Assembly (NCBI RefSeq): GCF_021389935.1
Contig: NZ_CP089979.1
Location: 4,569,001 to 4,633,000 of the forward strand
Reading direction: 5' to 3'
Source: Fulvivirga ligni
Lineage (GTDB): Bacteria; Bacteroidota; Bacteroidia; Cytophagales; Cyclobacteriaceae
DNA: 64,000 bases
The translations under genes were made by a program, and so were the position numbers. The notes under the pieces were generated by a model. The model saw only the letters and a program-made list of their open reading frames with translations, made no database searches and was not told where the DNA came from. Numbering within the stretch: the first letter of the stretch is position 1; every line of letters begins with the position of its first letter. Shown here in pieces: positions 1-64,000 of this stretch.

Positions 1-1163
1 ATCTTTCGGGGTATGATGTATACTTAAACGGAAGCCTTAGTGATAACGTAAGTGGTATTTCATATACATTTACAGGGCTAAACCCGAGCACCACTTACAC
101 CATTGAGGTTAATGCCAGAGATACTGAAGGTGCTATCTCTCAGCGTGTTTCAGTAGATGGAACCACTAACGATCCTTCCGGAACTGGCGTAGTTATACCT
201 GCCAGAATACAGGCCGAGGACTTCACTGACATGGCTGGAGTACAGATGGAAAATACTATTGACGATGGTGGAGGACAGAATGTAGGCTGGATAGATACCG
301 GCGACTGGTTAGAATATGAAATTCAAGTACCTGAAACTAAGGATTATACCATCGATTATAGAGTAGCTAGCCAAGATACTGGCGGTACATTGGCCTTTTT
401 GTTAGACGGAAATTCATTAAGCACCACTTCATTCGGAGCTACAGGAGGCTGGCAAAACTGGACTACCACTAATACCACAGTTAACTTGCCTGCTGGCTCA
501 CATACCGTGCGTATTGTTGCCAATACCTCTGGCTGGAACCTTAACTGGATTGAATTTTCTACGAGTAGTACTCCCCCACCATCAGGCGGCAATTGTACTA
601 CCAATGTAAATGCTGATTTCTCCGTGGAGGTATCTGATGATAACAGCAATCCGAGTATAACATTTGTACCAGAAAGATCGGGAGTAGGTGCAAATACTTG
701 TATACTTTATTACAGCACTAATGAGAATGCCATTTTTCCTGGCTACTTAACTTCTCCAAACACTCCTTTCCAGCTGAATGCCAGCGCAGGCCAAACAGTT
801 TACTATTATTACACTTATAGCCTGCCTGAAGGTGGAGAGAACAATACCTTCAATAACAAAAAGAGTTTTGTAGTAGGGCAATGTGCTAATCAAATCAGTG
901 CAAGAACGGCCGCATGGTCTGAAAAAGAATTTAGCAAACTCACATTATTTCCTAACCCCGTGAGAAATGAGCTGAACATATCAGGACTTGAAAGCAATGC
1001 TAACATCACCGTGTTTGATCTTTCTGGTAAAGTGATGATGCAGAAGAATGCCACCCACAACAACCAGGAAACCAGCACATTAAATGTATCTCACTTGAAG
1101 AGTGGTGTATACTTTATACAGATAGAAAATAATAACAGCAGAATGAAATTTATTAAAGAATAG
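1..1163 (+). CDS. T9SS-secreted FN3/CBM6 protein, 5' end outside the window
   Basis: The reading frame is open from base 3, so the gene starts upstream; the first internal Met (231) lies inside a domain and is not the start. The visible order is the end of a fibronectin type III domain (to about base 170), a CBM6 (about 207-560, with the GGQNVGWIDTGDW signature), a Cys-bounded domain of about 95 residues (595-880, ending in a YYYTYSLPEGGE stretch), and a T9SS type A sorting domain (LTLFPNPV to FIKE). The Cys-bounded domain resembles the beta-1,3-glucan-binding CBM56 from memory only. CBM6 and the eight similar neighbours suggest a secreted polysaccharide-degrading enzyme whose catalytic domain is upstream. 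An intrinsic terminator follows the stop. Confidence 0.85.
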   Translation, partial: LSGYDVYLNGSLSDNVSGISYTFTGLNPSTTYTIEVNARDTEGAISQRVSVDGTTNDPSGTGVVIPARIQAEDFTDMAGVQMENTIDDGGGQNVGWIDTGDWLEYEIQVPETKDYTIDYRVASQDTGGTLAFLLDGNSLSTTSFGATGGWQNWTTTNTTVNLPAGSHTVRIVANTSGWNLNWIEFSTSSTPPPSGGNCTTNVNADFSVEVSDDNSNPSITFVPERSGVGANTCILYYSTNENAIFPGYLTSPNTPFQLNASAGQTVYYYYTYSLPEGGENNTFNNKKSFVVGQCANQISARTAAWSEKEFSKLTLFPNPVRNELNISGLESNANITVFDLSGKVMMQKNATHNNQETSTLNVSHLKSGVYFIQIENNNSRMKFIKE

Positions 1164-1177
1164 AACCTAAACCCAGT

Positions 1178-1218
1178 AAAGGTAAATGAGGAGCTTGCTC
1201 CTCTCCTTACCTTTTTTT
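1178..1218 (+). terminator. Intrinsic terminator after the first gene
   Basis: AAAGGTAA (1178-1185) pairs with TTACCTTT (1207-1214), and GAGGAGC (1188-1194) with GCTCCTC (1197-1203), followed by a T run. The ATG at 1186 sits inside this hairpin, which argues against it as the start of the next gene. Confidence 0.85.
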
Positions 1219-1236
1219 CACTTAAACCTAAATCCA

Positions 1237-3573
1237 ATGAAAAGTAACGTTTACAAACCAACAATCAGAGCTTTGAAGGCTCTTGTTTTTGGGCTTCTAC
1301 TATTGTTTGGCAATGCAGCTATTGCACAGACATTGCCCTATCAAATCACTAACAATTCACCATATTCCGACAGCGAAGTATATATTGGAATTGTTGGTAT
1401 TACCGATGGCCACGTATGGGTAGACCCTACTAACGGCCAGGTTCACCCAATGAGTCCTTCTTACAATAACGTACCAGGACCTGTGTATGGTGGTAATCAG
1501 GGCCCGGGAAACAATGGCCTTTATGCTAACTGTTTCAGAAAACTAAGTGACATACCTAATCGCACTATCAACATACCGAAGATAGCCGGTTGTAGGATCA
1601 TGATCTCTTTCCAGAGCCAGCTATACCTCTATTTCTTCGGTCATTCCGGAGCACCAAGTGGGTATTCGGCGCCAAACCTGGAAAACCCTACTGACCCTAA
1701 TCAAGGTATCAAATACGAATTGGTAGAACTTACCTATAATGACTACGGTCTGTGGTGTAACACTACCAGAGTAGATAATTACCAATACCCAATGGGTTTA
1801 GAAGTATGGGGTAATGGTTTCTACAAAAAAGTAGGCGAGCTAAAGTCTCATCAGCAAATATTGTCTGAGTGGCAAGCCACAGCACCTTCTGAATTCCAGG
1901 GACTACTGAAAAGTTCTGAAGGAATCATCCAGTTTCCAACTAAAAACCCATCATTCCCAACCAACTTCTTCCAGGGATATATAGATGCCATCTGGAGCAA
2001 ATATTCTGGTCAGCAGTTAGTATTTAACTCAGGTCAGGCAGGTGTTTGGAGAGGTAGTGTTCAGGGAGGAAACCAGTTTGTATTTACCAGAGATGGAGAT
2101 GGACAGGTAGCTACAATACCTGGAAAACCTACTACTAAAGAAGCCATGGAAGGTAGCGGTGTGCTGGCCTCTGGTGGTCAGTGGGACAAGGTAGTGCAGG
2201 CTCAATTTGTAGCTGCAATTACAAGACATGCCATTGATCTTAATGTGGCATCAGGAGTATTGCAAGACTTTGGAAACACTTCCAAATATTATCAAACGTG
2301 GCCATATAACTGGTATTCTAAGTTCTTCCACAGAACAGACATCAGCCAGGATGGTCAGACTTACACATTTGCTTATGATGATGTTTTTGATCAGTCTGCC
2401 ACTATACATACAGCAAGCCCAACATCCATAAAAATATCAGTTGGTGGGCTTCCGGGTGGAAACAACGGCAATCCTGGAGTAAGCGGACTTGCAGGTACTT
2501 ATACGCTTAAAAACAGAAGAAGTGGTCTCAACATGGATGTAGCTCAGAATGGAAATTCTGCTAATGGAACCAACATCTTACAATGGACTCCTACAGGTAA
2601 TCCTAATCAGCAATTTAAGCTGACAGAAGTATCTACCGGTGTATATTCCGTCATTTGTGTTAAAACCAACAAATGCATTGATATCGATGGCGTAAGCACA
2701 GCTGATTTCGCCAACCTACACCAGTGGGATTATGTGGGTGGTGCTAACCAGCATTTCAAAATTGAGGATGCAGGCGGTGGCTATTATAAATTAAGAGCTA
2801 CACACAGTAACAAAATTATAGAGGTAGGTTATGCCAGTCTGGATGCTGGAGCTAATATAAATCAATACACTGATAATGGTCAGCTATGTGGTCAATGGCA
2901 ATTAGTACCAGTAGGTGGCAGCTCATGGTCTACCACTATTCAGGCTGAAGATTACGCTGTAATGTCAGGTGTGCAGTTAGAAAACTGCTCGGAAGGTGGC
3001 CAAAATGTGGGTTACATAGATGTTGACGATTGGATGGTTTATGATGTGAATTTACCTTCTAATGGCACCTACACCGTTTCTTACAGAGTGGCTAGTCAAA
3101 ATGGAGGAGGAAACATACAGCTGGAAAATGCCGGAGCCAGCCCTGTTTATGGAACTATTGGCGTGCCTTCTACAGGCGGATGGCAAAACTGGACCACCAT
3201 TTCTCATTCAGTGAATCTAAATGCTGGTGCTCAGCAAATCGCTATCAAAGCGCTCGCTGGTGGTTTTAACATTAACTGGTTAAAAATCAGCAGACAAGCA
3301 GGCGCAGCCAATGCAAGAACAAGCATGGACGACATTGCTGTAGATGAGGATAATATTCTTTATCCTAACCCAGCTGAAAACACTATTCGCTTAAGACTAG
3401 CTGAAGAGTTTAATGGAGGCCAAATAAGCATCATGGATAAAACAGGTAAAACTGTTTATTCAGCCACTTATACCGGTCAGGAAATAAACATATCACAGCT
3501 TCCTGCTGATATGTACATACTCAGATTAAACGCTGGAAGTGAGCAGATAATCAAGAAGTTTATCAAGAAATGA
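1237..3573 (+). CDS. GH64 beta-1,3-glucanase with ricin-type trefoil, CBM6 and T9SS sorting domain
   Basis: Endo-beta-1,3-glucanase of the thaumatin-like GH64 family, which releases laminaripentaose-type products in characterized members. I start at 1237 rather than the longer ATG at 1186: 1186 is inside a terminator hairpin, and 1237 gives a clean signal peptide (ending NAAIAQ) just after an AACCTAAATCC leader motif. GH64 spans about residues 31-400. A Glu in YELVELTY and an Asp in NTTRVDNYQ, 16 residues apart (E164 and D180), match the known catalytic spacing. Then come a ricin-type beta-trefoil (about 417-562, with QW repeats), CBM6 (567-685) and a type A sorting domain (702-778). Trefoil plus CBM6 is near-identical to the next gene, which indicates recent duplication. 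Family call confident; exact product not shown. Confidence 0.88.
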   Translation: MKSNVYKPTIRALKALVFGLLLLFGNAAIAQTLPYQITNNSPYSDSEVYIGIVGITDGHVWVDPTNGQVHPMSPSYNNVPGPVYGGNQGPGNNGLYANCFRKLSDIPNRTINIPKIAGCRIMISFQSQLYLYFFGHSGAPSGYSAPNLENPTDPNQGIKYELVELTYNDYGLWCNTTRVDNYQYPMGLEVWGNGFYKKVGELKSHQQILSEWQATAPSEFQGLLKSSEGIIQFPTKNPSFPTNFFQGYIDAIWSKYSGQQLVFNSGQAGVWRGSVQGGNQFVFTRDGDGQVATIPGKPTTKEAMEGSGVLASGGQWDKVVQAQFVAAITRHAIDLNVASGVLQDFGNTSKYYQTWPYNWYSKFFHRTDISQDGQTYTFAYDDVFDQSATIHTASPTSIKISVGGLPGGNNGNPGVSGLAGTYTLKNRRSGLNMDVAQNGNSANGTNILQWTPTGNPNQQFKLTEVSTGVYSVICVKTNKCIDIDGVSTADFANLHQWDYVGGANQHFKIEDAGGGYYKLRATHSNKIIEVGYASLDAGANINQYTDNGQLCGQWQLVPVGGSSWSTTIQAEDYAVMSGVQLENCSEGGQNVGYIDVDDWMVYDVNLPSNGTYTVSYRVASQNGGGNIQLENAGASPVYGTIGVPSTGGWQNWTTISHSVNLNAGAQQIAIKALAGGFNINWLKISRQAGAANARTSMDDIAVDEDNILYPNPAENTIRLRLAEEFNGGQISIMDKTGKTVYSATYTGQEINISQLPADMYILRLNAGSEQIIKKFIKK

Positions 3574-3578
3574 TAATT

Positions 3579-3617
3579 AAAGAACATGCCTCAAAAAAAC
3601 TTTGAGGCATGTTCTTT
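3579..3617 (+). terminator. Perfect 17-bp stem terminator-like hairpin
   Basis: 3579-3595 pairs without mismatch with 3601-3617 (core AGAACATGCCTCAAA), with a five-base loop. There is no long T run after it, but its position just after the GH64 stop fits termination. Confidence 0.75.
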
Positions 3618-3676
3618 ACCAAATACTGTAGTCGATAAGTCATTGACGCAGAGTCCTTTTAACTAATTTATTATTA

Positions 3677-5728
3677 ATGAAAACAATAAAATATACGCTA
3701 CTACTTTTACTCATAACTCAACTATTTTCTTTCAACATTTCAGCTCAAACCGTTAGGGTTTCCGGTAGGAAAATCCTTTTGAATGGTGGTGAGTACAAGA
3801 TTCACGGGGTGTGCTACTCTCGTGGCGGAGCTGGAAATTACACGCAGGACATCGCGTTAATGAAAGAAGCCAACATTAACACCATTAGAACTTATTCCCC
3901 TATTAATGATAGAGCGGAATTAGATGCTTTTGCTAATGCAGGGATTAGAATTATTATGCATTTAAATGAAAATAATTTTGAATCCTATGTAAACACTTAT
4001 AAGAATCATCCAGCCATTTTATTGTGGGAGTTTGGAAATGAATTCAACTATCACCCGGAATGGTTTGGTGGCAACTTATGGAACTGGTACGGCCAGCTAG
4101 AGGCCAATGCTCAACGCGTTCACCAGCTAGACCCAAATCACCCGGTATCTACCGCTCATGGTGAAGTACCTCCTAACGATGTACTCAACGCCTGCCCTAG
4201 CGTAGATGTGTGGGGTATGAACCTTTACAGATGGGACAATGATGTACCTGCACTGACTGACCTGAACAGCAGATTAGCTGGCAACAAAGCCCTTTTCGTG
4301 GCTGAGGCTGGTGGAGATAGCTACAATAAAGCTCAAAATGCTATAAATGAAGGCGAACAAGCTACTGCCAATAGAAATATCTTAACTGGCATTACTAACA
4401 GGTATGACATCTGCGCTGGTGTTACTCTATTCGAATTTTGCGACGAGTGGTGGAAAGCAGGCAATGACGGAGTTCAAAATCCTGGTGGATCTGCCCCTAA
4501 CAGCTCAGGAGTTCCGTATGACGGTTCTGCTGATGAAGAATATTGGGGCATAGTAAGAAGAGATCGTTCTAAAAAGGCCACTTTCAATGTTGTTAGAGAC
4601 ATTTACGGAGCTATTGGTGATAACAATGGCACTAACGGGGTGAGCGGACTAGCTGGGACCTACAGCCTTATCAATAGAAGGAGTGGTTTGGCCATGGATG
4701 TAGCTGAAAACGGAAACCCCGCTAATGGCACTAACATTTTGCAGTGGAATCGCACTGGAAACCCTAATCAGCAATTTAGGTTAACAGAAGTTTCATCTGG
4801 CGTTTACTCTATTATTTGTGTGAAGACCAATAAATCTCTGGATATTGATGCTGTAAGCAATGCTAATTTTGCCAACCTTCACCAGTGGGATTATGTAGGT
4901 GGCGCTAATCAGCATTTTAAAATTGAAAATGCGGGTAATGGTTTCTATAAATTAAGAGCTACTCATAGCAATAAGATCATAGAAGTTGCGTACGCCAGCC
5001 TGGACGCTGGAGCTAACATCAACCAATATGATGATAATGGACAGCTTTGTGGACAGTGGCAACTGGTACCAGTAGGTGGCAGCAGCTGGTCTACAACCTT
5101 AGAAGCTGAAAACTATGCGCTTATGAGCGGAGTACAAACAGAAAGTTGCTCAGAAGGCGGATCAAATGTAGGATATATCGATGCTAATGACTGGATGGTG
5201 TGGGATGTAAATGTGCCCTCTAATGGCACATATTTGGTAGAATATAGAGTAGCCAGCCAAAATGGAGGAGGAAATCTACAATTAGAAAAAGCCGGAGGAA
5301 ACCCTGTTTATGGTACACGCAGTATCCCTGCCACGGGCGGATGGCAAAACTGGTCTACTGTTTCTCATACGGTTAATCTTAGTGCAGGACAGCAACAGAT
5401 GGCTATCAAAGCATTAGCAGGTGGGTGGAACTTAAACTGGATCAAACTCACCAGACAGTCTGGAGCAGCCGCAAGAAAAGCGACAAGCGAATTGGAAGTT
5501 TCTAAGCAAGTGCTCTACCCTAACCCGACTACAAATTATATCAAGCTCTCTATACCAAAAACCATGAAAGGTGCTGAATATAAGATCGTTGATAAAGCGG
5601 GAAGAAAAGTACTAAGCGGTGAATACAGCGGTGACTCAATTGATGTATCTACCTTACCATCAAATCTTTACATTCTTCAAATAGAAAAAGATAAAACTCA
5701 GATTACTGAAAAATTCATCAAAGAATAA
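3677..5728 (+). CDS. Clan GH-A glycoside hydrolase/transglycosidase with trefoil, CBM6 and T9SS sorting domain
   Basis: Signal peptide 1-24 (ending FNISAQ). Residues about 27-315 form a TIM-barrel type catalytic domain: the acid/base motif WEFGNEF puts E122 after Asn, and the probable nucleophile is E210 in LFVAEAGG. The stretches HGVCYSRGG and NTIRTYSPIND recall GH2 C-terminal barrels and GH72-type beta-1,3-glucanosyltransferases, so the family is not settled. A ricin-type beta-trefoil (328-465), CBM6 (473-592) and a type A sorting domain (610-683, starting VLYPNPT) follow. Position next to GH64 and before GH16 genes suggests action on beta-1,3-glucan. Secreted and either surface-bound or released by T9SS. 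Confidence 0.8.
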   Translation: MKTIKYTLLLLLITQLFSFNISAQTVRVSGRKILLNGGEYKIHGVCYSRGGAGNYTQDIALMKEANINTIRTYSPINDRAELDAFANAGIRIIMHLNENNFESYVNTYKNHPAILLWEFGNEFNYHPEWFGGNLWNWYGQLEANAQRVHQLDPNHPVSTAHGEVPPNDVLNACPSVDVWGMNLYRWDNDVPALTDLNSRLAGNKALFVAEAGGDSYNKAQNAINEGEQATANRNILTGITNRYDICAGVTLFEFCDEWWKAGNDGVQNPGGSAPNSSGVPYDGSADEEYWGIVRRDRSKKATFNVVRDIYGAIGDNNGTNGVSGLAGTYSLINRRSGLAMDVAENGNPANGTNILQWNRTGNPNQQFRLTEVSSGVYSIICVKTNKSLDIDAVSNANFANLHQWDYVGGANQHFKIENAGNGFYKLRATHSNKIIEVAYASLDAGANINQYDDNGQLCGQWQLVPVGGSSWSTTLEAENYALMSGVQTESCSEGGSNVGYIDANDWMVWDVNVPSNGTYLVEYRVASQNGGGNLQLEKAGGNPVYGTRSIPATGGWQNWSTVSHTVNLSAGQQQMAIKALAGGWNLNWIKLTRQSGAAARKATSELEVSKQVLYPNPTTNYIKLSIPKTMKGAEYKIVDKAGRKVLSGEYSGDSIDVSTLPSNLYILQIEKDKTQITEKFIKE

Positions 5729-5735
5729 GGACACA

Positions 5736-5778
5736 AGATGAGGCTTCAAACGGAGGCCTCATCTCCCCTTTTCGGGGA
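5736..5778 (+). terminator. Double hairpin terminator region
   Basis: AGATGAGG (5737-5744) pairs with CCTCATCT (5757-5764), followed directly by CCCCTTTTCGGGG (5766-5777), a second small hairpin. Confidence 0.7.
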
Positions 5779-6298
5779 ATATAACTGATGTAAGTAAACG
5801 GCAGATATTAAGCTTAGGATCTACTTTGAGAATCTTAATTTAATGGTGGTACAGCTACAAGTCTTTAAAGATCTAAATCTGTGATTTATAGCTAACTATA
5901 ATAAAGCACCACTAATATTATTTATGGCTTTACTCAAAACATCAGAAAGCAATTTACAATCAAAGAATGTAGTAATATTTGACTTTAAGAATAAGCTAAA
6001 CCGATTAATTCACTTTAAAGTTTAAACATTACCTCACTCTAAACAATGAACCTAAACCTGTAAAAATGAACCTAAACCTACAATTACATTCCCTGGGAGA
6101 TCTCACAATCCCCTGACATATAATACCCTAATTTTTGTCAATAATTGGTAATTCTAATATGATGTAGAAGGCATCATATGGTCTATAGTTTTGGTCAAAA
6201 AAAAGCCTCAAGTGAAGATGTTGGGAGCAGGCTTTTAGTCTTATTCAACTACTAATTTAAATAAGCTGAAACCAATTTTTAATCTTAACTACATAACA
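5779..6298 (+). promoter_or_regulatory. Long leader/promoter region of the discoidin metallopeptidase gene
   Basis: No supported gene here. It holds a LacI-type operator-like site (5997-6008), a tandem 20-bp repeat containing AATGAACCTAAACCT twice (6046-6079), a short palindrome ATATGATG/CATCATAT (6157-6179) and a further hairpin pairing AAAAGCCT with AGGCTTTT (about 6201-6237). The hairpins lie between the operator and the start codon at 6299, so they would be in the transcript leader if the promoter is near the operator. Confidence 0.5.
5997..6008. promoter_or_regulatory. LacI-type operator-like palindrome (site 1)
   Basis: TAAACCGATTAA, part of a longer match (AAGCTAAACCGATTAAT) to the site at 52308. 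It lies about 290 bases upstream of the metallopeptidase start. The central CG with TAAA/TTTA-like arms is typical of LacI-family operators. Confidence 0.5.
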
Positions 6299-8263
6299 AT
6301 GAATTACATTAAAAACCGCTTCATTCCGGTACTGGCACTACTGGCTGTAGCATTTCAAGCGCAGGCGCAAACACCGCCTGCTACCTGGCAAGAGCACTGG
6401 TTCGAACACAATCAGGTGCTAAGCAGAATGTATTATGATGATGACGTAGCCATCTATTTCGATGACGACGTAGACCGATCTAGCACCTGGATGTATTCCT
6501 ACATGGGAGATCTTTGGCGCTATGTAAAACAAACCTATGGTGAGTACAGTGCAGAAGGCAGGCTATATGCAATTTTTCATACAGGAAAATATAGCGGTGG
6601 CCACCCCTCCACCTATTTCGATGCTAGCCATGACTACCGCGATGTGGTAGATGCCGGCGCCGGCCCATGGCCATGTGACTGCGGAACCGGGCTTGACCTA
6701 TTCACTCATGAGGTGGCACATATAGTAGAAGGCGCCACCATGGGGGTAAAAAATTCACCTGCCTTTGGTATTTGGGGTGATAGTAAATGGGCTGAGGTAT
6801 TTCTCTATGATGCTTACTTAGGGCTGGGACGTACCGCTGATGCCGATCGGGTTTATAACTTATGGATGGCTAATTCAGATAACTTTCCGGTGGCTAACAC
6901 CCATTGGTTCAGAGATTGGTTCTACCCAATTTACTCACAGTATGGTGAAACTGATGTTTTGGTAAGATTCTTCGAGTTAATGTCCCAAAACTATCCGAAA
7001 AATGGCAATCAATACGCCAAGAATATGAATTGGGGTGAGTTTGTTCATTTCTGGAGTGGTGCCGCCAATGCTAACTTAAAAGACCTGGCTACAAATGCTT
7101 TTGGCTGGCCTGCGGAATGGGAAGAACAGTTTATACAAGCTCAAAACCAGTTTCCCTTCCCCTATTCCAATCCAAATAATAATGGCATAGACATTACGGA
7201 CCTGGGAGGCAGCATAACGGCACAATACTCCGATTCTCCCGCAGCAGAAGGAGTAGGTAACCTGATTGATAACAACACAGGAAGTAAGTTTCTAACTTTC
7301 CACAATAGCGCCTGGGTACAGTTTCAGGCTAACGAAAGTCATGTCGTTACCAGTTATAGTTTGGCTTCCGCCAATGATGCACCATCAAGAGATCCATTAA
7401 ACTGGACACTGCAAGGCTCAAATAATGGATCAAGCTGGACTACCCTGGATTCCCGAAATGGAGAAGACTTTCAATACCGATTTCAAAAGAGAATATTCAG
7501 TTTTAATAATAGCAATGCTTACAGCTACTACCGTCTAAACATGGTAAACAACAGCGGGAGTATCCTTCAACTATCTGAAATAGAGCTTTTTGCAGAGGAT
7601 TCAAATCCATTTAGCAACAAAATAGAAGGTGAAGCCTATACTTCCATGGCTGGTGTACAGCTAGAAAATACTTCTGACACCGGCGGCGGGCAAAATGTGG
7701 GCTGGATAGACGCTGGAGACTGGATGGCGTATGCCAGCATAACCATACCCGAAACCGCTAACTATACCATTGAATACCGCGTGGCTAGTCTCAATGGTGG
7801 TGGTCAGCTATCTATGGATCTCAATGCCGGTGGGCAAGTACTCGGTTCTGTGAACATCCCTTCTACCAGCGGATGGCAAAACTGGACTACGGTGTCGCAA
7901 ACGGTAAATATCGCAGCTGGCACCTATGACTTTGGCATCTACGCCCAGGCTGGCGGATGGAATCTTAACTGGTGGTCAATAACCAAGGTTTCGAATGCTT
8001 CCAGCGCAAGAAAAAGCTCAGACGTGGTAGCAGCATCAGATAGTGAAATGGTCTTATTTCCTAATCCTGTCACTAACCAGCTCAGCATAAAAGGCCTAAG
8101 TCCGGATGCTGATATTTCAGTATTTGACATCACCGGGAATATGATTCTAAAACCAGATAATCAATCTGAAAGCAACATCCAAACGATAGATGTAAGCACC
8201 TTGAAACCAGGAGTTTACTTTATTCAAAGTGAAGGTAAAGCTTTAAGATTTATTAAAAATTAA
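6299..8263 (+). CDS. T9SS-secreted HExxH metallopeptidase-like protein with discoidin and CBM6 modules
   Basis: Signal peptide 1-23 (AFQAQAQ). Residues 24-285 carry HEVAHIVEG (H137, E138, H141), a zinc-metallopeptidase motif, followed by a conserved GDSKWAEVFLYDAY segment that may supply the third ligand. I do not recognise the peptidase family. The same domain, with the same WFEH, YSGGHP and DYR landmarks, makes up the lipoprotein at 40181-41110. It is followed by an F5/8 type C (discoidin)-like module (about 297-435) related to modules of the adhesin at 42091-44763, then CBM6 (440-564) and a type A sorting domain (580-654). Likely trims glycoproteins while bound to polysaccharide. An intrinsic terminator follows. 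Confidence 0.75.
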   Translation: MNYIKNRFIPVLALLAVAFQAQAQTPPATWQEHWFEHNQVLSRMYYDDDVAIYFDDDVDRSSTWMYSYMGDLWRYVKQTYGEYSAEGRLYAIFHTGKYSGGHPSTYFDASHDYRDVVDAGAGPWPCDCGTGLDLFTHEVAHIVEGATMGVKNSPAFGIWGDSKWAEVFLYDAYLGLGRTADADRVYNLWMANSDNFPVANTHWFRDWFYPIYSQYGETDVLVRFFELMSQNYPKNGNQYAKNMNWGEFVHFWSGAANANLKDLATNAFGWPAEWEEQFIQAQNQFPFPYSNPNNNGIDITDLGGSITAQYSDSPAAEGVGNLIDNNTGSKFLTFHNSAWVQFQANESHVVTSYSLASANDAPSRDPLNWTLQGSNNGSSWTTLDSRNGEDFQYRFQKRIFSFNNSNAYSYYRLNMVNNSGSILQLSEIELFAEDSNPFSNKIEGEAYTSMAGVQLENTSDTGGGQNVGWIDAGDWMAYASITIPETANYTIEYRVASLNGGGQLSMDLNAGGQVLGSVNIPSTSGWQNWTTVSQTVNIAAGTYDFGIYAQAGGWNLNWWSITKVSNASSARKSSDVVAASDSEMVLFPNPVTNQLSIKGLSPDADISVFDITGNMILKPDNQSESNIQTIDVSTLKPGVYFIQSEGKALRFIKN

Positions 8264-8267
8264 AATA

Positions 8268-8312
8268 TGAGGATGTCTCGAAATCCAACTTTGATTTCGG
8301 GACATCCTTTCA
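8268..8312 (+). terminator. Intrinsic terminator
   Basis: AGGATGTCTCGAAATC pairs with GATTTCGGGACATCCT (one G-T pair) right after the stop, followed by TTTC. Confidence 0.8.
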
Positions 8313-8331
8313 AAAACCTAAACCTATATGT

Positions 8332-10125
8332 ATGAAAACTTTTACCGTATTCACCAAAATACTAGCAGCCTTTGTTATTCTGCTTACTAGTGCTTTAGAA
8401 ACATTTGCTCAGTCCACTTTATACGTGGGCGGACATTTTAGAAGGGAAAGAAACCATACCGTGGCAGACCTTAAGGCGTCAGGCTTTACTAATGTCATCT
8501 TGTTTAACATTAATGTTGACACTCAGGGAAACCTGCAAATGGATGGTGAGCCCATCTGCACGAACGGGCAGTATACTTTCGGCTCTGTTCAACCTAACTA
8601 TATCAATGATGTGAGCTCCCTTAAAAGTGGGAACACGTCCATCACCAGAATTGAAACCTGTATAGGTGGCTGGGGATCAGAATCTTACAATCACATCAAA
8701 GATTTGATCAATGCTCAGGGCACCGGAGCTAACACCAATTTATATAAGAATTTTCAGGCCTTAAAAAACGCCTTACCCTGGATAGACGCCATCAATAATG
8801 ATGATGAGCATGCCTATGATGCCGGCACCGCTACCGCCTTTCATGTGATGTTGGCTGACCTGGGTTTCAAAACCACTTTAGCTCCTTATACCAATAAATC
8901 TTATTGGCAAACCATTGCTAATAACATTAACGGTCAACGACCGGGAGCAGTAGATAGAATTTACATCCAATGCTATGATGGTGGAGCGGGCAATAATCCA
9001 TGCAATTGGCATATTGGCGGCATTCCCCTTCATGCTGGAATGTTACATTTCAACTCTTCCGCCACCATCAATAGCCAAATGACCAGCTGGAAAAACTCTT
9101 GCAATGTGGTTGGCGGCTTTCTTTGGGTGTACAATGCCAATGACTTTAATCTACAAAACCATGCTGCAGCCATCAACACTGTATTTGCTGGCAACCCTGC
9201 AGACTACGCTGTCACTGTTTATCAGGACTGTAATTACGGTGGCTACGCCGTGGGGCTAAACGAAGGCAGTTACAACATGAGCGACCTGCAGGCCAAAGGC
9301 ATTGTTAATGATGACATTTCTTCCTTAAGAATAAAAGCTGGATACAAGGCTACTCTATATTGGGATATCAATTTCACAGGCTCCACCGTTACCAAAACTT
9401 CAGATGACGCCTGCCTGGTTGATGATGGTTTTAATGACCAGGCCACCTCTATTGTTATCTCCAAAACCTCCTCAAGTAATCTCATTGAAGCTGAAAGCTA
9501 TAGCTCCATGGCAGGTGTAGATGTAGAAAGCTGCTCTGAAGGAGGCCAGAATGTAGGCTGGATAGATTCCGGTGATTGGATGGCCTTTAATAACATCAAC
9601 TTTCCATCTTCAGGCACATACCTCATTGAATATAGAGTAGCCAGTGCTGGCGGCGGTGGAAGCTTATCGGCCGACCTCAATGCCGGAGCTACTGTACTAG
9701 GAACACTCAGCATACCGGGAACCGGCGGGTGGCAAAACTGGACTACCATCTCGCATACAGTAAATGTAAATGCAGGTACTTATCCTCTAGGCATATTTGC
9801 TCAAACTGGAGGCTGGAACCTCAACTGGGTGAAGATCACCTACCAGGGCTCTGCCTCATCAAGGCGGGGATCCTTAGACTCTGAAATTACAGAACTAACT
9901 GATATTCAAGTATTCCCCAATCCCATCATCAATAGTGCAAGGATTAATCTGAATAGTCCATCAGCCACGGTTCACATTACAGATGCTACCGGCAGAGAAG
10001 TGATGACACCTTTGGAAGTGAAGAACAATGAGGATATAGACTTCTCACATCTTCAAAAGGGAATGTACCTCTTACAAATAGAAATCGGAGAAAAAGCCAT
10101 AACGAAACGGATCATCAAGCAATAG
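8332..10125 (+). CDS. GH18-like protein with beta/gamma-crystallin-like and CBM6 modules, T9SS sorted
   Basis: Starts seven bases after the AACCTAAACCT leader motif; signal peptide ends ETFAQ. Residues 28-305 look like a GH18-type barrel: WIDAINNDDEH at 150-160 aligns with the DxxDxDxE motif as D152, N155, D157, E159, so the catalytic Glu is kept and the second Asp is Asn. GH18 members hydrolyse chitin or N-glycan cores (ENGase type); which applies here is not visible. A beta/gamma-crystallin-like domain (294-379, with YQDCNYGGYAVGL), CBM6 (383-505) and a type A sorting domain (525-597) follow. The same crystallin-like module occurs in the protease at 17350-19761. Catalytic activity should not be assumed. 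Confidence 0.72.
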   Translation: MKTFTVFTKILAAFVILLTSALETFAQSTLYVGGHFRRERNHTVADLKASGFTNVILFNINVDTQGNLQMDGEPICTNGQYTFGSVQPNYINDVSSLKSGNTSITRIETCIGGWGSESYNHIKDLINAQGTGANTNLYKNFQALKNALPWIDAINNDDEHAYDAGTATAFHVMLADLGFKTTLAPYTNKSYWQTIANNINGQRPGAVDRIYIQCYDGGAGNNPCNWHIGGIPLHAGMLHFNSSATINSQMTSWKNSCNVVGGFLWVYNANDFNLQNHAAAINTVFAGNPADYAVTVYQDCNYGGYAVGLNEGSYNMSDLQAKGIVNDDISSLRIKAGYKATLYWDINFTGSTVTKTSDDACLVDDGFNDQATSIVISKTSSSNLIEAESYSSMAGVDVESCSEGGQNVGWIDSGDWMAFNNINFPSSGTYLIEYRVASAGGGGSLSADLNAGATVLGTLSIPGTGGWQNWTTISHTVNVNAGTYPLGIFAQTGGWNLNWVKITYQGSASSRRGSLDSEITELTDIQVFPNPIINSARINLNSPSATVHITDATGREVMTPLEVKNNEDIDFSHLQKGMYLLQIEIGEKAITKRIIKQ

Positions 10126-10141
10126 CTAAGATCAACAGCAA

Positions 10142-10173
10142 AAGTGATGCTTTGGTGGGGCTAGGCATCGCTT
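10142..10173 (+). terminator. Terminator-like hairpin
   Basis: AAGTGATGC (10142-10150) pairs with GCATCGCTT (10165-10173, one T-G pair). The T run is weak. Confidence 0.55.
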
Positions 10174-10206
10174 GATTATTTCATGTTCAATATAAACCTA
10201 CTCATT

Positions 10207-11658
10207 ATGAGAAATGTAAAAACCATGATCATGCTGACCGCAGGCCTCTTATTAGGTCATGTGGTATCAGCCCAAAACTGGCAGCTAGTCTGGCAGGATG
10301 AATTTACCAATGGCATTAGTAGCGATTGGGTGTTTGAAACCGGCAACGGCTCCGGAGGCTGGGGTAACAATGAGCTGGAGTATTACCGAAGAGAAAATGC
10401 TTCAGTACAAAACGGGCAGCTGGTGATCACCGCTAAACGTGAAAACTATGGCGGGTTCAATTACACATCAGCCCGTATGAAAACTCAGGGACGCCGCAGC
10501 TTTAAGTATGGGCGTATCGAAGCCAGAATTGCTATGCCATCAGCGTCAGGCTTATGGCCTGCTTTCTGGATGCTGGGCGATAACATAGGCTCCGTTGGCT
10601 GGCCTGCCTGTGGTGAAATTGATATTATGGAGCACGTAAATGCAGCTCCTGATGTTCATGGCACCATTCACTGGTCAGATAACAACGGAAACTACGCTTC
10701 CTATGGTGGCAATACCGGAACCAGTGTAACCAACTTCCACGTGTACGCCATAGAATGGGATGCCAATGCCATTAAATGGTTTGTTGACGGCAACCAGTAT
10801 CATGAAGCCAATATCGCTAATGGTGTGAACGGCACTAATGAATTTCACAACAACTTCTTCATTTTGCTAAACCTGGCTGTAGGTGGAAACTGGCCGGGAT
10901 GGAACATTGATAACAATGCTTTTCCTGCTCGCATGTATGTAGACTATGTACGTGTATACTCCGGAAACGGCGGCGGTGGCGGTGGAGGCGGAAACGACTT
11001 CAACCGTTTAATTCAGGCTGAAGACTACTCTGCTATGAACGGCGTGCAAGTTGAAGGCACCTCAGATTCCGGTGGTGGCCAAAATGTTGGCTGGATAGAT
11101 ACTGGCGATTGGATGGCTTATAACAGCATCAACATTCCTCAATCTGGTAACTACACCATCAGATACAGAGTGGCCAGCATCAATGGTGGTCAGCTTTCTC
11201 TGGACCTGAATGCAGGAGCTACCGTGCTGGGTAACAGGAATATACCTGCAACCGGAGGCTGGCAAAACTGGACTACGGTTTCGCATACGGTCTACATTAA
11301 CGCAGGTACTTACAACTTCGGAATCTTCGCCCAAACTGGCGGCTGGAACCTCAACTGGTGGCGCATAGTTGGTCAAAGCTCTGCCTCAGCCAAGAAAGGA
11401 TCCGAAGAAGTTATTTATGACAGCAGACTAGACCTTTCTGATAAAGTGTATCCTAACCCAACCACGGGACTACTTAAAATCAATCTGCCTGACAGTGATT
11501 TGGCTCCAGTAAAAATCATTGACACTGCAGGTAAGGTAACATTAGAAACTGCTGTTCAGAATAATTCTGTAGATGTTTCCTCTCTGAAACCTGGATTATA
11601 TACCATCCAAATTGGAGAAGGAGATAGTATCGTAACGCAAAGATTTGTCAAAGAATAA
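10207..11658 (+). CDS. GH16 laminarinase-type beta-glucanase with CBM6 and T9SS sorting domain
   Basis: Start placed at 10207, because the upstream ATG at 10183 precedes the AACCTACTC leader motif and adds no useful sequence; 10207 gives the signal peptide MRNVKTMIML to VVSAQ. The GH16 domain (24-255) carries GEIDIMEH with nucleophile E137, D139 and acid/base E142, the beta-bulge form common in bacterial endo-beta-1,3-glucanases (laminarinases). SGLWPAFWMLG and FILLNLAVGGNWPG are typical substrate-cleft strands. A nine-glycine-rich linker joins it to CBM6 (267-388) and a type A sorting domain (408-483, VYPNPTTG). Cleaves internal beta-1,3 (possibly mixed-linkage) glucan outside the cell. Confidence 0.9.
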   Translation: MRNVKTMIMLTAGLLLGHVVSAQNWQLVWQDEFTNGISSDWVFETGNGSGGWGNNELEYYRRENASVQNGQLVITAKRENYGGFNYTSARMKTQGRRSFKYGRIEARIAMPSASGLWPAFWMLGDNIGSVGWPACGEIDIMEHVNAAPDVHGTIHWSDNNGNYASYGGNTGTSVTNFHVYAIEWDANAIKWFVDGNQYHEANIANGVNGTNEFHNNFFILLNLAVGGNWPGWNIDNNAFPARMYVDYVRVYSGNGGGGGGGGNDFNRLIQAEDYSAMNGVQVEGTSDSGGGQNVGWIDTGDWMAYNSINIPQSGNYTIRYRVASINGGQLSLDLNAGATVLGNRNIPATGGWQNWTTVSHTVYINAGTYNFGIFAQTGGWNLNWWRIVGQSSASAKKGSEEVIYDSRLDLSDKVYPNPTTGLLKINLPDSDLAPVKIIDTAGKVTLETAVQNNSVDVSSLKPGLYTIQIGEGDSIVTQRFVKE

Positions 11659-11666
11659 ACCTTAAT

Positions 11667-11694
11667 CATGGTGGCTCAGAAGAGCCACCATTTT
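11667..11694 (+). terminator. Intrinsic terminator
   Basis: ATGGTGGCTC (11668-11677) pairs perfectly with GAGCCACCAT (11682-11691), followed by TTTT. The ATG at 11668 that would extend the next gene lies in this stem. Confidence 0.85.
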
Positions 11695-11715
11695 ACTACA
11701 CAACAATCATCAATA

Positions 11716-14484
11716 ATGAAAAAACTAACAAACGTAAAACTACTGAGCACCATAGTCTTTCTGGCTGGTATGCTTCTAAACCTCAACGGGTTTGGGCAAA
11801 TCGGCAATGTGCTATGGGAAGAAAATTTTAACACTTTTAATGGTGATATATGGAATATTGATACAGGAGATGGATGTGACCAGGGCCTTTGTGGCTGGGG
11901 TAATCAGGAGCTTCAATGGTACTCTGAAAACAATGTTTATATTGGTCAGGTACCTGGTGAACCGGGCAATAATGCTCTAATCCTGGAAGCCAGAAATGAC
12001 GGATCAAACGGATATGCATTTACTTCCGGGAAAATTCAATCAAACGCTAATCTGGCGGTTCAGTATGGACTGATAGAAATTCGTATGCGTGTTCCTAACC
12101 TTGAAACTGGCTTATGGCCTGCTGCCTGGCTACTCGGCACCACTACTATCGGATGGCCCGGAAAAGGAGAAATAGATGTTATGGAAATGGGTCATGCGTT
12201 GGCCGAAAGGCAAAGACAAGGTCATGGCACTGAGAGTGTAAATAACTATGTAGGATCTAATCTAATATTCGCAGCCGATGCTGCTTGTTCAGATCAAAAC
12301 CCTTCATGTGCGGCTAGCACGGCCTATGATGTGGATTATAATAAACCCTATGTGAGTAGCACTCCTATGAATGATAGGTTTGTAACCTACAGACTTTATT
12401 GGACCTCCTCTGACATCAGATTTACCATTACTGACAATGGTATAGAGCACGATCTTTATGAAGCTCCATTTGTAATTGGCGAAGAAAGCACAGAGTTTCA
12501 ACAGCCTTTCTATTTATTATTAAATCTGGCCGTAGGTGGTACTTTCACTGATTCCAGAGCCAACGGACAGGTAACTGCTCCCCTACCAGCTAAAATGTAT
12601 GTAGACTATATTAGAGTATCAGAATACAACGGTGAAGGACAAGTGTTCTTTGGAAACATAAACCCGCCAGAAACAGGTACTTTCGGAGTATTTACAGACA
12701 ACACTCCTACCAGCAATAAACTACAAGCTGGCTCATCTTCAGATATTTACGCCTGGGGCAACCTAGTGGAAGGTAACACAGCACCATATGAAGGTGATAA
12801 TGTAATAGCATGGCAATTTAACAACCCTAACAACTGGTTTGGAGGTGGTATAGTTACCCGCCAGGCCAGAGATATGAGCAATTTTGAAGATGGAAATCTG
12901 AAATTCAAGATAAAGATACCTGCCAATGTTTCCTTCAGAATTGGTATAACCGACAACTATACAAATCAAAATTATGTAGACTTCCCTGCCAATCAAACCA
13001 AGTATGGATTAGTAAGAAACGGTGAATGGGGTGAAGCTACTATACCTGTTAGCGATATCAAAGGAGGCTTAATAGCCCTGGCATCTATGCAATATATGTT
13101 TGCTATTACCAGTATGGATGGTGATTTACCTACCAGCAACTTCCAGCTTGGCCTAGATGATATATACTGGGAAGGTGGTGGCGGCGAGCCTAATCAAGTG
13201 CTTACTTCCATCAATGTAACTCCTGGCTCAGCCAGCATCGATGTGAATGGAACTCAGCAATTTAGTGCTCAGGCTTATGATCAGAATGGTACCGCGATGG
13301 CTGCTAATTTCAGCTGGAGCAGCTCTGGCGGATCTATTAACGCTAATGGCCTTTTCACTGGCAGCAGCGCAGGAACCTTCACTGTAACTGCAACAGCTCA
13401 AGGCGTAAATGGATCAGCCACAGTAACCGTAAATAATGTAAATACAGGTGTAACTATCCCTGCCAAACTAGAGGCCGAAGCATACACCAATATGTCTGGA
13501 GTACAACTTGAAGGCACTAATGATACCGGCGGAGGCCAAAATGTAGGCTGGATAGAAGCGGGTGATTGGATGGAATATGAGATCAATGTACCGAGTGGTG
13601 GAGCCTATACAGTAAACTACAGAGTAGCTAGTGAAACCGCTGGTGGAAGCATACAAATATCTCAAGATGGAAACGCACTGGCCACCACATCTTTTGGTGC
13701 CACAGGCGGATGGCAAACATGGTCTACTGTCAGCGAAACGGTAAACTTAAGCTCTGGTAATCATACTATAAGAATCACAGCCAATACTGGCGGTTGGAAT
13801 ATCAACTGGATAGAGTTTGAAGGCGGTGGGAACCCGGGCTTCTCTCAAACTATTGAAGCAGAAGACTATGCTGTTTCTGCAGGGGTGCAAACTGAGGCAT
13901 GCTCTGAAGGTGGACAAAATGTTGGCTATATAGACGCCAATGACTGGATGGTATGGAATGTAAACCTTCCAGCTGCAGGCACTTACACTGTAGAATATAG
14001 AGTGGCCAGCGCTAATGGAGGCGGAAACTTGCAGCTTGAAAATGCCGGAGGAGCACCTGTTTATGGTTTTGTTTCAATTCCTAACACTGGCGGATGGCAA
14101 AATTGGACCACGGTTTCACATTCGGTTCAGCTCAATGCCGGAGCTCAGCAAATCGCTATTAAAGTTGTAGCTGGAGGCTGGAATATTAACTGGTTGAGAA
14201 TCTCATCTTCATCAGCCGCTTCTGCAAGAAAATCATCAGAAGCAACTGATAATGAAGCACTTGATTACAAAATCTATCCTAACCCTACTTCAAGCATTCT
14301 AAATATCAGAGTGAGTGGTGATGCTCAACCAAGAGCTGCAATAATAGATGTTTCTGGAAGAGCCGTAATGAATAAAACTGTAAACGGAGGAGTAATTGAT
14401 GTTTCTTCTCTCAAACCAGGATTATACACTGTGCTCATTCAGAGTGGAGATAAAATGATATCACAACGATTTATTAAAGAATAA
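11716..14484 (+). CDS. Large multimodular GH16 beta-glucanase with two CBM6 modules, T9SS sorted
   Basis: Start moved to 11716, as 11668 is inside the preceding terminator and 11716 gives a signal peptide ending NLNGFGQ. The GH16 domain (about 22-310) has GEIDVMEMG with E152, D154, E157 and a long insertion (about 165-215) absent from the neighbouring GH16. Next are a galactose-binding-fold module (about 315-490), a bacterial Ig-like Big_2 domain (496-575, LTSINVTPGSASI), two CBM6 modules of different subtype (584-705, 709-832) and a type A sorting domain (845-922). At 922 residues it is the largest enzyme of the cluster. Likely an endo-beta-1,3-glucanase acting on insoluble glucan, with the two CBM6 modules giving avidity. 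Confidence 0.88.
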   Translation: MKKLTNVKLLSTIVFLAGMLLNLNGFGQIGNVLWEENFNTFNGDIWNIDTGDGCDQGLCGWGNQELQWYSENNVYIGQVPGEPGNNALILEARNDGSNGYAFTSGKIQSNANLAVQYGLIEIRMRVPNLETGLWPAAWLLGTTTIGWPGKGEIDVMEMGHALAERQRQGHGTESVNNYVGSNLIFAADAACSDQNPSCAASTAYDVDYNKPYVSSTPMNDRFVTYRLYWTSSDIRFTITDNGIEHDLYEAPFVIGEESTEFQQPFYLLLNLAVGGTFTDSRANGQVTAPLPAKMYVDYIRVSEYNGEGQVFFGNINPPETGTFGVFTDNTPTSNKLQAGSSSDIYAWGNLVEGNTAPYEGDNVIAWQFNNPNNWFGGGIVTRQARDMSNFEDGNLKFKIKIPANVSFRIGITDNYTNQNYVDFPANQTKYGLVRNGEWGEATIPVSDIKGGLIALASMQYMFAITSMDGDLPTSNFQLGLDDIYWEGGGGEPNQVLTSINVTPGSASIDVNGTQQFSAQAYDQNGTAMAANFSWSSSGGSINANGLFTGSSAGTFTVTATAQGVNGSATVTVNNVNTGVTIPAKLEAEAYTNMSGVQLEGTNDTGGGQNVGWIEAGDWMEYEINVPSGGAYTVNYRVASETAGGSIQISQDGNALATTSFGATGGWQTWSTVSETVNLSSGNHTIRITANTGGWNINWIEFEGGGNPGFSQTIEAEDYAVSAGVQTEACSEGGQNVGYIDANDWMVWNVNLPAAGTYTVEYRVASANGGGNLQLENAGGAPVYGFVSIPNTGGWQNWTTVSHSVQLNAGAQQIAIKVVAGGWNINWLRISSSSAASARKSSEATDNEALDYKIYPNPTSSILNIRVSGDAQPRAAIIDVSGRAVMNKTVNGGVIDVSSLKPGLYTVLIQSGDKMISQRFIKE

Positions 14485-14495
14485 CATGTAAGCGT

Positions 14496-14556
14496 AAATG
14501 GCTCGCATTTCTGCAGATACTTACTTCTCCATTAGTTATGCAGGGTGCGGCCATTT
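14496..14556 (+). terminator. Imperfect long hairpin, probable terminator
   Basis: AAATGG, CGCA and CTGCA on the left arm pair in order with TGCAG, TGCG and CCATTT on the right arm, with small bulges. Confidence 0.5.
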
Positions 14557-14590
14557 AATCACAACTAAGAGTACACTTTAATTTTTTTTT

Positions 14591-14600
14591 AACCTAAACG
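14591..14600 (+). promoter_or_regulatory. AACCTAAAC leader motif
   Basis: AACCTAAACG lies 7 bases before the ATG at 14608. Related copies precede the starts at 1237 (1225-1235), 8332 (8315-8325), 10207 (10195-10203) and 17350 (17331-17341), and on the minus strand those at 20591 (20599-20608) and 25023 (25031-25040). Confidence 0.6.
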
Positions 14601-14607
14601 TGTTTTT

Positions 14608-17199
14608 ATGAAACAACTTAAACATTTTACTTTAATCACTTTGCTGCTGCTATCCATGTTCAGTGTGGGTATAGCACAGCAAAAGGATGACCCTAAAGGT
14701 CTTGGCAAGACCGCTTCATTCACGCAAGTGTTGAAGCAAAAGATCGCCACCAAACAGGGCATTAATCAGCGCTCTGAAGCTGCCTCAATTACAGTATCAA
14801 CACCTGATGCCGGTGAGGTAACGCTTAATATTAAGTACAATGCTTTGAAAGGAACTGACCTCACATTAGTGGGTGAAGCCAATGGAAAAGCTGAAAATAG
14901 CTTCTTTATTAAATCCGAAGGTTCTGCTTTAAAAGGGAATATTATTCTGAAAGATCAAAACAAGGCCTATGAATATTATTCTGATGCTGAGGGCAATGCC
15001 TACATAAAAGAGAAGCGTATGGATAAGGTAATGTGCGTAGAATACGCTGCCCTATCTCCTATGAAAATCAAAGAAGCTGCAAAATCAGCAGCTCCAACCG
15101 AAGTAGCTGAAGCACCTAACAACCTGCAAAGTTTACCTGGTGCAGAAGCCGTAGTATTGTTGGATTTTGATGGTTATCAGCTTCCTTCCGGTACAGGCTG
15201 GTTAAATGGTAACTCCTGGTATGCTCCCGCTTCAGGTATGTCTGACTCACAAATCACAGAGGCTTGGGAACTGATCAGTGAAGATTATCGCCCTTATAAT
15301 GTAAACATCACTACAAGTCAGTCGGTATTTGACTCTTACCCTATGGGCAGAAGAGTGAGATGTGTATTCACTCCGGCTAATGATCCTGCTCCTGGAGCGG
15401 GTGGTGTGGCCTATGTGGGTGCTTTTGGTTATAATGACTGGCCTTGCTGGGTGTTCATGATGGATGGAAAAGTAGGTGGTGAGGCTGCCTCTCATGAAAT
15501 AGGCCACACAGTTGGTTTAGGCCATGATGGTAGAACCAATCCTAATGAAGGCTACTTTTTAGGCCATGGAGATTGGGCACCAATTATGGGTGCTGGTTAT
15601 TATAAGCCTATCTCTCAATGGAGCAGAGGTGAGTACGCTTACGCCAACAATCAGGAAGATGATCTTTCAATCATGCAGCAGTATATCCAAAGAAGAGGAG
15701 ATGACCATGGTAATAACTTTGCCGGCTCTACTTTCATGGATAAAGATGGCGCAGGTAATGTAGCCACTCAATATGGTGTAATAAGCACTACGGGTGATGT
15801 AGATATGTTCAGATTCACCTGTGGTACAGGAAACGTATCTCTGGATATCAACACAGTTGGCAGACATGGTGACTTAGATGTATTAGTTAACCTTTATGAA
15901 GGCTCAACAGGCAACCTGATAGGGGTCTTTAATGGTGGTGGTTTGAACACTCACCTAGATGCCTACCTTGATGCAGGCACTTATTATTTAGGAGTAGATG
16001 GAACCGGAGCTGGTGACCCTGCAACTAATGGCTACACTGATTACGCATCATTAGGCAGCTTCTGGATTACAGGCGTTATCCCTGCTGGCGGTGGCGGCGG
16101 AGGTGGTGACTACCTTTCATGGGAAGCTCACAACCAGCCAGGTAAAATCATAAGACATGCAGGAAACAGAGGCAGAATAGATAGCAATGTATCTCCAGCA
16201 GCTGATGGCAACTGGAAAATGGTACCAGGACTTGCCGGTGCAGGTGTATCTTTCGAATCAACAAACTTTCCAGGCAGGTTCCTAAGACATAGAGGTGGTG
16301 AAATATGGTTAGATAATAATGATGGTTCACAATTATTTAAGGAAGATGCTACCTTCTTTGCCAGAGCAGGATTAGCGGATGGCAACAAATATTCGTTTGA
16401 GTCATACAACTTCCCAGGTAGATTTATCAGACATAGAAACTCACAATTATTTAACGAGTCAATCACCAATGATTTAGGAAGAAGTGACGCTACTTTTGCT
16501 AAACTCGGCAATGGCAATCTTCCAGGAGGAAGTTCTTCATTTACTATCGAAGCTGAAAACTTCACCTCCATGTCAGGTGTACAAACTGAAGGTTGTTCCG
16601 AAGGAGGCAGCAATGTAGGCTGGATAGATAATGGTGACTGGATGTCTTATGCCAACATCAATTTTGCATCAACTGGCAGATATTTGATTGAATACAGAGT
16701 GGCCACTCCAAATGCCGGAGGAGTACTTTCTGCTGACTTAGATGCTGGTGCTAATGTCTTAGGTACCATAAACATCCCTAACACAGGCGGCTGGCAGTCA
16801 TGGACTACTGTTTCTCATACTGTGAATGTGAATGCTGGTACTTACCCGTTTGGAATTTATGCTCAAGCAGGTGGCTGGAATATTAACTGGATCAAAGTAA
16901 GCTATCAAGGAGCAGCGGCCGCACAGGCTCAAAGCACTCCTGCCCTTGCTGAAGCTGCTTTATTAACTCAGGATGACTTCAACCTCTACCCTAACCCAGC
17001 CTCTCAAAGTATAAAAATTGGTTTCGCTAATGGTACAGCCGAAATAAAGGTGATGAATGCACTAGGTCATGAAGTGATTGCTGCTTCATCAGTGGAGCCT
17101 AACAGTGAGATCAATATATCTAATCTGAAAAGAGGTATCTACTTCATTCAGATTAAAAAGGATGACGTTTCAAAGGTAAAACGATTTATCAAGGAGTAA
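14608..17199 (+). CDS. Metzincin-type zinc protease with AbfB-like, CBM6 and T9SS sorting domains
   Basis: Signal peptide 1-23, then a propeptide-like region to about 170. The catalytic domain (about 175-385) has HEIGHTVGLGH (ligands H296, H300, H306; base E297) and a Met-turn in WAPIMGAGYY, which define a reprolysin-like metzincin. A bacterial pre-peptidase C-terminal-like beta-domain follows (395-495), then a glycine linker and an AbfB/CBM42-like trefoil (505-640, with repeated FPGRFLRHR and FPGRFIRHR), CBM6 (644-767) and a type A sorting domain (790-863, LYPNPAS). The catalytic half is a paralog of the next gene. Sugar-binding modules on a protease point to glycoprotein or cell-wall protein substrates. 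Confidence 0.85.
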   Translation: MKQLKHFTLITLLLLSMFSVGIAQQKDDPKGLGKTASFTQVLKQKIATKQGINQRSEAASITVSTPDAGEVTLNIKYNALKGTDLTLVGEANGKAENSFFIKSEGSALKGNIILKDQNKAYEYYSDAEGNAYIKEKRMDKVMCVEYAALSPMKIKEAAKSAAPTEVAEAPNNLQSLPGAEAVVLLDFDGYQLPSGTGWLNGNSWYAPASGMSDSQITEAWELISEDYRPYNVNITTSQSVFDSYPMGRRVRCVFTPANDPAPGAGGVAYVGAFGYNDWPCWVFMMDGKVGGEAASHEIGHTVGLGHDGRTNPNEGYFLGHGDWAPIMGAGYYKPISQWSRGEYAYANNQEDDLSIMQQYIQRRGDDHGNNFAGSTFMDKDGAGNVATQYGVISTTGDVDMFRFTCGTGNVSLDINTVGRHGDLDVLVNLYEGSTGNLIGVFNGGGLNTHLDAYLDAGTYYLGVDGTGAGDPATNGYTDYASLGSFWITGVIPAGGGGGGGDYLSWEAHNQPGKIIRHAGNRGRIDSNVSPAADGNWKMVPGLAGAGVSFESTNFPGRFLRHRGGEIWLDNNDGSQLFKEDATFFARAGLADGNKYSFESYNFPGRFIRHRNSQLFNESITNDLGRSDATFAKLGNGNLPGGSSSFTIEAENFTSMSGVQTEGCSEGGSNVGWIDNGDWMSYANINFASTGRYLIEYRVATPNAGGVLSADLDAGANVLGTINIPNTGGWQSWTTVSHTVNVNAGTYPFGIYAQAGGWNINWIKVSYQGAAAAQAQSTPALAEAALLTQDDFNLYPNPASQSIKIGFANGTAEIKVMNALGHEVIAASSVEPNSEINISNLKRGIYFIQIKKDDVSKVKRFIKE

Positions 17200-17288
17200 T
17201 CACATCTCATGAAAACGACTAAATATCTGATATTATTGTCTTTCATCGAAGGTATGATTATAGATATCATTACTTAGAATTATTTTTC

Positions 17289-17325
17289 GGGGATTATCTC
17301 GTGATGAGGTAATCCCTTTTTTTAA
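17289..17325 (+). terminator. Intrinsic terminator
   Basis: GGGATTATCTC pairs with GAGGTAATCCC (one T-G pair), followed by TTTTTTT. Confidence 0.85.
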
Positions 17326-17349
17326 TTATAAACCTAAACCCAATTTATT

Positions 17350-19761
17350 ATGAGACACATTTCTCAAATGTTATGTTTTTGTCTTGTATGTGGCCTTTTT
17401 TCGGTCACCTACGGACAGGATGGGCTCCGTTTAGGGTCCGTTTCAACTTTTAAAGATCAGCTGAAGAGCAAGGTTGATCGCTCCAAAACCCTTAACCAGC
17501 GCACATCTGGTACCACTATCGATGCACAGCTACCTGACAATTCAACTTTACAGCTTCAGGTAAGCTATGAGAATGTTTCAAAAGAAGACCTCACTTTAGT
17601 AGGTAAGGTAGGAAACATTGAAAAGAGTAGCTTCTTTATTAAAGTGAATAATGGTGTAGTTAAAGGTAATATCGTTATTGACGGTCAAAAAAATGCCTTT
17701 GAATATACCTCAAAAGGCGGCGAGGTTTTTATCGAAGAGAAAAGAGCTGACCGTGTGGTATGTATTGAATATCCTAATGGTCCTGCTAATGCAGTTCCTA
17801 CCAATGTAGAAGTTCAGGATTTTGAAATTGGCGAAGCTGCTAACAATCTACAAAGTCTTCCAGGAGCTAATGCTTGTATTCTGTTGGATTTTGATGGTTA
17901 TAACCTACCTGCCGGTACAGGTTGGTTAAATGGAAACAGCTGGACTGCACCTGCTTCAGGTATGTCTGATGCTGCCATTACAGAAGCCTGGGAGCTTGTG
18001 GCTGAAGATTTCCGTCCATACAATGTGAATGTTACCACCAGCCAATCTGTTTACAATTCTTATGCTCAAAATAGAAGACAAAGATGCGTATTCACACCGG
18101 CTAATGACCCTGCTCCGGGTGCAGGTGGTGTTGCCTATGTAGGTGCATTTGGTTATAACGAATGGCCATGCTGGGTATTCATCATGTCAGGTAAAGCCGG
18201 AGGAGATGCTGCTTCTCACGAAGTAGGTCACACGCTAGGACTAGGTCATGATGGTAGAACTAACCCTAACGAAGGATATTTCTTAGGTCATGGAGACTGG
18301 GCTCCGATTATGGGAGCAGGTTATTACAAGCCTATCGCTCAGTGGAGTCAGGGTGAGTATGCCTACGCTAATAACACTGAGAACGATACTCAAAAAATGA
18401 CTGACTATATCAGCTTCAGAGGTGATGACTACGGAAATAACACAGGATCTGCCGCCGCTCTTAGCGTAAACGGATCAGGAGTAGTAGCTCAAAAAGCTGG
18501 TGTAATTGAAAGAAGAGGCGATTATGATATGTTCTCTTTCAACTGTGGTACTGGTAATATCTCATTAGATGTAAACACCGTAAGCAGACATGCCAACCTT
18601 GATATTCTGGTAAACCTTTATGAAGGCAGTGGTAACCTTATCGGTACCTTCAACCCTAGCGGCCTTAATACGCATATTGACGCCTATTTGAATGCTGGCA
18701 AGTACTATATCAGAGTTGACGGAACCGGAGCTGGAAATCCTGCTACAAACGGATATTCTGACTATGGTTCTTTAGGTAGTTACTGGATCACTGGTAATGT
18801 AACTCCTGGCGGTAACAACAATGCGGTAGCCACAGTATATCAGCACTGTAACTACGGTGGATACTCTGCAGGTCTTGGTGTAGGAAGCTACAACCTGGGT
18901 GATCTTCAAGCACTTGGTGTAATAAATGATGATGTATCATCTATTCAGATTCAGGCAGGATATCAGGCCACTTTCTATTGGGATGCTAACTTCACAGGAA
19001 GCACACTGGTAAAATCAGGAAATGATGCATGTTTAGTAGATGATGGTTGGAATGACCAAATCACTTCAATAGTGATCTCTGCTGCCGCAAGTAGCAACAC
19101 TATTCAAGCTGAAAGCTATTCTTCCATGTCTGGTGTACAGGTAGAAGCTTGCAGTGAAGGTGGAGAAAATGTAGGTTATATCGAAGCTGGAGATTGGATG
19201 GCTTATGACAACATCACCTTCCCTAACAGCGGTACTTACCTTATTGAATACAGAGTAGCTAGCCAACCAGGTGGCGGACAATTATCTGCTGACTTAAACG
19301 CTGGCGCTAATGTTTTAGGTACTTTAAATATTCCTAACACAGGTGGATGGCAAAACTGGAGCACCATTTCTCATTCTGTATCAGTAAATGCAGGTACATA
19401 TCCGTTTGGAATTTATGCTGCTGCCGGTGGATGGAATATCAACTGGATCAAAATCACCTATCAGGGAGCGGGAGCACCTGCTGCACAAGCTCGTACAGGT
19501 AATTTTGAAATGTCCACTGCTATGGATAGCAATACTGAAATGGTTCTATACCCTAATCCTTCTGAAAATGAATTACATATCAGATTTCAGGGAGAGCAAA
19601 TAAAAGGTAGTATATTAAATACTATGGGTCAGATCATCCAAAAGTATACCTTGAAAGATGCTTCTGAAACAATAGATATTTCTGGTTTGAAAGCTGGAAC
19701 ATACCTCTTAAGCATAGAGTCTAATGACAACAAAGTCATGAAGAGATTCATTAAGAAGTAA
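17350..19761 (+). CDS. Metzincin-type zinc protease with beta/gamma-crystallin-like and CBM6 modules, T9SS sorted
   Basis: Paralog of the preceding protease through its propeptide, catalytic and beta-domain regions. HEVGHTLGLGH (H290, H294, H300) and WAPIMGAGYY mark the metzincin core (about 165-380). The C-terminal accessories differ: in place of the AbfB-like trefoil it has a beta/gamma-crystallin-like domain (492-578, YQHCNYGGYSAGL) very similar to that of the GH18-like protein at 8332. CBM6 (583-705) and a type A sorting domain (725-803, LYPNPSE) follow. This shows accessory-module exchange between a protease and a glycosidase in one cluster. The leader motif AACCTAAACCC lies 8 bases before the start. 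Confidence 0.85.
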   Translation: MRHISQMLCFCLVCGLFSVTYGQDGLRLGSVSTFKDQLKSKVDRSKTLNQRTSGTTIDAQLPDNSTLQLQVSYENVSKEDLTLVGKVGNIEKSSFFIKVNNGVVKGNIVIDGQKNAFEYTSKGGEVFIEEKRADRVVCIEYPNGPANAVPTNVEVQDFEIGEAANNLQSLPGANACILLDFDGYNLPAGTGWLNGNSWTAPASGMSDAAITEAWELVAEDFRPYNVNVTTSQSVYNSYAQNRRQRCVFTPANDPAPGAGGVAYVGAFGYNEWPCWVFIMSGKAGGDAASHEVGHTLGLGHDGRTNPNEGYFLGHGDWAPIMGAGYYKPIAQWSQGEYAYANNTENDTQKMTDYISFRGDDYGNNTGSAAALSVNGSGVVAQKAGVIERRGDYDMFSFNCGTGNISLDVNTVSRHANLDILVNLYEGSGNLIGTFNPSGLNTHIDAYLNAGKYYIRVDGTGAGNPATNGYSDYGSLGSYWITGNVTPGGNNNAVATVYQHCNYGGYSAGLGVGSYNLGDLQALGVINDDVSSIQIQAGYQATFYWDANFTGSTLVKSGNDACLVDDGWNDQITSIVISAAASSNTIQAESYSSMSGVQVEACSEGGENVGYIEAGDWMAYDNITFPNSGTYLIEYRVASQPGGGQLSADLNAGANVLGTLNIPNTGGWQNWSTISHSVSVNAGTYPFGIYAAAGGWNINWIKITYQGAGAPAAQARTGNFEMSTAMDSNTEMVLYPNPSENELHIRFQGEQIKGSILNTMGQIIQKYTLKDASETIDISGLKAGTYLLSIESNDNKVMKRFIKK

Positions 19762-19766
19762 GAACA

Positions 19767-19799
19767 AAAAAAGGCTGCCAACTCTGGCAGCCTTTTAAA
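19767..19799. terminator. Bidirectional terminator between convergent genes
   Basis: AAAAGGCTGCCA (19769-19780) and TGGCAGCCTTTT (19785-19796) form a perfect 12-bp stem with A and T runs on either side, serving the plus gene ending 19761 and the minus gene ending 19824. Confidence 0.85.
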
Positions 19800-19823
19800 A
19801 CTAAACAAACAATCACACTATTA

Positions 19824-20591
19824 TTAATTCGGATAGATAGTTCTTACAGCTACTTTATCTCCATTAGTAAACCCATTCCAAGGCAGAATAAAAGAATTCA
19901 TAACTGAGTTAGGGTCACTAGCAGGCGTTCCAGGTATAAATGTACCTTGAGTCTGATCTGTATGATAGAGACCAAAAATATGTCCCATTTCATGTACAAT
20001 GGTAAAAGTTTTATAACCTGCTCCCAAGTAGTTGAACCTGGTATTGATGGTCATAGTATGACCTGGCTGACGGTTAGATCCAGGCAAATAAGCTCTGGCC
20101 ACCCAGTTATCTGCCGAGTAACCTGTAGTAATAATAGTATTAGCATTATTTCTATTAGTTACCACACTCATCCCTAATCTGGTACCGTTAATTGAGTTCC
20201 ACTGATTTACAGCTCTGCGAACCGCGCTTGCCCAACCACTAGGTACTGATCCATCTATGAAGAATTTAATGTTATTAACCACATTATTTCTCACTAGATA
20301 AGGGCCACGATAATGCTCCGTATCCGCCTCAGAAAGAGCATCTTGTGCTACATAGTTTTTAACATCTGCCTTAGAGATGAGAATATCATCATCTATAATA
20401 AACAGATCGTCCTCTTGCTTAATATCCTCCTTATTAAAGCCAGATTTCACAAGAAAATTGATTAACTCATTATCTACGTTTTCCTGAGGCTTTATTTGCT
20501 GTTCTTCTTCAGAACAAGCAAATACGGTAATTAGAATAGATAAGGAAAGAGGCACAATGGTGCCATAAAACTTTTTAAAAAGCTTTGTCAT
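19824..20591 (-). CDS. M57-like (HEIGH-type) metallopeptidase lipoprotein
   Basis: The longer frame to 20636 would translate the leader motif (CACCTAAACCCAATAAAA), so I start at 20591. This gives a 255-residue lipoprotein with its lipidation Cys at 26 (ITVFAC). HEMGHIFGLYH (H200, H204, H210) fits the HExxHxxGxxH zinc site of the dual-action HEIGH peptidase family M57. There is no sorting domain or CBM; it is expected to be anchored in the outer or inner membrane. It is the only minus-strand gene in the first 24 kb and converges on the T9SS cluster. Substrate unknown. Confidence 0.8.
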   Translation of the reverse strand: MTKLFKKFYGTIVPLSLSILITVFACSEEEQQIKPQENVDNELINFLVKSGFNKEDIKQEDDLFIIDDDILISKADVKNYVAQDALSEADTEHYRGPYLVRNNVVNNIKFFIDGSVPSGWASAVRRAVNQWNSINGTRLGMSVVTNRNNANTIITTGYSADNWVARAYLPGSNRQPGHTMTINTRFNYLGAGYKTFTIVHEMGHIFGLYHTDQTQGTFIPGTPASDPNSVMNSFILPWNGFTNGDKVAVRTIYPN

Positions 20592-20788
20592 TTTTATTGG
20601 GTTTAGGTGAATAATAAATGAATGTAAAAAGTACACCTATTAGCCTAATTATACTGTCGGAATCTCAACATGAAGTCACTCAGGTGCTTCAAATAGAGCT
20701 GAGAGACAAAAATCAATCAAGAGAGAATCATAAAACGTTAATTACCAAATGATTACAAAAATCAATAAGATTCATATTGTGTCTAATA

Positions 20789-20860
20789 CCATGTGCCTTT
20801 TAGAATAAAAAAGCACATGAAATAGAAAAAGCCGCTGAGGAGATTCAGACGGCTTTTTCG
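20789..20860 (+). ncRNA. Tandem hairpins, candidate small RNA 3' end or orphan terminator
   Basis: CATGTGC (20790-20796) pairs with GCACATG (20813-20819); five bases later GAAAAAGCCG (20825-20834) pairs with CGGCTTTTTC (20850-20859), with an inner CTGA/TCAG. The second is a good terminator in either direction, yet no gene ends nearby. Confidence 0.4.
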
Positions 20861-21092
20861 TGATCGCAGAATATAGGTGTGAAGGGTTATAAATTCTTTT
20901 TTAAATAAAACTGCCAGCAGGAACGCATCCTGCCAGACAGTTTATGAACCTGAACGTGAAAAGTTTTTACTTCTACAACTAATCATGATTCAAAGGTATA
21001 CAGGATTCACTTAGTAGGTTAGAGGAAATAGACCCTTTACTAAGGGGATATTTCCCCTTGTTTGAAATGACAAAATAATTCGGCAGGCATTT

Positions 21093-21176
21093 AAAACAGA
21101 AAAGCCCCTTCGGACCTGGTCCTGAAGGAGCTTTCTGTTGTCTATAGTTGGCTTTAATTGATACTAAGGTAATACT
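21093..21176 (+). repeat. Structured hairpin repeat, copy A
   Basis: A long stem beginning ACAGAAAAGC and ending GCTTTCTGT has an inner GGACC/GGTCC stem, then the conserved tail TTGTCTATAGTTGGCTTTAA followed by TTGATACTAAGGTA. Confidence 0.8.
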
Positions 21177-21292
21177 GAATAATTTCTTGTGCCATCCCTA
21201 ATCTATTTGATCCATAACAGGCAGTTGAACTGCTTATATGATCGATAACTTGTTTTGATATTATACTATAAAATTAAATGCATAAACCCATA

Positions 21293-21370
21293 AAAGCAGA
21301 AAACCCCTTCGAACCTGGTTCTGAAGGGGTAATCTGTTGTCTATTGTTGGCTTTAATTAATACTAAGATA
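21293..21370 (+). repeat. Structured hairpin repeat, copy B
   Basis: Same layout as copy A: the core stem CCCCTTC/GAAGGGG has inner GAACC/GGTTC, a compensated change from copy A. The tail reads TTGTCTATTGTTGGCTTTAA and then TTAATACTAAGATA. Confidence 0.8.
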
Positions 21371-21506
21371 TACCTCCGCCTTATCATCACAAATCCTATA
21401 TCTATTCTTAGCAGTATCTACAGTTAAATTACCTTATATGCCGACTAATGATATTTATACCTCGCTTATTATGTGAAATATGTGTATTATTATAAAAAAT
21501 CTTCAT

Positions 21507-22295
21507 ATGAAAACTATTTGCATCATCTTATTCGTCCTAATATCTTTCTCTTCCGGTGCCCAGAGCTATGTGAATAATGTGAAAGACACCCTTGCTGAAA
21601 TTAAAACCTTCTATAATGTCACCATGGCGGAAAAGACCGAGTTTAAGGATTCGTATCCATCAGGTCAGTATTTTTTAATATTAGATGTGGGTGTTGATCA
21701 ATCTAAGCTGAATATAAAAGCCACAGCAGCGGATGGAAGCCCAGTATTGCTCAATGCCTATAATGGTTATTATGGCCTTCATATTACCGACAATCATTTC
21801 TTCACATTAAAATTTGATTATGAAGGTCAACTTCAGCCTTCAGGTTTGTTTGCTAAAATGTATTGGATCACGCCGAGCCTCATTGGCACCACCCTTCCAG
21901 CAGAAGCTAAATTTAAAACCAATAAGGGAGAGTTATCTGCAGCCGAAATATTCGAAGATAAGACGTCACTGTTGGTGACATTAAACACCGATCGAGAGCG
22001 TGACAAAGAAGTAGTGGAAGTAATTAAAAAGCTACAACTAGAATATCCGGAGGTCCAAATCATATTCTATGGTAAATCAGATATAACTGACTTAGAAAGT
22101 TCAGCAGTTGTAATTAGTAGTAGTAACTTTCGCAAATTGTCACCATGGACTGCTATGATAAAAGGTCAACCGGAAATATTTATGATTGACACTGAAGGCA
22201 AGCTGGTCTACAAAAACTCCATTAGTAATAGCAAGCCCATTACTAATGCAGAACTAACGGCCCATTTGGAAGCTCAGCTCATGAAGATGTTATAA
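21507..22295 (+). CDS. Secreted protein of unknown function with possible thioredoxin-like C-terminus
   Basis: Start at 21507, which gives a signal peptide MKTICIILFVLISFSSGAQ; the upstream ATG at 21480 only adds nine residues before it. The protein has about 262 residues. The first part (20-145) is not recognised. The later part (150-255) has beta-alpha spacing, and PEIFMIDTEGKLVYKNSI resembles the end of an AhpC/TlpA thioredoxin fold, but I see no CXXC, so a redox role is not supported. The gene is bracketed by repeat copies A/B upstream and C/D downstream, all in the same orientation. Confidence 0.6.
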   Translation: MKTICIILFVLISFSSGAQSYVNNVKDTLAEIKTFYNVTMAEKTEFKDSYPSGQYFLILDVGVDQSKLNIKATAADGSPVLLNAYNGYYGLHITDNHFFTLKFDYEGQLQPSGLFAKMYWITPSLIGTTLPAEAKFKTNKGELSAAEIFEDKTSLLVTLNTDRERDKEVVEVIKKLQLEYPEVQIIFYGKSDITDLESSAVVISSSNFRKLSPWTAMIKGQPEIFMIDTEGKLVYKNSISNSKPITNAELTAHLEAQLMKML

Positions 22296-22308
22296 TTCAA
22301 AAATAGAC

Positions 22309-22390
22309 TAAAAACAGAAAGCCCCTTCGAACCTAGTTCTGAAGGGGCTTTCTGTTGTCTATAGTTGGCTTTAATTGATACTAATGTAAT
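22309..22390 (+). repeat. Structured hairpin repeat, copy C
   Basis: ACAGAAAGCCCCTTC pairs with GAAGGGGCTTTCTGT (perfect), inner GAAC/GTTC, then the tail TTGTCTATAGTTGGCTTTAA and TTGATACTAATGTA. Confidence 0.85.
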
Positions 22391-22500
22391 AGGCTTAATG
22401 ATTTTTTGAAATCATTTCCAGTTAAAGTGACATTTATGGTCGACGAAATAACAGAAAGTGCCGATAAGTGAACACAACATGTCGTTCATCGACACCTTTA

Positions 22501-22577
22501 AACAACAAAAAGCCCCAATGAACCTAGTCCAATGGGGCTTTTTGTTGTCTATAGTTGGCTTTAATTGATACTAAGGT
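22501..22577 (+). repeat. Structured hairpin repeat, copy D
   Basis: ACAACAAAAAGCCCC pairs with GGGGCTTTTTGTTGT. Relative to copy C the lower stem G-C pair became A-T, and the upper CTTC/GAAG became CAATG/CAATG with partial pairing. The tail is unchanged: TTGTCTATAGTTGGCTTTAA and TTGATACTAAGGTA. Confidence 0.85.
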
Positions 22578-22752
22578 AGTGTTTGCCATTTAAAGTAGAA
22601 ACTAAAGGGCGACGACCTGCAAGTTTTAGCCACGAACTGCATAAAATGGCGATGAGTAACATGAGGATTGTGTTAACGAATTATTAATTCGTTAAACATA
22701 TCGATGGATTAATCAAAAAAATTAATAATATTATACTAAAGTAGAATCATCT

Positions 22753-23304
22753 ATGTTTAAAGCACTTAAAATAATATTGACCTTAGCCCTTTGTGCCTTT
22801 ATACTCTCAGCCTCTGATTGCTACAGTGATTATGAAAATGATAGTAAAGTTTGGGGTTATAAACCTGTATACACCAATGACTTACAAGAGGTTTTCAATG
22901 TACTGCCACAGCAACCATTAAGAAGACCGGGTAAAATATATGTATATCAGAATAAGCTGTTTATCAATGAGAAAAGCTCTGGCATACATGTTTATGACAA
23001 TATCAATCCAGAATCACCTCAGTACTTATACTTCGTTTCCATATATGGCAACAATGACATTAGTATCAAGAATGGCATTTTATACGCTGATCAAGGTCCA
23101 AACCTTCTGACATTAGACTTAAATTCTATCAATGCTGATAGTCTGAGAGTAAGTAAGCAAGATGGTATTTTTCATACTTATGGATATTCCGAGGCACTAC
23201 CGCCTGCAGAAGATGTATATTATCAATGTCCTGACTTCGACCTAGGCTTTGTAAAGAGCTGGGAATTAGATTCAATTTACTATAGATATGCGTGTCATAA
23301 TTAA
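22753..23304 (+). CDS. Small secreted LVIVD/beta-propeller-like protein
   Basis: 183 residues with an N-terminal signal segment (LTLALCAFILSASDC). The Cys near residue 23 could be a lipidation site, but the lipobox is poor. Residues 60-135 contain repeats of the type seen in LVIVD propellers (KIYVYQNKLFINEKSSGIHV, then GILYADQGPNLLTLDL). It is short for a full propeller, so it may work with the next gene, which overlaps it by 17 bases and has the same repeat style. Function unknown; such lipoproteins often sit near surface sugar systems. Confidence 0.55.
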   Translation: MFKALKIILTLALCAFILSASDCYSDYENDSKVWGYKPVYTNDLQEVFNVLPQQPLRRPGKIYVYQNKLFINEKSSGIHVYDNINPESPQYLYFVSIYGNNDISIKNGILYADQGPNLLTLDLNSINADSLRVSKQDGIFHTYGYSEALPPAEDVYYQCPDFDLGFVKSWELDSIYYRYACHN

Positions 23305-24049
23305 GAATATAACACTTTTCCTATTCATTCTGGTTTTATTCAGCCAGTGTGAAGACTCCAATGGTAGCCTGGCTCCTTCTGATCAGCAAGGGCAAGGTGG
23401 GTCTCTAGCTCGATTTACCATTTCTAACAATTACCTCTACGTGGTAGATATTCACCGACTGATCACTCTTGATCTGGAAAACCCTATGGAGCCGAAGTTT
23501 GTGAGCGACATTAACCTCGCCACTGACTCAGAAACCATCTTTTTCATGAAAGGAAATCTGTTTATAGGCACACAAACAGGACTTTTAATCTATAAGATCG
23601 GAAGTGATGGAACTCCTGAGTTTCTTTCTAAATATGAGCATGTGGTATCTTGTGACCCAGTGATAGCTCAAGATACTCTGGCCTACGTGACCCTTAGATC
23701 TGAGAACTTTTGCCAACAAGGAGTAAACAGACTTGAAGTAATTGACATTAGAGATCTTACAGCCCCACAGCTCGTACATCGTGTAGAAATGATTAACCCA
23801 CACGGGTTGGGAATGGTTGATTCGGTTCTATATGTTACTGAGGGAGAGAGCGGCTTGAAAATATTTGATGTAAATGCCGCTGATGATATTGAGGAGCTGC
23901 AGTTCTTGCCAGAGATAAAGTCTTTCGATGTTATCCCGTTAAGCCACCTGCTTATAGTAACAGGACCGGATGGCATTTATCAGTATGACATTTCCGATCC
24001 TGTTAATATGAAATTATTGAGTAAAATTTCAATTGAATCAGTTCAATAA
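23288..24049 (+). CDS. LVIVD-repeat beta-propeller lipoprotein
   Basis: Overlaps the previous gene by 17 bases in another frame, implying translational coupling. MRVIIKNITLFLFILVLFSQ is followed by a Cys at 21 in FSQC, a lipoprotein signal. The body has about five LVIVD-like blades (YLYVVDIHRLITLDLENP, LFIGTQTGLLIYKIG, VLYVTEGESGLKIFDV, GIYQYDISDPVNMKLL). The closing YDISDPVNMKLLS pattern is typical of the family, whose role is not established. The stop codon lies inside a palindrome shared with the converging GH43 gene. Confidence 0.7.
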   Translation: MRVIIKNITLFLFILVLFSQCEDSNGSLAPSDQQGQGGSLARFTISNNYLYVVDIHRLITLDLENPMEPKFVSDINLATDSETIFFMKGNLFIGTQTGLLIYKIGSDGTPEFLSKYEHVVSCDPVIAQDTLAYVTLRSENFCQQGVNRLEVIDIRDLTAPQLVHRVEMINPHGLGMVDSVLYVTEGESGLKIFDVNAADDIEELQFLPEIKSFDVIPLSHLLIVTGPDGIYQYDISDPVNMKLLSKISIESVQ

Positions 24050-24068
24050 GATCAATCGATCTTATTCT
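24043..24068. terminator. Bidirectional terminator spanning two stop codons
   Basis: AATAAGATC (24045-24053) and GATCTTATT (24058-24066) form a perfect 9-bp stem with an AATC loop. The plus stop (24047-24049) and minus stop (24052-24054) both fall within it. Confidence 0.75.
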
Positions 24069-25023
24069 TTTCCACTCCTTCAAAAGTAATTTTCACAGGT
24101 TTAATATATCCATTCTCATCAAACTCTACTTTATCAATGCAAGTAGCTCTATGATTATGGTGAGTTTCTGTTAATGGTCTTCTATGATAAACGATGTACC
24201 ACTCATCTTTTCCAGGCACATGAATCATAGAGTGATGTCCTGCGCCGGTAGCCACCTTAGGATCTTGCTGTAGCACTACTCCTATTCTTTCGAAAGGTCC
24301 AAACGGGGAATCAGCAATACCGTAGGCCACTTTGTAGTCCGGGCCTCCCCAGCCACCTTCAGACCACATGAAATAGTATTTACCATCTTTGATAAACATA
24401 AATGGTCCTTCTACATAACTCTCAGGAGTAATTTCTTTGAATATAGAACCATCATCATAAGGCTCAAAACCGGTAAAATCGTCTTTTAGCTTCACGATGT
24501 TACAGTGGCGCCAGCCTCCATAAATCATGTAATACTGACCGTCTTTATCTTTAAAAACAAACTGGTCTATAGGCTGAGCTCCATTGTGGAATTTATCTAA
24601 TAATGGCTTACCTAAATAATCTTTGTATGGACCTTCAGGCTTATCGGCCACTCCTATTCCTATACCACCTTCTTCGTTATCATTCTGAATATCATTGGCT
24701 GCAAAAAACAGGAAGTACTTATCATCCTTTTTTATAATAGCCGGCGCCCACATGGCTTTATTGGCCCACTTTACTGCAGCCGTGTCAATAATATGCTCAT
24801 GCTTCTTCCATTTTATAAGATCCTTAGAAGAGAAAGCATCCATAAACACCTGCTTCTCATAAGCATCTGAGTAAGTGGGATATACCCAATATTCTTCGTC
24901 AAAAATGATTCCTTCAGGATCTGCATACCATCCTTCGAAGATGGGGTTTCCTGAGGTTTTAGATTTTTGCGCAAAGGCTGAGCCTGTTAAGGCGATTAAG
25001 ACAAAACAAAAAAAGTGCTTCAT
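24052..25023 (-). CDS. GH43-family glycosidase
   Basis: 323 residues with a signal peptide (ending GSAFAQ). Five-bladed propeller features of GH43: GWYADPEG with the general base D35, a central Asp in AQPIDQFVF, and a catalytic Glu in YVEGPFMF. GH43 enzymes are mostly alpha-L-arabinofuranosidases, beta-xylosidases or exo-beta-1,3-galactosidases; specificity is not visible. It is the last gene of the first PUL (138 bases after GH76), where it might remove side groups from mannan. It has its own AACCTAAAAC leader motif 8 bases before the ATG, so it may also be transcribed separately. Confidence 0.82.
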   Translation of the reverse strand: MKHFFCFVLIALTGSAFAQKSKTSGNPIFEGWYADPEGIIFDEEYWVYPTYSDAYEKQVFMDAFSSKDLIKWKKHEHIIDTAAVKWANKAMWAPAIIKKDDKYFLFFAANDIQNDNEEGGIGIGVADKPEGPYKDYLGKPLLDKFHNGAQPIDQFVFKDKDGQYYMIYGGWRHCNIVKLKDDFTGFEPYDDGSIFKEITPESYVEGPFMFIKDGKYYFMWSEGGWGGPDYKVAYGIADSPFGPFERIGVVLQQDPKVATGAGHHSMIHVPGKDEWYIVYHRRPLTETHHNHRATCIDKVEFDENGYIKPVKITFEGVEKNKID

Positions 25024-25161
25024 TTATATAGTTTTAGGTTTCAACAGCCACGTGAAGTTGACATAGGCTTTCACCACTTTTGTGGCTCCACAAATGAAAC
25101 GTATTTGACTTTGAAAAACAATTATAGTTCGTATATCATGGTTATATTCAAGCGATTATAA

Positions 25162-26319
25162 TTACTCCAACAGTCCCTCCTCATGCAGTAAAGCTGCTGC
25201 CTCCACTAACATAACTCCGCTAAGTTGAGTAGAGAAATCTACGCGATCTCCAGGAGAAGTTTTCCAGTTTGAATTACTGAGCATAGATGGCCTTTTCAAT
25301 CCCTTTTCATAGAAAGTTTCTGCGTTAAACTGAAAGAAATCCTGAAAGCTCTTTCTATTGGCCTCGTTAATATCTGGGTGTAGTATGAGCGTTGTGAAAT
25401 ATCTTATTAATATCCCTTTGAAAAGTCCGCCGTCACCCTGACCTTCGTCTCTTAGCATTCCTTCTGTGGTCAACTTAGAACTCGTCATCATAGAAGTAGC
25501 TGTTTTTAATGCCTCATTTAAGTATGCCGCATCTTTGGTTTCATTGTATAATTCTAAAGAAGCTCCAATATAAGTACCTATGTTATAAGTGAATATCCAA
25601 TCTTTATTCACTACTACATCACCATCTACGGTGTTAATGTTGTCCCACACCAGGCCAGTAGCAGGATCTACTAACGTGTTTTTTTGCCAATCATATATTT
25701 TCTTGGCCCAATCAAAATAATCTTCGCCCCCATCTAACTGGTACAATCGCATTGATAAAATAGCTACTGGTGCATTGGAAACAGCATTTTTACTCAATGG
25801 CGTATTAGTTTTCCAGGTAATTCCCCCATCATAGAGATCACTCCAGCTTTTAATAATCTCACTCCACAATAGTTTGGAGACATCTAAAAAGTAATTATCG
25901 TCAGATGCCTCATAGGCCCTGGTACAGGCAATGGCCAACCAAGCCATATCATCATTAAATTCATTAGGGAAATGACTTCCATTACGGGTATAAATACCTT
26001 CGACTAGTGCTTTAGCTCTACTGATGTAAACATTATCGGCAGTGCGATTATATCCATCTATTAGTACATGAACCATGTGTGCATTCCACCAATAGTTAAA
26101 AAATTCATTTCCCTGATTATCCTGCTTGAAGGTTCCATTTGAACTTAAATAAGTGGTATAGGTGGCGTTCTGCATAGAATCAGCCGTTGCAGACCATGTA
26201 TATTCAATATCTGTTTTGGCCTCCGGATCTCTTAAAGGACTATAGTCATCAATACTACAGGCTGATATTATGAATATCAGAGAGAGCCCTATTAATTTTA
26301 TGATTTGATAAAATTTCAT
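25162..26319 (-). CDS. GH76 endo-alpha-1,6-mannanase lipoprotein
   Basis: Start placed at 26319 rather than 26367, which gives a lipoprotein signal (MKFYQIIKLIGLSLIFIISA then Cys21). The (alpha/alpha)6-type domain carries the paired catalytic aspartates in EFNDDMAWLA (D123, D124), the hallmark of GH76, plus NEFFNYWWNAHM and GGITWKTNT substrate-cleft motifs. GH76 cuts the alpha-1,6-mannan backbone of yeast mannan. As a surface lipoprotein next to SusCD it should produce oligosaccharides for import. Lies 95 bases downstream of the SusE-like gene. Confident family call. Confidence 0.88.
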   Translation of the reverse strand: MKFYQIIKLIGLSLIFIISACSIDDYSPLRDPEAKTDIEYTWSATADSMQNATYTTYLSSNGTFKQDNQGNEFFNYWWNAHMVHVLIDGYNRTADNVYISRAKALVEGIYTRNGSHFPNEFNDDMAWLAIACTRAYEASDDNYFLDVSKLLWSEIIKSWSDLYDGGITWKTNTPLSKNAVSNAPVAILSMRLYQLDGGEDYFDWAKKIYDWQKNTLVDPATGLVWDNINTVDGDVVVNKDWIFTYNIGTYIGASLELYNETKDAAYLNEALKTATSMMTSSKLTTEGMLRDEGQGDGGLFKGILIRYFTTLILHPDINEANRKSFQDFFQFNAETFYEKGLKRPSMLSNSNWKTSPGDRVDFSTQLSGVMLVEAAALLHEEGLLE

Positions 26320-26414
26320 TTGATCTAATATTTTAGAGGCAGATCTAATCATCCGGTTCAGGCACATTCACCTCAACTCAAATGATTAAACCTGCTTATG
26401 ATTCTATGAATTTA

Positions 26415-27527
26415 TTATTTAGGGGTAACTACGTGTGTGTATTCAGGCACAGAAGCATTGAACATCACACTGACATCTGATACAGAATTATCCACTGCGC
26501 TGGCAAACTTAAAGGCATAATCCCAACGGGAGTCGTTTACAGGATACATGTACCAGAACTCGTCTCCAGCATTATCAGGGCGTGAATTGTCACTATTTGC
26601 GCTTCCATACCAGTTAAATTCATCCGTGTTAAAGGTGAAACGAAATTTATAACGTTCATCCCTACCCCAAGATTCCTGCTGGAATTCAATAGACTGATTT
26701 TCGGCCTTCCAGGTTCCATTGCCTACATAAGGTAATTCAAATAAATACTCATCTGACGGTGAGAAGTACAGTTCTACTTTATTAACCACATCCATTTGTA
26801 CATTTCCATTTGAAAAATCCAGGATTAAACGAACTGTCTCACCTGAATAGGCCGATGTAGTTGTACCACCCTCCTTCATTTTACCTTCAACAATAGAGTA
26901 AGTTTGAGCCTCTCCATCTTTACCATCAGCCACAAAATATTCTCCAGATGAAAGGGTAGTATAAATCTCAAAGGTGCTTTCACCCGTCTTTTTAAAGGCT
27001 CGTGCATTCGCCATGTCATCGCCAGTTTCTGTGGCAGTACCGGCTAGGAACACCTCTCCAGGCACAGGAAAACCTGATGGCCTTTGTACCTCGATCAACC
27101 TTGAAGTTTGAACACTTGTTTCATCAACGCCTCTTGTGGCCACCACGGACCATTTCAGTTTTCCAGAGGCTCCTCTACCTATATTGGCTAATCCTGCTAT
27201 CTTATTGAGCTCTGAAAAGGTGAGCGTAAGTGAGCGTGAATACCCATTTCCATCAGAGGCTGTTTTGTATATTGGATCAGAAAGATCACCTGATTCTACA
27301 TCAAAATATACCTCATAAAGTACCACTCCATTATCAGTGGTGGCAGCAGCAGCCCATTCAAAAACCACCGAGCTATTGGCTTCCAGGTCATAAAATGCAT
27401 TATCACTTGGTGAATATAGATCGGTTACAGGGTTTACATCTCCTATTGAAAACGTATTTTCATCATCACAACTAACTGCTAAGGTTACAGCTAGTAAGAG
27501 TAATATTGACTTATATATATTTTTCAT
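26415..27527 (-). CDS. SusE/SusF-like outer-membrane lipoprotein
   Basis: 370 residues with lipoprotein signal (LLAVTLAVSC, Cys20). The N-terminal part (about 35-140) fits the SusE domain: VTDLYSPSDNAFYDLE followed by a Fn3-like strand pattern in FEWAAAATTDNGVVLYEVYF. The remainder has two beta-sandwich starch-binding-like regions (VPGEVFLAGTATETGDD and VELYFSPSDEYLFELPYVG). In Sus-type systems SusE/F bind glycan at the cell surface. Directly after SusD (37-base gap) and before GH76, so it is likely the accessory mannan-binding protein. Confidence 0.8.
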   Translation of the reverse strand: MKNIYKSILLLLAVTLAVSCDDENTFSIGDVNPVTDLYSPSDNAFYDLEANSSVVFEWAAAATTDNGVVLYEVYFDVESGDLSDPIYKTASDGNGYSRSLTLTFSELNKIAGLANIGRGASGKLKWSVVATRGVDETSVQTSRLIEVQRPSGFPVPGEVFLAGTATETGDDMANARAFKKTGESTFEIYTTLSSGEYFVADGKDGEAQTYSIVEGKMKEGGTTTSAYSGETVRLILDFSNGNVQMDVVNKVELYFSPSDEYLFELPYVGNGTWKAENQSIEFQQESWGRDERYKFRFTFNTDEFNWYGSANSDNSRPDNAGDEFWYMYPVNDSRWDYAFKFASAVDNSVSDVSVMFNASVPEYTHVVTPK

Positions 27528-27564
27528 CTTCTTATTTTAAATGTTATTGATTGGTTTGGGTCAA

Positions 27565-29181
27565 TTACCAGTTAGGATTCTGACCTAAATTGGTGTTGAT
27601 GTTCCTTTCATCACGAGGCACTGGCCATAAGTAATGTTTTGATGGATCGAATGATCTTTGAGTTACCCTTAGATAGCCATTATCTATTTCTGACGGTCCA
27701 AACTGAGCCCCGTGTACCCAGCCGTTAAGCACGTCTTCAGCAATACCCCAGCGCCTGATGTCAAATATCCTCAGGCCTTCCATCGCCAATTCTACTCTTC
27801 TATCATTTCTGATCACCTCCCTCATCTCAGCCTGGCTCAGTGCAGCATCATAATCCAATGCATTAGCATCAGTAAATCCAGCTCTTGATCTAAGCATTCC
27901 GATGGTTAAATCCCAATCTGCTGCCCCCAACTTGCTCACTTCATTTTTGGCTTCCGCATACATAAGTAGCACATCTGCGTATCTTATCAGAATAAGATTA
28001 AGACCTGAAGCAAAGCCTGCCTGATGAGTAGGATCATAATATTTTCTCCAATAATAACCAGTAGTTGTTGAAGACGATCCTGAACTATACACATCCAATT
28101 TTTGACCATCAGGTGCGGTGGTTGGGTCTATATAGATAGTATGTGAATCACCTCCTTGCTCTTCCCACTCATAGCCGTCATACACTACTGTATATGTTAG
28201 GCGAGGATCTCTGTTAGAATAAGGATCATTTTCGTCATATCCTGATCCTGAATCATCAATTTCATCGCCATTAAGCATTAAATAGCTATCTACCAGCTCC
28301 TGAGTTGGGGCCATGGCATTTAGCCTTGCACCGGTGGAAAGTGGGGCAAAATCAAAGTACTCACCCCAAGTTCTTAACTGAGGAACGTACTGTAGGCTTA
28401 AAATAACTTCATTATTAAACTGATATTCCGGCAGGAACAATTCTTCATAAGAGGGATGTAAACTGTAAGTCCCATAATCTGATGAGTTCATTAACTTTTC
28501 ACATTCCGTAATCACTCCATTCCAGTTGCCTTCATACAATAACACTCTGGCCTTCAAAGCAATAGCGGCTCCTGCTGTAATCTTACCATTCTCTGCTGCC
28601 GCATAATCCGATTTATTGGGTAGAATCAGAGAAACATCCTCAAGCTCAGATAATATAAATTCCAAAACCTCCTCTCTTGGCGTTCTACTCACTGTAAGGG
28701 CCGTTACAATATCAATATCTGTTTCCAATAATGGCACATCTCCCCACCATGTCATCAGCTGAAAATGCTGGAATGCCCTGATAAATCTGGCCTCAGCTTT
28801 CATCTGTTCACGGGTAGTTTCATCCATATCAGTGATTCTGTCGATATTATCCAGTAGAATATTACAGGTCTTTATCCCTTGGTAGTGATAATTCCACTCA
28901 TCTTTTAACCGCGCCAGAGAAGGATCATAGGTGCCTGATGCCAGTGAGGCCGCTCCAGCCACATCACCTCTTCCATTATAGGCATTATCTGATAGGGCTT
29001 CGTTATAGAAGAAGTAGTTAGAGGTAAGCATTTGTGAGTAAGCCGTGTTTAGCACACTCTGCGCTCTGTCCTCTGTGGTCCAGTAATTTAAGTCTGTGAA
29101 TGAGTTTTCCGGGGCCAGGTCAAGTTCTTTACACCCCATAATTAAGAGACTCATCATTCCGATTATAAATAAATATCTCAT
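27565..29181 (-). CDS. SusD/RagB-family glycan-binding lipoprotein
   Basis: 538 residues; signal MRYLFIIGMMSLLIMGC with lipidation Cys17, then the SusD N-terminus (ELDLAPENSFTDLNYWTTED), TPR-like helices (FIRAFQHFQLMTWWGDVPL), and the conserved C-terminal RRVELAMEGLRIFDIRRWG and YLWPVPRDE. It caps its SusC partner, encoded 10 bases upstream in the same operon, and delivers oligosaccharide to the transporter. The substrate, alpha-mannan, is inferred from GH76 downstream. Confidence 0.92.
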   Translation of the reverse strand: MRYLFIIGMMSLLIMGCKELDLAPENSFTDLNYWTTEDRAQSVLNTAYSQMLTSNYFFYNEALSDNAYNGRGDVAGAASLASGTYDPSLARLKDEWNYHYQGIKTCNILLDNIDRITDMDETTREQMKAEARFIRAFQHFQLMTWWGDVPLLETDIDIVTALTVSRTPREEVLEFILSELEDVSLILPNKSDYAAAENGKITAGAAIALKARVLLYEGNWNGVITECEKLMNSSDYGTYSLHPSYEELFLPEYQFNNEVILSLQYVPQLRTWGEYFDFAPLSTGARLNAMAPTQELVDSYLMLNGDEIDDSGSGYDENDPYSNRDPRLTYTVVYDGYEWEEQGGDSHTIYIDPTTAPDGQKLDVYSSGSSSTTTGYYWRKYYDPTHQAGFASGLNLILIRYADVLLMYAEAKNEVSKLGAADWDLTIGMLRSRAGFTDANALDYDAALSQAEMREVIRNDRRVELAMEGLRIFDIRRWGIAEDVLNGWVHGAQFGPSEIDNGYLRVTQRSFDPSKHYLWPVPRDERNINTNLGQNPNW

Positions 29182-29191
29182 AGTTTCTTGA

Positions 29192-32100
29192 TTAAAAGGT
29201 TATATCTAATCCAAATCCGTAGTAAATCATGGTGGGGTATGCTCTACCGCTGTTAGCTCCACCACTTCTCAGGCTACCATCAAACTCTGATAACTCAGGA
29301 TCAACAAATTTCAATTTTGAAAATGTAAATAGATTCTGTCCTGATACATAGGCTCTTATCTTTTTTGCCCCTATTTTGCTAGCCATATTAGCAGGTACAG
29401 TATAACCGAGCTGAATATTTTTGACTCTTAGATAAGCTGCATTGAATAAGTAAAGATCTGATCCTCTGCGATAGTTATTGGTGTTAGACTGGCTACCGTT
29501 ATCTGCCAACCTGGGAAAAGCAGCGTCGGTGTTCTGAGGAGTCCAATAGTCCAATTGATGCTCATACATGGTCATTCCATAATTAAAATGGAAAGGTTCT
29601 ACAAGCTCTCCACGTAGCATCATAGTACGCTTGCCTACACCTTGCAAGAAGATATTGAGATCAAATCCATTAAACTGAACACTATAGGTAAGTCCATAGG
29701 TTAATCTTGGAAATGGACTACCGAAGACCACCAGGTCATCATCGTCAATCTTACCATCTTCATTAATATCAACATACTTGTTATCTCCAGGGAACAGATT
29801 TGTTAATCCTTCAGGTTTAGCACTGTTCTGAACATCTTCCATGTTTTGGAAGTAGCCATCATGCTTTAGGCCAACATATGAATTATACGGATAGCCCTCG
29901 CGAAGTAAGATCTGTAGTTCTTCCTTTCCCTGAAGTCTTTCATTACCCTGAAAGTCCAAAACCTCGTTTTGGGAGTCACCAAGATTACCAGAGAAAGTAT
30001 GTGTCATCTGACCAGTTTTGTGCACGTAAGATAAAGCTATTTCCCAGCCTCTATTAGCCACTTTACCAGCATTAAAATCTGGAAGCCCGGTTCCAAATAC
30101 ACCTGGTACAGCCGGAGGAACTAAGATATTAGAGGTCACCTTATTGAAGTAATCAAGAGATAGTGTTAGATTACCATCTATGAAGTCCATGTCAGCACCA
30201 ATATTGAGTGTGGCTGCCCTCTCCCATTTCAAATTAGGATTAGCAAAATTGTATCCTGTACCGCCTACACCACTATCATTAAATCCATATGCATTAGGGA
30301 AAGTAAAATAGGTAGTTTGATACTGGTAATTACCAACATTCTGATTTCCTAACACACCATATGAAGCTCTCAATTTGATACCTCCTACACGATCCAGATA
30401 TCCTTTCATAAAATCCTCCTGAGTAACCCTATAGCCTACCGAGGCAGATGGGAAAAATCCCCAACGGTTATCTTCATTAAATTTGGAGGAGCCGTCGTAC
30501 CTAAAGCTGAACTCAGCAAAGTACTTGTTACTAAAATCATAAGAAACTCTACCAAATAGTGAGTTAAGGCTATTTTCAGAAGAACTTTGATTAGAGGTGT
30601 AAGAATCAGGGCTAACAATGGTCTCTGTGGTTGGTGTACCCAGATCAGGATCAGTAAGCGTTTTATATATACCTGTGCCTCTATCTGTATGATTTTCATT
30701 AGATGCTCCTACAAGCAGGTTCAGATTATGATTCTGAGCGAAGTTTTTCATGTACTGAAGTATAAGCTGCGTGTTGAGATCAATAGACTTGCGGCTTTCA
30801 TCGTAAGTATTTCTATTGGCTCCATACAAACCCTTAGGGAAGAAATTCACCTGCTTGGTTCTAGCGAATTGATGATTAGAATACAATGCTCCACCGAACA
30901 CCCCTTTTATAGAAAGGCCATCTAAAATTTCAAATTCTGCCTGCAGGTTTCCAAAAACATTATCATCATCATACTTTCTAAAACCACCTTCTTCCAGTAT
31001 TCCAAGAGAATTAAATTCCTGAAGGACATCATTTGTAAGGAAGCGGCCGAGAGAATCCCTTTGCGCATAAATTAGAGGAACGCGGCTCGCGTCTACTATA
31101 AGTGTACCAGTGCTACTGGAGTGGTCTGTAGTTTCTCTTCGCACATAATTAAGCATTGAAGTGAGTTTAAACCTTCCCAAGTCATTGGTCATGTTCATAC
31201 GGAAATTATACCTCTTCAAACCCTTATCAGGACCCACGAAGTTACTTTCCTGATCCAGGTAGCCCAAGGAAAGAAAATAGGTAGACTGCTCATTACCACC
31301 TGATAAACTCAAATTATGATTTTGTTGCCAGGCCGGTTTTACAATTTCCTCTGCAAACCATTCTTCATCTCCATTTTCCTTAAACTGTCTTATCTGTTCA
31401 GGAGTATAGACTACTGAAGTCTTACCTGCATTAGCTGCAGATTCGTTTCTAAGGATAGCATTCTGATAACCGCTAACAGGCTTCATAAAATAGTGAGGGT
31501 TATTTACTCCCATAAGACCATTGTAGGTGATGGTCATACCCTTGTTTTTCTGTCCCTTTTTGGTGGTAACTACAATCACACCATTATTAGCACGTGATCC
31601 GTAGATGGCTGCACTTCCAGCATCTTTCAGTACTGATACACTGGCAATATCTGACGGGTTGATTAGATTTAGATCACCTCCAACTATTCCATCAATAACT
31701 ATTAGGGGACTATTATCTCCTAAAGTACTAATACCTCTAATGTTGATGTTCATCCGTGCCCCCGGTTCAGAATTAGGCTGCTGTATGATCAAATTAGGAG
31801 CAACACCCTGTAAGGCTTGCGTCATATTCGCATTAGGTCGGCCTTCTAGCTTATCTGCATTAACCTGATCTATTGCTCCCACCACACTAGACTTGCGTTG
31901 GATGCCATAGCCTACTACAACTACCTCATTGAGAGATTGAACATCCATTTTTAGGGTAACATTGATAATATTTTGATCCCCAACCGTCATTTCAATCGTT
32001 TCCATACCAACAAAACTAAAAACGAGGGTAGATTCGTTATCAGGCACCTGAATGGAATACGAACCATCAATATCTGTGATGGTGCCTTTGTTAGTACCTT

Positions 32101-32569
32101 TTATTTGTACTGATACGCCGGGCAATTGCTCTCCATTTTCATCTTTTACAACCCCTGTTACGGTCTGTTCGATGATCACTTCGATAGGCTCATCCTGAAC
32201 TTGATTGAGAGGTATAACATCAATGTTGTTATTTACCTGTCTAAATCTTAATGGAGTCTGCCTGGCGATCTGAATCAATAGATCCGCCACTGACATTCTC
32301 TTTTTAGGCAGATTAATGGTGGCTTTGCTATCAATATTCTTGCGTTCATAGCCAAAGTAATAAGGAGTTTTTGATTCAATTTCAGAGAATACAGATTCAA
32401 GGTTCTGATTATTGAATCCTATGATGAGATAAACTTCTCTTACACTCTTAACTTCTTGTGCTTTCGAGCTACTGGCAAATACTAAGCTCATAGATATAGT
32501 CAGTAGCATTGAAAAAAGTAATAGGTACTTCATAGCGCTTAGAAATAAACTAAGTACATTTTTTTTCAT
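29192..32569 (-). CDS. SusC-family TonB-dependent transporter with STN signalling domain
   Basis: Start placed at 32569: an upstream TTG (32608) and ATG (32596) only read through a leader resembling the cluster's AACCTAAAC motif (CTAAACCTTAAAAGTATG). The product has about 1125 residues. Order: signal peptide, secretin/TonB short N-terminal (STN) domain (about 45-115, FNNQNLESVFSEI), carboxypeptidase-like repeat (VTGVVKDENGEQLPGVSVQI), plug with VVVVGYGIQRKS, and a 22-strand barrel ending in a terminal aromatic (DITF). The STN domain allows contact with the FecR encoded upstream, so the transporter can signal substrate binding to the ECF sigma factor. Confidence 0.92.
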   Translation of the reverse strand: MKKNVLSLFLSAMKYLLLFSMLLTISMSLVFASSSKAQEVKSVREVYLIIGFNNQNLESVFSEIESKTPYYFGYERKNIDSKATINLPKKRMSVADLLIQIARQTPLRFRQVNNNIDVIPLNQVQDEPIEVIIEQTVTGVVKDENGEQLPGVSVQIKGTNKGTITDIDGSYSIQVPDNESTLVFSFVGMETIEMTVGDQNIINVTLKMDVQSLNEVVVVGYGIQRKSSVVGAIDQVNADKLEGRPNANMTQALQGVAPNLIIQQPNSEPGARMNINIRGISTLGDNSPLIVIDGIVGGDLNLINPSDIASVSVLKDAGSAAIYGSRANNGVIVVTTKKGQKNKGMTITYNGLMGVNNPHYFMKPVSGYQNAILRNESAANAGKTSVVYTPEQIRQFKENGDEEWFAEEIVKPAWQQNHNLSLSGGNEQSTYFLSLGYLDQESNFVGPDKGLKRYNFRMNMTNDLGRFKLTSMLNYVRRETTDHSSSTGTLIVDASRVPLIYAQRDSLGRFLTNDVLQEFNSLGILEEGGFRKYDDDNVFGNLQAEFEILDGLSIKGVFGGALYSNHQFARTKQVNFFPKGLYGANRNTYDESRKSIDLNTQLILQYMKNFAQNHNLNLLVGASNENHTDRGTGIYKTLTDPDLGTPTTETIVSPDSYTSNQSSSENSLNSLFGRVSYDFSNKYFAEFSFRYDGSSKFNEDNRWGFFPSASVGYRVTQEDFMKGYLDRVGGIKLRASYGVLGNQNVGNYQYQTTYFTFPNAYGFNDSGVGGTGYNFANPNLKWERAATLNIGADMDFIDGNLTLSLDYFNKVTSNILVPPAVPGVFGTGLPDFNAGKVANRGWEIALSYVHKTGQMTHTFSGNLGDSQNEVLDFQGNERLQGKEELQILLREGYPYNSYVGLKHDGYFQNMEDVQNSAKPEGLTNLFPGDNKYVDINEDGKIDDDDLVVFGSPFPRLTYGLTYSVQFNGFDLNIFLQGVGKRTMMLRGELVEPFHFNYGMTMYEHQLDYWTPQNTDAAFPRLADNGSQSNTNNYRRGSDLYLFNAAYLRVKNIQLGYTVPANMASKIGAKKIRAYVSGQNLFTFSKLKFVDPELSEFDGSLRSGGANSGRAYPTMIYYGFGLDITF

Positions 32570-32651
32570 ACTTTTAAGGTTTAGTGATTTATTCATTAAA
32601 GTGTTCAAGGCCCTTTCATTTTGGACGATGGTTGACGCCTTGAAATCTTAT

Positions 32652-32675
32652 AATATCAGCCTTCGGGCTGGTATT
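32652..32675. terminator. Hairpin between FecR and SusC genes
   Basis: AATATCAGCC pairs with GGCTGGTATT around a TTCG (plus) or CGAA (minus) loop. Its position between regulator and transporter suggests partial termination or mRNA processing. Confidence 0.5.
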
Positions 32676-32690
32676 ATTATCCGCTATCTA

Positions 32691-33737
32691 TTAATTCCAT
32701 ATAACTAGTGTTTTGTCATTTAATTGATAATTGATTTTTTCTACTGAAGCTACTCTTTCTATCACCTGCTCCAGTGATGCATTTTCAAATCTTCCACTAT
32801 ATTTCCATTGGGGCTTTTCCCCTTTCACCTCAATCTTCACCGAATAGAACTTCTCCAGTCTTTTGCAGATTTCATCAAAATCAGCATCCTTAAAAGAGAG
32901 GATTCCTTTGATCCACCCTAACTCTACCTCCGAATTAAATGGATTAATGCCTAATTTCTTTTCTAAGATTGAATAGGTAAGCTGATGCCCGGGGGTAAGC
33001 ACATAACTATCTGCTTTTTTATCATCTTCTTGTTTGATAAGCACTTTACCTTCCTCTAGAGATACCACTATATTGTCTCCATCAGGATAGGCATTCACAT
33101 TAAAAGCTGTGCCTAATGCTGTAGTAGAGAAGCTCTTGCTTTGCACAATGAAAGGACGATCTGGATCCTTTTTCACTTTAAAGTAGGCTTCACCTTCAAG
33201 GATGACTTTCCTTTGATCGGCCTCATTAATATTTGAGGCATAAGAAATACGGGTGTTGGAATTCATCCAAACTTTAGTTCCGTCCGGCAGAAGCGTTTGC
33301 CTTCTCCCTATGTCGTTTTCCTTTATAACAGTTTGATATTCAGGAGCATCTGATTCATCAATAAATAATTGAGAATTAGCAATGAAGTAAATAGCTACCC
33401 CTATGCAGATAACTGCAGCATACTTTAAAATTGATAATACGAAATTAGACTTAGCTCTTGGTTTAAAGTGCCGTGATTTACCTTTACTTTCGCCCTCTTC
33501 CAACAGGATATTTTTAAGAATATCATTTTGTAAATCTTCAATTCCTTGATCTTCTGTAGGATTCTCAACCTGAATTCCCAGAATAATTTCACGTGCCAGC
33601 GATACAGTCTGCCTCTTATCAGGATGATAGCTCATCCACTTACTCCAAAAAGAGTCAAGTTCTTTATCTGGGTTTTTCACCCATCTTACGAATTCATCGT
33701 CAGATAAGAAATCTTCTAAGTTTTGCCTGGCACTCAT
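32691..33737 (-). CDS. FecR-family anti-sigma factor
   Basis: 348 residues. Cytoplasmic N-terminus (about 1-105) ends before a single membrane span (about 108-128, ILKYAAVICIGVAIYFI). The periplasmic part has the FecR fold: RRQTLLPDGTKVWMNSNTRISY, ILEGEAYFKVKKDPDRPFIV and ALGTAFNVNAYPDG, then a C-terminal STN-like segment (ILSFKDADFDEICKRLEKFY). It sequesters the ECF sigma factor encoded 150 bases upstream until the SusC STN domain signals. Stop lies 121 bases before the SusC start. Confidence 0.92.
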   Translation of the reverse strand: MSARQNLEDFLSDDEFVRWVKNPDKELDSFWSKWMSYHPDKRQTVSLAREIILGIQVENPTEDQGIEDLQNDILKNILLEEGESKGKSRHFKPRAKSNFVLSILKYAAVICIGVAIYFIANSQLFIDESDAPEYQTVIKENDIGRRQTLLPDGTKVWMNSNTRISYASNINEADQRKVILEGEAYFKVKKDPDRPFIVQSKSFSTTALGTAFNVNAYPDGDNIVVSLEEGKVLIKQEDDKKADSYVLTPGHQLTYSILEKKLGINPFNSEVELGWIKGILSFKDADFDEICKRLEKFYSVKIEVKGEKPQWKYSGRFENASLEQVIERVASVEKINYQLNDKTLVIWN

Positions 33738-33887
33738 AGGTACTGCATGGTTTCCCCTATATAAGGCAGCAAAGTCTAGGACAACATCGCTTATACTAAA
33801 CTTTTTTTGAAAAATTTTTCAATCAATTGAATATCAATTCATTACAATATTACCTCATGTGAAATATTTAATCAAAAGGATGAAGAC

Positions 33888-34505
33888 TTAGATATCTGAG
33901 AGCTTCAGTCTTAAGGTTTTAAATGCCTTGTACACCAAATTACGTCCCGACTTAATGTCTGTAAACCCCATAAGTTCACAGATCTCTGCATAAGACATAT
34001 TTTCGTAAAAAAGGTAATAGATAGCCTCCTTCTGTCTTGCAGGTAACTGGTTTAATTCGGATTGTAATTTGATCCTTCTTTCTTCACTCAATTGTTGATC
34101 AATCAAATGATGTTCGTAGGAAAGAATGAAATGAAAATTATAAACCTCTTCGAGCTCCCGATCGGAGTGAAACCTTTTATATTTTTTCCCTGAGCGTAGG
34201 ATCAATCTCTTGATAGATTTAAAGAGATATAATTTTATAGAATGCGTGGATGCTAAATTCTGTCTGTTTTTACGGATAGTAATAAACATATCCTGAATGC
34301 AGTCTTTAATTAAGCCTGAATCATTAGTAAACTGTTTGCCGTAATGATACAGCTGTTTGAAGTGAGTGTTGTAAATATGTATGAATGCAGATTCGTTACC
34401 ACTCTTAAACTGATCCCAGATGTGGCTGTCCTTCTCCTGCGCGAAGCCATGAATATCGCCTCGCGTGTTAACAGCATCATCCCTTTTATGATCAGCAGCT
34501 TCCAT
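33888..34505 (-). CDS. ECF sigma factor (sigma-70 family, FecI-like)
   Basis: 205 residues. Region 2 spans about 38-85 (SAFIHIYNTHFKQLYHYG and KDCIQDMFITIRKNR) and region 4 about 145-200 (LPARQKEAIYYLFYENMSY, then a helix-turn-helix in AEICELMGF). It is first in the minus-strand run sigma-FecR-SusC-SusD and should direct transcription of the PUL when released from FecR. A LacI-like operator sits about 80 bases upstream of the start. Confidence 0.92.
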   Translation of the reverse strand: MEAADHKRDDAVNTRGDIHGFAQEKDSHIWDQFKSGNESAFIHIYNTHFKQLYHYGKQFTNDSGLIKDCIQDMFITIRKNRQNLASTHSIKLYLFKSIKRLILRSGKKYKRFHSDRELEEVYNFHFILSYEHHLIDQQLSEERRIKLQSELNQLPARQKEAIYYLFYENMSYAEICELMGFTDIKSGRNLVYKAFKTLRLKLSDI

Positions 34506-34580
34506 CCAGATAATAAATTGAAAATTTAAAACGATTGCAAACCCTAATTAACAAACATTTTAGATGAGAAGCAACAAAGA

Positions 34581-34594
34581 ACAAATCGATTTAG
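34581..34594. promoter_or_regulatory. LacI-type operator-like palindrome (site 2)
   Basis: CAAATCGATTTAG, with a symmetric AAATCGATTT core, lies upstream of the ECF sigma gene that ends at 33888. Confidence 0.45.
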
Positions 34595-34609
34595 CTGGCT
34601 AGAAATGAA

Positions 34610-34647
34610 AAAAGTTTCAACCTGATTACTACAGATTGAAACTTTTT
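34610..34647. terminator. Terminator downstream of the GH92 pair
   Basis: AAAAGTTTCAA (34610-34620) pairs perfectly with TTGAAACTTTT (34636-34646), with A and T runs outside. It separates the second PUL from the first. Confidence 0.75.
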
Positions 34648-34675
34648 AATATCAAATAAAATAAAACTTATTTTA

Positions 34676-36982
34676 CTATTTCTTATTCGGTTTGCTACTC
34701 ATATAGAAAGTAAGCGTTCCACCTTTCATGATATCTTCATGGGTAATGAAGGTTTGATTAACCTCTTTTCCATTGAGTTCCACCTTTTTCACGAATACAT
34801 TTTTATCGCTTTGTTTCTTAGCTTCGATTTTGAACTCTTTACCATTTTCTAAATGGATAGTAGCTGCATTTACTGCCGGGCTACCAAGCATGTATTGGTT
34901 CGAACCTGGAGCTACAGGGTAAAAGCCTAATGAGCTGAATAAATACCAGGCACTCATCTGGCCAAAGTCATCATTACCTCCTAAACCATTGGCGCCTGTT
35001 TTATACATTGCCTTGAGGATCATTCTGATTTTGTCCTGTGCTTTCCATGGCTGGTCAGTCCAGTCATAGAGGTAAACAACGTGGTGCGATGGCTCATTAC
35101 CATGCACATAGTTACCAATAATACCATCTCTGGAAATATCTTCAGTATGCTCAAAATACTTGTCAGGAAGCTCCATTGAGAACAATGAATCTAAATGAGG
35201 AACAAATTTCTTATCTCCACCCATCATTTCTATCATTGCCTCAGGATCATGCGGTACGTATAAGCTGTAATTCCAAGAGTTTCCTTCGATGAAACCCTTC
35301 CAATGTGTATCTAATGGATCAAATTCTTTTACCCATTCACCATTAGCATTCTTTGGTCTCATGAAACCTGTTTTAGGATCATAAACGTTCTTATAGCTTT
35401 CAGAGCGCTTCATGAACTCTTTATAAACATCATCTTTACCTAGTTTCTTAGCCATTTGAGCAATACACCAGTCATCAAAGGCATATTCTAATGTTTTAGA
35501 TACTGAAGCTCTGCTCTTATCTTCTGGCACGAAGCCACGATCAATGTACTCGCCGATACCATCAAAGTATCTGGTGTTAGCTGTATTGATACAAGCCTCT
35601 AATGCTCTTTCCACATCAAAATCAGCATTACCTTTAATTACAGCATCTGCTATTACCGGTACACTGTGGTAGCCGATCATACACCAGTTTTCATTAGCGT
35701 AGTGAGACCAGATAGGAAGCATCTTATGAACGCTTTGATCATAATGCGCCATCATTGCCTGAATCATATCCTGGTTTCTGGCTGGCTGCAACACGTTAAA
35801 TAGTGGGTGAAGTGCTCTGTAAGTATCCCATAGTGAAAAGCTGGTATAGTTAGTAAAACCATCTGCTTTGTGCACATTTTGGTCTAACCCTTTGTACTCA
35901 CCATTTACATCCTGATATACGGTAGGTCCTAAGAAGGCATGGTACATAGCAGTGTAGAAGTTTTTCATATCTGCTTCGCTACCAGCATCTGCCGTTACTT
36001 TACCCAATTCTTTGTTCCAATTGCTTTGTGTTTGAGCTTTTACAGCTTCAAAATCCCACCCTGGAACTTCGGCATTCATGTTTTCTATGGCATTAGCCGT
36101 GCTCACTGGTGACAGCGCAAATTTTATCTTGATCTTCTCCCCTGCTGCTACATCAAAATCAAAGTGTGCTCTGATCTTTTCATTAGCTGCTTCAGGAAAG
36201 TTATTTTGCTGATCAAACCTACCCCAAAAGCCATGGTAAGGATGTTTTTCATACATTTTAAAACCATAAGTCTTCACTGGCTTGCTGAAAGACATGGCAA
36301 AATATTCGGTACGCGTTCTAGCCCATCCGTTAGTAGATTTATAACCCGTAATTAAGGTATCATTCTCTAACCTGATGAATGCCCAGGTAGTTTTTTCATC
36401 ATAATTATAGATGCCATACATCATATCCAGGATGATATGTGCTTCTTCCGCTTCCGGGAAAGTGTACTGGTGCATACCTACTCTGGTAGTAGCCGTAAGC
36501 TCAGCGGTAATGTTATGATCATCGAGCTTTACTTTGTAATAACCAGCTTCTGCTTTTTCATTATCATGACTAAATTTAGACCTGTAGCCGCTCTCTGGCT
36601 TATCCGCAGTACCAGGATTAAGTTGCAACTTACCCGTGGTAGGCATAATTAAGAAATCACCCAGGTCAGAATGTCCTGTACCACTGAAGTGGGTATGACT
36701 AAAACCTACTATGGTTTTATCTTCATACTGATAACCTGCACAGTATTTATAGACATCCCCTGTGTACCTGCCATCTACAGCATAAGGTATAGTATCGGTA
36801 TCCGGGCTTAGTTGCACCATACCAAACGGAGCGGTAGCTCCTGGGTAGGTGTGTCCCATTTTTGCCGTACCGATCATAGGATCTACGTACTGCACCAATC
36901 CTTTGTCTTGCTTATCTTGGGCATGGCCAACAAGCGCCTGAGCACCTATTAATAGACCAGCTAGCCAGCTCTTTTTAATCAT
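34676..36982 (-). CDS. GH92 alpha-mannosidase
   Basis: 768 residues with signal peptide (ALVGHAQ). GH92 signatures: VQYVDPMIGTAKMGHTYPGA near the N-terminus, then AYQYED-type and SHTHFSGTG strands, YAFDDWCIAQMAKKLG, GNSWNYSLYVPHD, GNEPSHHVVYLYDW and GLGGNDDFGQMSAWYLFSSL near the C-terminus, which carry the calcium and catalytic carboxylates of the family. GH92 enzymes are exo-acting, calcium-dependent alpha-mannosidases (mostly alpha-1,2 or alpha-1,3). Periplasmic trimming of imported mannan is likely. It is last in the second PUL and 107 bases after a divergent GH92 paralog. Confidence 0.92.
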   Translation of the reverse strand: MIKKSWLAGLLIGAQALVGHAQDKQDKGLVQYVDPMIGTAKMGHTYPGATAPFGMVQLSPDTDTIPYAVDGRYTGDVYKYCAGYQYEDKTIVGFSHTHFSGTGHSDLGDFLIMPTTGKLQLNPGTADKPESGYRSKFSHDNEKAEAGYYKVKLDDHNITAELTATTRVGMHQYTFPEAEEAHIILDMMYGIYNYDEKTTWAFIRLENDTLITGYKSTNGWARTRTEYFAMSFSKPVKTYGFKMYEKHPYHGFWGRFDQQNNFPEAANEKIRAHFDFDVAAGEKIKIKFALSPVSTANAIENMNAEVPGWDFEAVKAQTQSNWNKELGKVTADAGSEADMKNFYTAMYHAFLGPTVYQDVNGEYKGLDQNVHKADGFTNYTSFSLWDTYRALHPLFNVLQPARNQDMIQAMMAHYDQSVHKMLPIWSHYANENWCMIGYHSVPVIADAVIKGNADFDVERALEACINTANTRYFDGIGEYIDRGFVPEDKSRASVSKTLEYAFDDWCIAQMAKKLGKDDVYKEFMKRSESYKNVYDPKTGFMRPKNANGEWVKEFDPLDTHWKGFIEGNSWNYSLYVPHDPEAMIEMMGGDKKFVPHLDSLFSMELPDKYFEHTEDISRDGIIGNYVHGNEPSHHVVYLYDWTDQPWKAQDKIRMILKAMYKTGANGLGGNDDFGQMSAWYLFSSLGFYPVAPGSNQYMLGSPAVNAATIHLENGKEFKIEAKKQSDKNVFVKKVELNGKEVNQTFITHEDIMKGGTLTFYMSSKPNKK

Positions 36983-37021
36983 AAATAATTTTTAAGTTGT
37001 AAGTGTAAGTGAAGTATAGTA

Positions 37022-37067
37022 ATGCGAAGTAGAAATAATCATTATAAGATTACTTCAAACTTCGCAA
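37022..37067. terminator. Hairpin between two GH92 genes
   Basis: TGCGAAGT (37023-37030) pairs with ACTTCGCA (37059-37066) across a 28-base loop. It could be a processing site or a weak attenuator. Confidence 0.35.
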
Positions 37068-37089
37068 TAACCAAAACACAAAAAGGAAA

Positions 37090-39375
37090 TTACTTTTCAG
37101 TAGAAAGAGAATAAGGGAAATCCTCTTTATTTACTCCTCTAGACTTGTTAGGCTCAGCGCCCATTTCAAAGTTTAGAGTAGCACCTTTCATTAGTTCGTT
37201 GTGATCTACATAGTTCTTAGTAGTAGACTGACCATTTACAGTTAACTGCTGAACATATCTGTTATCATCACTATTTTTTGGAGCATTGATCACTAATTTT
37301 TTACCGTTTTCAAGGCTCACCGTTAATTTCTTAAATAATGGAGCTCCTAATACGTACTCATTTACTGCAGGACATACAGGATAGAAGCCCATTGCAGAGA
37401 ATACATACCAAGCAGAAGTTTGTCCGTTATCCTCATCACCACAATAGCCATCAGGAGTAGGCATATACATTCTGTTCATAGTTTCTCTAGCCCAGTATTG
37501 TGTTTTCCAAGGTGCACCAGCATAGTTATACAAGTAGATCATATGCTGAATAGGCTGATTACCATGAGCATATTGGCCCATATCAGCAATTTGCATCTCT
37601 CTGATCTCATGGATAACTCCACCATAATAGCTATCATCAAAGATTGGAGGTAAATCAAATACTGAATCCAATTTAGCTACGAAGTTTTGCTGTCCGCCCA
37701 TCAGGTCAATAAGTCCTTGAGGATCATGGAATACTGACCAGCTATAGTGCCAGCTGTTTCCTTCAGTGAAAGCATCACCCCATTTGAATGGGTTAAATGG
37801 TGATTGGAACGAACCATCTTTGTTTTTGCCTCTCATTAATCCTGTAGAAGGATCGAATAGGTTTTTATAGTTCATCGCTCTTTTCTTATAGAGCTTAATG
37901 TCTTTCTTAGATTTTCCAAGAGCCTTTGCCAATTGATAGATGGCAAAATCATCATAAGCATACTCTAATGTTCTGGCTGCACTTTCGTTGATTCCAATAT
38001 CATAAGGCACATAACCCAGATCCACATACTGCTCTGCTCCTGCTCTACCCACGGCGGTCATAGGACCAGCATTGTTAGCCCCATGAAGCAATGCTTCGTA
38101 AAGTGTTTCAATATCATATCCTCTTAAGCCTTTGATGTAAGCATCAGATACCACAGAGGCAGAGTTATTACCTACCATGATATTAGCATAACCCGGGCTT
38201 GACCACTCTGGCAACCAACCACCTTCTTTGAAGTCATTAGCCAAACCAGCTTGCATTTCTTTATTGATAGAAGGGTAAACCAGGTTTAAGAATGGATAAA
38301 GTGCTCTGAAAGTATCCCAGAAACCAGTACCGGCAAACATATATCCTGGAAGGATCTCACCGTTATAAGGACTCCAGTGTACAATCTCATTTTTCTCGTT
38401 GATTTCGTAAAGCTTATTAGGGAAGAAAAGTGTTCTGTATAAGCAAGAATAGAAAGTTCTTACCTGATCGATAGTTCCACCTTCTACTTTTAATCTACCT
38501 AATTTCTCATTCCACTCATCACGAGCTTTTTTCTTAGTAGTTTCAAAATCATCGTTAGCCAGCTCTCTGCTTAAGTTAAGCTCAGCCTGCTCAAAACTGA
38601 TGAATGAAGAAGCTACTTGTACGTGTATTTTTTCTTCTTTAGATGTTTTAAAGCCTACGATTGCTCCTGCATGATCCGCAGTCATCTCAGCTTTATCAGC
38701 AGCTAATTTATCTCCCTCCCAAGTGCTTACGTCATTAAACTTCTTATCGAATTTAATAACAAAGTAGTTTTTGAAGTTAGTTAGCTTGCCTCTGGCATAC
38801 TTGGTAGTATAACCAATGATCTTATTTTCTTCAGGGATAACTTTTACATAAGAACCTTTATCGAAAGGATCCACAACTATGTAAGAACTATCTGATTCAG
38901 GGAATGTAATTTGAAACTGTGCAGCTCTTTCTGTTGGTGTAAGTTCTACAGTTACATCATGATCAGCAAGATATACACTGTAGTAATAAGGGGTAGCCTT
39001 TTCTGCTTTATGAGAGAACCAGCTGGCTCTATCATCTTGTTTGAATTTTTTACCTACTACAGGCATAATGGAAAACTGACCGTAGTCATTCATCCATGGT
39101 GATGGCTGGTGAGTTTGCTTAAAACCTCTGATTTTATGACTGTTATAAGTGTAAGCCCAACCATGACCCATTGGCCCTGTTTGTGGTGTCCAGAAGTTCA
39201 TACCCCATGGCACTGCAATGGCAGGATAGGTATTACCGTTGGAAAGACCTGGGTCTGAATCTGTACCCATGAGTGGGTTTACATAGTCTACAGGGTCAGT
39301 CACCTGATCGACCATCTGTGCATAGCCCGACAGGCTATACAGTAAAATAATACTTAGGATGTAGGTAATTTTCAT
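37090..39375 (-). CDS. GH92 alpha-mannosidase
   Basis: 761 residues; signal MKITYILSIILLYSLSGYAQ. GH92 landmarks are present: VDYVNPLMGTDSDPGLSNGN, LEYAYDDFAIYQLAKALGK, GNSWHYSWSVFHDPQGL, HGNQPIQHMIYLYNYAG and CGDEDNGQTSAWYVFSAMGF. The N-terminal FWTPQTGPMGHGWAYTYNSH differs strongly from the neighbouring GH92, consistent with a different linkage preference within the family. A hairpin (39408-39434) and a LacI-like operator (39455-39466) lie upstream, so it may start its own transcription unit with the next GH92. Confidence 0.92.
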   Translation of the reverse strand: MKITYILSIILLYSLSGYAQMVDQVTDPVDYVNPLMGTDSDPGLSNGNTYPAIAVPWGMNFWTPQTGPMGHGWAYTYNSHKIRGFKQTHQPSPWMNDYGQFSIMPVVGKKFKQDDRASWFSHKAEKATPYYYSVYLADHDVTVELTPTERAAQFQITFPESDSSYIVVDPFDKGSYVKVIPEENKIIGYTTKYARGKLTNFKNYFVIKFDKKFNDVSTWEGDKLAADKAEMTADHAGAIVGFKTSKEEKIHVQVASSFISFEQAELNLSRELANDDFETTKKKARDEWNEKLGRLKVEGGTIDQVRTFYSCLYRTLFFPNKLYEINEKNEIVHWSPYNGEILPGYMFAGTGFWDTFRALYPFLNLVYPSINKEMQAGLANDFKEGGWLPEWSSPGYANIMVGNNSASVVSDAYIKGLRGYDIETLYEALLHGANNAGPMTAVGRAGAEQYVDLGYVPYDIGINESAARTLEYAYDDFAIYQLAKALGKSKKDIKLYKKRAMNYKNLFDPSTGLMRGKNKDGSFQSPFNPFKWGDAFTEGNSWHYSWSVFHDPQGLIDLMGGQQNFVAKLDSVFDLPPIFDDSYYGGVIHEIREMQIADMGQYAHGNQPIQHMIYLYNYAGAPWKTQYWARETMNRMYMPTPDGYCGDEDNGQTSAWYVFSAMGFYPVCPAVNEYVLGAPLFKKLTVSLENGKKLVINAPKNSDDNRYVQQLTVNGQSTTKNYVDHNELMKGATLNFEMGAEPNKSRGVNKEDFPYSLSTEK

Positions 39376-39407
39376 TTTGTTAAATATTCTATGAGTCTAA
39401 GGGTAAC

Positions 39408-39434
39408 GAAGAGAAATTGTAAAAATTTCTCTTC
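39408..39434. terminator. Perfect 11-bp hairpin upstream of GH92
   Basis: GAAGAGAAATT (39408-39418) pairs with AATTTCTCTTC (39424-39434). It may terminate the peptidase unit or sit in the GH92 mRNA leader. Confidence 0.6.
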
Positions 39435-39454
39435 AAACCTTAAAATTAGTTTAG

Positions 39455-39466
39455 TAAATCGGTTTA
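39455..39466. promoter_or_regulatory. LacI-type operator-like palindrome (site 3)
   Basis: TAAATCGGTTTA lies 80 bases upstream of the GH92 start at 39375 on the minus strand. It is identical in core to the site at 62346. Confidence 0.55.
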
Positions 39467-39497
39467 CCAAACCATTAGTAATAAAAGTTGGCGATAA

Positions 39498-40166
39498 TTA
39501 TATAGACGGATTTTGAGCGTATTCTTTCCAAAGATCTTCTATATTCTTACCTAGCTTATCTTTCCAAATTTTATCTGTATATGTTTTTGTTCTCATAGCA
39601 TGATCCAGCTGCTTAATGAAGCCCGCCTGCTTATTTCTTTCTATCCAAACGAAGAAACGAGCAGTGATTCTGTAGCTATTGTCAAAGTTTTGCTTTTCCT
39701 GATAATCAGGCATTGACCAGCCACCTTTAGGGTTATCACAACCATACATATAACGCATGTAATCGGCTATGCCCTCTGTAACCCACCATGGTCCGGCACC
39801 ACCAGGATATGCCTGTACAAGGTGCATTACCTCATGTGTAACCATATCAAAGTCATAAGGATGCTGCTTTAACCAGTTTGGATTCATTCTCACTCTTCCT
39901 CCACCTGCTTCTGCCACACCGTTGTAATCAGGGTCAATGAAAAATTCTACTTCTTTTACAGCGCTGGTGTTATAGTTTCGGCATAACACAGGGTAAACGG
40001 TAAAAAAGGTTTCAATCAATGAATTCATCACATCTCCATCCACACCTTCGGCCTGATTGTTAATCGTAAGCTGATACCCTTTTCTTTTATAAACTTCTTG
40101 TGCCGATACCTGATTACTGATCATAAGCCCTGCGACTAGAGCCAAAGCAATTGTTATTCTTCTCAT
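39498..40166 (-). CDS. BSP-family (basic secretory protein) metallopeptidase
   Basis: Start taken as the ATG at 40166; two codons upstream there is only a TTG. About 222 residues with signal peptide (ending NQVSAQ). HEVMHLVQAYPGG (His about 111) and GPWWVTEGIADYMRY match the plant/bacterial basic secretory protein peptidase family (PF04450), whose members have the HExxH zinc motif and a downstream EGIADY glutamate. Lies 14 bases after another HExxH protein, so the two are translationally linked. A role in proteolysis of glycoprotein substrate fits the mannosidases downstream. Confidence 0.85.
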   Translation of the reverse strand: MRRITIALALVAGLMISNQVSAQEVYKRKGYQLTINNQAEGVDGDVMNSLIETFFTVYPVLCRNYNTSAVKEVEFFIDPDYNGVAEAGGGRVRMNPNWLKQHPYDFDMVTHEVMHLVQAYPGGAGPWWVTEGIADYMRYMYGCDNPKGGWSMPDYQEKQNFDNSYRITARFFVWIERNKQAGFIKQLDHAMRTKTYTDKIWKDKLGKNIEDLWKEYAQNPSI

Positions 40167-40180
40167 TCTCAAATTATTAA

Positions 40181-41110
40181 TTAGTATGTAATTTTATCAA
40201 AGTCAGCTTTTGCCTGATATAGTTGGTCTGTCCATTCCTCTGGCCATCCAAATGCCTGTTCTGCCAAAGGTTTTAAGTCTTTGCCGGCCGCTCCACTCCA
40301 AAAGTGAATAAATTCACCCCAATTCATTCTACGGGCATATTTGGTTCCGTCTGCATTTCTTGGAAAGTGTTTGGCAAGAAGCTCGTAGAACTCATTCAGC
40401 ACTTTTGAACCACCATTTTGTGAATATAAGGGATAAAACCAATCTTTGAACCACTGTGAACCAGGAGTTGGGAAATCATCAGTTTGGTTCATCATATCGT
40501 TGTATACTTGCTGAGCATATTCCGTTTTTCCTAAGCCCAGATACACATCATAAATGAAGATCTCGGCCCACTTAGAATCCTTCCAAATCTCCCATGCCGG
40601 ATTGTCTTTTACGCCTTTAGCTGCTCCTTCTACAATATGACCTACTTCATGAGTAAGTACGCTGAGGCCATCACTTGGTTTTTCAAATTCCCAGGTGTAA
40701 GGTCCTACGTCCACTACATTTCTATAGTCATGACCGGCGTCCATATAAACTGCCGGATGCCCGCCAGAATATCTGTCAGTATGCAAAATGGCGTATAGGC
40801 GTGGATCATCGCCAAAATCTCCGTATACGCTCTTTACATATTCCCACATATCAGAAATATAAACCTGAGGCCAGGTGTAGGACGGGTTTACATTATCATC
40901 ATAGTACAAAGCCAGGTGCTCGTCATGGAAGACATTGGTTACCAGCTGTTCATGCTCAAACCAGTGTTCTTTCCACGTGGCTGGTGGTGCCGGCAGATCA
41001 GATTTTGGATCATCATCTATTGGCGGCGGAGTTAGTCCTTTAGGTTCATCTTTAGAACAATCAAAGAAGAAGAAAGGAATTGTTATAAGTGTAAGTTTTA
41101 ATAATCTCAT
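40181..41110 (-). CDS. HExxH metallopeptidase-like lipoprotein
   Basis: 309 residues. N-terminus MRLLKLTLITIPFFFFDCSK has a Cys at 18 in FFDC, a probable lipidation site, then a Pro/Asp-rich linker. The main domain is the same as residues 24-285 of the T9SS protein at 6299-8263: TWKEHWFEHEQLV, YSGGHPAVYMDAGHDYRN, HEVGHIVEGA (H154, E155, H158), DSKWAEIFIYDVYLGLG, MNWGEFIHFWSGAA. The peptidase family is not recognised by me. Surface or periplasmic anchoring by lipid replaces the CBM6 and sorting domain of its paralog. Precedes the BSP peptidase gene by 14 bases. Confidence 0.75.
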   Translation of the reverse strand: MRLLKLTLITIPFFFFDCSKDEPKGLTPPPIDDDPKSDLPAPPATWKEHWFEHEQLVTNVFHDEHLALYYDDNVNPSYTWPQVYISDMWEYVKSVYGDFGDDPRLYAILHTDRYSGGHPAVYMDAGHDYRNVVDVGPYTWEFEKPSDGLSVLTHEVGHIVEGAAKGVKDNPAWEIWKDSKWAEIFIYDVYLGLGKTEYAQQVYNDMMNQTDDFPTPGSQWFKDWFYPLYSQNGGSKVLNEFYELLAKHFPRNADGTKYARRMNWGEFIHFWSGAAGKDLKPLAEQAFGWPEEWTDQLYQAKADFDKITY

Positions 41111-41126
41111 AAAATAAAGTTTAAAT

Positions 41127-41158
41127 AAAAAAGTCCCTGGCTAAATCCAGGGACTTCT
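41127..41158 (-). terminator. Terminator after the PorP/SprF gene
   Basis: AAGTCCCTGG (41131-41140) pairs perfectly with CCAGGGACTT (41147-41156). On the minus strand it is followed by TTTTATTTAA. Confidence 0.8.
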
Positions 41159-41164
41159 CAAGTT

Positions 41165-42079
41165 TTACCTACCTAATAAAACTTGAAGAGAAACTTCAAA
41201 GTCACTTCCCGCTTCTCCATCATAATCTTTAGCATCTGTACTATAAGTACCGCTGATGCCATACATTCCTTTTATCAATGTATTAAGCCCGAAAGTCAAA
41301 TTCTTTGATGAATGATACATCGCCAATACATTGAAGTTGTCATTTAAGAAACCTACTTGAGCACCCACATCTAAGATGCCATCCAGCTCCTCTACTTTTC
41401 TATAAGCTACCTTCGGTGTTATGCCTACAGAATTAGCTTCTGCATCAATCAACCCGATTTTATAACTGGCTGCTCCATAGACGGTAGGCTTACGAATTAT
41501 GTTTAATGTGCTCTCATCGCTGGCGAAAGACCCTAAATGCAAACCAACAGCTTCTACCATAAGGTTATTCCATTTGTAGGTAGCTCCAAAATCAGCATCG
41601 AAATTAGTACCCTGATCGTTAAACTGAGCCACTCTAGGATCTCCCATATCACCTTGAAGTGCATCCATATCTATTTTCTGATCAATCACCCCTAAAGACA
41701 AGCCAAAGTGAACTGATTGTCCTTCAGAAATAGGTAAATGATAAGCATATGTAGCCATAATTCTGGTAGATTCGATCAACCCTTGCTCATCGCGATAAAG
41801 GTTAATCCCCAGCCCCATTTTATCAGTATATCCATAATCAGCTGTGAATGCCTGTATGGAAGATGAATTACCAATATCAGTGGCTTGCTTATGGTACAAG
41901 GCATTGAGATTTAGTCCACCTTCTATCAAACCTGCATAAGATGGATTTACCTGATACTGATTGAAAAAATAGGCTGAACCCAAAGTTTTGACCTGAGCAT
42001 CTACTTCTCCAGAACCTAACCAGCATAGTGCAACTAATAGTGCTGCCAGGCCTTTTAATCTATTATATATTGTGTTCAT
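41165..42079 (-). CDS. PorP/SprF-family outer-membrane protein (T9SS partner)
   Basis: 304 residues with signal peptide (SGEVDAQ). NQYQVNPSYAGL near the N-terminus and alternating outer-membrane strands (GLNLNALYHKQ, DKMGLGINLYRDEQG, FGLSLGVIDQKID, TFGLNTLIKGMYGISG) are typical of PorP/SprF. Members next to a gene with a type B sorting domain, as here (11 bases apart), are needed for secretion or anchoring of that partner, as SprF is for the SprB adhesin. It is embedded in a SusCD operon rather than a gliding locus, suggesting a dedicated surface anchor for this PUL's adhesin. Confidence 0.85.
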   Translation of the reverse strand: MNTIYNRLKGLAALLVALCWLGSGEVDAQVKTLGSAYFFNQYQVNPSYAGLIEGGLNLNALYHKQATDIGNSSSIQAFTADYGYTDKMGLGINLYRDEQGLIESTRIMATYAYHLPISEGQSVHFGLSLGVIDQKIDMDALQGDMGDPRVAQFNDQGTNFDADFGATYKWNNLMVEAVGLHLGSFASDESTLNIIRKPTVYGAASYKIGLIDAEANSVGITPKVAYRKVEELDGILDVGAQVGFLNDNFNVLAMYHSSKNLTFGLNTLIKGMYGISGTYSTDAKDYDGEAGSDFEVSLQVLLGR

Positions 42080-42090
42080 AATGATTTCTA

Positions 42091-44763
42091 TTAGTTGTTG
42101 ATAATTGTTAAACTACCAGTAAGTGCAGGTATGCCACTTCCTAAATCAATGACATAGTAGTATACTCCTGAAGGAAGCTGAGAACCTCCAGTGGAAGTAC
42201 CTCCCCAGGTATTAGCATAACCAGTTTCACTGTATACTATTCTACCAGAAGCATCATAGATTTTCAGTTCATTCTCAGGGTAAGTATTAATATTCCATAC
42301 CACCCACACATCATTGTAACCATCATTATTCGGCGTAAGAATATTGTTAGGTTCAAGATTATAGTCACCGCTCATTTTAATTACAACCTCAGCTGTTTTG
42401 GTACAACCCAAAGGAGTAACAGCCTCCACAACATAAGGGTAATCCTGAACAGGCTTCACTGTAATAGTCTGATTTTCAGGGTCTGACAATAAACCAGGAG
42501 TCTCGATCCAGTTATAAGATACACCTCCATCAGCAGTAAGGTTTATAGTTTCACCTCGCTCTATCGGATTTTCAGTATCTGAAGAAGCCGTAATTACAGT
42601 AAGATCTGGAATAAGCTTAAATGTTTGCACGTAAGTATCTGATCCGCCATTGTTAGAGCCCCCATTATCTTTAATGGTAAGAGTAACGGTAGCCTCACCT
42701 AAAGTATCAGTAACTGCTATGAAGCTTAAAATAGTACTATCAGTTACTGTAGGTTCAATGATAAGCTCGTCGAACATAGCAGGTTTATCTGAAACTATGT
42801 TATAGCTTAAGGTTTGATATGCCTCATCAACACCTTTGGTGATACCTTTTACAGTAATCTGATATCTGGTATCAATGGCACATACAATATAATCTTCAAT
42901 AGTATTGAAAGACGGGGCTTCATTAATACCGGTGGTAGTAGCCGAACCTACTTCAGAAGGGATCTCACTCTGACCTAAGTCATTATAAGCTACCAATCTA
43001 TAATAGTAGGTAGTTGCTTTAACTAAACCTGTATCTTCATAGCTCTGCACATCTGCTGCTACTGAATCTAAAACACTATACTCTACACCATCTCTGGATC
43101 TTTCTATTTGAAATCCCGTTTCAATAGTTGACTCGTCCGTCCATGTTAATGAGATAGAACTAGCATCATTCGCTACTGCTACAACATTAGATGGCGGGAA
43201 TGGTATAAAAGGATTAATTTTCGTTTTAGTCTTAATCACTTCAGAATAAATAGATGGGCTACCATTATTTATAGCCTGTATTCTGTAGTAATAGTCTTTA
43301 TACGATGCAAGATCTTCATCTACGTAAGTTGTTACATCCGCAGCTGTAGTTGTTACCACCTCAAAAGAAGTTCCGTCAAGCGATCTCTCTAAAGAATAAC
43401 CTGTTTCATTGTTAGCATTATCATCCCAAGCCAGAGTAATACTGTAATAAGTACTATCCGTTACATCCAGGTTAGTTGGTATTGCCGGAGCTTCCGTTGG
43501 CACTCCATATATTTCCCACTCTGCAAACTGAAAGTCACCACTACCACTATTGGCTGTAATATTCAATCTGTAATACTGATATGGCTCAGAGCTTGCACCT
43601 GAAATCAAAAATGTCTTAGTCTGACCTCTTGATTCAAACGTATAGTTCACTTTTGTATCAAGCACGTCCCAGTCACTACCGTCCGTAGATGCTTCAAATG
43701 TCCAGTCTTTAGGATCTCTATCTGCCGCATCGTTACCTGAAGTAATTGTATACTTAGTTATTTTAACAGGTATTGACGTGGTTGATTCATACTGATACCA
43801 GATAGGAAACTCCCATGGATCTTCTTCTCCATCTTGTGGAGCTCTTAGAAAAACCTTAGTGGCAGTATTATTATCAATAATTTTACCTAATCCTTGGTTA
43901 GCCAGATCTTGTTCGGCTATTCTTGCTGATGAAGTAATTTCGCCACCATTATCGGTAATGTCAGTAAATAACCCAGTGAAATTTTGAGTACTTACATTAA
44001 CTGTATTACTTGTAGACTCTCCTTTAACATTCACAGCTTTCACTCTGTAGTGATAAGAAGTGTTCGGTGTTAAGTTCTCATCTACGTATTCCTTAGTATT
44101 AGGAGATAAGACAGCCAGCTCAGTAAAGTCCGTACCATTCAGTGATCTTTCCAAAACAAAATTATCTTCACTGCTCACAGGCGAAGAGCTATTGTCTGTC
44201 CAGGTTAGATATACTTCACTACCAGAAGTAGCTGTGGCGCTTAGCGCAGAAGGAGCTTCCGGCGCTGCCGCTCCTAACAGACGCCATTCCGCCAATTGAA
44301 ATAAAGTAGCTCCATTATTTGAGCTAATATTTAATCTGTAAAATTTAAAAACTGTGGTATTAGCCACATTATATACCTTAGTTTCTAATCGATTATTAAA
44401 TTTCTCATTGGCTTTAGTGTCTAAGGTAGTCCAGGTAGAACCATTATTCGATCCTGCTATAGTCCAGTTTTTGGGATCCCTTCCTGACGCATCATTTGCT
44501 GATGTTAATGAATATCTATCAACTACAACAGCTGACGCAAACTCATATTGAATCCACAGAGGATCACTATCAAAAAGTAGAAATTTAGTACTGATACTTC
44601 CATCCACCACTTTATCCGAAGCCTCTGCTGCATTTGAATTATCTCTCTCCACAGTGAGAGTTCCCCCAATGGTGCTGATGAAATCTTGTGCACTGACACT
44701 ACCCAAAGTAAGCACCAGCAAAAGACTGCATAATATATTTATATATAGAATTTTCTTTTCCAT
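42091..44763 (-). CDS. Discoidin/FN3 surface adhesin with T9SS type B (gliding-type) sorting domain
   Basis: 890 residues; signal peptide to VSAQ. Order: discoidin-like module (about 27-168), FN3 (171-258), second discoidin-like module (263-418), two FN3 (422-610), Ig/cadherin-like region (615-800), then the type B sorting domain (about 805-890, NILTPNNDGYNDVW to LTIINN). The discoidin modules, with the paired GRDPKNWT and FKFYRLNIS landmarks, resemble that in the T9SS peptidase at 6299. No catalytic domain is visible, so it probably binds carbohydrate for the PUL. Its PorP/SprF partner follows at 11 bases. Confidence 0.85.
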   Translation of the reverse strand: MEKKILYINILCSLLLVLTLGSVSAQDFISTIGGTLTVERDNSNAAEASDKVVDGSISTKFLLFDSDPLWIQYEFASAVVVDRYSLTSANDASGRDPKNWTIAGSNNGSTWTTLDTKANEKFNNRLETKVYNVANTTVFKFYRLNISSNNGATLFQLAEWRLLGAAAPEAPSALSATATSGSEVYLTWTDNSSSPVSSEDNFVLERSLNGTDFTELAVLSPNTKEYVDENLTPNTSYHYRVKAVNVKGESTSNTVNVSTQNFTGLFTDITDNGGEITSSARIAEQDLANQGLGKIIDNNTATKVFLRAPQDGEEDPWEFPIWYQYESTTSIPVKITKYTITSGNDAADRDPKDWTFEASTDGSDWDVLDTKVNYTFESRGQTKTFLISGASSEPYQYYRLNITANSGSGDFQFAEWEIYGVPTEAPAIPTNLDVTDSTYYSITLAWDDNANNETGYSLERSLDGTSFEVVTTTAADVTTYVDEDLASYKDYYYRIQAINNGSPSIYSEVIKTKTKINPFIPFPPSNVVAVANDASSISLTWTDESTIETGFQIERSRDGVEYSVLDSVAADVQSYEDTGLVKATTYYYRLVAYNDLGQSEIPSEVGSATTTGINEAPSFNTIEDYIVCAIDTRYQITVKGITKGVDEAYQTLSYNIVSDKPAMFDELIIEPTVTDSTILSFIAVTDTLGEATVTLTIKDNGGSNNGGSDTYVQTFKLIPDLTVITASSDTENPIERGETINLTADGGVSYNWIETPGLLSDPENQTITVKPVQDYPYVVEAVTPLGCTKTAEVVIKMSGDYNLEPNNILTPNNDGYNDVWVVWNINTYPENELKIYDASGRIVYSETGYANTWGGTSTGGSQLPSGVYYYVIDLGSGIPALTGSLTIINN

Positions 44764-44805
44764 GTTTTCATATTGAAATTAACATTGATAATTGAAGAGT
44801 AAAGC

Positions 44806-44824
44806 AGTAGCCTTGATGGCTACT
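44806..44824 (-). terminator. Hairpin between SusD and the adhesin
   Basis: AGTAGCC (44806-44812) pairs with GGCTACT (44818-44824) at the 5' side of SusD's stop (minus reading: downstream of the adhesin leader). It lies between the adhesin start and the SusD stop. Confidence 0.4.
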
Positions 44825-44831
44825 GTTCATT

Positions 44832-46640
44832 TTACCATCCTGAATTTTGAATTAACAGCGGGTTACTATCAATCTCATCTTGAGGGATAGGCCATAGGTT
44901 GTGTCTTAGATTGAAAGTTCTATTTTCAAAAGCTACAACATTGTAAAATTCAGATTCAGGCGTAGCATTGATATCCATACCGTGCATATCACCATCAAAA
45001 GCTTCGGTAGCGATCAACCATCTTCTAGCATCAAAGAATCTAATGCTTTCAAAAGCAAGCTCTACTCTTCTTTCCTTGTGGATAGCTTCTCTCATTTCAG
45101 CCTGAGTACCAGGAGCTTCTAAATCTTCAGAACCATATTCCGGAATTCCAGCTCTATCTCTGATTCTATTGAGATAAATAAGAATATCAGGATTACCTGG
45201 ATCGTATTCATTAAGAGCTTCGGCATAGTCTAAATAAATTTCAGCTAGCCTCATCATAGGAATGGTATAGTTCTGATTAGATCGAATATCATCATGCATC
45301 CCTTTTCTTACGATATAACCTGTGGGGCTATAATCATTTCCTCCTACCTGCTTTCCAGAATTACCTTCATACCATGTTTCAGTAATGATATTACCAGCTC
45401 CTCTGTATATCCAAAGGCTGTTATTGTAAGTGATACCTACATAGAATCGTGGTTCTCTATTCACCCATTGATTGAAAGTTTCTCTGGTTTGAAAATCATA
45501 AGGTGCTTGGAAATCTGAAAAACCCGATGTTTTATACCCTGACATAGGATCATCAATAGATCTTCCATTAGCAGTGAAATAAGCATCCACAATTTCTTGC
45601 GTGGCTCCTAATCCTCCAGCACCCCTCACATTGGCATCACCACTACCTGAATGATATGGAGTTACATCATAATAGTAATATATGGCACCTCTTGGTCGGG
45701 CGTATATAATTTCCGGATTCCAATCTTCTAACACAGCATTACGTGTTGATAGATAAGGGTCCAAATTGCCTGCCTCATCGTTTTCTCTGTATAAAGAGTA
45801 AACTGATGGTACATATTCATCCATAAATGCTTTAGCTGCATCAGCAGCAGCTTTCCATTTAGATACATCGACACTTTGGCTGATTAGCTGCTCTCCCTGG
45901 CTATTAACCATATCTGCATAATCAGTATTACCATTAAATAAAGGGCTTGCTGCAAACAGCAAAACTTTCTCTTTAATGGCTAACGCAAAAGGACGACTCA
46001 TTCGACCCGCATTACTACCTGTAAAACTAGTTTCGGCAAGTTCAGCGGCCCCTTTATCCAGTTCACTTACTATATAAGCAACACAAGCATCCATGGTAGA
46101 TCTTTCAATATCCAGTGCTGTAAGATCTGCATCAGGAGCAACGGGTTCATCTCCCATTAAATTAACCGGGCCCCATGTTCTGATGAGATTATAGTAGAAA
46201 AATGCTCTTAAAACTCTTGCCTCAGCTTTATACTGAGCAATAATTAAATCGGAACAATCTTCACATTGATCTACACTATTCATGAAATTGGTAGCACTTC
46301 TAATGGCTCTGTAAAAATTTGACCACAGTGTACTAATAAACTGTGTAGAGGCATTATAATCTCCAATGTTTACACTGTTACTCGCCGAAAATGACCAAAC
46401 ATATTCTGCTTCATCAGAGCCACCAGTCCAAGGACCTGAATGCTCAGTGGTAGTGTATCGTTGTGCATATTCGTTTGGAATAAAGGAATAAACATTAGCC
46501 AAATACTGATCAACTAAATTTCTTTTAGAGAAAGTTTCTTCGTACGTCAGTCTATCATCTGGTACCTGATCAAGAAACTCATCATTACATGAAAAGCTTA
46601 CAAATACCAATAGTATTAATATATATGTTATTTTCTTCAT
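44832..46640 (-). CDS. SusD/RagB-family glycan-binding lipoprotein
   Basis: 602 residues; signal MKKITYILILLVFVSFSC with Cys18. SusD landmarks: DEFLDQVPDDRLTYEETFS at the N-terminus, EARVLRAFFYYNLIRTWGPV, and ERRVELAFESIRFFDARRW with NLWPIPQDE at the C-terminus. Follows its SusC gene by 12 bases. The substrate is inferred as mannan or glycoprotein glycan from the GH92 and peptidase genes downstream in the same run. Confidence 0.92.
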   Translation of the reverse strand: MKKITYILILLVFVSFSCNDEFLDQVPDDRLTYEETFSKRNLVDQYLANVYSFIPNEYAQRYTTTEHSGPWTGGSDEAEYVWSFSASNSVNIGDYNASTQFISTLWSNFYRAIRSATNFMNSVDQCEDCSDLIIAQYKAEARVLRAFFYYNLIRTWGPVNLMGDEPVAPDADLTALDIERSTMDACVAYIVSELDKGAAELAETSFTGSNAGRMSRPFALAIKEKVLLFAASPLFNGNTDYADMVNSQGEQLISQSVDVSKWKAAADAAKAFMDEYVPSVYSLYRENDEAGNLDPYLSTRNAVLEDWNPEIIYARPRGAIYYYYDVTPYHSGSGDANVRGAGGLGATQEIVDAYFTANGRSIDDPMSGYKTSGFSDFQAPYDFQTRETFNQWVNREPRFYVGITYNNSLWIYRGAGNIITETWYEGNSGKQVGGNDYSPTGYIVRKGMHDDIRSNQNYTIPMMRLAEIYLDYAEALNEYDPGNPDILIYLNRIRDRAGIPEYGSEDLEAPGTQAEMREAIHKERRVELAFESIRFFDARRWLIATEAFDGDMHGMDINATPESEFYNVVAFENRTFNLRHNLWPIPQDEIDSNPLLIQNSGW

Positions 46641-46652
46641 AATTGAGGCTTC

Positions 46653-49600
46653 TTAAAATTGTACATTAACACCTAGAGAGAAAACTCTAACATTAGGATA
46701 AGCTCCACCATTTGAGGTTGCTAACTCAGGATCCCACAGATCGAAATCACTGAATGTAAGCAAGTTAACCCCTCTTAAGTAGAAGCGAACATTCTTAAGC
46801 TTGTACTTATCAAGTGAAGATTGGGGAAGTGTGTAGCCAATTTCAGCTGTTTTTAGACGTAAGAAATTAACGTCTCTCAGCCACCATGTACTTGCCTGAG
46901 TATTATTGGTTTGACCAACACCTGCTGTTCCATAAGATAATCGTGGATACATTGCATAAGGATCATTGTTCTCAGGCGTCCATCTATCTACGGCAACGCT
47001 ATACAAGTTGCCTCTACCACCATCTCCTAAGAAAGGCATAATTCCCTGACCGCTAAGCATTATGTCTGCATCGTGCTGTCCCTGGAAGAACAAGCTCATA
47101 TCAAACCCTTTATGTCCGGCACTCACACCAAAACCGTAGGTTAATGAAGGAACATCTCCACCACCTATCTCTTTCATATCATAGGCATTGATCTCTCCAT
47201 CATTATTAAGGTCAGTATACTTAATATCACCAGGCATAACATTACCGAACTGAACAGCATATTGCTCTCCATCTGCCGGAGTTATATAACCATCTCCATC
47301 GGTATCATCCTCAAGGGTAAAAAGTCTTTCAGCAATTAACCCTTCTCTAGCCAAAACCCCTCTACCTCTGGTTTCTAACCATGGATAAAGTGTAGTCGGT
47401 TGGTCATTTTCAATTACCTTGTTTTTGTTATAAGAGAAAGTACCTCTTAGACCCAGTCTTGTTTCTCCTATGTTCTTATCAAAATTCAGACTACCATCAA
47501 AACCCTTATTTTCTACAATACCCAAATTACCATATGGATCTGATGTTAATCCTATGTAGTTAGGAACCGTACCTCTTCTTAAGAAAGCACCTTCTGTAGT
47601 CTCTTTAAAGGCATCTACGATTATTTTCAGGCTATGGTCCAATGTATAAATCTCAACACCAAAGTCCTGCTTTCTGGATTCTGACCAGGTCACATCCACT
47701 CCGTAGGAATCTTCTCTGATACCTCCAATACCTCTGGGACTTTCTCCGAAACTATATCCAGCAATATCATCGTTATCCGCCATAAAGCTGAGATAAGCAA
47801 ATCTACCTGCTCCAGAAGCAGAACCTACTTTACCATCTGAATATCTCAGTTTTAAGAAGTTGATCACACCATCAAATGACTCGAAAAACTTCTCGTTAGA
47901 AACTACCCAGCCAACGGCAAATGAAGGGAAGAAGCCATATCTATTATCAGGGGCAAAATTTTCTGATCCGTTATAACCCGCATTTACTTCAATAAAGTAA
48001 CGGTCATCATATGAATATGTCGCTCTTCCTGCAAAACCCTGGTTTCTATAGGGAATTGATCCTGTAAAATCTCCAGCAAATGCATCTACATAATCAGTTC
48101 TATTGAATAATAATAACCCACTTACGTAATGCTTTCCAAAAGTTCTATCATAGTTGAATGAAGTCTGCAGATAGAACCTTCGGTTTCCTCCATTTTCTCT
48201 CGTATAGTCCAACACATTAGTTCCAGGCAGAGTCGGCTCATCTAGTAAATTAACCGTACCATCCGGATTTCTAGGATTAGCACCATCAATAATCCAAGTG
48301 CTTTGTCTTTTTCTTCTGGTAATGAAATGAGAATTATAGGCATCAAAGGCAAACATTCCATTCCATGAAAGACCTTTAGTCCATGAGTCTAATTTTTGAG
48401 TTAATCCTAAATTAGAGTACAATTGGTTTTTAGTCTCTGTTTTATAACCTCTCAAGGCCACATCGGCATATGGATTTCTAAGATCACCATTTACACTTCT
48501 ACCCGGTATGTAACCTCCAGGATACATGATGGGATATTCAACCGGTGGAACTTGCATAGCCTGAATAAAGATATTATCAGCAGATTCAGCGGGATAATTA
48601 CCTTCAGAAATATAGCCCTGAATACCTAAGTCCACGGTTGTAGTCTTAGATAACTTTAGGTTTAAGTTCGTTGTAACATTATATCTTTTAAATCTTGTAT
48701 CAGAATCATATGTTTCAACACCATCAGTAACAAACAAACCTGTTTCGTCATAATAACCTAAGGAAACATAATATTGAGCTTGCTCAGCACCACCAGATAA
48801 ATTCACATTAGCTTTTCTATTTCTTCCTCTATCTCTAAACACCGCATCAAACCAATCTACATTAGGATATGCATATGGATCTGTGTTATTCATAGTGTTT
48901 TGAACCACTTCATCTGTATACTTAGGAGATTGCCCTCTGGTGGTTAAAGCCTCATTAGCTAAAAGCATATAGGTGACACCATCTGCCAAGTCAGGCATTT
49001 TAGTAAATTCAGTTATACCTTCGTTATAGTCTATTGTTATTTTAGGAGGGCCAACTTTACCTTCTTTGGTCTCAATTAGAATTACACCATTAGCACCACG
49101 TACACCATAAACGGCAGTAGCAGCTGCATCTTTAAGTACTGTAAATGATTCAATATCTAATGGATCTATATTGTTCATAGATCTTTCAACCCCATCTACC
49201 AATATTAAAGGAGCTACTCCGGTAGATGTAAAACTGGAGATACCTCTGATCCAAATGTCAGCACCATCATATCCTGGCTGACCTGATCTCTGAACCCCTG
49301 TAAGACCTGAAATACGTCCTGCAAGCATGGTGGAAACATTAGCCACTGGCTGCTGTATTTCTGCCACTGATACTGTAGACTGGGCACCAACTACACTTAT
49401 CTTCTTCTGCTCTCCATAACCTACAACAACAATATCCTGTAGTGTGGTAACATCTGGCTTCAATGAAACATCAATTACCTTTTTACTTCCTACCTTTATC
49501 TCTTCTGTTACATAACCAACATAAGAAAATACCAGCACAGCATCTTCAGAATCAACATCAAGAGAATAACGTCCTTCTATATCTGTAATGGAACCTCTTG

Positions 49601-50087
49601 TAGATCCCTTTACACTTACGTTTACCCCCGGCAAACCGAAATTATCATCCGATGAAACTACCGTACCAGACACCTTAATGCTTTGGAATACTACCTCCAC
49701 ATCACTTTGTCCGTTGGAATAAGCGTTTTTGATCTGCTTTACATTAATAAGGTTATTAACTTGTCTGAATCGTAGATTGGTAACTTTGGATATTTCGATT
49801 AAAACTTCCTTTACAGAGTTTTTACCTACCATATCAAGTCTTACATCACGATCAATAAAATTCCTGTCATAGAGAAAGTTAAACTGGGTAGACTTCTCTA
49901 CCTTTTTAAATATCTCCAGAACTGAGGCATTGTGGGCATCCATCTCAACGTACACATCCTGTACGCTTTGGTTCTGTGCGTTCCCATCGTTAGCAAGGAG
50001 TATGCTAACACAAAGTAGCTGGGCAAAAACACCGTATAGTAGTAACTTCGAGCTCATTAATATTAAGAACTGTAGCTTTTTTTTCAT
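46653..50087 (-). CDS. SusC-family TonB-dependent transporter with STN signalling domain
   Basis: 1144 residues; signal peptide ending GNAQ. STN domain about 45-115 (NASVLEIFKKVEKSTQFNFL), carboxypeptidase-like domain (VKVSGTVVSSDDNFGLPGVN), plug with IVVVGYGEQKKISVVGAQ, and barrel ending SLGVNVQF. Acts with the FecR encoded 152 bases upstream in trans-envelope signalling and imports oligosaccharides captured by the SusD that follows. Distinct from the other SusC of the window, so the two systems likely take different mannan fragments. Confidence 0.92.
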   Translation of the reverse strand: MKKKLQFLILMSSKLLLYGVFAQLLCVSILLANDGNAQNQSVQDVYVEMDAHNASVLEIFKKVEKSTQFNFLYDRNFIDRDVRLDMVGKNSVKEVLIEISKVTNLRFRQVNNLINVKQIKNAYSNGQSDVEVVFQSIKVSGTVVSSDDNFGLPGVNVSVKGSTRGSITDIEGRYSLDVDSEDAVLVFSYVGYVTEEIKVGSKKVIDVSLKPDVTTLQDIVVVGYGEQKKISVVGAQSTVSVAEIQQPVANVSTMLAGRISGLTGVQRSGQPGYDGADIWIRGISSFTSTGVAPLILVDGVERSMNNIDPLDIESFTVLKDAAATAVYGVRGANGVILIETKEGKVGPPKITIDYNEGITEFTKMPDLADGVTYMLLANEALTTRGQSPKYTDEVVQNTMNNTDPYAYPNVDWFDAVFRDRGRNRKANVNLSGGAEQAQYYVSLGYYDETGLFVTDGVETYDSDTRFKRYNVTTNLNLKLSKTTTVDLGIQGYISEGNYPAESADNIFIQAMQVPPVEYPIMYPGGYIPGRSVNGDLRNPYADVALRGYKTETKNQLYSNLGLTQKLDSWTKGLSWNGMFAFDAYNSHFITRRKRQSTWIIDGANPRNPDGTVNLLDEPTLPGTNVLDYTRENGGNRRFYLQTSFNYDRTFGKHYVSGLLLFNRTDYVDAFAGDFTGSIPYRNQGFAGRATYSYDDRYFIEVNAGYNGSENFAPDNRYGFFPSFAVGWVVSNEKFFESFDGVINFLKLRYSDGKVGSASGAGRFAYLSFMADNDDIAGYSFGESPRGIGGIREDSYGVDVTWSESRKQDFGVEIYTLDHSLKIIVDAFKETTEGAFLRRGTVPNYIGLTSDPYGNLGIVENKGFDGSLNFDKNIGETRLGLRGTFSYNKNKVIENDQPTTLYPWLETRGRGVLAREGLIAERLFTLEDDTDGDGYITPADGEQYAVQFGNVMPGDIKYTDLNNDGEINAYDMKEIGGGDVPSLTYGFGVSAGHKGFDMSLFFQGQHDADIMLSGQGIMPFLGDGGRGNLYSVAVDRWTPENNDPYAMYPRLSYGTAGVGQTNNTQASTWWLRDVNFLRLKTAEIGYTLPQSSLDKYKLKNVRFYLRGVNLLTFSDFDLWDPELATSNGGAYPNVRVFSLGVNVQF

Positions 50088-50181
50088 ATTTTTGTTGTGT
50101 TATGTAGTTAACAATCATTTGATTATCAATCAGATATGTGAATCGCCAAATTCTAAAGTGCTGATTGATAAGAGATTTGAT

Positions 50182-50210
50182 GACCGGGAGTTACGCCAAT
50201 AGCTTCCGGT
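50182..50210. terminator. Hairpin between FecR and SusC genes (second PUL)
   Basis: ACCGGGAG pairs with CTTCCGGT (one G-T pair) with T runs on the plus side. It occupies the same place as the hairpin at 32652-32675 in the first PUL, without sequence similarity. Confidence 0.45.
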
Positions 50211-50239
50211 TTTGTTTTTGATAGAAGTTCAGGTCATAG

Positions 50240-51277
50240 TCAATTCAGGTTTAGTTCAACATTTTTTCCGTCAATTTTATAGGTTAAATCATAGGTGAAG
50301 TCTAAGCCATTTAGCACTTCTTCTAATGATTCGTTTTTAAATTTTGCATCTACTCGCCATGGCACTTTGGGTTTGCCATTTATCTTGATAGTAACGCCGT
50401 ACCATCTTTCTAGACGCTCTTTCACGTCATCCAGGCTACTGTTTTTAAACATGAGTATACCGTCTTTCCAGCCAAACTCTTCCAGCGGATTAATCTTCAC
50501 CAGCTCTAACTCGCCACTGCTTTTAGGAATTACGAATCCCTCTCCTGGCTCCAGAAAATCCTTGGTATGATTACTCATATTCTTCACCAGCACCTTTCCG
50601 TTTTTTAAGGCTACACGAAGATCTTTTTCATCCTTAAAGTCTCTCACATTGAAGGCGGTACCTAAGGCAACAGTCATTATATTTTCGCTAATGACTTTAA
50701 ATGGCTTTGATGGGTTGTGTTTTACTTCGAAGTAGGCTTCTCCAGTGAGGGTTACAGTTCTGGTTTCTTTGCCGTAATCAGTACTATAGGTTATTTTACT
50801 TTCGGCATTCAGACTTACGCGGGTTCCGTCTGGCAAGAACACGGTAGATTTTCTACCTTGAGGGTTCTCCTTTACTACCTCTACAAGATTAGATTTTTGA
50901 ACCGGAAGTGGTTCATTGACGTTGCTCCACCAGTAAATGGATAGAGCGGTACCTAGTAGCAGAACAGCAGCAGCTGCTCTATACCATACTTTTGAAGATT
51001 TCTTAGGTCTGGAAGATCTCATCATAGGTGTAACCATGGTGGTCTCAGCTATTATCTCAGATAAAATTTGATCTTTTTCGGCAGCACTTACATTGAGGTT
51101 TCTGTATCGGGTAGATCTGATGAATTCTTTAGCAGCATTAACCGCCTCTATCCTATCCGGATTGTTTTTCATCCACTTTTCCCAAAACAGCGCCCTTTCA
51201 TAAGAGGGCTCCAGCACCCATTTCCGGAAGTCTTCGTTAGTTAATAAATCTATAATATCGTTATTGTCTTCTGTCAT
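50240..51277 (-). CDS. FecR-family anti-sigma factor
   Basis: 345 residues. Cytoplasmic N-terminus, one membrane span (about 99-117, AAAAVLLLGTALSIYWW), then periplasmic FecR motifs GRKSTVFLPDGTRVSLNAES, TLTGEAYFEVKHNPSKPF and VALGTAFNVRDFKDE, and a C-terminal STN-like segment with GILMFKNSSLDDVKERLERW. Partner of the ECF factor 156 bases upstream. A weak AATCGATT-centred palindrome (about 51329-51340) lies in the gap. Confidence 0.92.
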   Translation of the reverse strand: MTEDNNDIIDLLTNEDFRKWVLEPSYERALFWEKWMKNNPDRIEAVNAAKEFIRSTRYRNLNVSAAEKDQILSEIIAETTMVTPMMRSSRPKKSSKVWYRAAAAVLLLGTALSIYWWSNVNEPLPVQKSNLVEVVKENPQGRKSTVFLPDGTRVSLNAESKITYSTDYGKETRTVTLTGEAYFEVKHNPSKPFKVISENIMTVALGTAFNVRDFKDEKDLRVALKNGKVLVKNMSNHTKDFLEPGEGFVIPKSSGELELVKINPLEEFGWKDGILMFKNSSLDDVKERLERWYGVTIKINGKPKVPWRVDAKFKNESLEEVLNGLDFTYDLTYKIDGKNVELNLN

Positions 51278-51433
51278 TTCAAGAGTCTTTCAACCCTATA
51301 AGTATGAAATGCTGAAAAAGACCTCAATAAAAATCGATTATTTTTAATCTTTTTTATAATTCGCAATTTTCATTGGTCATTTTAAAGAATCACCAAAAAA
51401 CAGCGCACTTTTAAACTAAAAATTAAGAGAATG

Positions 51434-52093
51434 TTAACAGCTGGCAAGAAAGTCAGCCAAGGGGAATGATAGGAATACAAAGAAACCTTTAAGTTTTGTT
51501 AAGGCCTTGTACAGTAGGCTTCTAACAGATTTTACATGATCATAATCCATCAGCTCTCTGATAGACTCATAGCTCATATTTTGAAAGTAGAAATAATAAA
51601 TCATCTCTCTTTCTTTGATTGATAACTTCTGAATAGCTCTATTCAGCTTTTCTTCTTTTATTTCTCTGGTTTGAAGGTTAATGATGTTATCTTCAGTAGA
51701 GAGTACCGGAACAAAGCTATCATTCCCTAAATCATCATAGGATTTTATTACATGCTGCTTTTTCAGATAAGAAATGAGCCTATTCCTACAAGCCTTCAAT
51801 AAATACAGCTTGATATTATCGGTGGGTGAAAGGGTGCTTCTTTTGTTTCTTATAAAAATGAAGAGGTCTTGAACACAATCTTTGATCAGGTCTTCGTCCT
51901 GGGTAAACTGGAAGCAGTAGTTCACCAATACATCGAAATACTTTTCGTAAATTTTGATAAAAGCAGCCTCATCACCAGCTTTAAAGGCATTCCAAACTTC
52001 GCCTTCAGAGCTATGGACCATAAACTTCTCACCCGAACTTTGCTCCTTAGTCCGATCGTAGTTTTTTACGTCGTATTTTCTGCTAATATTCAT
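51434..52093 (-). CDS. ECF sigma factor (sigma-70 family, FecI-like)
   Basis: 219 residues. Region 2 about 42-95 (AAFIKIYEKYFDVLVNYCF and KDCVQDLFIFIRNKR), region 4 about 150-205 (LSIKEREMIYYFYFQNMSYE with a helix-turn-helix to follow). First gene of the sigma-FecR-SusC-SusD run of the second PUL. The upstream region carries the LacI-like site at 52308-52319. The two ECF/FecR pairs are paralogs but not close copies. Confidence 0.92.
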   Translation of the reverse strand: MNISRKYDVKNYDRTKEQSSGEKFMVHSSEGEVWNAFKAGDEAAFIKIYEKYFDVLVNYCFQFTQDEDLIKDCVQDLFIFIRNKRSTLSPTDNIKLYLLKACRNRLISYLKKQHVIKSYDDLGNDSFVPVLSTEDNIINLQTREIKEEKLNRAIQKLSIKEREMIYYFYFQNMSYESIRELMDYDHVKSVRSLLYKALTKLKGFFVFLSFPLADFLASC

Positions 52094-52307
52094 ACTTAGT
52101 TAAAGCCTTAGGTTGCGAAATATCTGGTCTTTGGAGGACTGATATCTTGATTGTGAAATGGAAATTATCCGCGGATAATCTCTTTGTTAAGATTCAATAT
52201 GTAAAAAGAAGAATTCGAAATCAAATAGTACATGACCTTTTTATATCGAAAATATCTAAATTCAATTTGAAACTTTAAATAGTTACATTTTAGGCTTTTA
52301 AGAAAGC

Positions 52308-52319
52308 TAAACCGATTAA
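52308..52319. promoter_or_regulatory. LacI-type operator-like palindrome (site 4)
   Basis: TAAACCGATTAA in the longer block AAGCTAAACCGATTAAT shared with site 1. It lies 215 bases upstream of the ECF sigma start at 52093 and just after the stop of the GH92 gene. Confidence 0.5.
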
Positions 52320-52357
52320 TCAAGCGGCACCTTAAATTGCTTTTGACTATATGAAAA

Positions 52358-54412
52358 TCATAACTCGGAAGACCACACCTGCCATTCAGGATGCTTCACT
52401 ATCTGAGCTGAAGACTCAATCATGAGTTCACCACCCTTCATTAGCTCCTCATGAGTGAGCCAGTTTCGCTGTAGCTTTTTACCGTTAAGGGTGAGATTTT
52501 TGATATAGACATTTTTGTCTGAAAAATTACTTACCTGAATGGTGAGCGGATGCTTAGAACTCTCGTTTAGCACCACCTTTTTAAACAGAGGAACATGAAT
52601 ATAATAGATCGGTTCACCCACCGCTGCGGGTGTAAGTCCTATTCCTGCCAAAACAAACCAGCCAGAGAGCGCACCGGCGTCATCATCCATGGTGGATAAG
52701 AAGGCTTTGGGTCTATTGTTGTAGATTCTACCGACAAAAGGATCTATGCCTTTGCTGTTGTTATTAAAGTAAAACTGGTTTACTGTATCGATAGCTATCT
52801 GATGGATGAGTTTCTGGCTCATCCAGGGTTGTGAAGTGGCCTGATACATCCAAGGTACCTGAATATCAGGCTCATTGGCATGGTTATAATAATCGCCTTT
52901 GAAAAATTGATCTAACTGACTGATAAATTCAGCTTCTCCACCAGTGAGCTCTATGAGGCCTTTCACATCATAGGGCACCAACCAGCGGTACTGGCACACT
53001 GTACCCTGATACATGCCTCGGGCTCCCATTCTGTCAATATCATTCTTGCTGAGGTCTTGAAAATCCTTTTTCCAATGGCCTTTGTACGCTGCTGCTTTTT
53101 GCTTGTATTTGGTAGCAGCCTGCTCCTGCCCCAGCTCCTGGTATATTTCTGCCAGGGCCCAATCGTCATAACATGATTCGAGGGCCTTATCAGGGCTTTT
53201 AAAATCCAGTTTATTGTTTTCACTTACCAGCGAATCTAAAATAGAGGCAAAATCCACTTTATAACCTTTTCTATAAGCGTCTAGCAATACCACTACGGCA
53301 TGCTCAGTACGCACAGTATGTGAGGGTTCATTAGGAGTGGAAAAATCATCCTTTCCATGGTTATACATCTGCTCTATCGACCAAACCATGTCACCATATT
53401 CTTTGGCGTAAGCCATTGATAATAAGGGAAGTTGCGTTTTATAATTATCCCAAATGGCCCAGCCATTATAAAAGGTATTCTTTTTAGATTTTTGCAGTGA
53501 TCCATCAATGGCTCTGTAGCTATGATCCTCCTCTGATATCTCAAAAGGCGACTGTAATGTGCGATAAAGCAAGGAATAGAAAAGATCTGCTCTCTCTTTA
53601 TCACCTTCTACTTTTACCTGACTCAACTTCTGATTCCAAGCCTGCTCAGTGGCTGCTTTTAATTGAGAAAATGAATCTGAAGTGATAGATTTTTTAGCAT
53701 GTTCCACATCTACTGATGAAAAGGCAATCCTGATGTCAACCTTTTTCTGATCTGTATCCAGGAGGGCTAAAACCTGGTGCTCTCCAGACTTCTCAAACTT
53801 TACATTTTCGCTAAATTCCATAGCGTAGTATATCTTGTAAATACCTCTGCTACAGGTGGTTCCTGCTCTTACAAAGCCAGTAATGGTATTGCCTGATATC
53901 TTATGTTGCTCTTCTACAAATCTGCCTACAAAAGCGTAGCCCAAATCAATGTAAAAGCCATTGTCGCCCTCACTGAACTCATATTGATGTACTCCCTGCT
54001 TTTTATTCACCGTAAACTGCGCCTGAATGCCGTTATCAAATTTCACCCCATAAAAACCCGGGCTGCCCAACTGACTTGTTTTAATCAGCTCGGCATCCTG
54101 CTCATTATTGGTAAAGGGCTTGATAAGAATATTTCCACCATCTCCCTGACAGCCAACGCCTTCCATTCTATTATGCGTAAAACCAAGGTATTGCTTAGCA
54201 TAGTATTCATAGCCAGGATGTGTTGCAGGATAGGTTTGTGGGCCAATGCTCAACATGCTAAATGGATAGCTGGCCGCAGGTGACATCTGACCATGATCGC
54301 CCGATGTACCCAAAAAGACATTTACCTGATCTGACTGAGCAAAAACTGAGAATTGCGTAAAAACAATAAATAAGGATAGAATAAAAATGCGAAAATGATT
54401 GATCTTGATCAT
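52358..54412 (-). CDS. GH92-family protein with divergent C-terminal motif
   Basis: 684 residues; signal ending SVFAQ. GH92 framework is clear: VNVFLGTSGDHGQMSPAASY, YLGFTHNRMEGVGCQGDGGN, LESCYDDWALAEIYQELG, NEPDIQVPWMYQATSQPW. The C-terminal active-site strand reads MDDDAGALSGWFVLAGIGLT instead of the usual NDDxGQMSAWYVFxAxGxYP, and the stretch equivalent to GNSWNYxW is CQYRWLVPYDVKG. It may have a different specificity or be weakened. Last gene of the sulfatase/GH125 run, 18 bases after another GH92. Confidence 0.85.
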   Translation of the reverse strand: MIKINHFRIFILSLFIVFTQFSVFAQSDQVNVFLGTSGDHGQMSPAASYPFSMLSIGPQTYPATHPGYEYYAKQYLGFTHNRMEGVGCQGDGGNILIKPFTNNEQDAELIKTSQLGSPGFYGVKFDNGIQAQFTVNKKQGVHQYEFSEGDNGFYIDLGYAFVGRFVEEQHKISGNTITGFVRAGTTCSRGIYKIYYAMEFSENVKFEKSGEHQVLALLDTDQKKVDIRIAFSSVDVEHAKKSITSDSFSQLKAATEQAWNQKLSQVKVEGDKERADLFYSLLYRTLQSPFEISEEDHSYRAIDGSLQKSKKNTFYNGWAIWDNYKTQLPLLSMAYAKEYGDMVWSIEQMYNHGKDDFSTPNEPSHTVRTEHAVVVLLDAYRKGYKVDFASILDSLVSENNKLDFKSPDKALESCYDDWALAEIYQELGQEQAATKYKQKAAAYKGHWKKDFQDLSKNDIDRMGARGMYQGTVCQYRWLVPYDVKGLIELTGGEAEFISQLDQFFKGDYYNHANEPDIQVPWMYQATSQPWMSQKLIHQIAIDTVNQFYFNNNSKGIDPFVGRIYNNRPKAFLSTMDDDAGALSGWFVLAGIGLTPAAVGEPIYYIHVPLFKKVVLNESSKHPLTIQVSNFSDKNVYIKNLTLNGKKLQRNWLTHEELMKGGELMIESSAQIVKHPEWQVWSSEL

Positions 54413-54429
54413 TCAGGTAAGTATTGAAA

Positions 54430-56580
54430 TTATTTAGTTATGATATTGATATTGGCTCCGTTTTCAAAGAGATGGTAAGGCACGAAATAGCCTTTCTGCG
54501 TTTTTCCATCCACTTTAATCTTCTTAAGCTCACGGCTAGGACCTTCTTTCTTAATAGACAGTGTTTTGCCTTCTTTTGTGTGCCAAACTACTTCATCAAA
54601 CAATGGTACGGAAACAATGTACTCATTATCTACTGATGAAAAAGGATATAAACCTAAGGCACTGAAAACATACCAGGCGCTCATCTCCCCAGCATCATCC
54701 ATGCCTGACAGTGCGAGGCCATACTCTCCTACTCCATAGAAATTATTCAAAATATTATCCAGCACTTGCTGCGATTTCTCCGGTTTATCGGCAAAGTAGT
54801 AAGCAAAGGGGGCCTCATGGTCGGGCTGATTGCCGTGGCAGTACTGACCAATAAAGCTGCTGACGTTTCTTGCAATATGGTTAGGATTCCAGGGCAATGT
54901 AAAGAGTGAATCCAATTTCTCTTCAAAGGCCTTTTTCCCTCCATAAAGGTCTACCAACCCAGGCATATCATGCGTAACGAAGAAAGACACCTGCCAGGCA
55001 TTGGCCTCTCTGTACATGTATTCATAATATGGATATTGCGGATCAAAATTCTTCACCCAGCTACCATCTTCCAGCTTCCCTTTCATAAATCGGGTAGCAG
55101 AGTCAAATACATTCTTATAATTCTGAGCTCGTTTGGAGTAGACTTCAAAGTTCTTCTGATCATCTAAGTGCTTAGCTAATAATGAGATAGCATAATCATC
55201 GTACGCGTATTCCAGGGTTTTAGAAACACCTGCTTTGGCCTTTGTTTCCACGTGCGGATGCTCCCTTTCGGGTGTGGATATGTAGCCTTTCTCAATGTAT
55301 TCTGTAATGTGCGGCCTTGTACCACCTTCTTTAGTGGCATTGTTGAGCAACAATTCATAGGCCTTTTTAATGTCAAAATCATTCACACCTCTTAAATATG
55401 AGCCGATGATAAAGGGAGCCGCATGATCCCCATGAAAGAAAGTAGGAATGAAACCAGTAATCTCGCCCTGATCTATCAATGATTTAATCACGTCATTCGT
55501 TACTTCTGGAGAAACCATGCTCAGCAGCACTAGCTTGTTTCTAAAAGTATCCCACAAAGATGGGTTGGTGTAGTAATTAAAGTCTTCTGTTCTGGTGTTT
55601 CCAGACCTGTCAATAAACTGGCCGTTGATATCACTTCTTAATGCAGGCCATAAGAATGAGCGATAAAACGAGGAATAGAATATATTCCTTTGTTTATCAG
55701 TACCACCCTTAACTTCTATTGTCGATAACAGGTCATTCCAGGTTTGTTGACCTTTAGTATGAATCTGATCGAAAGTCTGGCTTCCAATTTCTTGTTTTAG
55801 GTTTTCCTTTGCATTCTCTATGCTTACGAAAGAAAGGGCAATTTTTAAAGTTACTTCTTTAGCTCCACCATCTGCTACCGTTAGGGTGGCATAACCGTCT
55901 CTTTTGCCCTCATCTTGGGTACTTAAATCCGTAATGTCATGACTGAGTTCGGCATAGAAGTAGATTTTCTCACCACCTGTTCTTTGAAATCCGGCGAGCG
56001 TTTTTGAGTCTTTTTTCTCTATTTTCCAGTCTGAAACGCCATGATTGGCCCTTCCCAGATCAAATAGAATTCTGCGGTTATTGGCATTTTCATAAGTATA
56101 AGCATGATAGCCGCAACGCAAAGTAGAGGTAAGTCGAGCTTTTACATGATAGTCTTTCAGGTCTACTTCGTAATAAGCTGGAGAGGCCTTTTCCTGATCA
56201 TGACTGTAGTGTGACTTAAAAGGATGGCTCGCATCTGAGGAAATGGGCATAATAGGAATATGACATAGATTCCAGTGGCCTTTATTAGTATGCGTGAAGC
56301 CGATTATTTCATCATCTTCATACTCATAACCGGCTCCTGAGCCATATTGAGTAATCGGACTGAGCTGCACCATGGCATTAGGCAATGATGAGCCTGGAAA
56401 AGTTAAGCCCGCCCACACTCTCCAATCGCGGGGCGGAGTATAACCAATAAAATCAGGATCAGTTAATGGCGCTGTTCCTACAAAGGGATTAACATATTGG
56501 GTGTAATCCTTCTTTTGTGAATAACAGTATTTCAAAGAGATAGCGCATAAAACGCATATCAGCAATATATTTTTCTTCAT
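54430..56580 (-). CDS. GH92 alpha-mannosidase
   Basis: Start at the ATG at 56580 (the GTG one codon upstream is less likely). About 716 residues with signal peptide. GH92 motifs: TQYVNPFVGTAPLTDPDFIG, GAGYEYEDDEIIGFTHTNKG, LEYAYDDYAISLLAKHLDD, REANAWQVSFFVTHDMPGL, HGNQPDHEAPFAYYFADKP and GLSGMDDAGEMSAWYVFSAL. Exo-alpha-mannosidase acting with GH125 and the two GH92 of the second PUL. Follows GH125 by 21 bases. Confidence 0.9.
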   Translation of the reverse strand: MKKNILLICVLCAISLKYCYSQKKDYTQYVNPFVGTAPLTDPDFIGYTPPRDWRVWAGLTFPGSSLPNAMVQLSPITQYGSGAGYEYEDDEIIGFTHTNKGHWNLCHIPIMPISSDASHPFKSHYSHDQEKASPAYYEVDLKDYHVKARLTSTLRCGYHAYTYENANNRRILFDLGRANHGVSDWKIEKKDSKTLAGFQRTGGEKIYFYAELSHDITDLSTQDEGKRDGYATLTVADGGAKEVTLKIALSFVSIENAKENLKQEIGSQTFDQIHTKGQQTWNDLLSTIEVKGGTDKQRNIFYSSFYRSFLWPALRSDINGQFIDRSGNTRTEDFNYYTNPSLWDTFRNKLVLLSMVSPEVTNDVIKSLIDQGEITGFIPTFFHGDHAAPFIIGSYLRGVNDFDIKKAYELLLNNATKEGGTRPHITEYIEKGYISTPEREHPHVETKAKAGVSKTLEYAYDDYAISLLAKHLDDQKNFEVYSKRAQNYKNVFDSATRFMKGKLEDGSWVKNFDPQYPYYEYMYREANAWQVSFFVTHDMPGLVDLYGGKKAFEEKLDSLFTLPWNPNHIARNVSSFIGQYCHGNQPDHEAPFAYYFADKPEKSQQVLDNILNNFYGVGEYGLALSGMDDAGEMSAWYVFSALGLYPFSSVDNEYIVSVPLFDEVVWHTKEGKTLSIKKEGPSRELKKIKVDGKTQKGYFVPYHLFENGANINIITK

Positions 56581-56601
56581 CACTAACTGATCCTTTTCTA
56601 A

Positions 56602-58020
56602 TTATGATAACAATTCAGGGTTTTCCTCGAATGTTTTATACAAGAACTCACCAAAAAGCGTGTTCGCCCAGGCAAACCATGATCTTGAGAAGTTCTTAGG
56701 ATCATCTTTATGGAAAGATTCGTGCATAAATCCAGTGCCACCATGAGTAGCCTGCAAAGTTTTGATACACCATTTTATCTCATCTTTGCTAGTGCTGGTA
56801 AGACCTTTCATGGTGATACTCATAGGCCAGATCATATCATGCCCTACGTGTGGTCCACCGATACCTTCTGCAGCTTTACCTTTAAAGAAGAATGGGTTAT
56901 CCAATGACCAGATGTACTTTCTGGTGTTCTGATAAATAGGATCATTAACGTCCACCGCATCCAGATAAGGAAGTGATAATAAGCTAGGTACGTTGGCATC
57001 ATCCATCAGATTATAGCTACCGAAGCCATTTACCTCGAAGGCATAGATTCTACCATATTTAGGATGATCTACTACTGCATATTCTTTTAATGCCTTATCT
57101 ACTTCATCAGCTAATGCTGTCAGTTGCTTGGCCGTAGCGGCATCATTGGCAATTTCAGTCATCATAGTAGCTGCTTGTCTCAAACTTACTACCGCGAAGA
57201 AGTTAGAAGGAATAAGGAATGGATAAACTGTAGCATCATCACTAGGACGGAACATAGAGCAGATAAGACCTACAGGATTTACAGGATAACCATAACCTTT
57301 CATAGTTAAAGTATCTGTAGCATGAGGTGTTTCTCTCATGAACGAGTATGGACCTAAATTCTCTTTTCTCTGCTGCTCTTTAAAGGTTTTTAAAATGGCC
57401 TTTATCGCTTTTTGCCAGTCTGCATCGAATGGTTTTGTATCACCAGAAGCTTTCCAGTAGTTATATGCCAAACGAATTGGATAGCATAAAGAATCAATCT
57501 CGTACTTTCTTTCGTGCACACCAGGCTTCATGTCCGTTAAGTCAGTAGCCCACTCTCCTCTTTTGTTAGGATCATCATAGAAAGCATTCGCATAAGGATC
57601 TTTCAGAATATAGCTGGTCTGGCGGTTAATTACCCCTGCGATAAGATTTTGAAGCTCTTTGTCTTCATCTATAAACTTCAGGTATGGCCAAACCTGCGCC
57701 ACACTGTCTCTGAGCCACATGGCATCAATGTCACCAGTGATTACATAGGTATCTGGTTTACCGCCGTTATTAGAATAGGTAACGGTGGTGTCAATAGTGT
57801 TAGGAAAGCAGTTATTGAATAACCAGGCTAACTCTTCATTTTTTACACCTTTTTGAAATTTCTTAATGGCTTTTTCAATAGCCTTGCTTTTAAAATTTCT
57901 CTTGCCTTCCGCTACTCTTACCACAGGAAATGCATCTGCGGCGTATAGTGAATACGGATTTACGAGAGCTGCTGCAGCTCCTACGGCTGCTGAACTTTGC
58001 ATAAATTTTCTTCTGTCCAT
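56602..58020 (-). CDS. GH125 exo-alpha-1,6-mannosidase
   Basis: 472 residues, close to the usual GH125 length. N-terminus MDRRKFMQSSAAVGAAAALV has an RR-containing twin-arginine-like export signal. Family motifs: TYVITGDIDAMWLRDSVAQV, GVHERKYEIDSLCYPIRLAY, ETPHATDTLTMKGYGYPVNP, MFRPSDDATVYPFLIPSNF, GGPHVGHDMIWPMS and FHKDDPKNFSRSWFAWANTL. GH125 removes terminal alpha-1,6-linked mannose, complementing GH76 (endo-1,6) and GH92 (1,2/1,3). Tat export implies folding before translocation. Good confidence. Confidence 0.92.
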   Translation of the reverse strand: MDRRKFMQSSAAVGAAAALVNPYSLYAADAFPVVRVAEGKRNFKSKAIEKAIKKFQKGVKNEELAWLFNNCFPNTIDTTVTYSNNGGKPDTYVITGDIDAMWLRDSVAQVWPYLKFIDEDKELQNLIAGVINRQTSYILKDPYANAFYDDPNKRGEWATDLTDMKPGVHERKYEIDSLCYPIRLAYNYWKASGDTKPFDADWQKAIKAILKTFKEQQRKENLGPYSFMRETPHATDTLTMKGYGYPVNPVGLICSMFRPSDDATVYPFLIPSNFFAVVSLRQAATMMTEIANDAATAKQLTALADEVDKALKEYAVVDHPKYGRIYAFEVNGFGSYNLMDDANVPSLLSLPYLDAVDVNDPIYQNTRKYIWSLDNPFFFKGKAAEGIGGPHVGHDMIWPMSITMKGLTSTSKDEIKWCIKTLQATHGGTGFMHESFHKDDPKNFSRSWFAWANTLFGEFLYKTFEENPELLS

Positions 58021-58139
58021 GAGTTCTAATATGTAAGGAGTTTAGTAGTTAATTTATTAATAGTGATGATGGCTTCCCGGTTCATTGTTATTACCAACTC
58101 CAAATCACCATGCACCACTGTAGTTACTTATTTGATTGA

Positions 58140-60608
58140 TTACTTTTTGTTTTCAAGCTTCCATTGAAGCATTTTCATAAAATAGCCGCCTACTACTGAT
58201 CGGGCCTTAAAATTCGGCACTCTGGCATCAGTAGTTTCATGCCAGTCACTTACAGGCACTCTGTCCTGGGTTTCGTTAGCATAGTCCCACATAGGATTAA
58301 TTAACGCTTTAAAATCTTCTTCATTGTCAGCCATGCTGGCGGTCCACATTACCCAGTCAGACTTGGTGTAAGTCTTTCTGCTATCCAGAGGAAGGCCATA
58401 TTTTCTTTGCTGAGTGAGGTAATACTTGATCTCTTTTTGGTGCACTGACTCAGGGAATACATGGAAATCCAGCATATCATCCCAAACCAGGTTGTACTTC
58501 TGGCTCCAGGTGCCTTTCTTTTCGAAAGCTAAAGTATAATGATCACCGTTATTGGCCAATTTGGTCCACTTCTTAGCGAAGTCTTTGGCGGCACTCATAT
58601 ATTTCTTTTCGGCGGCCTTATCTCCCAACATACCAGCCAGCTTGCCGTATGAAGCAATGGCCATAATAGCCTTGATAGAAAGGTTGGCATTTCTGGCCAG
58701 GTGCCCGGCAAAATCATCCGTAGAAAGCTGATTAGCAGGATCAAAACCGCTCTTCATTAAGTATTCGGCCCAGGTAGTAAGGGTAGCCCAGTGTGATTTC
58801 GCATAATCAGCATTGCCTTCCATTTCAGCAATGGCTGCTGCCAACGTGAGCATATTACCGGCTTCTTCTACAGGCATATCTTCACCATAAGTTTGGCCTG
58901 TGGCAATAGGGTAAGTACCTAAATCATGCGCCGGGAAAGGCTTTTTCCATCGGCCGCTCTCACTGTAATAGAAAATGCCATTCATCATACCTTTTACCAA
59001 ATCAGGGTTATAGATCAGGAATAATGGCGATGATGGATAAGTGATATCCACTGTATTTATAGAGCCATTGCTATGATTTTCTTTTGACATAAAGAGCAAA
59101 TCGCCCTCTTTGTTTTCAAGTAAAGAATGGGCCGCTATAGCTTGTCGATAAGCCAGGTTACATAACTCCGCGTACTTCTCTCCACCCGCTGCTACTGCAT
59201 CTTTATCTAACTGACTATCAAAGGCTTCGCATCTTTCATACACCTGCTTGTAGTCTTTCATAGACTGAGCCAACAGGCCTTCCATGCTCTCATAGTTCTT
59301 TTTCCACCATGGCGTTAACTTCTGATCGAACAGCTGTACCGACTGCAATTCATCATAACCAATCAGGTATACCTGCTCTTTGGTTTCGCCCTTTACAGAT
59401 CCCAGGTCAGTAACGGTGCTCATTACCATAGATTTGCCTGACTGGCCGCCTTCTGTGCCAGGATTCTTACCATTAACGAAAGGTAAAATAGCACTTCCTG
59501 CCGGAGTGATATACTGTGAGGTATTCGCCCCAGCCTCTGTGGCCACATAAGCATAACCCCAGTCAATCCTTACGCCGTCACCTTTTCTCTTTAAGATGGG
59601 CTGCTCTACGGTACCGGCTTTCATAATGGCCAGATTGTTTTCACTATACTTCCAGGTTTCCACCTCCTGAGCTGGTGTGTGTACCGCCAGGTTACTGCCA
59701 ACGCCGAAGTAATATTTCACATCATGCTTACTGTTATCAGAAAAATTAGTTTTCACTGAAACATAAGAAACAGGGCGGCTAAGCAACTCTAAATCATCCA
59801 ATAAAGCTGGTGAGGTAAATGTTACATCCACTTTGGCGGTCCCACAATCGAAATGATACACGGTGCGGGTGGCATGCAGGTCTACTCCTGTTTGTTTGGC
59901 CTTTTGAATATCGATCTTAGCCATGGCATCGGTTTCCTTCACTATGCCGGCATCTAACCAGGCGCCACCAGCCGTATTTTCTATGTGAATGGCCAATACA
60001 TTACCTTTCTTCTTCAGCTTTTTCGCCACCTGATCTTCAATAGCTATAAATTTATACTGATCTTTCCAGCCTTCTACATCATAGATTTTCTCACCATTGA
60101 TGTACACCTTGATGTTATCATCATGACGCAGCTTGAGGTAAAGCTTTTTGAAATCACCAGAAGGCATATCGAAACTGCGACGCACCCAAAGATGCTTACT
60201 CTTCCATAACGTTTTAGCCAGAGATTCATTATCACTGAATGGTGCAGCACCGCTTTTCCAGGCCTCATCCTTAAAGTCAGCCTTGAGCCAGTCATTTGCA
60301 GGCTCCTCTTCGGTGTACTTTACCTTGTAACTTTTCTCATCAGCGGTAGGGAGCACGGTCTCAAACTGCTTGGCCTCCTCCCCTATGATTCTGTAATATT
60401 GATTATCTATTTTGATGATACCAGTAATGGAGTGGTCATCGCCCGTCCAGTGCTTGGTAGGTAATCCGTTAAGTTCATTACCCATAGACCAGATACTTAG
60501 GTATGGATTATGCGTAACCAAAGGATAAGCCGGAGCCCTTAAATCCTGCGCTCCAGCAGTATAACATATTGCTAGTAAAGCAAATACAACAAAAAATCTT
60601 CTTAGCAT
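58140..60608 (-). CDS. GtaA-like protein (DUF4964/5127/4965/1793 type)
   Basis: 822 residues; signal ending AGAQ. N-terminal motif LRAPAYPLVTHNPYLSIWSM then TKHWTGDD, a galactose-binding-fold insertion (about 90-220, LKLRHDDNIKVYINGEKIYD), and an alpha/alpha-barrel-like C-terminal half with AHDLGTYPIATGQTYGEDMP, EEAGNMLTLAAAIAEMEGN, LVWDDMLDFHVFPESV and PVSDWHETTDARVPNFKARS. These match the DUF4965/DUF1793 group related to fungal glutaminase A; several such proteins sit in PULs and a glycosidase role is suspected. Function not established here. It lies 66 bases downstream of the sulfatase region. Confidence 0.8.
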   Translation of the reverse strand: MLRRFFVVFALLAICYTAGAQDLRAPAYPLVTHNPYLSIWSMGNELNGLPTKHWTGDDHSITGIIKIDNQYYRIIGEEAKQFETVLPTADEKSYKVKYTEEEPANDWLKADFKDEAWKSGAAPFSDNESLAKTLWKSKHLWVRRSFDMPSGDFKKLYLKLRHDDNIKVYINGEKIYDVEGWKDQYKFIAIEDQVAKKLKKKGNVLAIHIENTAGGAWLDAGIVKETDAMAKIDIQKAKQTGVDLHATRTVYHFDCGTAKVDVTFTSPALLDDLELLSRPVSYVSVKTNFSDNSKHDVKYYFGVGSNLAVHTPAQEVETWKYSENNLAIMKAGTVEQPILKRKGDGVRIDWGYAYVATEAGANTSQYITPAGSAILPFVNGKNPGTEGGQSGKSMVMSTVTDLGSVKGETKEQVYLIGYDELQSVQLFDQKLTPWWKKNYESMEGLLAQSMKDYKQVYERCEAFDSQLDKDAVAAGGEKYAELCNLAYRQAIAAHSLLENKEGDLLFMSKENHSNGSINTVDITYPSSPLFLIYNPDLVKGMMNGIFYYSESGRWKKPFPAHDLGTYPIATGQTYGEDMPVEEAGNMLTLAAAIAEMEGNADYAKSHWATLTTWAEYLMKSGFDPANQLSTDDFAGHLARNANLSIKAIMAIASYGKLAGMLGDKAAEKKYMSAAKDFAKKWTKLANNGDHYTLAFEKKGTWSQKYNLVWDDMLDFHVFPESVHQKEIKYYLTQQRKYGLPLDSRKTYTKSDWVMWTASMADNEEDFKALINPMWDYANETQDRVPVSDWHETTDARVPNFKARSVVGGYFMKMLQWKLENKK

Positions 60609-60673
60609 TTATTCAAATTTATCAGTTATAATACACGTTTATTCTTCAGGTTAAGATAAGTTTGAAACAACTA

Positions 60674-62334
60674 CTATTTATGTTTAGCAGACATAATATT
60701 TTGGATTTCATTCCACGGTTTCACCTGATGATTATCAGCCCACTGCTGCCATAAATCAGACATCTCTTTCACCTTATCAGGATTTTGACTGGCCAGATCA
60801 TGAGTTTCTGTACGGTCTTTTTCCATATCGTAAAGCTCCCAATGGTTCTTCTTTTTGCCTTTCCACTGCATCACCAGCTTATACTTGCCCAGCCTTACCG
60901 CCTTGTTCCCTTCATGCTCCCAGAAAATAGGCTCAATGTGCACAGGTTCATCCTTACCTTTTAGCACAGGAATGAGGCTTTTACCCACCAGCGGCTTAAT
61001 GTTTTCCATGCCTTTCGGCGGATAGTCAGCCTGCGCCACATCTATGAACGTGGCCATAAGATCTGGCAAAAAGCTATGCTCGCGAATAAATTTACCTTTA
61101 TACTGCGCTGCCATGCCCGGCCAGCGAATGATCAGCGGGCTGGAAATACCACCTTCATGCACCCAGTGCTTATACCTCCTAAACGGAGTGTTAGATGAAT
61201 TTGCCCAGGCTTGTCCGTAAGTCAACCATAAACCTTCCTCTGTTTCCAACAAATCTTTATTACCCCCACCTAAGGTTCCACCCTCGGCACAGGCCCCGTT
61301 ATCATTTAAGAAGACGAAAAGCGTGTTATCTAACTCATTTTTATCCATTAAATATTTCACTAATCGCCCTATGTTCTGGTCCATTCTATCTACCTGAGCC
61401 GCATAAATTGCCCTTCTCAGCGCCATTTCCTCCCTTTTTCTTCCGGCAGACTGCTCCACTCTGGTGCATCGGCCTCGGTCAGTTCCCAGGAGGTATCCAG
61501 AATGCCCAGCGCTTTCATGCGGGCAAAACGATCCTCTCTTACCTTCTCCCAGCCTTCTTTATAAGTGCTTCTGTACTTGTCAATATCTTCTTTAGGTGCC
61601 TGAAGCGGCCAGTGCGGCGCATTATAGGCCAGGTATAAAAAGAATGGCCTATCCTGATCTCCCTCATTGATAAATTCAATGGCCTTATCAGTAAAGGCAT
61701 CAGTGGTATAATACTCAGGATCAGTAACTTCTATTGATTCATTTTGCTCGTAGATCTGTCTGGGCTCTACTGGTTTAAAGTAGTTGGTAGCACCAGCCAG
61801 TATGCCGTAAAACTGGTCAAAACCTCTTTGATTAGGCCATAGCTCCTGCTTTTGCACACCCAAATGCCACTTGCCCGACATATACGTTTGGTAGCCCGCA
61901 CCCTTCAGCACCTCAGCCATGGTAGCACACTCTTTATTCAAAAACCCACGGTAGCCCGGCAGATTATAGTCATGCTGCTGATCAGCCTTGGGTGGATTAG
62001 TCATGTGGCCAATGCCCGTATCATGCGGATAAAGGCCTGATATTAAGGACGCTCTGGTAGGACAACACCTGGCGGCATTATAAAACTGAGTGAACCGCAC
62101 CCCTTCCTGCGCCAACTTATCCAGCTGGGGCGTGTTGATCTCCCCGCCGTAACAACCCAAATCTGAATACCCCATATCATCTGACATGATCAATACTATG
62201 TTAGGTCTTTTCGCTGGTTTTGAAGCTGTGGTAGCCCCCGCACCCTGAGATGACGTGCATGACGCTGATAATGAAACAGTAATAATGGCCGCAAAAAGAA
62301 CGGACCAAACATGAATGAGGTAGCGAAGTTTCAT
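60674..62334 (-). pseudogene. Arylsulfatase gene split by a frameshift
   Basis: The N-terminal part (62334 to about 61440) has a signal peptide, NIVLIMSDDMGYSDLGCYGG, the sulfatase signature RCCPTRASLISGLYPHDTG (Cys for formylglycine, in a CxPxR context) and SGKWHLG. The C-terminal part (61459-60674) has AAQVDRMDQNIGRLVKYLMD, LFVFLNDNGACAEGG and KHWVHEGGISSPLIIRWPGM. Together they form one arylsulfatase of about 550 residues. One extra A in the T run (plus strand 61435-61439) would restore LPEEKREEMALRRA. It could be a sequencing error, a mutation or slippage; as read, the gene is broken. A LacI-like operator lies 12-23 bases before the start. Confidence 0.85.
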
Positions 62335-62345
62335 GAGTAGTTAGC

Positions 62346-62357
62346 TAAATCGGTTTA
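62346..62357. promoter_or_regulatory. LacI-type operator-like palindrome (site 5)
   Basis: TAAATCGGTTTA, only 12 bases from the sulfatase start codon. Same core as site 3 (39455-39466). Confidence 0.55.
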
Positions 62358-62547
62358 TCTAAAGAACGGAATATTTATTTTATTACCAAAAATTGACGAA
62401 GTAATAAAGCAAAAGTTATTTAGACAGGTGGAATGCTGTGGTGAGTGGTTGAGCGGTGATGGGTATGTAATTATTGGCCAGATGGATGGATTAATGGCTT
62501 CTTCTAGTCACGTGACGGTTCTACACTAGGCCATTGATCAACATGGA

Positions 62548-62731
62548 TTATGCTTATTATGTACGGACAAAACTTATGAAAACCTGGCGCAAGCGTCCGC
62601 TTGTGCCTTCATTGCAAGGGTTTCAAATGGATTTAAGTTGGTGTGTTTGTCCTGTTTATAAAATTAGAAGCTCTTGATTTATTAGCGATTTTTTTTCTGA
62701 ATTAGGCACAAGCGGACGCTTGCGCCAGTTG
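62548..62731. repeat. REP/MITE-like palindromic repeat, copy 1
   Basis: About 184 bases bounded by the palindrome GGCGCAAGCGTCCGCTTGTG (62586-62607) and its inverted copy GGCACAAGCGGACGCTTGCG (62705-62726). It is a direct repeat of 62913-63098. Confidence 0.8.
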
Positions 62732-62748
62732 AGATCATTATGATTTAG

Positions 62749-62869
62749 GCCTCTGGCCGATAAAGCACGAATATTCTAACCTTAAAACCGAAAAGATAGA
62801 GAAAGGCCTGACTTAACCTGATTATAACCATAGTTATTCATGTTCATCCGTACCTAACCGGCCAGAGGC
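62749..62869. repeat. Inverted-repeat element between the two REP-like copies
   Basis: GCCTCTGGCCG (62749-62759) and CGGCCAGAGGC (62859-62869) are perfect inverted repeats 99 bases apart. The interior holds no supported gene. Confidence 0.6.
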
Positions 62870-62912
62870 TTCAGAAATAGCCGTCACGCGGCAGAGCCGA
62901 GCGACTGCGGGG

Positions 62913-63098
62913 TTTATGCTTATTAGAAACGGACAAAACCTATTAAAATCTGGCGCAAGTGTCCACTTGTGCCTTCATTACATGGATTTTAAATGGATTT
63001 GAGTTGGTGAGTTTGTCGTTGTCAATAATATTAGAAGCTCTTGATTTATTAGCGTATTTATCTCTGAATTAGGCACAAGCGGACGCTTGCGCTAGTTG
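62913..63098. repeat. REP/MITE-like palindromic repeat, copy 2
   Basis: Second copy (about 186 bases). Its left palindrome reads GGCGCAAGTGTCCACTTGTG (62952-62973): both arms changed together relative to copy 1. The right palindrome is at 63072-63093. Confidence 0.8.
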
Positions 63099-63126
63099 GA
63101 GGTATGGATGCGAAGGGACGACATTT

Positions 63127-64000
63127 TTAATTCCACAAGTTCATTATCATTTGTTTAATTGTTCCATTCTCTAATTTGAGTCCAAGGGGTTTTGAAATGT
63201 CTTGCCCCTGTGATAAATGCAAAGAAGTATTGTAAATAATGCCCAATAAGAAATAGGTCTCAGGAATTTGAACTCCAATGCCTTGTGCAAAATGAAGTTT
63301 GTTTTTCGTGCCGTTATTTTCTTCAATGAACTTCCTTTTGTTTTCATCATCAGGAATTCTGGCATAAACTAACTGTTCTATTTGAATTCTGACCCCAAAA
63401 CATATTGCAAGCGGGTCGAATGTTTCATCATCAAATAAATATCTCCTCACTTCTCGAAATATCTTTTTAAAAAACTTTTCTGGTGTTCCCCAATCTGTAT
63501 TCAGTTTTAAAGTCTTAAATTCTTTGGTTATATCAATTGCTCCTGAATCAGGGTGGAAGTGAAAATAATGCTCATCTACTGTGTCTTTAATCATTTCATC
63601 TTCACGGTTGTAAATGATATTCAGAATATGTTGATTGGACTTAACCTTGATGTCCTTTATGTAGCAAACTTTAATTTTATTGTCGTTGAAACAGAAATGA
63701 TTAAAAAACAATGGATCTAAATGTGTTAGCAGAATTGGAAAAATTCGCCTTTTATCAGTTTTCATCTCTTCAATAAAGGTTGAGATGTAATATTGGAAAG
63801 TTATCAGGTTTGCATCATCCATGTAGTCGAAGATTTCGTCAATAACAAGGATGCAATCTTTCTTTTTGAAGCTATTCCTGGTTTTTAAAAGCAGAGCCAT
63901 GAATGTCAAAATGTCCCTTTGTCCATTTGAAATTTCATGTGCCTTTGGCCAATTAACAACAAGACTATTTCCTTCGGCTTTTGGTTTTATATCAAACCTG
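63127..64000 (-). CDS. AAA/ABC-type ATPase, N-terminal part outside the window
   Basis: The frame is open to the window edge; the apparent start at 63909 is internal. Before it the frame reads HEISNGQRDILTFMALLLKT, an ABC-signature-like SxGQ motif, followed by CILVIDEIFDYMDDAN, a Walker B motif with the catalytic Glu. This is the C-terminal half of an SMC/RecF- or OLD-like ATPase; Walker A must lie upstream of the window edge. The rest (about 100-290) is not recognised. Such ATPases occur in defence and mobile islands. Base composition and context differ from the PUL genes, and the gene is separated from them by the palindromic repeats. Confidence 0.7.
   Translation of the reverse strand, partial: RFDIKPKAEGNSLVVNWPKAHEISNGQRDILTFMALLLKTRNSFKKKDCILVIDEIFDYMDDANLITFQYYISTFIEEMKTDKRRIFPILLTHLDPLFFNHFCFNDNKIKVCYIKDIKVKSNQHILNIIYNREDEMIKDTVDEHYFHFHPDSGAIDITKEFKTLKLNTDWGTPEKFFKKIFREVRRYLFDDETFDPLAICFGVRIQIEQLVYARIPDDENKRKFIEENNGTKNKLHFAQGIGVQIPETYFLLGIIYNTSLHLSQGQDISKPLGLKLENGTIKQMIMNLWN

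Follow-up and report, generated by a model that had tools for sequence, protein, structure and literature searches.

Four copies of a hairpin-bearing repeat in a 64-kb stretch of Fulvivirga DNA (the window, meaning the whole stretch that was analysed) almost certainly belong to a new family of small RNAs, here called sRNA1, predicted to be read from the minus strand. Taken as a whole, the data make it likely that sRNA1 is a multicopy RNA driven by a LytTR-type response regulator, which would pair with the leader of gldK and be titrated by a sigma54-driven sponge, sRNA2. The family, its strand, its promoters, its synteny, its upstream boxes and its complementarities come directly out of the computations.

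The repeats and the predicted transcript

A repeat search of the window recovers a single 83-nt family at 21092-21174, 21291-21373, 22309-22391 and 22499-22581, in agreement with a first-pass annotation that had described four copies in one orientation around an unknown gene. That gene, the ORF at 21480-22295, gave no match in a Pfam search at E up to 0.001. Copies B to D are 73-89% identical to copy A. The paired stem changes listed in the annotation are present in the sequence: the lower stem goes from CAGA/TCTG in copy C to CAAA/TTTG in copy D, and the inner stem from GGACC/GGTCC in copy A to GAACC/GGTTC in copy B. The tail TTGTCTATAGTTGGCTTTAA, which had been called invariant, is exact in three window copies and has one change in copy B; at up to three mismatches it gives four matches where 0.02 would be expected, and no shuffle out of 100 gave as many. 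The conserved block runs beyond the tail (TTGATACTAAGGTA on the plus strand) because the minus-strand promoter has its -7 region there. The host genome, a single contig of 6.52 Mb, holds seven sRNA1 copies in total. Of the three outside the window, two form a pair at 3249109 and 3249285 and one stands alone at 1511442; this last copy, like copy C, lies just 3' of a gene.

Read on the minus strand, each copy shows the tail, then the hairpin, then a T-rich run, as had been noticed earlier. The complete order is a -33 TTTG-like box, a -7 TAnnTTTG-like box, the start, a 17-mer, the hairpin and the T-run (Table 1). A transcript of about 60-67 nt is predicted, with its start at AAUUAAAGCC, set 12 nt after the first base of the -7 box, and with an approximate end. 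Its strongly conserved 17-nt 5' segment, UAAAGCCAACUAUAGAC, is unpaired in the prediction and can also be written (A)AUUAAAGCCAACUAUAGAC; copy B alone among the seven copies of this genome has an altered version (CAACAATAGAC). The hairpin is an intrinsic terminator with a loop that is mostly of the CNAGG type. A pseudoknot between the 5' GCC and this loop was considered and dropped, the loop being GGU in Fulvivirga and GGA in other genera.

Table 1. Positions of sRNA1 features in the window (transcripts and pairing regions are predictions)
Feature	Positions	Strand	Remarks
sRNA1 copy A, predicted transcript	21093..21159	-	model 70.0 bits; copy used in model
sRNA1 copy B, predicted transcript	21292..21358	-	model 60.8 bits
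sRNA1 copy C, predicted transcript	22310..22376	-	model 67.8 bits
sRNA1 copy D, predicted transcript	22500..22566	-	model 76.2 bits; copy used in model
5' segment UAAAGCCAACUAUAGAC, copy A	21140..21156	-	predicted pairing region
5' segment, copy B	21339..21355	-	one change
5' segment, copy C	22357..22373	-	
5' segment, copy D	22547..22563	-	
Terminator hairpin, copy A	21097..21137	-	
Terminator hairpin, copy B	21297..21336	-	
Terminator hairpin, copy C	22315..22354	-	
Terminator hairpin, copy D	22506..22544	-	
-7 box TACCTTAG, copy A	21164..21171	-	consensus TAnnTTTG (available parts of PMC7366714, PMC9723704)
-7 box TATCTTAG, copy B	21363..21370	-	
-7 box TACATTAG, copy C	22381..22388	-	
-7 box TACCTTAG, copy D	22571..22578	-	
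Two phased direct-repeat boxes, copy A	21222..21252	-	TTnATC-like, 4/5 each; third weak, 2/5
Two phased boxes, copy B	21421..21451	-	4/5 each; third weak, 2/5
Two phased boxes, copy C	22419..22450	-	4/5 each; third weak, 2/5
Three phased boxes, copy D	22609..22659	-	3/5, 3/5, 4/5

When 35 copies were aligned with MAFFT, 35 cells were changed on both sides of a pair against 17.5 after shuffling, and the covariation score was 0.450 against 0.287; neither value was reached in 500 shuffles, which ignore relatedness and count a structure derived from the same 35-sequence alignment. Pairing cells amounted to 80%, compared with 71% in shuffles, a share that likewise 0 of 500 shuffles equalled, and seven of eight pairs were double-changed, a count that does not discriminate since 117 of the 500 shuffles reach seven. 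The alignment (A3) holds 35 of 42 non-redundant sequences; L030, L109, the divergent L024:1619 and L026:891, and the non-Bacteroidota L068, L082 and L120, taken as chance, were left out. When inner non-Watson-Crick pairs are read on the minus strand, G-T occurs 332 times and A-C 50 times (169 of 192 hairpins, those scoring at least 6, with neither wobble type preferred in scoring), and therefore the minus strand is the structured RNA. A covarying hairpin and a T-run are found together on one strand, as in an intrinsic terminator. Selection on RNA structure, which the annotation had read from the paired stem changes, is borne out at the level of sequence by the covariation and the G-T excess, and its suggestion of tandem minus-strand small RNAs ending in terminators is well supported by promoters, strand bias and hairpins with T-runs.

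The annotation had also said that no described family matches, and this holds: Rfam 15 gave no gathering-score match across the 64-kb window and, at E up to 1, no match in the three loci with both RNA families (L009, L010, L351). The covariance-model search proposed alongside did find the family in relatives. Among openly licensed PMC papers we found no publication on the sRNA1 family, and the openly licensed literature, including the available part of PMC12565237, yielded no RNA-seq of the genus Fulvivirga. Readings of the repeats as integron attC sites or as CRISPR-like elements were set aside because each copy carries a promoter and a terminator.

Promoters, genomic neighbourhoods and upstream boxes

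The promoter consensus in Bacteroidota is TAnnTTTG at -12 to -5 with TTTG near -33 (PMC9723704, PMC7366714, in the parts available). Among 125 non-redundant sRNA1 copies, whose upstream regions are less than 60% identical, a -7 box scoring at least 5/6 (the best of 12 positions) was present in 107, against 13.3 in shuffles and 9-18 in slid windows, and a -33-like box in 76, against 9.4 in shuffles. Each copy has what reads as a Bacteroidota housekeeping promoter of its own.

With up to two mismatches, the tail occurs in 23 of 58 relatives: all 15 members of the genus, seven of 21 other members of the family and one of 22 others in the order. The matches in G026 and G030 (other family members) and in G043 have no terminator, a verdict reached by reading the sequences by eye, as the T-run test missed several true copies. 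There are 1-13 copies per genome in the 15 Fulvivirga, often in tandem arrays with a fixed spacing of about 226, 263 or 308 nt. In named genomes, a scan found at least 118 tail-bearing stretches. Among the matches listed, 76 of 80 titled records are Bacteroidota, many of them Cyclobacteriaceae or Flammeovirgaceae, with the genera Fulvivirga, Chryseolinea, Chryseosolibacter and Ohtaekwangia represented, and the four records from Clostridia or Bacilli (L068, L073, L082, L120) were taken as chance. The sRNA1 covariance model matches 20 of 291 genomes of the order at E ≤ 0.01, and matches with E below 1e-7 come from 10 genomes, all in Fulvivirga's own family.

Synteny is kept at two sRNA1 loci across many genera, the gene families being named by Pfam from one representative each. 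At the first locus, thrS-infC-rplT is followed by one or two sRNA1 copies and then by genes for an SprB-repeat lipoprotein, YceI, DUF5777 and a sodium:solute symporter; genes for an ECF sigma factor and an outer-membrane barrel protein may lie between sRNA1 and the SprB-repeat gene. Here the sRNA1 copies lie 5' of a same-strand gene. This location looks ancestral within the family, and the window copies A-D, like the other arrays, look like Fulvivirga expansions. At the second locus, sRNA1 has on one side a gene with a carboxypeptidase regulatory domain and on the other a convergent PfkB kinase gene, an arrangement which disfavours a cis-acting leader, and it adjoins a LytS-type kinase and a LytTR response regulator (Pfam, own-genome proteins).

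Upstream of the -33 region there are three direct repeats, about nTTnATCG, with a 20-nt spacing. At least two of the three phased boxes are found in 77 of the 125 copies, against about 1.7 in shuffles and 0-4 at slid positions. They are mostly absent from the copy1 group at the rplT locus, and a search with the three-box pattern in 15 genomes was not selective genome-wide. The site word for LytTR regulators of the AlgR type is CCGTTCGTC. Since the geometry of the boxes resembles that of LytTR sites and a LytTR system adjoins one locus, control of sRNA1 by a LytTR-type response regulator is somewhat more probable than its absence. In Staphylococcus aureus, the AgrA-controlled RNAIII promoter likewise has direct repeats just upstream, and the promoter-proximal ones centre at about -60 (PMC4227749, in the part available), with boxes 2 and 3 of sRNA1 near -57 of the predicted start. 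RNAIII is a different kind of RNA that carries a hemolysin gene, whereas sRNA1 is about 60 nt long and multicopy, and its LytTR control is predicted only.

A candidate target and a candidate sponge

A complement search matched a position about 50 nt 5' of a 357-aa ORF in three genomes (G005, G006, G014), and this ORF is GldK/PorK (TIGR03525, 449 bits against a cut-off of 350). The site, GTTGG[CT]TTTA, is found in the gldK leader of 15/15 Fulvivirga, 2/11 other sRNA-positive genomes and 0/22 sRNA-negative genomes, the last set including G198 and G310, which have weak model matches and may hold diverged homologues. These are 48 genomes; G015, G036, G042, G045, G048 and G049, with a gldK match and no locus, were not included. 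As the site was first seen in three genomes, its presence in the other 12 Fulvivirga and in G033 and G263 is independent of its discovery. These last two belong to two other genera, and the rest of their leaders differs. For Fulvivirga, the mean duplex energy of the 5' segment with the leader is -17.4 kcal/mol, and shuffled 5' segments give -6.6 (0/1000 as low). The corresponding values are -9.0 and -7.4 for the sRNA-positive genomes outside Fulvivirga (33/1000) and -6.3 and -6.9 for the sRNA-negative ones (838/1000). The genomes compared are not independent, the 15 Fulvivirga forming one clade, and outside Fulvivirga alone the contrast in site presence is not significant (Fisher P 0.10). Pairing of the sRNA1 5' segment with the gldK (porK) leader is, on this complementarity, very probable. 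Since the site is missing in 9/11 sRNA-positive genomes outside Fulvivirga, gldK is not the universal target of the family. Two degenerate 13-letter complement searches in five genomes, which supplied the first gldK sites in three of the five, gave no clear excess over a reversed control (65 vs 65; 35 vs 28). A match at a wza-like exopolysaccharide operon was also seen in G005 and G006, two similar genomes, where it falls within the last part of the preceding coding gene.

In Fulvivirga the gldK site overlaps one arm of a predicted leader hairpin, which is why pairing should open the leader. When the site was blocked in silico in 17 leaders, all given one common coding start, the mean unpaired probability of -25..+10 rose from 0.50 to 0.61. 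It increased in 16 of the leaders and did not rise in G003. Activation of gldK thus seems likelier than repression, but the folding gives just a weak hint of it, because blocking any paired stretch tends to raise accessibility.

When GTTGGYTTTAR was searched genome-wide, matches numbered 50 against 21 for the reversed control in G000, 59 against 17 in G014 and 33 against 15 in G010. After removal of the sRNA1 copies, 43, 50 and 33 are left, an excess that codon use could inflate. The sites read were 41 of the 43 in G000 (without gldK and 6509992), 43 of the 50 in G014 (without gldK and six others) and none of those in G010. A script placed these 84 sites as 34 intergenic, 25 sense and 25 antisense, and among them sRNA2 was revealed. 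It comprises a sigma54-like promoter, GGTTAGGTTGA, a stem of GCTGT/ACAG(C/T) that carries the loop UUUUAGUUGGUUUUA, and a terminator. The -24/-12 elements of sigma54 promoters have the consensus TGGCA-N-TTG. The sigma54-like promoter is present in 16/16 model copies, and the background of its looser form is 0.022 per 120 nt. Such a promoter fits the link to gliding, because sigma54 promoters in Flavobacterium psychrophilum serve gliding and envelope functions (PMC9723704, available part).

The sRNA2 loop is complementary to the sRNA1 17-mer, with a mean of -15.4 kcal/mol against -8.1 for shuffles (0/1000 as low), a result obtained partly by choice because the first copies were found through the sRNA1 complement search. 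The stronger point is that the loop is kept among copies while the flanks vary, and few parts of sRNA2 are as well conserved as the sRNA1-complementary segment. A second conserved stretch is GGUUAGGUUGA. The tail had been said to bear the mark of a fixed sequence contact, and this finds its candidates in the gldK leader and in the second, sigma54-type RNA, to both of which it is complementary.

At E ≤ 0.001 the sRNA2 model (R2) finds 52 copies in 14/15 Fulvivirga and none in 43 other relatives, and in the order sample it matches 3/291 genomes, all Fulvivirga; the wider system therefore does not include a sponge of that sequence. In genomes that did not contribute to the model, promoter and loop are preserved in most copies. 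The anti-seed lies near the locus centre in 18 of 21 loci from these genomes. One of the 18, L438, owes this to an adjacent copy, its own reading AATTGG, and L434, scored as a miss, has the anti-seed; the model includes the loop, so that its matches lean towards loop-bearing copies. The loop is absent from L454 in the host genome and from L455 and L457 in G006. In G001, G008 and G014, sRNA2 lies within about 1 kb of sRNA1 copies. It is probable, from the sequences at hand, that sRNA2 acts as a sponge for sRNA1.

Hfq (PF17209) was detected in 0/15 Fulvivirga genomes and in 5/14 control genomes, and Bacteroides are described as without obvious Hfq and ProQ in the available part of PMC7366714. 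A near parallel by description is RoxS/RosA of Bacillus subtilis, also two stand-alone sRNAs, of which the second complements the pairing segments of the first and can titrate it (PMC8216469, available part). The present pair differs from it in that sRNA1 and sRNA2 are both multicopy, the candidate target is a gliding/T9SS gene, sRNA2 has a sigma54-type promoter, and sRNA1 has LytTR-like boxes.

A model and its alternatives

From these observations we infer that the RNAs are transcribed, that sRNA1 is under LytTR control, that the pairing takes place in the cell and that sRNA2 acts as a sponge, and the following sequence of events can be proposed. Each sRNA1 copy would be transcribed from its own housekeeping-type promoter, activated by a LytTR-type regulator through the phased repeats. 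Its 5' segment would then pair with target RNAs in the absence of Hfq. On gldK, this would open the leader and alter the translation or stability of a gene for gliding and type IX secretion. Meanwhile sRNA2, made from its sigma54-type promoter, would titrate sRNA1 through the loop complementary to the 5' segment. A wider reading, which we put forward tentatively, is that two antagonistic multicopy RNAs, one under LytTR-type control and the other under sigma54, dose a 17-nt segment that switches the gldK leader in Hfq-less Bacteroidota. If so, the array copy numbers of both RNAs would tune the set point of each species, and RNA would connect the sensing of the environment with the machinery of gliding and secretion. 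It would also be a case of an Hfq-independent, extended-seed sRNA evolving jointly with its target and its sponge. Regulation by sRNAs is little known in Bacteroidota, and for this family the sequence predicts a clear promoter, a pairing segment, a candidate target and also a candidate sponge.

The conserved parts of the two RNAs can be accounted for in other ways. sRNA1 might be a protein decoy of the CsrB or 6S kind, in which the 5' segment and the CNAGG loop bind an RNA-binding protein and the complements are incidental or otherwise caused. The 5' segment is indeed nearly invariant across the family while the gldK site is not, and the CNAGG loop is conserved outside the predicted pairing segment. 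However, the gldK and sRNA2 duplexes are each below all 1000 shuffles (both sets having been found by complement search), and the gldK site recurs in G033 and G263 within otherwise different leaders, which makes a decoy improbable. More room, within what is still unlikely, is left for sRNA2 as a parallel regulatory RNA, either regulated by sRNA1 or acting with it on shared or separate targets. Its second conserved stretch, GGUUAGGUUGA, could be a seed of its own, and sequence cannot tell which RNA regulates which; the conservation of the sRNA1-complementary segment and the closeness of sRNA2 to sRNA1 in three genomes speak instead for the sponge.

Readings of the repeats without a trans-acting RNA are harder to sustain. 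If they were attenuators acting in cis, or simply bidirectional terminators, of neighbouring genes, this would make sense of hairpins that are good terminators, of the position of copy C and the 1511442 copy just after genes, and of the rplT-locus copies 5' of a same-strand gene. A terminator, however, needs neither a conserved 17-mer nor its own promoter, and at the second locus, as in several arrays, sRNA1 is followed by a gene on the opposite strand, so this explanation is very improbable. The repeats might also be mobile or selfish elements, of the REP, IS-end or MITE kind, that a transposase has spread and whose hairpin is recognised as DNA. This would suit a copy number that varies from 1 to 13 among 15 Fulvivirga and tandem arrays of fixed spacing. 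Against it are the synteny at two loci over many genera, the promoters and boxes specific to the copies, and departures from pairing that are G-T rather than A-C on one strand, which make it very improbable. The cis-attenuator, terminator-only and mobile-element readings were all rejected on these grounds.

Sets of redundant sRNAs exist elsewhere. The csRNAs of streptococci and the Qrr RNAs of vibrios are sets of several near-identical sRNAs, each with its own promoter, that share regulator sites and have one pairing segment in common. They are like sRNA1 in the redundancy of their copies and unlike it in phylum, sequence, size and regulator. Closer in phylogeny is Rfp18 of Flavobacterium psychrophilum, a Bacteroidota sRNA linked to secreted proteases; by the description in the available part of PMC9723704 it differs from sRNA1 in being conserved in Flavobacterium and in its predicted pairing through a third stem-loop.

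Genes beside and within the array

Metalloprotease-like secreted genes adjoin the window array of sRNA1, the proposed small-RNA family (see the table for coordinates and Pfam matches). The gene lying between the two sRNA1 pairs is predicted to encode a protein for which a Pfam search found no match, and ORFs unlike it in length occupy the gaps of two other sRNA1 arrays (L040 and L041).

Features in the window and at fetched loci
Feature	Position	Strand	Content
Metalloprotease-like secreted genes	window 14608-20636
Gene in domain scan	window 14608-17199		T9SS sorting domain; Reprolysin just under cut-off
Further gene in this range	window 17350-19761
Gene in domain scan	window 19824-20636		Peptidase_M57
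Gap gene	window 21480-22295		271 aa (predicted)
L373, own genome (C1:5675090-5676490)	near 5675788	minus	GTTGGCTTTAATCAAT
L349, own genome (C1:905500-906900)	near 906202	plus	ACTGTCTATGTTGGCTTTAAG
L284 boxes, own genome (C1:1273500-1278500)	locus about 2260-2170	minus	TTnATC-like
L351, sRNA2 copy	locus 616-744		GGTTAGGTTGA
L287 (G198)	locus 2038-2093		UAAAGCCAACUA
L289 (G261)	locus 2004-2072		UAAAGCCAGCUAU

Complementary sites and LytTR-like boxes

Another possible decoy or target is a terminator-like hairpin at L373, with a loop complementary to the 5' end of sRNA1. The L349 site, for which a duplex with sRNA1 of -24 kcal/mol was computed, lies close to where one ORF ends, 90 nt upstream of a second ORF, and is a further candidate target. 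Copies of sRNA2, the proposed sponge, share a second conserved stretch (as in L351), and their terminator loop, which is CCUGGUU in some copies, could, judged by eye, base-pair with the loop region of sRNA1 as well. Boxes like those upstream of sRNA1 recur in series with 20-nt spacing at L284, where an apparently protein-coding gene, and no sRNA1 copy, lies downstream; this gene is possibly another member of the box regulon.

Possible diverged members in other genomes

The covariance model gave weak matches at L287 and L289, one of them from another family of the order. Both carry a terminator besides the listed sequence and look like diverged homologues; the RNA family may be wider than its counted range.
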